Below are positions 1-33,751 of a DNA stretch of 33,751 bases, piece by piece (the stretch's first letter is position 1; every line of letters starts with the position of its first letter). Made by a program: the position numbers and the translations under genes. Location of the stretch: assembly GCA_002719695.1 (NCBI GenBank), contig PBEQ01000041.1, forward strand, positions 1 through 33,751. The letters run 5' to 3'. Below the pieces are notes generated by a model. That model was not told where the DNA came from, searched no databases, and saw only the letters and a list, made by a program, of their open reading frames with translations. The stretch comes from a bacterium (GTDB lineage: Bacteria; Margulisbacteria; Marinamargulisbacteria; GCA-2716485; GCA-002719695).

Positions 1-2
1 TA

Positions 3-374
3 TTATTTCCTAGTCATGATTCATTGGGAGCTACGTTACCTACGGTATCATGGTTAGGGGCCTTTGTTTATGAGTTTTTGTTAACATGGTTTTTAATGAT
101 GGTTATTTTAAGTGTTGCTACGGGAGCTAAGGAAAAGGGTATGATGGCTGGTGTTGCGATTGGCGGAACGGTTGCTTTAGAAGCCTTATTTGGGGGACCT
201 ATTACAGGAGCGTCTATGAATCCTGCTCGGTCTTTAGGTCCTGCTTTGGTTTCTGGTTATGTTTCATCGTTATGGATTTATTTAGTTGCGACATCCTTAG
301 GAGCAGTGTTAGCTGTTCCGTGTTGTAAAGTCCTTCAAGGAGATAATTGTTGTTTGGCAGATGGTGGATGTTGA
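3..374 (+). CDS. Aquaporin/MIP-family channel, C-terminal part (5' end outside window)
   Basis: Frame is open to the left edge (LFPSHDSLGATLP...). Contains the second MIP half with GASMNPARSLGPAL. Ends in a Cys-rich tail, CCKVLQGDNCCLADGGC. Confidence 0.9.
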   Translation, partial: LFPSHDSLGATLPTVSWLGAFVYEFLLTWFLMMVILSVATGAKEKGMMAGVAIGGTVALEALFGGPITGASMNPARSLGPALVSGYVSSLWIYLVATSLGAVLAVPCCKVLQGDNCCLADGGC

Positions 375-866
375 GGATATTTTCTTCAAAAAAAGTGCCA
401 TTGCGAGAATACTTTTAATGATTTTGGATCATTCTTGGGACATTTTTTTTTATCTACTATAAATATGGATCACTATATTGCAAACATACTAATTATCCTC
501 CCAAAAAATATTTTTTTGATACCTTTTTTCTAATTTTTATTTTTTAAACACAGATCTTCACATGTACGTATCGGCATTCTGGAAACTGAAGTATTATTTT
601 TTGGGCACGCACTATTAGATAACTGAGATAAAACAGAACCTTTCATACTAATCACATCATCAGGCCTTACAGCTGGCTTTTCTGATCACCTCATCTTTAA
701 TTGGTCCCGGATTCAGGAACCACCTACTACTGTACTAAATCCAACAATATCAACCACAGCCTTCGATAAATAACGCACACAAAACCCTTCACAGCTTACT
801 CCTAAAGTTACAAATCAAAGATTATATCATTTTAAAAAAAACTCGACTATAATAACTCTAATTCTC

Positions 867-2324
867 ATGATACTTACATTAGATTTAGGAACAACCAGTG
901 TGCGTTGTCTTGCCATAGATAAACAAGGAAACTGCATTACTCTATCCCAGCTAGAATTTACCCAACACTTCCCTCACCCTGCTTGGGTAGAACATGATAC
1001 TAATGAAATTTGGCAAAAAACACTCACTGTACTTCAAACCGTTTTAGAGCAACTTCCCTCTACCCCTTCAGGAATCGCAATCACAAATCAACGAGAGACC
1101 GTTATCGCGTGGGAAAAATCAACTGGAACACCCTTACATCATGGCATTGTCTGGCAATGTCGGCGTACAGCTCAACGCATATCAAAGCTCTCAGAAAATG
1201 ACAAAGTGCTTATTAAACAAAAAACCGGCTTAATTCCCGATGCCTATTTTTCAGCATCAAAAATAGAATGGCTTTATTCCCATTGTGATGCTATAAAAAC
1301 AGCTGCTAAACATAATGATCTGTGTTTTGGAACGATTGATTCTTGGATTTTGTTTAATTTATCACAAACCAACGTTTTTAAAACCGACACCTCCAATGCA
1401 TCTCGTACAATGTTAGTAAATTTAGAAACTCAAGATTACGATCAAGAACTATTAGATCTTTTTCAAATTAACCGCTCTTGGTTACCCGATATCCATCAAA
1501 GCAATGCCTTATTTGACTATAGCAACGAACAAATCACACAAACACCACTCCCAATTCACGCCATTTTAGGCGATCAGCAAGCTGCTTTATTTGCCAATTG
1601 TGGCAACGATCCCTCTAAAATAAAGAACACCTACGGCACTGGCTTATTTATTGCTTCAAGTACTGGAAATAAGATTATTCATACCCCAAAATTATTAGCA
1701 ACAATTGGCTGGACCATAAATAACGAAACAACCTATGCCCTCGAAGGCAGTATTTTTGTTGGAGGTTCAGCAATTCAATGGTGTCGAGACCAACTCAATT
1801 TAATTAGTACTGCCGAAGAATCATCTAGTCTTGCTCAAGAAATTTCAAATAACGATAATGTTTATTTTGTACCTGCGCTTACAGGTCTAGGAGCCCCCCA
1901 TTGGGATTCCTCTGCTCGTGGCCTATTTATTGGATTAACTCGTGGAACCACCAAAGCCCATATGATTCGAGCCGTTCTGGAATCGCTGGCTTACCAAACC
2001 AAAGATGTCTGTTCTATTATCACTCAAAGCATCCCTAATATAGCCTCGTTAATCGTAGATGGCGGTGCTTCACAAAATGAATTTTTAATGCAATTTCAAG
2101 CAGACATCTTAGGTATTCCAGTAACAAAATCATCCATTACGGAAGTTACTGCGTATGGCGTTGCAGGCGTCGCTGGGGTTACATTAAATCTCTTTTCAGA
2201 AGCTGAATTTCGACACTTTTTTAAAAGAACCAAACAGTATAAACCCATGTTTGATACCAGCCAAATTGACGTATATTATTCACAATGGATTCAAGCAGTA
2301 CAACGAAGTCGTCAATGGGTTTAA
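867..2324 (+). CDS. glpK: Glycerol kinase (FGGY family)
   Basis: MILTLDLGTTSVRCLAID N-terminus, GLIPDAYFSASKIEWLY, GDQQAALFANC, KNTYGTGLFI and LTGLGAPHWDSSARG motifs. 485 aa. Confidence 0.95.
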   Translation: MILTLDLGTTSVRCLAIDKQGNCITLSQLEFTQHFPHPAWVEHDTNEIWQKTLTVLQTVLEQLPSTPSGIAITNQRETVIAWEKSTGTPLHHGIVWQCRRTAQRISKLSENDKVLIKQKTGLIPDAYFSASKIEWLYSHCDAIKTAAKHNDLCFGTIDSWILFNLSQTNVFKTDTSNASRTMLVNLETQDYDQELLDLFQINRSWLPDIHQSNALFDYSNEQITQTPLPIHAILGDQQAALFANCGNDPSKIKNTYGTGLFIASSTGNKIIHTPKLLATIGWTINNETTYALEGSIFVGGSAIQWCRDQLNLISTAEESSSLAQEISNNDNVYFVPALTGLGAPHWDSSARGLFIGLTRGTTKAHMIRAVLESLAYQTKDVCSIITQSIPNIASLIVDGGASQNEFLMQFQADILGIPVTKSSITEVTAYGVAGVAGVTLNLFSEAEFRHFFKRTKQYKPMFDTSQIDVYYSQWIQAVQRSRQWV

Positions 2325-3499
2325 ATCAAGACTCACCCTTTGATTTAATCATTATTGGGGGCGGTATTAACGGAGCAAGTATTGCCAGAGATGCCACATT
2401 AAGAGGATTACATGTTTGTTTAATAGAAAAAAATACATTTGGTTCGGGAACATCCTCACGATCAACAAAGTTAGCTCATGGTGGATTACGATATTTAGAA
2501 CATTTTGAATTTTCGTTAGTCCATGAATCACTAAGAGAACGTCATCTATTACTACAAAATGCACCAAATTATGTAAAACCTTTAAAATTTGTCTATCCAA
2601 TCTACAAAAATGGAGCTAGATCCTTTTTAAAAGTACGGTGTGGCATGTGGCTATATTCTTTACTAGCAAAAACATCAACCTTACCAAAATACAGAACTCT
2701 AAATAAACCAGAGCTATTAAAACAGTGCCCCTTATTAAAGAATGAGCATTTAATTGGAGGCATTGAATACTTTGATGCCCAAATGAAAGATTATGAACTC
2801 GTATTAGCCAATGTTAGTGATGCTAAAGAACACGGTTTAGTATCATATGAAAATACTACTGTAATAAATTTAATAAAATCGAACGATAAATGTGCTGGCG
2901 TAATAATTAAATCAAATGAAACAAATCAAAAAATTTATGGATCTATTGTATTAAATGCAACAGGTCCGTGGTGCAATGAATTAAGTAAACTTGATGAACC
3001 TTCTGCAAAACCGCTTGTAGCTCCCACAAAAGGCTCTCATATCATCATTCCATCGTTAGGATTAACGCATGCATTAACCTTAGAAGTCCCAATGGATAAG
3101 CGAATGTTTTTTATGATTCCTTGGGAAGATAATACTCTCATTGGTACAACAGACACACCTTATAATGGGGACCCAAACACATTAATCGTTACAAAAGATG
3201 AAAAAAATTACTTGTTAAATGCCATTAATTACTACCTTACAGATAAAACCATCACCATGAATGACATTATTGATAGCTTTGCTGGACTCAGACCGTTACA
3301 ATAATCAGAAAAAGCAGCATCCAAGCGTAGTCGTGATTTTTCTTTACTTGAATCAAATAGCGGATTATTACACCTATTTGGCGGTAAATATACATCATTT
3401 CGCTACATGGCAGAAACAACTGTAAACTATATCGTTTCAAAACACCCTACCCCTAAACAGTTTTACCCCTGCTCAACTCAATCAAGAACACTAAATTAA
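2315..3499 (+). pseudogene. glpD: FAD-dependent glycerol-3-phosphate dehydrogenase interrupted by an in-frame TAA at 3302-3304
   Basis: DLIIIGGGINGASIARDATLRGL FAD motif and TKLAHGGLRYLEHFEFSLVHESLRER. Reading continues in the same frame after TAA as SEKAASKRSRDFSLLESNSGLLHLFGGKYTSFRYMAETTVNYIV..., ending at TAA 3497-3499. The ORF can also start at 2285; ATG 2315 gives a more compact overlap with glpK. Confidence 0.85.
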
Positions 3500-3508
3500 A
3501 CTAGTAAT

Positions 3509-4291
3509 ATGTTTCAAAAATCCTATATCTCAGTTGGTTCACATCGAGGTTTAACATCATCAAAACAAGCCAATATTTATCCAAACACCATTGCTGCTTT
3601 TGAAACAATTCATCAAAATAAAGCCGATTATTGGGAATGTGATTGCATCATGACAAAGGATCAAGAAATAGTTTTGTTTCATGACGCAACATTTAACAAC
3701 ACTCCCATCATTGATTTATCATCAAACATACTTACACAGTCAGATTACCAAATTGAAACTTTAGATAGTTTCTTAAACCAATTTGTAAATCATCCTAAAC
3801 AATTTTCAACCACCATAACCCTCTGCTTAGAATTAAAATTCTATCACTCTAATGATACATTAAAAAAAACATTTTCAAATAACGTTATCAAAATTTTAAA
3901 AAAATTCAAACTCGATAAAAATGTTATTATTATAAGCTTTGATCCAGATTTACTAAACCACATTTATGAAGCAAGCAACACCTACCCCCTAGGACTAAAT
4001 TTAAAGCTTATCCCAAAAAGAAAACCCTATAACACACTCTCAAAAAAAGCCCTAAATCACTCAATCATATCAAAACTAACCTACTGCTGCCCTCATATTG
4101 ACAGTTTAGATCATAAATCACTCCCTAATTTGCCAAAACTAATTTGGGAATCTAAAGGCGAAACTCAAATTCTTAATCATCTTGAACACATCATTAAAAA
4201 AGAATCGTTATCAAAATTTTTTAATAAATATAATATTAAAGGGTTTACAACAAATACTGTAGAAGCTGTATACAACCTTATTTATAAATAA
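3509..4291 (+). CDS. Glycerophosphodiester phosphodiesterase family protein
   Basis: GSHRGL...YPNTIAAFETI...ADYWECDCIMTKDQEIVLFHDATF GDPD motif. Lies in the glycerol cluster. Confidence 0.85.
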   Translation: MFQKSYISVGSHRGLTSSKQANIYPNTIAAFETIHQNKADYWECDCIMTKDQEIVLFHDATFNNTPIIDLSSNILTQSDYQIETLDSFLNQFVNHPKQFSTTITLCLELKFYHSNDTLKKTFSNNVIKILKKFKLDKNVIIISFDPDLLNHIYEASNTYPLGLNLKLIPKRKPYNTLSKKALNHSIISKLTYCCPHIDSLDHKSLPNLPKLIWESKGETQILNHLEHIIKKESLSKFFNKYNIKGFTTNTVEAVYNLIYK

Positions 4292-4310
4292 AAAAAATCT
4301 AGATTTTAAA

Positions 4311-4724
4311 CTAGTTTTCTAACAACAAAAGAATATCCTGATTAAATTTATCATATACCTCAATTTTATAAACACGTGTTGTCGCATCATATACATAAGT
4401 AATTTTTCCTGACATGTCTTGATTAGATAATGCTTGATTGGTAAATGGATTTATAGGAATTTTTTTTAATAACAACTCATCTTTTAATAATAGAAGCAAA
4501 CTATCAATACCATCTAATTCAGGATAGACTCCATGATATAAAAAAAATGTTTCTAAAGCCATCTGAATAGAATAAGCTGTTTGTTTTAAATTAGAATACT
4601 TTGCATGTATTTGTAATCTAGAGTAGTTAGGAATAACAATACTAGATAAAACAGCACTAATTATTAAAACAACAACTAACTCAATAATAGTTAGACCTAT
4701 ACTAAATGCTTTTGATTCTATCAC
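4311..4724 (-). CDS. Type IV pilin-like / pseudopilin (prepilin N-terminus)
   Basis: Prepilin motif ESKAFSIG|LTIIELVVVLIISAVLSSIVIP. GTG start at 4724 overlaps the TGA stop of the upstream pilC-like gene, and is shorter than the listed ORF start at 4787. Confidence 0.75.
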   Translation of the reverse strand: MIESKAFSIGLTIIELVVVLIISAVLSSIVIPNYSRLQIHAKYSNLKQTAYSIQMALETFFLYHGVYPELDGIDSLLLLLKDELLLKKIPINPFTNQALSNQDMSGKITYVYDATTRVYKIEVYDKFNQDILLLLEN

Positions 4725-5704
4725 AATGCAAATTCCAATAACTGAATAAACGGCTGCAGAGTAATATAAAACCCCATCAAAATGCATAGGGCTGTAATTA
4801 CCAAGAAAAACAACGTAAGTAGTGAAGAAAATTTTTCAACAAACGATGCAAATCTATCGTGATATGATTGAATAACATAACGTATCGCAAAGTCTAACTT
4901 GTTAGCTATTATTCCCTGCTCAATAATATACTCATATTGCTTATTTTGTAACAAAGCATGAAAGGCCTCTTGATAAGAATGATCATATAGCACCATAGAT
5001 TGAAATTTTACAAATCGATTATTTAATTCTTCTTTAGAATTTTTCACACTAACCAACGATGCGATATCTTTTAATGACATCCCTTGGTTACTTAATGACT
5101 CAATTATTGCTAAAAATTCTTTTATCATAAAGTCTTGCTTCATAGGAGAAATTAAAAAGTAAAAAAACTGCCTAGCACTCCTAAAAAAAAGAAGATTTAA
5201 ACACAATATTACAACCATAATAAACAGGCCATACTGAGTGAATAACGTAAATATTCCTTGATAAAAGTCTAACCATCCAGGATTTGGAGCATTAAACTGA
5301 ACCAACATTGCAGCAATCTTAGGAATAAGGCCAATACCAATAAATCCAGTTAGAAAACAGACTAAAATCATCAACAAAAAAGGCTTAAAACTCTTTTTAA
5401 TTAACAATAAATAAACATCACGCCTACGCTGTAATTCCTCAACCTTAAATTGGATCCAATGGGTAATACCAATATTACTTACCTCGCAAATAAGAAATGA
5501 ATAACGCTGCAATATATCACTAACTGACTGGACAAATGTAAGACCATTATTAAGATCATGCCTAATTGGAGCAATATAAGAATGTTTAAAAACCAAATCT
5601 TCTTCCAAAACATCTAACGCCTGCTTCTCGGATAACCCAATTGTAACTAAATCATTCAACGCTGATAAAAACTGTATTAAAGACTGCTTAGGAACAATAT
5701 TCAT
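4721..5704 (-). CDS. Type II secretion/type IV pilus inner-membrane protein (PilC/GspF/ComGB-like)
   Basis: Two repeated helical halves with long hydrophobic segments, LNNGLTFVQSV and LIPKIAAMLVQF. Directly upstream of the pilin gene. Confidence 0.7.
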   Translation of the reverse strand: MNIVPKQSLIQFLSALNDLVTIGLSEKQALDVLEEDLVFKHSYIAPIRHDLNNGLTFVQSVSDILQRYSFLICEVSNIGITHWIQFKVEELQRRRDVYLLLIKKSFKPFLLMILVCFLTGFIGIGLIPKIAAMLVQFNAPNPGWLDFYQGIFTLFTQYGLFIMVVILCLNLLFFRSARQFFYFLISPMKQDFMIKEFLAIIESLSNQGMSLKDIASLVSVKNSKEELNNRFVKFQSMVLYDHSYQEAFHALLQNKQYEYIIEQGIIANKLDFAIRYVIQSYHDRFASFVEKFSSLLTLFFLVITALCILMGFYITLQPFIQLLEFAL

Positions 5705-5835
5705 GTATATAATATTAAAAAAATATTTATATTACGTCAAATAATTTTATAAATAAAATAATAAAACATAAAATACAATCAATTTTTTCTTTATTAAGCA
5801 AAGAACCCCCATATTGTGAATAACGGTCAAAAAAA

Positions 5836-5865
5836 TTACACTAATACCAAGAAATCTGTTATACT
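5836..5865 (+). promoter_or_regulatory. Possible sigma70-type promoter for the XRE-family regulator
   Basis: TTACAC (5836-5841), 18-nt spacer, TATACT (5860-5865), about 25 nt before the predicted TTG start. Confidence 0.35.
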
Positions 5866-5890
5866 ATTAAGTGAAATTGAGGTGTTTTAA

Positions 5891-6520
5891 TTGTCACTCA
5901 CTAACTTACTACAATTAAATAGAAAATCCAAAAAACTCACATTAATGAACATTGTTGAGAAAACAGGATTAAGTTATGGAAAAGTGTACCGTATTTTTAA
6001 TGGCTCCATCGAAAAACCAACCCCCAACAGCCTAAAGCAACTCGCAAAAGCACTTCAACTTGATTACAGTTATTTATTTCAAAAAGCAGGATATATTCAC
6101 AAAGAAACAAAAACAAGCCAAACAAAAACATCATTAATTCCAATTTTAAGTTGGGATTTTTGTTATCTGGCATTTCCATTTCAAGAACCACTTAGCGCAG
6201 GTCTTTCCGATAAACATATTCCATACCATAGAAATATAAAAGATGGGTTTGCTATATCAGTAGATTCTAAACACTCATTATTTCCTTACTTCTGCAGTAA
6301 CGATACACTTATATGTGAACCACATTGCCCTCCAAAAGAAAATGATACTGTAATATTTATTAACACCCAAACTAACCAATTTAACTACGGATTATATAAA
6401 AAAAACAAAAATAATCCGTATATTAGCTCCCTCCATCAACAAGATACCGCCGATATTATTCTAAATGAATCTCTCCAAGATATTATTCTAGGCACTATTA
6501 TTTCACATATGAAAAGTTGA
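5891..6520 (+). CDS. XRE-family transcriptional regulator with LexA/S24-like C-terminal region
   Basis: HTH reading MNIVEKTGLSYGKVYRIFNGSIEKPTPNSLKQLAKALQLDYSYLFQKAGY. C-terminal GFAISVDSKHSLFPYFCSNDTLICEP...ENDTVIFI resembles the S24 fold. TTG start. Confidence 0.75.
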   Translation: MSLTNLLQLNRKSKKLTLMNIVEKTGLSYGKVYRIFNGSIEKPTPNSLKQLAKALQLDYSYLFQKAGYIHKETKTSQTKTSLIPILSWDFCYLAFPFQEPLSAGLSDKHIPYHRNIKDGFAISVDSKHSLFPYFCSNDTLICEPHCPPKENDTVIFINTQTNQFNYGLYKKNKNNPYISSLHQQDTADIILNESLQDIILGTIISHMKS

Positions 6521-6555
6521 TTTTTTGGCGTTATTTTTTTATAGTTAATACCTAA

Positions 6556-7587
<1,032 letters not shown>

Positions 7588-7589
7588 GA

Positions 7590-8789
7590 ATGCACAAAGC
7601 ATCCATCACAGATCTAACAGCTCAAAACTTAGGTAACAAAACAGTTTTAATACGCGTAGATTTTAATGTCCCTATTAAAGATGGAATTATAACAGATGAT
7701 TCACGCATAAAAGCAGCTCTGCCAACATTAAATTACTTATTAGAAAATGGAGCACGTTGTGTTATTGCATCCCATTTAGGACGCCCAAAAGGCAAAAAAG
7801 ATTCCTCATTAAGCTTGCAACCTATTGCCAAGCATTTATCAGATTTAATGAATCAAAATGTGTTTATGTGTCATGATTGTATTGGAGAAACTACCGCATC
7901 ATCCATAAAAAACCAGCCCCATCATTCCGTTTTTTTATTAGAAAATGTTCGTTTTTACAAAGAAGAAGAAAATAACGATGAACATTTCGCTAAACAACTT
8001 GCCTCTTTAGCTGATATTTTTGTTCAGGATGCGTTTGGAACAGCTCATAGAGCTCATGCATCTACCGCAGGAGTCGCAAACTTTCTTCCATCTTACTCAG
8101 GTTTACTTGTAAAAAAAGAATTAACATTTTTACAAAGTGTTTTTGATTCACCAGAAAGACCCTTATTAGCCATAGTAGGTGGAGCCAAGGTATCTACAAA
8201 AATAGGCGTACTAGAACACTTATTAGAAAGTGTAGATTATCTTGTGATAGGAGGTGGAATGGCCTTTACTTTTTTAAAGGCTCAGGGATATTCCATAGGA
8301 AAATCATTATGTGAGGATGATAAATGCGAATTGGCACAAAATTTATTAGATAAAGCCATATCGTTAAATAAATCTATTTTATTGCCCTTAGATTTAGTGG
8401 TTAGCAGCTCTCTTGATGAAACAAATGATATACACACTGTCGATATACAATCAATTCCAGATAACATGATGGGCCTAGATGTTGGACCTAAAACCATCGA
8501 AGCAATAGATAACTTAATTAGTCTATCAAAAACCATTTTATGGAACGGGCCCCTTGGTGTTTTCGAAATTGATGCCTTTTCCAAAGGAACATGCGATATT
8601 GCCAAAAAGTTAGCGTCCTCTGATGCTATAACTATTATTGGTGGAGGCGATTCCGTAGCTGCCGTCCAAAAAATTAATCAAGCAAATTATATGAACCACA
8701 TCTCCACAGGAGGAGGCGCTTGTTTAGAATATTTAGAAGGAAAAGAATTACCAGGAATTGCCTGCATTAAAGAAAAGGAAACCATATGA
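7590..8789 (+). CDS. pgk: Phosphoglycerate kinase
   Basis: VLIRVDFNVPIKDG, SHLGRPKGK, FVQDAFGTAHRAHAST, GGGDSVAAVQK, STGGGACLEYLEGKELPGI. Confidence 0.98.
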   Translation: MHKASITDLTAQNLGNKTVLIRVDFNVPIKDGIITDDSRIKAALPTLNYLLENGARCVIASHLGRPKGKKDSSLSLQPIAKHLSDLMNQNVFMCHDCIGETTASSIKNQPHHSVFLLENVRFYKEEENNDEHFAKQLASLADIFVQDAFGTAHRAHASTAGVANFLPSYSGLLVKKELTFLQSVFDSPERPLLAIVGGAKVSTKIGVLEHLLESVDYLVIGGGMAFTFLKAQGYSIGKSLCEDDKCELAQNLLDKAISLNKSILLPLDLVVSSSLDETNDIHTVDIQSIPDNMMGLDVGPKTIEAIDNLISLSKTILWNGPLGVFEIDAFSKGTCDIAKKLASSDAITIIGGGDSVAAVQKINQANYMNHISTGGGACLEYLEGKELPGIACIKEKETI

Positions 8790-9160
8790 GTCAGGTTAAT
8801 GAATTAAAAAAAGCATTAGAAAACCTATCGTCAAAAGAACATGTCATTTCAAAAGAAGCAACGTTTGCAAAAGAATCCATCCAAGAAAGCTATCAGAAAA
8901 AAAGTGCTCGTGATGTAATCGAAAAACAAACAGTTATGATGGATGAATTTAATACATCGATAACACTCCTAATGGATATTTTTTCTCAATCTCGATTTGA
9001 TAGTATCATGAGCTTTATTGCTAATCCTTTAAGACTAATTATTATTAATTTTTTTATTGCGTGCTTTAAAGGCATGGGCTTTGCTTTTGGCGTTATTATT
9101 GTAGCAATGTTATTAACACGTGTTTTTGCACCCGATCTTATCCAACTGTTTATCAACTAA
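8786..9160 (+). CDS. Small membrane protein (DUF5665-like), ATGA-coupled to pgk
   Basis: Charged N-terminus followed by two hydrophobic segments. Start codon overlaps the pgk stop. Confidence 0.6.
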   Translation: MSQVNELKKALENLSSKEHVISKEATFAKESIQESYQKKSARDVIEKQTVMMDEFNTSITLLMDIFSQSRFDSIMSFIANPLRLIIINFFIACFKGMGFAFGVIIVAMLLTRVFAPDLIQLFIN

Positions 9161-9616
9161 GTGTTAAACCGCTCCAATTTCATCATGATATTTGTTTTGG
9201 TCTTTCTTGATCAATCAACAAAATGGCTTGCTCAAACTAAACTTATATTTTTTCAATCAGTAACTATTATTCCCAAAATATTTACATTTGATTTAGTTCA
9301 TAATTATGGAGCCGCTTATGGAATTCTACAAAATCAACGACTATTTTTATTAAGTGTTACTGCTATTGTAATCTTTGGCGGCATCTTTTTTTCTAAAACG
9401 ATTATCCAATCTAAATGGTCTTACTATGGACTTATTTTTTTATTAGCAGGTGCTATTGGAAATGGAATAGACAGGCTTTTTTTAGGATATGTTATTGACT
9501 TTATTAATATCAAAATTTTTCCAGTCTTTAACTTTGCTGATATTTTTATTGATATTGCAGTTGGTTGTTTTATTATGGATATAATTGTGAATGGAAAAAA
9601 AACAACTAACAACTAA
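9161..9616 (+). CDS. lspA: Lipoprotein signal peptidase
   Basis: FLDQSTKWLAQ, DLVHNYGAAYGILQ, GAIGNGIDRLFLGYVIDFI, FNFADIFI motifs. GTG start. Confidence 0.93.
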   Translation: MLNRSNFIMIFVLVFLDQSTKWLAQTKLIFFQSVTIIPKIFTFDLVHNYGAAYGILQNQRLFLLSVTAIVIFGGIFFSKTIIQSKWSYYGLIFLLAGAIGNGIDRLFLGYVIDFINIKIFPVFNFADIFIDIAVGCFIMDIIVNGKKTTNN

Positions 9617-10469
9617 AATTTCTGGAATTCGTATTGATTCATTCTTACAACAACACGTTGATATTTCCAGAGTAGTCGCTAAAAAATGGATTAAAAACCA
9701 GTGCGTATTTGTTAATAACACCCTCGTAACCAAAGCTAGTTATAGTCTTACAAAAGGAGATCGTATTCATTATCTAATTGAAAAACAACCATCACCACCT
9801 CCTCAAGATCATCACACATTAACAATAGACTATCTGTATGAAGACAATGACATCTTAATTATTAATAAGCCCCCTGGCCTTGTTGTTCATTTAGGTGTTG
9901 ATACCACAGAAACAACCTTAGTTAATGAATTAATAAAAAATAAGGTAGCCTTATATAATTATGGTGATGAAAACAAATCTGGCATTGTTCATCGACTCGA
10001 TCGAATGACAGAAGGATTAATGGTTTTAGCCAAAACAAAACTAGCGTATGAATCCCTAACACAGCAATTTAAAAATCGCCAAATTAAAAAACATTATTAT
10101 GCTTTACTTAAAGGAAATCTAACTCAAAATATTATCGTAAACCAACCCATTGATAGACATCCTAAACACCGTCATAAATATTACGTTTCACAAAACGGCC
10201 GAGAAGCATGTACGAAATTTTTTATTAAAAAAAACTTTAATTCAACAACACTATGCTCGATAGAACTAATCACTGGACGAACGCATCAAATACGCGTTCA
10301 TTCCCATTTTTTAGGATATCCCGTTATTGGGGATGCCATCTATACAAAAACATCACGAAAATCAGGTCAATTATTACAAGCTTATTCCTTAGGACTAACG
10401 CATCCAAAAAATAACACGCACCTTTTATTGACACTTCCGTTATCACAACGAATTCAGTCGTCTATATGA
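9591..10469 (+). CDS. RluA/RluD-family rRNA pseudouridine synthase
   Basis: S4-like N-terminus, NKPPGLVVHLG, SGIVHRLDRMTEGLMVLAKT (catalytic HRLD), GRTHQIRVHSHFLGYPVIGD. Confidence 0.95.
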   Translation: MEKKQLTTKISGIRIDSFLQQHVDISRVVAKKWIKNQCVFVNNTLVTKASYSLTKGDRIHYLIEKQPSPPPQDHHTLTIDYLYEDNDILIINKPPGLVVHLGVDTTETTLVNELIKNKVALYNYGDENKSGIVHRLDRMTEGLMVLAKTKLAYESLTQQFKNRQIKKHYYALLKGNLTQNIIVNQPIDRHPKHRHKYYVSQNGREACTKFFIKKNFNSTTLCSIELITGRTHQIRVHSHFLGYPVIGDAIYTKTSRKSGQLLQAYSLGLTHPKNNTHLLLTLPLSQRIQSSI

Positions 10470-11335
10470 TTAAATCAATACTTTTTTCATGGCTTTTATT
10501 ATGTGCATCACCCCTTTTTGCCATTGATATTACGTTATCTTCAGAGACACTTAAATTTGGAGAAACTATCGCTGTAAAACTAAAATCACCAGAACGAATA
10601 AAATCACATTCTATTCTATTTGGAGGAAAGTCATTTCAATTATTTTTAAATGACTATCAAAACAAGCACTACATTTACGTAACCTATATCGCAGTTTCAA
10701 GACACTCCAAATCAAACTATAGCTATTTAAAAATAGGACTAACATTTTCTAGAAAAAATAAGTTTTATAAAGAATATAAAATCGCTTTAGACTTTCCCAA
10801 AAAACCAAAAATTGGGCGAGTCCGCCTAACACAAAAAGCAAAATCATTATCCAATAAAACATCCTCCTATAAAAAAGAAGGGGCCTTGCTAGCAAAACAC
10901 TTTAAAAAAACAACCAAAAGGCGTTACTTTGATGGTCTATTTATCTATCCTGCAAAAGGACGTCTCTCATCTGAATTTGGAAAACTGCGTCATTATAATA
11001 ATGGAAGAACAAGTTCTCATGCTGGCGTAGATATTGCTAATAAACATGGAACCCCTATTTTTGCACCTCAAAACGGAAAGGTTATTTTAAGTAAAACACT
11101 AGATATTCATGGTAATACAATTATGATTGATCATGGATATGGCATTATCTCTATCTATTGCCATCTTAATAGTCGATCTGTAAAAAAAGGAAAATATATC
11201 AAAAAAGGCACACCTATTGGCACAATGGGAATGACAGGCGTTGCGTCAGGCGTTCATCTTCATTGGGGACTAAGTGTCCAAAATGTAAGAGTAGACCCTT
11301 TATTTTGGACCCAAGAATCTAACAAAACATTTTAA
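10466..11335 (+). CDS. M23-family metallopeptidase with signal peptide
   Basis: Signal-like N-terminus; RLSSEFGKLR...SSHAGVDIA...GVHLHWGL, i.e. HxxxD and HxH zinc ligands. Confidence 0.9.
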   Translation: MIKSILFSWLLLCASPLFAIDITLSSETLKFGETIAVKLKSPERIKSHSILFGGKSFQLFLNDYQNKHYIYVTYIAVSRHSKSNYSYLKIGLTFSRKNKFYKEYKIALDFPKKPKIGRVRLTQKAKSLSNKTSSYKKEGALLAKHFKKTTKRRYFDGLFIYPAKGRLSSEFGKLRHYNNGRTSSHAGVDIANKHGTPIFAPQNGKVILSKTLDIHGNTIMIDHGYGIISIYCHLNSRSVKKGKYIKKGTPIGTMGMTGVASGVHLHWGLSVQNVRVDPLFWTQESNKTF

Positions 11336-11374
11336 AATGTTTAAACTCTAATAAATAAAGGAAACATTAACAGG

Positions 11375-11539
11375 ATGTTAAAAAAAATAATAATCACATT
11401 TACACTACTATCAATCTGTTTATGTTGTCTATCCTGTGATGCATTAACCAATGAAGATGATGAAACATCACAACAATACAACATTGAAGAAGAAATCAAG
11501 CATTTAAAAAAAGTTACAAGATTAAAGACACACCAATGA
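11375..11539 (+). CDS. Small putative lipoprotein (54 aa), not in the ORF track
   Basis: MLKKIIITFTLLSICLCCLSCDALTNEDDETSQQYNIEEEIKHLKKVTRLKTHQ*. Lipobox-like LCCLSC|D; stop TGA overlaps the next ATG (ATGA). Confidence 0.6.
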   Translation: MLKKIIITFTLLSICLCCLSCDALTNEDDETSQQYNIEEEIKHLKKVTRLKTHQ

Positions 11540-12375
11540 AACCTATTTTACTAATAATTATAATAATAGTTTCAATAAACAATCAACATATTGCCGGCGA
11601 AAAACACATGATAATATCCTTATTAAAAGGATACTACTATGACATATCTGATGCTAACACAACTGAAAACGAAACCATCATATATGATGGATTCAATTCA
11701 GAAACAACCTACGAAGATATTACTGTATACAACACCATCTACGAATGTGATGCTCATGATCCATTACTATCTGAGGAAGACATCAACAACAACAACATTA
11801 ACTGTATCCAAATTGATGGACAGGCAAAATCTCTAAAAAGCCCCTCGGGTAATAACTTATATCTAGAGCTAAATATACCAAATGAAGAAAAAGTGATTTT
11901 AACAAACGAGGCATATGAGGCAAATGGAAAAAGGTTTTCCGTTCATGACTACCTAAATTTAGAAGAGGACGACATAAAAGATCTAGCAAAAAAAGAAGCA
12001 AACGATAATAACATCCCAACCTATAATTTTGAAATAGAATTTAAATACATAAACTTTAATTCAGATAATACAAAAAACTACGAATTTAAACTATTTTGGA
12101 CCTGGACCAAAATAATTAATGATAACAATGAAACATACCGCATACCATTTAAACTAATAATAGAAGGCGAAAATAATCTTAAGTATGAATACTCAGGAAT
12201 ATTTAATATGTCAAAACAACCAGAAAACCCCGAAGATTTTATCGTCTCATCCGATATCGAACTAAATTCTAATAATGAAACCGCAACATTCACATGGGAC
12301 ATGATGAATTCATGTATATTAATTACTAGGCATTTAGACAACAGCACTATAATTGATGGATGCTCATCAAACTAA
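11536..12375 (+). CDS. Hypothetical secreted acidic, Asn-rich protein
   Basis: Hydrophobic N-terminus MKPILLIIIIIVSINNQ, then a long D/E/N-rich region. No family recognised. Confidence 0.6.
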   Translation: MKPILLIIIIIVSINNQHIAGEKHMIISLLKGYYYDISDANTTENETIIYDGFNSETTYEDITVYNTIYECDAHDPLLSEEDINNNNINCIQIDGQAKSLKSPSGNNLYLELNIPNEEKVILTNEAYEANGKRFSVHDYLNLEEDDIKDLAKKEANDNNIPTYNFEIEFKYINFNSDNTKNYEFKLFWTWTKIINDNNETYRIPFKLIIEGENNLKYEYSGIFNMSKQPENPEDFIVSSDIELNSNNETATFTWDMMNSCILITRHLDNSTIIDGCSSN

Positions 12376-12420
12376 CATTACAGTTAAATAGCTTTAAAAA
12401 TTAGTAACCATTTACTCAGA

Positions 12421-12801
12421 TTAACCAGCTCGATAATAGCGAAACGCAGCTACACCCAATAATCCCCACATAATCATTAAAATCATCCCTCCAACAGGTG
12501 TCACAAACGTTAACGCTTTAACCCCTGTTAACACATACACGTAAAGACTGCCAGAAAACAACAATACGCCTACAATAGCACTTTTAAAAACATAACCAGG
12601 AATAACAAAACCCGCTTTAGATTGACTATTAAATAAACTTAACACAAGTAAAAACAAACTATAAAACTGATGATAATCAATCGCTACTTGCAAGGTTTTA
12701 TACAAGGATTCTGTTAACGTTTGAGCTGCAATATGAGCTCCAAACGCCCCAATAAGAACACTTAAAAACCCCAACACCGCACTAATTACAATATAGTTCA
12801 T
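12421..12801 (-). CDS. DUF423 family membrane protein
   Basis: LIGAFGAHIAAQTLT, YHQFYSLFLL, FSGSLYVYVLTG, TPVGGMILMIMWGLLGVAAF. Confidence 0.85.
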   Translation of the reverse strand: MNYIVISAVLGFLSVLIGAFGAHIAAQTLTESLYKTLQVAIDYHQFYSLFLLVLSLFNSQSKAGFVIPGYVFKSAIVGVLLFSGSLYVYVLTGVKALTFVTPVGGMILMIMWGLLGVAAFRYYRAG

Positions 12802-12909
12802 TGAATTTCATGATAGCCGTTTAAAACCATTAATAAAAGAAAAAATTATATCAATTTTCTAAGAGATATTGCATGAATATAAATAGATATGTAAAAATAA
12901 ATCAATCAA

Positions 12910-13689
12910 ATGAGCCAAACAAAAATTGCTGTAAAGACATTTCCTGACTTAGTTACTAAACATAAAGACTTACCTATTGATTACTTCGAAATAGCAATTA
13001 GACCAACTGTTTTCGGAAAACAAACGTCTCTTGAGTCACAACTAACAAGCTTTAAAGACATTAAAAATAAAGTTATTGGTATTCACGGGGCTATCTATCG
13101 CGAAGGGGTCAACCTTTTAGATCCTAAATCAGAAAGCACAAACCAAAAAGCATTTAATTATGTAAAAAAAGCCCAAGATTATTTTCCAAACTGTCAGTAT
13201 GCCTTATTTCATCCTGGCCATATCATTCCTAATTCAGCATGCTCATTTGAAACATTATTTTCTTTTTTAAAAAATAATTTTCTTGATAAATTAGTTATTG
13301 AATTTGAGCCATTCGTTGCCTACGATCAACGATTTGTGTTCCCCATTCATAACAGTCACGATTGGGCTACCTTTCAAGAAAAAATTCAAAAGCCAATTGT
13401 TCTTGATACAGCACATTGTTTTATTACCGCACAAGCTCTTGGATATGACTTTTATTCCTATTTCGAAAAATTAACAACACTTTTATCTCCCAAAATTATC
13501 CACTTAAGCAATACAGATTTATCAGATGGTGGTCTCAATGATAAACATCTACACCTTAGTGAAGGCGTTATCGATTTTTCAAGAATCGCTCATTTATTAG
13601 AAAATAAAATTTTAGTAATTGAGGTAAATAACATCACTAATCATGATATTGAGCATGTACATACAATTTTAGAAAAGGTATCTGTATAA
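12910..13689 (+). CDS. Xylose isomerase-like TIM-barrel (sugar phosphate isomerase/epimerase-type) protein
   Basis: IHGAIYREG, ALFHPGH, LVIEFEP, IVLDTAHCFITAQALGYD, IIHLSNTD, LHLSEGVIDF. Confidence 0.65.
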   Translation: MSQTKIAVKTFPDLVTKHKDLPIDYFEIAIRPTVFGKQTSLESQLTSFKDIKNKVIGIHGAIYREGVNLLDPKSESTNQKAFNYVKKAQDYFPNCQYALFHPGHIIPNSACSFETLFSFLKNNFLDKLVIEFEPFVAYDQRFVFPIHNSHDWATFQEKIQKPIVLDTAHCFITAQALGYDFYSYFEKLTTLLSPKIIHLSNTDLSDGGLNDKHLHLSEGVIDFSRIAHLLENKILVIEVNNITNHDIEHVHTILEKVSV

Positions 13690-15072
13690 ATGACACATTC
13701 ATGGCAAAACTGGGCAACCTTATCAGAGTGCAAACCTCAATCGTTATATTTTCCAAAATCAATAACCGAACTTAAGCAAATCTTAGTTGAAGCTAGTATT
13801 AATAAAGAAAACATAAAAGTTGTTGGTCATGGAAATTCATATAATACAAACTTTCACACGAAAAGGTCCTTATTATCTCTTAAAGAATTTAACACGATTC
13901 TTGAAACAGACATTAACAATCAAACCGTAACATTTGAATCAGGATTATCAATTCCAGATTTAGTTAACCATTGCAATGATAAAAACATAGCTCTTTCAAA
14001 TCTTGGGACAAATATGTTTGATAATGTAGCAGGTGCTTGTGCAACAGGCCATCATGGTAGCGGGATAAATTTTGGAATATTAAGCTCATTTATTGAGTCC
14101 TTTGACCTTTTATTAGGATCCGGAAAAGTATTAACAGTTCACAACGGAGACTGGCTTTACGATGCATTAGGTGTTCATCTAGGTGCTTTTGGGATTATTA
14201 CAAAAATGACTATCAAAACCGAACCCCGATTTAAACTCAAACAAACTGTTTTTCCTATATCATTACAAGCGTTTAATGATAGTATGAAAACTATTTTAGC
14301 TGCCAATGATCATGTAAAACTTATTTGGGCTCCTCATACTCAAGATTATCAATGCTGGATTGCAAATAGAACTAATGAACCTAATGACAGCCCATTTATA
14401 CATTGGAAAAACAAGACTATTAATGGTCTCCTAATTAACAATATACTCCATGGTCTTTTACTATATACAACAAAAATAAAACCAAGCTTGGTTCGGCCTA
14501 TTAATAAATGGCTTAGTAATTATTTTTTAAAAGGAAAAACACAATGTATTGGTTGGTCTGATCAAATTTTTTATCTCCCCCACCTTCTTAAACAAGACGC
14601 TGTTGAATATGCCATACCTATTAAACATACAACCTCTTTTTTACAAGACTTGCATAGTTTAATCGAATCACATTCATTTAATGTTCAGTTTCCAATTGAA
14701 GTTCGGTTTGTAAAAAAAGATAATTTTTGGTTAAGCCCAGCTTATCAAAGTGATATGTGCTACATTGGCACAAAATCTCATCTACTCCCATTTATGCCAA
14801 AAACATACTTAGCTTATTTTAAGGCAGTTAGTCATCTGGTAGAAACATACAAAGGTCGTTTTCACTGGGGAAAACAAAACTATAGTTCTCCAAAATATCT
14901 TGAATCGGTTTACCCAAAATGGAAAGATTTTTGGATTTTACAAAACATTTTAGATCCCAATGGCTTATTTATGAATGATTGGCTTACTTCTTTTGCCCAT
15001 ACCCCATCAAAAACCGATATTGAATCATTCAAAAAAGTATTTTTTGATCATGAATTACAACCAACTTCTTAA
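13690..15072 (+). CDS. FAD-binding aldonolactone/alditol oxidase-family protein
   Basis: VVGHGNSYN FAD motif, ATGHHGSGINFGILSSFIESFDLLLGSGKVL, GVHLGAFGIITKMTI, IEVRFV (ExR) and C-terminal FHWGKQ. Confidence 0.85.
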   Translation: MTHSWQNWATLSECKPQSLYFPKSITELKQILVEASINKENIKVVGHGNSYNTNFHTKRSLLSLKEFNTILETDINNQTVTFESGLSIPDLVNHCNDKNIALSNLGTNMFDNVAGACATGHHGSGINFGILSSFIESFDLLLGSGKVLTVHNGDWLYDALGVHLGAFGIITKMTIKTEPRFKLKQTVFPISLQAFNDSMKTILAANDHVKLIWAPHTQDYQCWIANRTNEPNDSPFIHWKNKTINGLLINNILHGLLLYTTKIKPSLVRPINKWLSNYFLKGKTQCIGWSDQIFYLPHLLKQDAVEYAIPIKHTTSFLQDLHSLIESHSFNVQFPIEVRFVKKDNFWLSPAYQSDMCYIGTKSHLLPFMPKTYLAYFKAVSHLVETYKGRFHWGKQNYSSPKYLESVYPKWKDFWILQNILDPNGLFMNDWLTSFAHTPSKTDIESFKKVFFDHELQPTS

Positions 15073-15940
15073 TCATGACTTAACTATCTCAGAATTTGGA
15101 TTTGGAGCATCTCCCTTTGGTAATATATATACCCAAAAATTACATGATGATGACGTCCAGTTATGTGTTGAGACAGCATTAGAAAACGGTATCAATTATT
15201 TTGATGTTGCACCCTATTATGGCAAAGGGCTAGCTGAAAAACGGCTTGCAAAAGCACTAGGAAAAAACTCTCAAAAAATTATTTTATCAACAAAGGTCGG
15301 CCGCTATGATCATAATGAATTCAATTTTTCCGCTGAATCCATTAGTCAATCCATTCATCATAGCCTATCATTATTTTCACGAGATCATTTAGATATAGTC
15401 TTTTGTCATGACATTGAATTTGTTGATTCAGATATTATATTAAATTCGGCACTACCAACATTAGAAAAATTAAAACAACAAGGAAAAATTAGAGCAATTG
15501 GAATCTCAGGTTACCCATTACCCCTACTCTATTCTATTGCAAAACAGTTTCCACTAGATATCATTTTAAGTTACTCCCAATTAACGCTTATCAACCAAAA
15601 TCTAAAATCATACAGTCAAAAATTTCATGATTTAAACGTTAATGTAATTAATGCATCACCATTTGATATGGGTCTATTAACACAAGGTAACTGCCCCGCA
15701 TGGCATCCAGCCTCCCAAAAATTAAAAAATAAAATAGCTACATTGCTAGAAAAATGTGCCCAAAACGAGATTAAAATTGAAAAATCAGCATTTCAATATA
15801 GCTTAAATACTAACAACGCCCAATCCCATTTAACAGGTATCGGATCTCATAAACAACTGCAGCACTGCCTGCAGTGGTATTATGAAAAAAAAGACGCTTC
15901 TGCCATTGATACAATCATTAAACTATTTAACGATTTATAA
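15050..15940 (+). CDS. Aldo/keto reductase, L-galactose dehydrogenase-like
   Basis: FGFGASPFGNIY, GINYFDVAPYYGKGLAEKRLAKAL, STKVGRYDHNEFNFSAESISQSI, FCHDIEF, INASPFDMGLLTQGNCPAWHPASQKLK. ATG 15050 preferred over the listed 14975. Confidence 0.85.
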   Translation: MNYNQLLNHDLTISEFGFGASPFGNIYTQKLHDDDVQLCVETALENGINYFDVAPYYGKGLAEKRLAKALGKNSQKIILSTKVGRYDHNEFNFSAESISQSIHHSLSLFSRDHLDIVFCHDIEFVDSDIILNSALPTLEKLKQQGKIRAIGISGYPLPLLYSIAKQFPLDIILSYSQLTLINQNLKSYSQKFHDLNVNVINASPFDMGLLTQGNCPAWHPASQKLKNKIATLLEKCAQNEIKIEKSAFQYSLNTNNAQSHLTGIGSHKQLQHCLQWYYEKKDASAIDTIIKLFNDL

Positions 15941-16006
15941 ACAAAGAAACCCCATGTTTCATTACTAGGAGAATTGAATTTGTTATGGTATTATTAACTA
16001 TTCATT

Positions 16007-17977
16007 ATGTCTGTAGAATATAAAGCTGATCATATTAAGGTTTTAGAAGGGCTAGAAGCTGTAAGAAAGCGCCCCGGTATGTATATTGGGACAACAGGGA
16101 AAGCTGGTTTAAACCATCTTATTTTTGAGGTTGTTGATAACTCAATAGATGAAGCTATGGCAGGTCATTGTACAGATGTTACTGTTACGATTGATAAAGA
16201 TAACATTGTTACCGTCGAAGATAATGGAAGAGGTATTCCCATTGATGAACATAAAGACAAAAAGTTACCAGCTGTTGAGGTTGTTTTAACAACGCTACAT
16301 GCTGGAGGAAAATTTGAAGGAGAAGGGTACAAGGTCTCCGGTGGATTGCATGGTGTTGGGGTTTCTGTTGTTAATGCTTTAGCAGAATGGTTAGAAGTAG
16401 AAGTATGTAGAGACAACAAAACATACACAAACCGATACCAAAGGGGAATTCCTGATAACTTAGTTGGTACATTTTCTGATAATGCAAATAATAACCGAGG
16501 AACTGTCATTAGATTTAAACCTGATGACACTATATTTGATGAAGTTGAATTTACAACAGAAGTAATAGATCACCGATTAAGAGAATTAGCATTTTTGAAT
16601 CGAGGGGTACGTATATTTTTTAATGATTTAAGACCAGAAGAACCTATCCATGAAGAGTATATGTTTGAAGGTGGTATCGAATCTTATGTAGCTATGTTAA
16701 ATGAATCTAAAGAAATTTTATTTGATAACGTTATTTACATGAAAAAAAATCGTAACAACTATGAGGTAGAAGTAGCATTGCAATACGTAAATGATTATTA
16801 CGATGAACATGTTGTAACATTTGCAAACAATATTAGAACGAAAGAAGGCGGTACCCATCTAAGCGGATTTAGAACAGCTTTAACACGAGGTATCAATAAT
16901 TTTGCGAAAAAATTTGATTTAGTTAAAGGTGCAAAATCAAACTTTACTGGTAATGATTTAAAAGAAGGCTTAACGGCTGTAATATCAGTTAAATTAGCTA
17001 ATCCACAATTTGAAGGCCAAACAAAAACAAAATTAGGTAATTCCGAAGTAAAAGGAATAGTAGATTCTCTTGTTGATGAAGGATTATCTGATTATATAGA
17101 AAGAAATCCTAAAGTTGGTAAGTTAATTGTCAACAAAGCACTTGTTGCGCAGAGGGTTCGAGAAGCTGCCCGAAAAGCCCAAGATTTAGTTCGAAGAAAA
17201 TCTAGCTTAGAAAGCACAACGTTGCCTGGAAAATTAGCAGACTGTTCAAATAGAAATGCAGCTGACTGTGAAATATATATTGTTGAGGGTGATTCTGCCG
17301 GTGGTTCTGCAAAACAAGGACGAGACCGTAACTTTCAAGCAATTTTACCATTAAGAGGTAAAGTACTTAATGTTGAAAAAGCACGTCTTGATAAAATTTT
17401 AGCAAATGAAGAGATTAGAACACTGATAACAGCTATTGGACCATCAGCAGTTTCAGGGTTATCTGAAACTGAAGCAAAGATTAATGAAGATGAGGCTGAA
17501 GATAATGATGATCCATCACACATTTTAAAAAAATTACGATATCACAAAATAGTTATTATGACAGATGCGGATGTTGATGGAGCTCATATTAGAACGCTAT
17601 TACTAACGTTTTTCTTTAGATATGCAAGAGATATTATTCGTGTAGGCGGATTATATATTGCTCAACCACCCTTATATTTAGTAAAAAAAGGAACTGCAAA
17701 ACATTACGTTTATAATGACGAGCAACTTGAGACAAAATTAGAAGAATTAGGTAGAAAAAACGTAGGAATTCAACGATATAAAGGATTAGGAGAAATGAAT
17801 CCTGATCAATTATGGGAAACAACAATGGATCCAGATAAACGTACAATGCTTCGAGTTGATATGGAAGATGCTGAATTAGCAGATGAAATTTTCTCCATTT
17901 TAATGGGTAGCAATGTTGACCCAAGAAAACTTTTTATTGAAAAATACGCGAAAGATGTTCGCTGGATTGATGTTTAA
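16007..17977 (+). CDS. gyrB: DNA gyrase subunit B
   Basis: VRKRPGMYIGTTG, VVDNSIDEAMAG, IVEGDSAGGSAKQGRDR, IMTDADVDGAHIRTLLLTFFFR, QRYKGLGEMNPDQLWETTMDP. Confidence 0.99.
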   Translation: MSVEYKADHIKVLEGLEAVRKRPGMYIGTTGKAGLNHLIFEVVDNSIDEAMAGHCTDVTVTIDKDNIVTVEDNGRGIPIDEHKDKKLPAVEVVLTTLHAGGKFEGEGYKVSGGLHGVGVSVVNALAEWLEVEVCRDNKTYTNRYQRGIPDNLVGTFSDNANNNRGTVIRFKPDDTIFDEVEFTTEVIDHRLRELAFLNRGVRIFFNDLRPEEPIHEEYMFEGGIESYVAMLNESKEILFDNVIYMKKNRNNYEVEVALQYVNDYYDEHVVTFANNIRTKEGGTHLSGFRTALTRGINNFAKKFDLVKGAKSNFTGNDLKEGLTAVISVKLANPQFEGQTKTKLGNSEVKGIVDSLVDEGLSDYIERNPKVGKLIVNKALVAQRVREAARKAQDLVRRKSSLESTTLPGKLADCSNRNAADCEIYIVEGDSAGGSAKQGRDRNFQAILPLRGKVLNVEKARLDKILANEEIRTLITAIGPSAVSGLSETEAKINEDEAEDNDDPSHILKKLRYHKIVIMTDADVDGAHIRTLLLTFFFRYARDIIRVGGLYIAQPPLYLVKKGTAKHYVYNDEQLETKLEELGRKNVGIQRYKGLGEMNPDQLWETTMDPDKRTMLRVDMEDAELADEIFSILMGSNVDPRKLFIEKYAKDVRWIDV

Positions 17978-17986
17978 GGAGATATA

Positions 17987-20497
17987 ATGACAGACGATCA
18001 AAACTTGCTGTTTGATGGAGCCGAACTAAAGCCTCAAGAAAAGGGTATTGGACTCATAGATATTAATGAAGAAATGAAGCAATCATATCTAGAATATGCA
18101 ATGTCTGTTATTGTCGGACGGGCCTTACCTGATGTTAGAGATGGATTAAAACCAGTTCACAGACGTATTTTATATTCTATGCACGATGCTGGATTTACAG
18201 CAACACGAGCCTACAAAAAATCAGCACGTATTGTCGGAGATGTTTTAGGACGTTATCACCCGCATGGAGATACAGCTGTATACGATTCTTTAGTTAGAAT
18301 GGCTCAAGATTTCTCGTTACGTTATCCCTTAATTGATGGACAAGGAAATTACGGCTCAATTGATGGTGATAATGCAGCTGCCATGAGATACACAGAAGCA
18401 AGAATGTCAAAAATAAGCATGACATTATTAGAAGATATAGATAAAGAAACGGTTGATTTCAAATCAAACTTTGATGATTCACTTGAAGAACCAAGTGTCT
18501 TACCTGCAAAAATTCCAAACTTACTTTTGAACGGAACATCAGGAATTGCTGTTGGAATGGCAACTAATATTCCTCCGCACAATCTAAATGAGCTTGTTAA
18601 CGGAGTATGTGCTTTAATTGATAATTCAGACATTGATGTTGAAGGATTAATGGAGCATATTAAAGGTCCTGACTTTCCTACAGCAGGTATAATTTGCGGG
18701 AATCAAGGTATAAGACAAGCCTACGAAACAGGAAAAGGAAGCGTTGTTATACGTGCAAAAGTCTCTTTTGAAGAAACTAAAAAAGGTCGTGAGGTAATAG
18801 TTGTTGATGAATTACCTTATCAAGTTAATAAAGCAAATTTAATTGTAAAAATTGCTGAACTAGTGAGTGACAAAAAAATTCCTGGCATTAATGATCTTAG
18901 AGATGAGTCTGATAGAAAAGGAATGCGAATCTACATAGAGTTAAAAAGAGATGCATCTAAAGATGTTGTTCTAAATCAATTATATAAACATACCCAGCTA
19001 CAAACGAGTTTTGGCATAAATATGGTTGCACTCGTTCATGGAATACCTAAATTATTAAACCTAAAATCTGTATTATCTCACTACATCGAACATCGAAAAG
19101 ATGTTATTACCCGAAGAACTACATTTGATTTAAAAAAGGCAAAAGACAGACTTCATATCTTAGAAGGCCTCCGAATTGCATTAGAAAATATTGATGCAGT
19201 TATTGAATTAATTAAAAAATCAGCGGATGCTGCCGTTGCTAAAGAAGGCCTAATATCTACATTCTCATTATCAGAAAAACAGGCTACAGCCATTCTGGAG
19301 ATGAGACTACAGCGATTAACGGGACTTGAAAGAGATAAAATTGAAACAGAATATAAAGAAATTTTAGAAATAATAGCTGATTTAGAAGATATTTTAGCTA
19401 ATGAAAGTAGAATTTATCAAATCATTAAAGATGAGCATCAAGAAATTGTTGAAAAATTTGGAGACGAAAGACGAACATACATTGGTGATCCTGTTCATAT
19501 CATGGCAATTGAAGATTTAATTCCAAATAGAAAAGTTGCTATTTTAATTTCAAAAAATGGCTTCCTAAAACGAATGGGTATTGATCAGTTCAAAAATCAA
19601 AATCGAGGAGGTCGCGGTATCAACTCCATGACAACACGCGATGAAGACTCTATTGAACATCTACTAATTACAAATACACATGACTTTTTACTTTGTTTTA
19701 CATCAAAAGGAAGAATATTTAAAATAAAAGCGCATCAAGTTCCTGAAGCATCAAGACAATCAAAAGGTATATCTATGGCTCATTTTCTTCATTTTGAAGA
19801 TAATGAAGTTTTAACAAGTGTTATAGATGTAAAAGAATTCTCAGAAAATGAATACCTTTTAATGACAACCAAAAATGGAGTTATTAAAAAAACAGCATTA
19901 TCGGCTTTTTCTCATTTCAAAAACAAACCTATCATTGCAATTAATCTAGATAAAGATGACATCTTACAATGGGTTAAAAAAACGGATGGAACAAAAGATA
20001 TTATGCTTGTTACCAAATATGGAATGTTAATTCGTTTCGAGGAATCCCAAGTACGAGCAATGGGAAGAGCATCAAGAGGAATTAGAGGTATCAAAACAAA
20101 AACAGATGACACACTCATATCAATGAATGTGATTAACCATGAAGATGATGATTCCCGGATCCTAATTATTACTCGCTATGGATACGGAAAAAATATTAGA
20201 TTATCAGAATTTCGTTGTCAAAATAGAGGCGGAATTGGTGTAAAAAGCCTTACGTTTAGAAAAAGTATTAAAGATGATCATGTTCAAGATGCAATTATCG
20301 CAAATCGTGACCAAGAGTTTTTAATTGTTACTGAATCAGGAACCTTATGTCGACAAAATGTAGGAAAAATTTCAACACAAAGACGAGAAGCTCAAGGTGT
20401 GCGAATTGTTAAATGTGATGACAAAGATTATGTAATTGCAATAAGTGCCGTTGACATCCAAGATGAAAATGACACTGAAAATAAAATAATTAGATAA
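17987..20497 (+). CDS. gyrA: DNA gyrase subunit A
   Basis: [68 protein letters not shown], plus gyrase C-terminal blades with NRGGRGI. Confidence 0.99.
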
Positions 20498-20548
20498 TTT
20501 ACATATCATTTTGAAAACAAATTTGAAATCAGATATAATCAACTTAAG

Positions 20549-21223
20549 ATGACTAACATTATCATAGCGATCTCGATACTAATCATAGGAATAAGTTCAT
20601 ATACGGATGCTGTTTCCAGGAAAGCCCCTTTAATTGGTAAACGATATTTTAATCTATCTTATGGACTTTCAAATAATAAATCCGCTAATTCTATTTCTTT
20701 AGCTCGGTTAGGAATGAATCTTCCCATCACTAATAAATTAGACTTAGGTTTTGGTTCATTTCAAGGATGGAGAACATATAGTGATGACCAAGAAACCAAA
20801 CAAAACCAACATGACTACTCTTTTTTTACAAACTTAAAATACCATTTTTTACCAAAATCTATTATCAATCCATTTATCATAATAGAAATGGGTCAAGTCA
20901 TTCAAACACTTCAAGCAAAAGATAATACAAATATGGGTACATCATCAGGGCTACTATTCATTAATGAAAGTGAAAACTCACATACATTTACCGCTATCCA
21001 ATACTACTACAGCATTGGATTAGGAGAACAACTCATTATCAAAGATAAAACATGCTTTAGTATGTCTTATAATTTTGGAGTACTCAAAAATAAAAGTTAT
21101 CAACATTTTATTGCTAATATTGGCCATTGGATATTAGAAGATGTATTTCTTGACTTACAATTTAAGTCCCATATCAACACGTCAGCTAATGAATTTCATC
21201 TCATAAGTTATATCTTATTTTAA
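20549..21223 (+). CDS. Hypothetical secreted / possible outer-membrane beta-barrel protein
   Basis: Signal-like N-terminus and alternating aromatic/hydrophobic strands ending ...EFHLISYILF. Confidence 0.5.
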   Translation: MTNIIIAISILIIGISSYTDAVSRKAPLIGKRYFNLSYGLSNNKSANSISLARLGMNLPITNKLDLGFGSFQGWRTYSDDQETKQNQHDYSFFTNLKYHFLPKSIINPFIIIEMGQVIQTLQAKDNTNMGTSSGLLFINESENSHTFTAIQYYYSIGLGEQLIIKDKTCFSMSYNFGVLKNKSYQHFIANIGHWILEDVFLDLQFKSHINTSANEFHLISYILF

Positions 21224-21751
21224 TTATAAATAATCTTTTTCAATTAAATCTAGATACTTTTCTTCTGGACTTTCAAATAACAATCCAGAAATTGCCATAC
21301 CATATATCTGAGATACTACTCCAATCATTGTAGGTTTAGCAGTATCAGAAAACGTATCATTCGCTAATAAATACGTTAACATAAAAGCAGAAATAATATT
21401 ACTCACAGATTGTATCGCTCGAAGACGTTTATACCGCATCCTTAAAATAGGAAGTTGAGTATTAATATTCTCTTCAGAAAGAATCATTAATGCTGAGCGA
21501 TAAATAGGTCGCGCAGTAAACGAATATAATGATATTCCAAACATAAAATAGGTCATTCCTGATGCTGAATTATCTAATACTGAAAACCCTAAATTGGCAG
21601 TAGCATTGATTATTTTAAATGTTTGATTTTGCTTATACGATATGCGGGTTTTTTCTAAGAAAGCATCGGTTCTTTGTCTAACTCTATCAAAAGGTACGCT
21701 GTCTTGCGAATAAGTAAATGAACAATTTACAAAAATTAGTAAAGTAAAAAT
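21224..21751 (-). CDS. Hypothetical secreted/membrane protein; the listed ORF start at 21862 runs through tRNA-Tyr
   Basis: After the tRNA the frame reads (I)FTLLIFVNCSFTYS|QDSVPFDRVRQ..., a plausible signal peptide. No ATG/GTG/TTG is in frame between the tRNA 3' end and this segment; ATT at 21751 is a possible start. Confidence 0.5.
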   Translation of the reverse strand: MFTLLIFVNCSFTYSQDSVPFDRVRQRTDAFLEKTRISYKQNQTFKIINATANLGFSVLDNSASGMTYFMFGISLYSFTARPIYRSALMILSEENINTQLPILRMRYKRLRAIQSVSNIISAFMLTYLLANDTFSDTAKPTMIGVVSQIYGMAISGLLFESPEEKYLDLIEKDYL

Positions 21752-21752
21752 C

Positions 21753-21839
21753 TGGTGGAGGGAGCTGGATTTGAACCAACGTAGAGCTAAGCTCGGCAGA
21801 TTTACAGTCTGCTGCGATTGACCACTCCGCCATCCCTCC
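21753..21839 (-). tRNA. tRNA-Tyr (GTA anticodon), CCA encoded
   Basis: Reverse complement GGAGGGATGGCGGAGTGGTCAATCGCAGCAGACTGTAAATCTGCCGAGCTTAGCTCTACGTTGGTTCAAATCCAGCTCCCTCCACCA. Acceptor stem GGAGGGA/TCCCTCC, GTA in the anticodon loop, long variable arm, GTTCAAATC T loop. Confidence 0.95.
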
Positions 21840-21863
21840 AAAGTCATTTGATAAAATAGCATA

Positions 21864-23858
21864 CTAAGTCACCGCCGTTGCTGTCAAATTTCTTTTTTTC
21901 TTTATGGTAAAATAAAATGCTGCCCCCTGACCAAAAACACTTTCAACCCTAACATCACCTTCATGTAACTGCACCAACTCTTTTACTATAGATAGCCCCA
22001 AACCAATACCTTCAAATTCTCTTGTAGACGAATAATCAACTTGTCTAAATTTCTCAAAAATAACATCCTTTTGATTTTCTTTTAAACCAATACCCGTATC
22101 CGAAACACAAAATTCTATACACTCTTCTTTTTCAACACATGAAATTTTAACGTATCCCTCTTTAGTAAACTTTATTCCATTTGATATTAAATTAACTAAA
22201 ATACGTCGTAATTTTGCCTTATCAACAACCATCATTAAATATTTATCAGAAACGTTATTAATAAGCTCTAAAGACTTTCCTTTTGCTAGTGGCGACAAAC
22301 TAGTCGTAATAGCCTCAATAAAAGTATAAACATTAATTGAAACAGGTTGTAAATTTGTTTTTTTAGCCTGCATTTGTGATAACTCTAATAAATCATTAAT
22401 AAGCTCCTTTAATGTTCTAGCTTCATTTAAAGCGGTATTTAAACAACGTTGATGCTCATCACTAAAAGAATCTTTTCCAGAATATAAAACTAATTCAATA
22501 AAACCGATAACTGATGTTAGAGGCGTTCTTAATTCATGAGATACGGTTCTTAAAAACCCTTCTCTGAGCTGTTCCATTTCTTTCTCATGCGTTATATCTC
22601 TAATAACATAAATAATCCCCATAGGTTTATTTTTATGACTATTAAAAACGGTAGAGTTCATTAATAAAATATAATCTTGTGAATCCTTAACAAAGGATAT
22701 TTCAGATGTATAATGCTTTACTTTTTTTAAATATCTAGAATGTTCTTTTAAGGATGTATGATGAATAACATTTGAAATATTTTTTGAGTAATTGGCATGA
22801 GCATTAAACTCAAAGATTTCTTCTGCTTTGTTATTAGCAATAATTAAATTATTATCAAAATCGGTAACAATAATGCCATCAGGAATAGATTTAATAATCG
22901 CATCTGATTGCTCATTTTGCTGAATTATAGTCTCTGTTGAGTCTTTTAATTGTGTTACCATTTGATTAAAGGTAAGCGCAAGCTCTCCAATTTCATCTGA
23001 AGACTGAATATATACCTTTTCAGTAAAGTTACCCTGAGCAACTTTTTTAGATACAGAGCGTAAAATATCAATAGATGTTGTCATTTTACGAATGATTAAA
23101 AAGTCCATGATATAAACCCAAGACATTGATAAAAGAATAACCAAACATATCCCAATCGCTATTTGTACCATTAATGGAACAACGGCTGAACTAGTATTCA
23201 TCGCTACATAAATAACATTCTGATTAACATCAGATCGCATAAAAACCGTATCAACTTTTTTTACAGACATTTTTTCTGGATTTGCATTTGATAAAAAATT
23301 TAACAATTGTGCATTAAGAGCATCTTTATCTTTAGATGATATAGATGTGCTAAATAAACGTTCTGAAACAGCAAAATTATCACCTATAGCAATAATTCCA
23401 ATAGTATTGTTATGGCTTTTATATGCTGAAAGAAATTTACTTAAATTTATACTAATTAACGATGTTTTATTTTTTTTAATTACTTTTTGTAATAAATAAA
23501 TATTATTATCATTGTGTTTAATAATACGTTGTTGATCATCTAAATTAATTTGAAATGGAGATTCCTTAAACGAATAAAACGAATACAACGTTTCACTGGG
23601 GTAATTGTCCTCATATGAAGAAATGATCCGCTTGATATCTTTTGAATTTTTAGCAAGTTCATCAATTAACTGATTACTATAAATTAACTGATCACTAGCT
23701 GTCTTAAAGTTAGCAAGTTGATTATAAAGTGTTACAGCTTCATGTTTGTAAAGAAACGATTTGATAAAAAACCCTGACCAAGTTAAAAGCAATCCTGTTA
23801 AAACAATGGTAAAGATAATAAATGGTACAACAATACTTTTTTGAATATTTTGCTTCAA
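21864..23858 (-). CDS. Sensor histidine kinase (extracytoplasmic sensor, HAMP, PAS, HisKA, HATPase)
   Basis: FLRTVSHELRTPLTSVIGFIELV (H box), NLISNGIKFTKEG, VSDTGIGLKENQ, FEGIGLGLSIVKELVQLHEG; two TM segments and HAMP-like ...SSDEIGELALTFNQMV. Confidence 0.93.
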   Translation of the reverse strand: MKQNIQKSIVVPFIIFTIVLTGLLLTWSGFFIKSFLYKHEAVTLYNQLANFKTASDQLIYSNQLIDELAKNSKDIKRIISSYEDNYPSETLYSFYSFKESPFQINLDDQQRIIKHNDNNIYLLQKVIKKNKTSLISINLSKFLSAYKSHNNTIGIIAIGDNFAVSERLFSTSISSKDKDALNAQLLNFLSNANPEKMSVKKVDTVFMRSDVNQNVIYVAMNTSSAVVPLMVQIAIGICLVILLSMSWVYIMDFLIIRKMTTSIDILRSVSKKVAQGNFTEKVYIQSSDEIGELALTFNQMVTQLKDSTETIIQQNEQSDAIIKSIPDGIIVTDFDNNLIIANNKAEEIFEFNAHANYSKNISNVIHHTSLKEHSRYLKKVKHYTSEISFVKDSQDYILLMNSTVFNSHKNKPMGIIYVIRDITHEKEMEQLREGFLRTVSHELRTPLTSVIGFIELVLYSGKDSFSDEHQRCLNTALNEARTLKELINDLLELSQMQAKKTNLQPVSINVYTFIEAITTSLSPLAKGKSLELINNVSDKYLMMVVDKAKLRRILVNLISNGIKFTKEGYVKISCVEKEECIEFCVSDTGIGLKENQKDVIFEKFRQVDYSSTREFEGIGLGLSIVKELVQLHEGDVRVESVFGQGAAFYFTIKKKRNLTATAVT

Positions 23859-23870
23859 GAAAAATCCCTT

Positions 23871-24578
23871 CTAAGAGACTTGATTAGATAATTCATGCAA
23901 TATAATACCTGTTGCTACAGACACATTTAATGAATCTATCTGCCCCTTCATATCTATCTTAATATGATTATCCACTATTTTGGAAACTCTTTTTGATACA
24001 CCCGCATGCTCATTACCAACAACCAAAATTGCTGGAAAAGCAATATCAATACTTTTTAAACTTGTACCTTGATTAGAATCTCCCGAATAAATCCAGTAAC
24101 CATCTTTTTGACAATTAATTAAAACATTAGCAATATTACTAACCTGAATAATAGTCATATAATAGGCAGCCCCTGATGATGCCTTAATAAGAGCATCATT
24201 AATAGGCGCTTGGCGATCTTTTGGCATGAGAATAGTATTAACACCTAAGCAGTGACAGGTTCTCATAATAGCTCCAACATTAAATGGATCTTCCAGATGA
24301 TCTAAAGCAACTACCAAAGGGTGCTTTGTTGGATTTAAAATAGATGTAGGTTGCATATTTAGCTGAGAAATTAAAGCGACAACATTTTGGTGACCAGATA
24401 TATGCTTAGCATGTAATTTTTTTTGTTGTTTACGAATAGGTATCCCTTTTTCAGTAGCCAGTTGCACAATTCGCTTTAATTCCCCAGATGGATTATGGTC
24501 ATATACTGTAATTTCAGAAATTTTTACATTACTTAATAACGCTTCTAAAACCGAATGTTTTCCCTTAATGGTAATCAT
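23871..24578 (-). CDS. rlmB: 23S rRNA (guanosine-2'-O-)-methyltransferase RlmB-like (SpoU/TrmH family)
   Basis: GKHSVLEALLS, LDHLEDPFNVGAIMRTCHCLGVN, VGNEHAGVSKRV, SLNVSVATGIILHEL. Confidence 0.92.
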   Translation of the reverse strand: MITIKGKHSVLEALLSNVKISEITVYDHNPSGELKRIVQLATEKGIPIRKQQKKLHAKHISGHQNVVALISQLNMQPTSILNPTKHPLVVALDHLEDPFNVGAIMRTCHCLGVNTILMPKDRQAPINDALIKASSGAAYYMTIIQVSNIANVLINCQKDGYWIYSGDSNQGTSLKSIDIAFPAILVVGNEHAGVSKRVSKIVDNHIKIDMKGQIDSLNVSVATGIILHELSNQVS

Positions 24579-25827
24579 TGATTATCTCTAATAATAGTGT
24601 TAAACCTTTATCAAGTTCTTCCTGGCTAATAATTAAAGGAGGAGCTAAACGAATTACATTACTGTAAACACCACATGATAAAATAATTAATCGTTTTGCT
24701 AAAGCCTGCTGTAATAGGTCACTAACAATCTCAGGATAAGGCTCTTTGGTTTGTTTGTTTTTTACAAACTCAATTCCAATCATTAGCCCTTCAATACGAA
24801 TATCTCCAACATAAGGATGATTTTCTAATGCAGCAAACTTATTACTAACAAATAATGATAAATTTGTGATATTAGGCAATTGATTTGTAATAACATCAAT
24901 CGTCGCTGATGCCGCCGCACACGCTACTGGATTTCCACCATAAGTACCCCCATGACTTCCCTTACCCCACTGCTTCATTAATTCTGTCTTACCTACACAA
25001 GCAGCAATTGGCATACCTGATCCAAGACCTTTAGCTAGTACCACAATATCAGGAACTATATTTGCTTTTTGAAATTGAAACCACCTTCCTGTTCGCCCAA
25101 TGCCCGATTGAATTTCATCTACAATAAGTAATACTCCATGCTCCTTACACAACAAAGAAACAGACTTTAAAAATTCAATAGGAACTGGTACATAGCCCCC
25201 CTCACCTAAAATAGGTTCTATAATAACAGCCGCTAATCCTGAATGAATAACGGAACGTTCCTTAAGTTTTAAAATATAAGATTCAACACTAGGTTCCGAT
25301 ATAGCTGGATCAGACGATCGATATAAATTTGGAAAAGGAAAAAAAGAAACGCCATCAAGCATAGGCCCAATATGATCACGATACGCTCTTTTAGACGTCG
25401 TAACCGATAAAGCTCCCATAGATCGGCCATGAAACCCTCCCTCAAAAGCCAAGATATGATGTTTTTTTGTAATAAATTTAGCTAATTTTAAAGCAGCTTC
25501 TACAGCACCGGCCCCACTTTGCTCAAAAAATACAGAATAAGAATCAGGATGAAACAATGAGACAATTTTTTCAGCACATTCAATTACAACATCTGTATTT
25601 CCAACTGCAATACATGGATGAATAAGCTCTCCAGCTTGTTTTTGCACTGCTTCAACGATAGCTGGATGACAATGGCCTGTCGATGTTACCGCTATTCCCG
25701 AACCAAAATCTAAATAAGGCGTATTAGCATGATCATACAAGTAACATCCTTTTCCATATTTTATATCTAATTCATGAAAACGACTTAGTACTGGTGAAAA
25801 TACATTTTCCGCACGTTTTTTTAGCAT
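24565..25827 (-). CDS. Class III PLP-dependent aminotransferase (4-aminobutyrate/acetylornithine type)
   Basis: LDFGSGIAVTSTGHCHPAIVEAV, EQSGAGAVEAALKLAK, FEGGFHGRSMGALSVT, LIVDEIQSGIGRTG, VLAKGLGSGMPIAAC. Confidence 0.93.
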   Translation of the reverse strand: MLKKRAENVFSPVLSRFHELDIKYGKGCYLYDHANTPYLDFGSGIAVTSTGHCHPAIVEAVQKQAGELIHPCIAVGNTDVVIECAEKIVSLFHPDSYSVFFEQSGAGAVEAALKLAKFITKKHHILAFEGGFHGRSMGALSVTTSKRAYRDHIGPMLDGVSFFPFPNLYRSSDPAISEPSVESYILKLKERSVIHSGLAAVIIEPILGEGGYVPVPIEFLKSVSLLCKEHGVLLIVDEIQSGIGRTGRWFQFQKANIVPDIVVLAKGLGSGMPIAACVGKTELMKQWGKGSHGGTYGGNPVACAAASATIDVITNQLPNITNLSLFVSNKFAALENHPYVGDIRIEGLMIGIEFVKNKQTKEPYPEIVSDLLQQALAKRLIILSCGVYSNVIRLAPPLIISQEELDKGLTLLLEIINDYH

Positions 25828-25862
25828 AACCCATAGTGTACCATGTTACTAAAAAATTGCTA

Positions 25863-26762
25863 TTAAATTCTTCTCTTACCATGAGGATGAAATAATGTGA
25901 TTGTTTCTTTTAACTCATCCATTGCTACATGAGTATAAATTTCTGTTGTTGAAAGATTATCATGACCAAGCAACTCTTTTATCACACTAATATCAGCACC
26001 TCCCTTATATAAATCAGATGCATAACAATGTCGTAGCATATGGGGTGTTAAGGGCGGATTTATTCCTTGCTTTATTGAACATTGCTTAACAATACGTTGA
26101 ATTGTACGAATAGAAACAGGATCCCCACTTTTATTTAAAATGAGAGTTTTACTGTTAGTTTTTTTCCATAGACACCACACTTCTTTTAAATACAAAGCAA
26201 TAATTTTACAGGTAGCATCACCAACAAAAACAATACGCTCTTTATCACGCTTTCCTATAACACGACATTCCCCTCTTTTTACATTAATATCATCCAAGGT
26301 TATAGCAACTAACTCAGAAACCCTTAACCCAATTCCATATAAACATTCACAGACCAACCGATCTCTTAAGCCCTTAGCGGTCTTTGTTGAAATATTATCC
26401 AGAAAGGAAATCATTGCTTTTGTGGGTATAATATGAGGTAACTTCCGAGACATTTTGGGTAATCGAATCAACCGCCATGGATTATGATCAATAACATTAG
26501 CACGTATTAAAAAGTCCCAAAATGTACGATACGACGATATCCGTCTAGCAATAGATCGATTATTTTGTCCATTTATTGATTCAGATGAAACAAAATTACG
26601 ACACCACTGCTTATCAAATAATGTTAATGTAACGTTCTGCTTTTTTACATATGATACTAATTTCTCAATATCCCTCTCATAATTTTCAATAGTAAGACTT
26701 GAAAATCGTCTTTTTAACATACAATAATCTAAAAAAGACTGGATAAGAGCCTGATCAATCAC
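25863..26762 (-). CDS. Tyrosine recombinase, XerC/XerD-like
   Basis: SAM-like N-terminal core, GIGLRVSELVAITLDDI, PHMLRHCYASDLYKGGADISVIKELLGHDNLSTTEIYTHV (HxxR...GH...Y). Confidence 0.9.
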   Translation of the reverse strand: MIDQALIQSFLDYCMLKRRFSSLTIENYERDIEKLVSYVKKQNVTLTLFDKQWCRNFVSSESINGQNNRSIARRISSYRTFWDFLIRANVIDHNPWRLIRLPKMSRKLPHIIPTKAMISFLDNISTKTAKGLRDRLVCECLYGIGLRVSELVAITLDDINVKRGECRVIGKRDKERIVFVGDATCKIIALYLKEVWCLWKKTNSKTLILNKSGDPVSIRTIQRIVKQCSIKQGINPPLTPHMLRHCYASDLYKGGADISVIKELLGHDNLSTTEIYTHVAMDELKETITLFHPHGKRRI

Positions 26763-27309
26763 TTAAATATTGCTGACGATTGGAATCTGTTAATGGAACG
26801 TCTTCATCACCTTCCTCAACCCACACCAAACGCTCTGCCTTTCGTGTATCAATATGAACATAATCTTCTTTAATGTTAAGACCAATACCTGAAATAGACT
26901 CCAATGCTTCAGCAGCCTTGAAAACCTCCTGAATACTCATATTCGCAATTTGAATATCTGCAGCTAGCCCCTGAGTATGAAAGTTTCGCTTTAACTGACC
27001 TTTTGACTCAGCAACCTCCGGACACTCATACCCTTTTACAATCGTGATCCGCTTTTGCGTAACACCCCTTAATTCTTCTAAGGCACCTACCAAACCTAAA
27101 GAAATACGAAGCTTACCCGTTTCCTTACATGCAAAATCATTTTTAGAAAAATGATCTGATATTTTATTGGTAAATGGCTTTTTCTTTAGTTTTGATTTTG
27201 AATAATGAGAGGATTGTGACTTATTTTTATTTCTACGTTTATAATTTGAAAATGATTTTTCTTTTTTTGAAGAATGGTTAGAATTAGATTTTTTATTTGT
27301 ATTTGACAT
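26755..27309 (-). CDS. M15-type peptidase-like protein with K/S/N-rich N-terminal extension
   Basis: NFHTQGLAADIQI (HxxxxxxD) and DYVHIDTR match M15/DUF882 zinc-site motifs. First ~50 residues are low-complexity basic. Confidence 0.65.
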   Translation of the reverse strand: MSNTNKKSNSNHSSKKEKSFSNYKRRNKNKSQSSHYSKSKLKKKPFTNKISDHFSKNDFACKETGKLRISLGLVGALEELRGVTQKRITIVKGYECPEVAESKGQLKRNFHTQGLAADIQIANMSIQEVFKAAEALESISGIGLNIKEDYVHIDTRKAERLVWVEEGDEDVPLTDSNRQQYLSD

Positions 27310-27385
27310 TATCTTTAGTATAACAAGAACATAATTTCTCGTTAAGAAATTTTAAACTATATGAATCACCCCCTTATACTATTCA

Positions 27386-27790
27386 CTAATCAGATGGAAT
27401 ATCAGTCCCGTTAAAAATATGTATAAAAGAAGCTGTATGCTTGAAACAATCTTCAACATTAATCTGTCCCCTTAAACTCTTATTATCATCAATAACAGAC
27501 TTAAGATTGCCTTCTAATTGCCCTGGCATACTAGCCGCTTTGTGCATTAAAGCTACAGCCAACTCATGTTTAACACGTTGTTCACGAATTGCATTTTGAT
27601 CAGGCAAACGACTCATATCTTTTTTATATGATAAAAAAGCACATTCAGCTTTCTTCAGACTTGCATCCATTTCAGCTCGATTTCTCGGATGCGACACCAA
27701 AGGTCTTCTCGGAATGTGAGACACCGTGCTAAAAACTACCCCATGACCTACCTTAAAAATAACATTTCTTAAAGAAGTTAAACTTCCCAT
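27386..27790 (-). CDS. Hypothetical protein
   Basis: 134-aa ORF ending in a normal stop, no competing ORF, not low-complexity. No family recognised. Confidence 0.5.
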   Translation of the reverse strand: MGSLTSLRNVIFKVGHGVVFSTVSHIPRRPLVSHPRNRAEMDASLKKAECAFLSYKKDMSRLPDQNAIREQRVKHELAVALMHKAASMPGQLEGNLKSVIDDNKSLRGQINVEDCFKHTASFIHIFNGTDIPSD

Positions 27791-28031
27791 TTTATTTTCC
27801 TAAAAACAAATTTCTATACTGATACATAATGATGTATGCCAAAAAAAATCGCTACTATTCGTAAAAAACACAATATTATTACTCCCTAATAACAAAATCG
27901 TTAAGAATTGATAAAAATCATAACATTTGCTCTAGCAAAATGATATTGATAAAAAAACAATCTCAAAATCAAAATATATGTATTAATTGTTGAGTATAAA
28001 ACATATTGATTAAAATACTCACAATAAAATT

Positions 28032-28397
28032 TGGTGGAGGTGACCGGAATTGAACCGGTGTCCAAAATAGCTAAAAAATAAGCCACTACGAGTGTATTTG
28101 CTGTTTAAATTTAACGCTAAGCATCCCCAGCAACAGGGTTAACTTAACGCGAGATAATCAATTTCGTACTAATTTGCTTATCAAACAAACCAGACTAGAT
28201 GGCTAAAATCATTTTCCAGCTAGCCAACATCGACTAGAAAATGGGCAACTAACTTAATTAAGCAGCTGCAGCTGTGGCCCAAGGGCCTTTAACACTATTA
28301 TCTGCGTTTATTTTTTTCTGCCTTTTTACGAGGCCGGGCAGCTCCTCGACTCGCGCCTTATCTCAAAGATCTATTCTGTCGAAACCAAAACACCCCC
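28032..28397 (-). ncRNA. ssrA: Transfer-messenger RNA (tmRNA)
   Basis: Reverse complement starts GGGGGTGTTTTGGTTTCGACAG and ends GGACACCGGTTCAATTCCGGTCACCTCCACCA. 5'/3' tRNA-like acceptor pairing GGGGGUG/CACCUCC. Internal tag ORF ...GCAGATAATAGTGTTAAAGGCCCTTGGGCCACAGCTGCAGCTGCTTAA. Confidence 0.95.
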
Positions 28398-28506
28398 ATA
28401 AGTTATAATAATAAACAATTTATGTTTATTAATCAAATATACCCTACTAAAATTAGGTTAAAACTAGTATCTATATAATTCCATCATTAAAAAGTACACT
28501 GTAATT

Positions 28507-28881
28507 ATGAAACCCATCCAGATATTTTTTTATGGAAACTATCTAGATTACCGTTTAGAAATAACGTTTTATCAAAGATTAAAACAAAAAACACCTATCA
28601 AATGGATTGATATTTCATTAAGACCTGACTTATTAAAAATAATAAACAAATCCACACAAGAAGCACAAAAGACCCTCTTCGCTCTTGATCAAAATGAAAC
28701 GTTATATGAAGGACTTGATGCATTTTGTCTTATATGGGAAACCATTCAATGGCTATCTTGGATACCTAAGTTGGTACGATTACCTCTTGTTTATCAAAGC
28801 TGCTGGATCGTGTATACTATATCAGCTAATATGCGATTTCGTTTATATCGCCTGAGAAAAAAAAACCATCAAAATGATTAA
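28507..28881 (+). CDS. DCC (DUF393)-like thiol-disulfide oxidoreductase family protein lacking the Cys motif
   Basis: Fold-level resemblance: IQIFFYGNYLDYRLEITFY...IKWIDIS...ALDQNETLYEGLDAFCLIWETI...RLYRLRKK. The usual YDGxCxxC is FYGNYLDY. Confidence 0.6.
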   Translation: MKPIQIFFYGNYLDYRLEITFYQRLKQKTPIKWIDISLRPDLLKIINKSTQEAQKTLFALDQNETLYEGLDAFCLIWETIQWLSWIPKLVRLPLVYQSCWIVYTISANMRFRLYRLRKKNHQND

Positions 28882-29260
28882 TTCAAGCCAAACCGAACCC
28901 GTTTTAAATGTCCTTGGAACACCATTACAACCATGTTGCTTTGCACCTCTTACAGGATTTTATCGCGATGGCTCTTGCCATACAGGCCCAGAAGATACAG
29001 GAAGACATCTCGTTTGTGTCTTAATTACCACAGAATTTTTAACATTCTCCAAAGAAGTAGGAAACGACCTATCAACACCTCGAACTGAATATGAGTTTGT
29101 AGGGCTAAAAGATGGAGATTGGTGGTGTTTATGTGTTTTGCGATGGAAAGAAGCTTATTTGCATGGAGTAGCCCCTCAGGTAAAACTAGAAAGCATTCAT
29201 AGCGATGCGCTTAGATACGTTCCGCTTGAAGAATTCAAACAATATGCTTTCAAAGAATAA
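28874..29260 (+). CDS. DUF2237 family protein
   Basis: NVLGTPLQPCCFAPLTGFYRDGSCHTGPEDTGRHLVCVLITTEFLTFSKEVGNDLSTP and WCLCVLRWKEA..GVAPQVKLESIHSDAL. Confidence 0.85.
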   Translation: MINSSQTEPVLNVLGTPLQPCCFAPLTGFYRDGSCHTGPEDTGRHLVCVLITTEFLTFSKEVGNDLSTPRTEYEFVGLKDGDWWCLCVLRWKEAYLHGVAPQVKLESIHSDALRYVPLEEFKQYAFKE

Positions 29261-29379
29261 CTATAGTCTCACTCATTCTTAAAAAAACACAATATCATCA
29301 TCAACTAAGTAGATAATCAAAATCATTTTAACAACAAAATATCGTCAAGCAAGCGGTTTTGTAATACCATTAGATCACT

Positions 29380-30747
29380 ATGGCATCAAATAAAAACGTT
29401 CAACCTCAAGATTTAGAATCAGAAAAAAGCTTACTAGGAGCCATGATGATATCTAGCGATGCTATTTCATTAATTATCGGGAAAGTATATGCTAACTCAT
29501 TTTATAAACCATCCCATGGAACCATTTATGAAGCTATTTTAGATCTATATAATGAACATGAACCTATTGACCTATTGACCGTATCAAATAAACTCAAAAA
29601 AGAAAAAAAACTTGCAGAAGTAGGTGGAAGATCCTATTTACTTGAACTCACAGAGAGTATCCCCACAGCTTCAAATGCTGATTACTACGCCAATATTGTA
29701 GCAGAAAAATCACTACTTAGACGTCTAATATCCGCTGGCTCCAACATTATTAAAGATGCTTTTGATGAGGCCAATGAACCAAAAGAAGTTATTCAAGAAG
29801 CCCAACAAGCGATTATAGAACTATCAAAAGAAAGCTTTAAAGATAATTTCATCCATCTTAAAGAAGCTGTGAACACAGTTTTTGAAAAAATTCAAACAAC
29901 GACCCCTGGAGAAAATAACCTTACAGGTATCCCTACAGGCTATCCTGATCTCGATAAAATGACATCTGGTTTTCAACCTGGAGATTTAGTTATCTTAGCT
30001 GCAAGACCCTCTATGGGAAAAACAACTTTGGCATTAAATTTTGCCCAACATATGGCAATTCAAGATAAAGTGCCAGTTGCTGTGTTTAGTTGTGAAATGC
30101 CTTCGGAACAACTAGCCGTAAGATTATTATGCTCAGAAGCAAAAATTGATTCTAAACGAATGAGAACCTCATCATTAAAAGATAATGAATATAGAGATCT
30201 CAATTTAGCATTTGGCAAGCTATCAGAAGCACCTATCTATATTGATGATTCTCCGAATTTATCCCCCCTAGAGGTTAAAGCAAAATTTAGACGTCTTGAA
30301 TTAAAAGTTAAACCTCAAATTGTTATTATTGATTATTTACAACTCCTAAGAGGAAGTAAAAAGCGATCTGAAAGTCGTTATCATGAAGTATCTGAAATTG
30401 TTAGAGAAATAAAAGCCTTTGCAAAAGAATCAAACGTTGCTGTAATTGCTCTATCACAGTTAAGTCGTGATATTGAAAAAAGACAAGATAAACGCCCTTT
30501 GCTATCCGATTTAAGAGAATCTGGTGAAATTGAACAAACAGCTGATTTAATTATGTTTATTCATCGTAATGATGAAGTAGATGCCTCCAACCTAGAATTT
30601 TCAAATGTCCAACTTGTCATTGCAAAACATCGAAATGGACCTACAGGTAATATCGATCTTGGATTTAGAAAACAAGTATCAACATTTGTTTCAGTAATGA
30701 AAACAGCAGCACCAACACCGCCTCCAACACCAGAACCCTCCTTTTAG
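29380..30747 (+). CDS. dnaB: Replicative DNA helicase DnaB
   Basis: PQDLESEKSLLGAMM, LVILAARPSMGKTTLALNFAQ (Walker A), IVIIDYLQLLRG, SQLSRDIEKRQDKRPLLSDLRESGEIEQTADLIMFIHR. Confidence 0.98.
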   Translation: MASNKNVQPQDLESEKSLLGAMMISSDAISLIIGKVYANSFYKPSHGTIYEAILDLYNEHEPIDLLTVSNKLKKEKKLAEVGGRSYLLELTESIPTASNADYYANIVAEKSLLRRLISAGSNIIKDAFDEANEPKEVIQEAQQAIIELSKESFKDNFIHLKEAVNTVFEKIQTTTPGENNLTGIPTGYPDLDKMTSGFQPGDLVILAARPSMGKTTLALNFAQHMAIQDKVPVAVFSCEMPSEQLAVRLLCSEAKIDSKRMRTSSLKDNEYRDLNLAFGKLSEAPIYIDDSPNLSPLEVKAKFRRLELKVKPQIVIIDYLQLLRGSKKRSESRYHEVSEIVREIKAFAKESNVAVIALSQLSRDIEKRQDKRPLLSDLRESGEIEQTADLIMFIHRNDEVDASNLEFSNVQLVIAKHRNGPTGNIDLGFRKQVSTFVSVMKTAAPTPPPTPEPSF

Positions 30748-30752
30748 TTTTT

Positions 30753-32267
30753 ATGAAATATATAGTTGTAATTATGGCATCCTTACTGATTAGTTCAGTA
30801 TATGCACAATTACCAGATAACATCAGTCTAGAAGCTGATTACGTTACGTATACAAAAAAATCAAACACCCTCCAAGCTAGATCAAATGTGCAACTAAGCT
30901 ACCAAAATTTAGATGTCTATACAGACAATTTTGAATTTAATACTGAGACAGGTGTGGTTTCATTTCCAACATCATTCATACTAAAAAATAGTATTCACAA
31001 TGCTAGTGGAGACTCTTTATATTATAACTACAACTTAAATAAGGGTTTTGCTAACAATATTAAAATCACCTCCCGTAAGTTAAATTTAAAAGCAGAAAAG
31101 ATTATTATTTCACCTCTAAAGACAACGCTACACAATAGCACCCTTTCAAACTGTAATTTGACTGACCCTCATATAACAATTTCATCAAAAGAAATTGATG
31201 TATACCCACTCTTAGGGGTGGTAAACGCAAAAAAAAACTGGCTACACATACATTTTCTACCATTTAAAATTCCGTTGCCGATAATCCCTTATGGCAATAA
31301 AAAACACTCTTTGTTAGGAAATAATCAATTTCTTCCAGAGTTTGGACAAAACTCAATTATGGGTTCGTATGCAATCTATAAATCATCCTACATTATCAAC
31401 AACTACATCTCTGGCACAGCAAACGTTGGCTACACTGAAAATCTATATTGGATATTAGGTGGGAGTAATATCCTTTATCAAAGTCCTAGATTCTCACAAG
31501 CTATTCAATATTATTATTATAATATTATTAAAGAACCTTCTATCCTAGCTGTTACAGACATTAATTTTAATATCCCAAATATACAAAGAAAAAAGAATCA
31601 AAACATCCTTGATACATTAATAAGACCTTTCACAAATCAAAATCAATTAAATAAAAAAAATATACAGTTAATTATTCAAAGAAATATAATCGAACATAGC
31701 TATTGGGTTGACCATCTACCAAAAATAGTACTGTCAAATAACAATTCATCTTTCTTATCATTTTTATTAAATACACAACTATTTTATTCTAAGACAAAGG
31801 AATCATCCACTAGATCCGTTTTAACCAAATCAGATCAATTATTTTTTAAAAGCACTTTAGAAAAATCTTTCTCACTACAAAAAAACATAAAATTCACACC
31901 ATCGCTTGATTTAAATACCAATAAATATGACAATAAAAAAAATTGGAATCGTTTATTTTTTATAACAAAATTATCAATAAACACACTACTTAATCCTGAA
32001 ATAAGCTATCTTCAAAAAGTACTCAATAAAGGCAAAAGTCCTTTTCTTTTTGAACAAGAATACGCACTTATTGATAATGAAATAGGCCTAAAAATTAGTG
32101 AGTCTAGAAAATCAATTGATATAACCTATGAAGGATATTACACACTAGAAAAAAGCAAATTTAGAAAACAAAAGATTGCTCTTTTATACAAATTCCACTG
32201 CTGGGGCTTAGGATTTAATTGGAAAATTAATGAAAATGCTTTCGCAATACAATTATCTTTGCATTAA
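30753..32267 (+). CDS. LptD/OstA-like outer-membrane protein
   Basis: Signal peptide, then OstA-like ISLEADYVTYTKKSNTLQARSNVQLSYQNLDVYTDNFEFN, LFLP-like HFLPFKIPLPIIPYG segment and beta-rich C-terminus. Confidence 0.7.
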   Translation: MKYIVVIMASLLISSVYAQLPDNISLEADYVTYTKKSNTLQARSNVQLSYQNLDVYTDNFEFNTETGVVSFPTSFILKNSIHNASGDSLYYNYNLNKGFANNIKITSRKLNLKAEKIIISPLKTTLHNSTLSNCNLTDPHITISSKEIDVYPLLGVVNAKKNWLHIHFLPFKIPLPIIPYGNKKHSLLGNNQFLPEFGQNSIMGSYAIYKSSYIINNYISGTANVGYTENLYWILGGSNILYQSPRFSQAIQYYYYNIIKEPSILAVTDINFNIPNIQRKKNQNILDTLIRPFTNQNQLNKKNIQLIIQRNIIEHSYWVDHLPKIVLSNNNSSFLSFLLNTQLFYSKTKESSTRSVLTKSDQLFFKSTLEKSFSLQKNIKFTPSLDLNTNKYDNKKNWNRLFFITKLSINTLLNPEISYLQKVLNKGKSPFLFEQEYALIDNEIGLKISESRKSIDITYEGYYTLEKSKFRKQKIALLYKFHCWGLGFNWKINENAFAIQLSLH

Positions 32268-32382
32268 TAAACTGTAAGTTTTTATGTTAGTTTTAAACTC
32301 AAACAAAAAACAAAACAATGAATCCAATTTGTTTTTCCCAAAATAATGTTCTATATTATAAATTTACCGTATAATAGCTATC

Positions 32383-32862
32383 ATGAGTAACGAATTATCT
32401 GATATATTCATGATAAAAAAAACAAAAACCCATGAATCAGTAACATTTAAAATAAAAGATACCGTAGATGTTGTCTGGATGAGTCAAAAAACACTAGCAA
32501 ACTTTTTTGAGATACCATTTAAAAAACTACTAAAACCTTTAAATGACACTTTAAATGAACTTAACAGCAACAAGAAGATACATATTCGCACCATATCATA
32601 TGTACAAAACAACCAAGGGTCTTCACAAGCTATCCAAGAAATACAATATTCGTTTTTTATTGTTTCGTGGTTAGCATTCAAACTAGATACAGCTGTTGCA
32701 AAAGCATTTCAAGAGTGGGTAATTAAATCACATTTTACACTATCAAAAAATGGCTTTATTATTGATAAAAAAAGGGTAAATCAAGCCACAAAAAGAATAC
32801 AAAAATTAACTAATGCTGTTTCAAAAATTAACAAGACCGCAACCGCTCAACAATCATCTTAA
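32383..32862 (+). CDS. RhuM-family (virulence RhuM-like) protein
   Basis: VWMSQKTLANFFEIPFKKLLKPLNDTLNE...IRTISYVQNN...IQYSFFIVSWLAFKLDTAVAKAFQEWVIKSHFTLSKNGFIIDKKRVNQ follows the RhuM pattern. Confidence 0.6.
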   Translation: MSNELSDIFMIKKTKTHESVTFKIKDTVDVVWMSQKTLANFFEIPFKKLLKPLNDTLNELNSNKKIHIRTISYVQNNQGSSQAIQEIQYSFFIVSWLAFKLDTAVAKAFQEWVIKSHFTLSKNGFIIDKKRVNQATKRIQKLTNAVSKINKTATAQQSS

Positions 32863-33751
32863 CAACACTAACAAGGCGAACCATCTCATCCATAGTATTT
32901 GTAAGCCCAAGACTTATCCGAATACTTGATTTATTATCTTCAACAGCAACCCCTAAAGCAGCTAAAACATGTGAAGGCTCAATAGAGCCTACAGAACAGG
33001 CAGATCCAGTAGATAAAGCTATCCCCTCAAGATCACAATTCATAGCCAAAGCATAGCCACTACATCCTTGAAACGTAATATTTAACGTATTAGACAAAGA
33101 TAATTCAGAATTCACACCATTTATAATGGTGCCAGTCATTTTCAGTAATTCATTTTTTAAATAATTAATTAATGAACGAGTATGGACTTCATAACGAGCA
33201 ACATCCAAGTGAGTAACAGCAACACCAAAAGCAATAATACCCGGAACGTTTTCTGTAGATGCTCTAAGACCTCGCTCATGGAACCCTCCGTGTAACAATG
33301 GCAACATCTTTGATTCATCCTTAACATACAAGGCCCCAACTCCTTTTGGGGCATAAATTTTATGAGATGAAAATGACATAAAATCAACATCCAAATCCGT
33401 AACATTAAAATCATGTTTTCCTAAGACTTGCACGGCATCAGTATGAAACATGGCACCTTTTTCATGAGCTATTTCGGTTAATTTCTTTATATCTTGAATT
33501 GTCCCAATTTCATTATTACCAAATACAATACTTACTAACTTTGTATACGATTTAAAAAGAGTTTGGTATTGTGCTAAGTTAATATATCCATCTTGATCTA
33601 CCGGTATAACATCATATTCAACACCATAAGATCGTAAATATTCCATAGTAACATTGACACTAGAATGCTCAATCGCTGATATTAAAATATGTACCGGCTC
33701 TTTTGAATATTGCCTTAAATCAGAAAAATATTTTAATACTTGGTTATTAGA
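32828..33751 (-). CDS. Cysteine desulfurase (NifS/IscS-like), 5' end beyond the right edge
   Basis: Frame stays open to the edge (SNNQVLKYFSDLRQ...ISAIEHSSVNVTMEYL). VSIVFGNNEIGTIQDI, HTDAVQVLGKHDF, DFMSFSSHKIYAPKGVGALYV, STGSACSVGSIEPSHVL. Confidence 0.95.
   Translation of the reverse strand, partial: SNNQVLKYFSDLRQYSKEPVHILISAIEHSSVNVTMEYLRSYGVEYDVIPVDQDGYINLAQYQTLFKSYTKLVSIVFGNNEIGTIQDIKKLTEIAHEKGAMFHTDAVQVLGKHDFNVTDLDVDFMSFSSHKIYAPKGVGALYVKDESKMLPLLHGGFHERGLRASTENVPGIIAFGVAVTHLDVARYEVHTRSLINYLKNELLKMTGTIINGVNSELSLSNTLNITFQGCSGYALAMNCDLEGIALSTGSACSVGSIEPSHVLAALGVAVEDNKSSIRISLGLTNTMDEMVRLVSVVKMIVERLRSC

Follow-up and report, generated by a model that had tools for sequence, protein, structure and literature searches.

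Locus organization

The window, meaning the whole 33,751-nt stretch of DNA analysed here, comes from an incomplete 1.33-Mb genome and carries three co-oriented open reading frames at 12910–15940, all of which were real (Table 1). A sequence-only reading of this DNA had described three adjacent genes, the first two contiguous and the last two overlapping. That layout was confirmed, with position 13689 of the TIM-barrel gene followed directly by 13690 of the flavoprotein gene, and the overlap was corrected to 23 bp. Homologues of the reductase in three genomes of the same family (G001, G002 and G003) and in plants begin at a Met equivalent to that at 15050, so this is the true start, which sets the length of the overlap; the start at 14975 is over-extended. 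Downstream of the trio are gyrB at 16007 and gyrA at 17987, while a DUF423 protein is encoded upstream on the opposite strand. No sugar transporter, dehydratase or aldolase gene adjoins the flavoprotein–reductase pair in the window. Scanning for promoters and terminators gave counts no higher than in shuffled sequences (21 versus 20.1; 3 versus 2.1), so the operon limits were placed by gene spacing alone.

Table 1 Genes and codons of the locus
Feature	Position	Strand	Basis
TIM-barrel metalloprotein gene, 259 aa, endonuclease IV/YcjR/MNIO superfamily	12910..13689	+	PF01261 (5e-7), ligands, profile, fold
Aldonolactone oxidoreductase-type flavoprotein gene, 460 aa, predicted sugar-lactone C2 oxidase	13690..15072	+	PF04030/PF01565, TIGR01678, tree, Foldseek
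Asn49 codon at FAD-linking His position (GHGNS for GxGHS)	13834..13836	+	Alignment of 45 homologues
Gly106 codon, oxygen gatekeeper (GalDH Ala113), oxidase-type	14005..14007	+	Alignment; rule from PMC11099136
Lys210 codon (GalDH Arg219 position)	14317..14319	+	Alignment
Gln302 codon (GalDH Gln344, gating loop)	14593..14595	+	Alignment
Glu337 and Arg339 codons (GalDH Glu386, Arg388)	14698..14706	+	Alignment
Gly360 codon (GalDH Gly413; Asn in GULO), galactono-type specificity position	14767..14769	+	Alignment; PMC11099136
Lys395 codon in HWGK (GalDH Lys456)	14872..14874	+	Alignment
Flavoprotein/reductase gene overlap, 23 bp	15050..15072	+	Equal length in G001 and G002
L-galactose/L-fucose 1-dehydrogenase-type aldo/keto reductase gene, 296 aa	15050..15940	+	PDB ranking, tree, residues

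Elsewhere in the window, a patch of ~400 bp (about 12300–12720) is about 92–100% identical in DNA to G002, with flanking genes at 70–82%, a pattern read as recent recombination or transfer between species. It spans most of the DUF423 gene and the end of a gene at 11536–12375, which encodes a fast-evolving predicted secreted protein with no Pfam match and 47% amino acid identity to its G002 counterpart; because of the recombined patch, the C-terminal tails of the two proteins are nearly identical. On the minus strand, the open reading frame called at 21224–21862 starts inside or next to a tRNA-Tyr gene (21753–21839). Its N-terminus is tRNA read-through, and the true start therefore lies downstream.

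The TIM-barrel protein

The first product had been described as a xylose-isomerase-like TIM barrel, an assignment that we rejected: the match to PF01261 is weak (30 bits) and just under the 31.1 cut-off, and profile, metal ligands and fold point to endonuclease IV and related metalloenzymes. The sequence profile matched endonuclease IV best in the PDB, and nine putative metal ligands (H59, H101, E131, D166, H169, H198, D211, H213 and E238) correspond to those of the endonuclease IV trinuclear site, with 9/9 invariant in an eight-row alignment. An AF2 model (pLDDT 86) gave endonuclease IV, YcjR and MbnB as top Foldseek matches, and its neighbours include ketose 3-epimerases. The protein also scored under the cut-off of the endonuclease IV model TIGR00587 (15.6 of 129.65 bits), and a comparison with plasmids returned no match. 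A role as a sugar isomerase is possible, without specific support; we take the protein to be an accessory metalloenzyme of one genus and guess that it perhaps supplies or processes the sugar. A wider family of TIM-barrel proteins in the phylum (L036–L042; about 254 aa, mostly with an FGLKLWS-like start) shares 9/9 of the endonuclease-IV-type ligands with the window protein.

The aldo/keto reductase

The reductase (PF00248, 147.9 bits) retains an intact catalytic tetrad in alignments (D52, Y57, K82 and H120), and the segments GFGASPFG, FCHDIEF and CPAWHPASQKLK, which had been associated with plant-type L-galactose dehydrogenase (L-GalDH), do align with the plant enzymes. Its best solved relatives in the PDB are five L-galactose dehydrogenases (E values of 2e-57 to 1e-45), followed by the next family at 2e-31. 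In a maximum-likelihood tree, the protein falls in a 13-row clade (support 99/96) made up of four family members, plant L-GalDHs and enzymes of bacterial L-galactose/L-fucose clusters. This clade is apart from generic aldo/keto reductases, and the possibility that the protein might group with unrelated reductases was not borne out. The NADP-type Arg is absent (GIGS/GIAK where many generic enzymes have GxR); its position was taken from the alignment, following the published rule that a conserved Arg favours NADP use (PMC11066809), so that NAD dependence is predicted here.

The closest bacterial relatives of the reductase (31–37% identity) adjoin amidohydrolase, Zn-alcohol dehydrogenase, FucP or altronate dehydratase genes, and remoter ones adjoin amidohydrolase or L-fuconate dehydratase genes. 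These neighbours therefore point to L-galacto/L-fuco-configured aldoses as substrate. On sequence evidence, the best reading is an L-galactose dehydrogenase-type aldo/keto reductase, predicted to oxidize L-galactose with NAD.

The flavoprotein

The flavoprotein combines FAD-binding 4 and ALO domains (PF01565, 63.9 bits; PF04030, 192.9 bits) and scores below the cut-offs of all NCBIfam lactone-oxidase models, reaching 78.9 of 458.25 bits for TIGR01676 and 241.7 of 396.8 bits for TIGR01678. In its clade, TIGR01678 (sugar 1,4-lactone oxidase) outscores TIGR01679, and the reverse holds in mainstream bacterial homologues; for the window protein itself the two scores are nearly equal (241.7 versus 238.5 bits). 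The tree grouped it with vGalDH and with enzymes from cyanobacteria, Bacteroidota and Campylobacterota (18 rows, 96/93), leaving alditol oxidases outside this clade; vGalDH is on a long branch and its exact place is unsure. The best Foldseek match of the AlphaFold model (pLDDT 82.9, low at residues 115–128) was the L-galactono-1,4-lactone dehydrogenase vGalDH (8qnb, TM 0.82), with alditol oxidases next, and identity to GalDH structures is about 22%.

Active-site residues were mapped in an alignment of 45 homologues, in which the gating loop is aligned with less certainty for the most distant rows, using GalDH positions from PMC11099136. Six positions match GalDH, five of them identical and one with Lys for Arg; GalDH Cys340 corresponds to His298. 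At the Arg219/Gln344/Gly413 positions, the window protein has K210/Q302/G360, whereas most mainstream bacterial homologues have Glu/Phe/Ala and alditol oxidases have Ser/Asp/Ala. Arg339 and Lys395 (the catalytic Arg388/Lys456 pair) and Glu337 (Glu386) also occur in alditol oxidases and are not discriminating. A strict alditol oxidase was rejected on these residue differences and on the position of alditol oxidases outside the clade. Residues, tree, TIGR scores and fold instead group the protein with aldonolactone oxidoreductases, of which putative bacterial members have been listed (PMC9602106), and a lactone oxidase is the best reading of the sequence and model.

The FAD-linking His position is occupied by Asn49 in the window and G002, by His in G003 and by Asp or His in Campylobacterota, and FAD in the window protein is predicted to be bound non-covalently. 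A Gly gatekeeper marks oxidase-type enzymes and Ala, as in GalDH, marks dehydrogenases (PMC11099136); Gly106 therefore predicts an O2-using oxidase, not a plant-type dehydrogenase. The protein lacks the signature of the GalDH dehydrogenase subgroup (Ala gatekeeper and Leu for the FAD-linking His) and carries that of the GULO/ALO oxidase subgroup in part, with the Gly gatekeeper present and the His replaced in the window and G002 but kept in G003. This Asn/Gly combination separates covalent FAD from O2 reactivity, traits that go together in the eukaryotic enzymes. The suggestion that the locus resembles the final steps of ascorbate-type synthesis is partly supported: the reductase groups with L-GalDH-type enzymes and the flavoprotein with aldonolactone oxidoreductases, although in detail the latter is predicted to differ from the plant-type dehydrogenase. 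A gammaproteobacterial homologue (L105, 3983–5374) that groups with cyanobacterial enzymes has Leu at the FAD-link position, a Gly gatekeeper and plant-GalDH-like Cys/Gln gating-loop residues.

Conservation across genomes

The flavoprotein–reductase pair was found in 4/4 genomes of the family, spanning two genera with differing flanks, and this recurrence places the adjacency beyond chance. All three genes are present in the same order beside gyrB in G002, from the window's genus, where the TIM-barrel gene overlaps the pair by 4 bp; G001 has the reductase and a flavoprotein gene truncated at a contig end, also adjoining gyrB. In G003, from the other genus, the flavoprotein and reductase genes overlap by 4 bp in different surroundings, and the TIM-barrel gene was found neither beside the pair nor elsewhere in the genome. 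The conserved unit is therefore the pair, with the TIM-barrel gene as an optional companion, so that of the proposed conserved trio only two members held up throughout the family.

Among 74 genomes of the phylum, full-strength matches to the flavoprotein were confined to the four family genomes and absent from the 70 others searched. A genome scan worked with a four-row flavoprotein alignment as query; an eight-row alignment was too diverse, and the single window protein gave no match. Across 80 flavoprotein loci, the three from the family excepted, no reductase or TIM-barrel gene lay within about 5 kb. When 19 genomes that carry the flavoprotein (from Campylobacterota, cyanobacteria, Bacteroidota and others) were searched in full, no L-GalDH-type reductase was found, and aldo/keto reductase scores there were generic (115 bits at most). 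No relative was found in the viral contigs scanned. Joint transfer of the pair from Campylobacterota was unsupported: although the Campylobacterota flavoproteins are the sister group of the window's, the reductase is absent from their genomes.

A candidate two-step oxidation and its alternatives

We consider it probable that the flavoprotein and reductase genes make up a conserved module that oxidizes a sugar in two steps, leading from an aldose through a lactone to an ascorbate-type enediol. The NAD-dependent reductase would oxidize C1 of an aldose of L-galacto, L-fuco or D-arabino configuration, most likely L-galactose, to the lactone. The flavoprotein would then pass a hydride from C2 of the 1,4-lactone to FAD, and the oxidized lactone would tautomerize to the enediol, giving L-ascorbate from L-galactose, D-erythroascorbate from D-arabinose or 6-deoxyascorbate from L-fucose as possible products. 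The flavin would be reoxidized by O2, the likely acceptor, yielding H2O2. We infer this order of steps from the chemistry of the two enzyme families, and likewise infer the exact sugar and its source, the product, the function and the use of O2; gene families, intact catalytic residues, clade membership and conserved pairing are shown by sequence and structure prediction. Of the original proposal that an aldose is converted to its lactone and then to an enediol, the two-step oxidation thus survives as the best reading, while the exact sugar and ascorbate as product are unsupported. Counted against the module are the sub-cut-off NCBIfam scores, the low identity to GalDH and the His298 substitution. 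The four family genomes, at 74–83% completeness, also yielded neither a class I peroxidase nor a GDP-mannose 4,6-dehydratase (gmd) above the cut-off, so that no ascorbate consumer and no source of a nucleotide sugar was identified. A last point against the module is that L-GalDH-type enzymes have catabolic roles as well.

Those roles bear on a rival, catabolic route, in which the sugar would pass through its lactone to a 2-keto-aldonolactone whose hydrolysis and breakdown would provide carbon, the enediol being a mere intermediate. Every nearest bacterial relative of the reductase that we examined lies in a catabolic cluster, and the published bacterial L-galactose pathways, described in PMC12632266, are catabolic. 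Nonetheless, known clusters have a lactonase-type amidohydrolase and an alcohol dehydrogenase, not a flavoprotein oxidase, and nothing adjoining the pair would supply sugar transport, dehydration or aldol cleavage. The usual catabolic exit was also not seen, because neither an Amidohydro_2 lactonase nor the fucose permease FucP was found in the four family genomes, which are 74–83% complete, so that absences from them are weak and suggestive at most. We regard this route as unlikely. Quite unlikely, in our judgement, is a three-enzyme pathway in which the TIM-barrel protein isomerizes the sugar, like xylose isomerase-like epimerases, ahead of the two oxidations. The contiguity of its gene with the pair in the window, the overlap in G002 and the presence of YcjR and ketose 3-epimerases among its fold neighbours would suit such a scheme, but the G003 pair occurs where no TIM-barrel gene was found, and the best profile matches and nine metal ligands indicate an endonuclease-IV-type trinuclear site. 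It is improbable that the flavoprotein oxidizes alditols or other sugars, mainly making H2O2, and simply neighbours a reductase with an unrelated substrate: it has the E-x-R and HWGK motifs of alditol oxidase and matches alditol oxidases well in Foldseek, but these enzymes lie outside its clade and differ at the three discriminating positions, and the two genes stay together in two genera whose flanks differ.

A more specific version of the two-step module is a tentative proposal that we think somewhat unlikely: the two genes would be a bacterial operon dedicated to the final two steps in making L-ascorbate (or D-erythroascorbate), with a lactone oxidase that binds its FAD non-covalently. If true, the plant pathway would have a bacterial counterpart in an uncultured marine lineage. 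The open-licence literature searched did not describe any bacterium in which L-GalDH and lactone-oxidase genes are linked as a pair. In this little-known family of marine bacteria, close relatives of the last two vitamin C enzymes of plants are encoded next to each other; the locus is a candidate for making vitamin C or a similar compound in bacteria, and the pair gives a two-gene construct with which such synthesis can be tested directly.

Comparison with known systems

Among the closest flavoproteins are the aldonolactone-oxidase homologues of Campylobacterota and Thiomargarita (L059–L066), which have 38–41% identity and equal active-site residues and form a sister clade (10 rows together, 100/100). 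They lack an L-GalDH-type reductase nearby or genome-wide, and some adjoin Gfo/Idh/MocA and AMP-ligase genes. In Campylobacterota loci L059 (6300–9954) and L066 (3118–6724), the homologue occurs with conserved genes for a Gfo/Idh/MocA protein, a 245–249-aa protein and an AMP-ligase; in L059 a DXS-like gene lies next to this cluster, which differs from the window's pair. GalDH, GULO, fungal ALO and trypanosome galactonolactone oxidase have the same two-domain fold as the flavoprotein, which keeps the Arg388/Lys456/Glu386 equivalents, Gln344, the GalDH-type Gly413 and the GULO/ALO-type Gly gatekeeper. Unlike these enzymes, those of the window's genus have Asn at the FAD-linking position, neither His nor Leu, and the window protein has His at Cys340.

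Bacterial L-galactose/L-fucose dehydrogenases (7lh6; Paenibacillus, Acidisarcina, Bacteroides and Catenovulum plasmid copies) share the reductase's clade at 31–37% identity and have as neighbours genes for a lactonase-type protein, a Zn-alcohol dehydrogenase, a permease or a dehydratase, whereas the partner here is a predicted lactone oxidase and none of those genes is adjacent. Plant L-GalDHs (such as spinach 7smi and rice 7ezi) are 36–40% identical to the reductase and have in common with it the motifs, the tetrad, the missing NADP-type Arg and the clade, in which the family's reductases form their own branch, sister to the plant and bacterial catabolic enzymes. Compared with the Smirnoff–Wheeler pathway of plants, the upstream steps were not identified in the window's lineage and the second enzyme is predicted to be an oxidase rather than a cytochrome-c-linked dehydrogenase, but the same two final reactions are plausible for the window pair.
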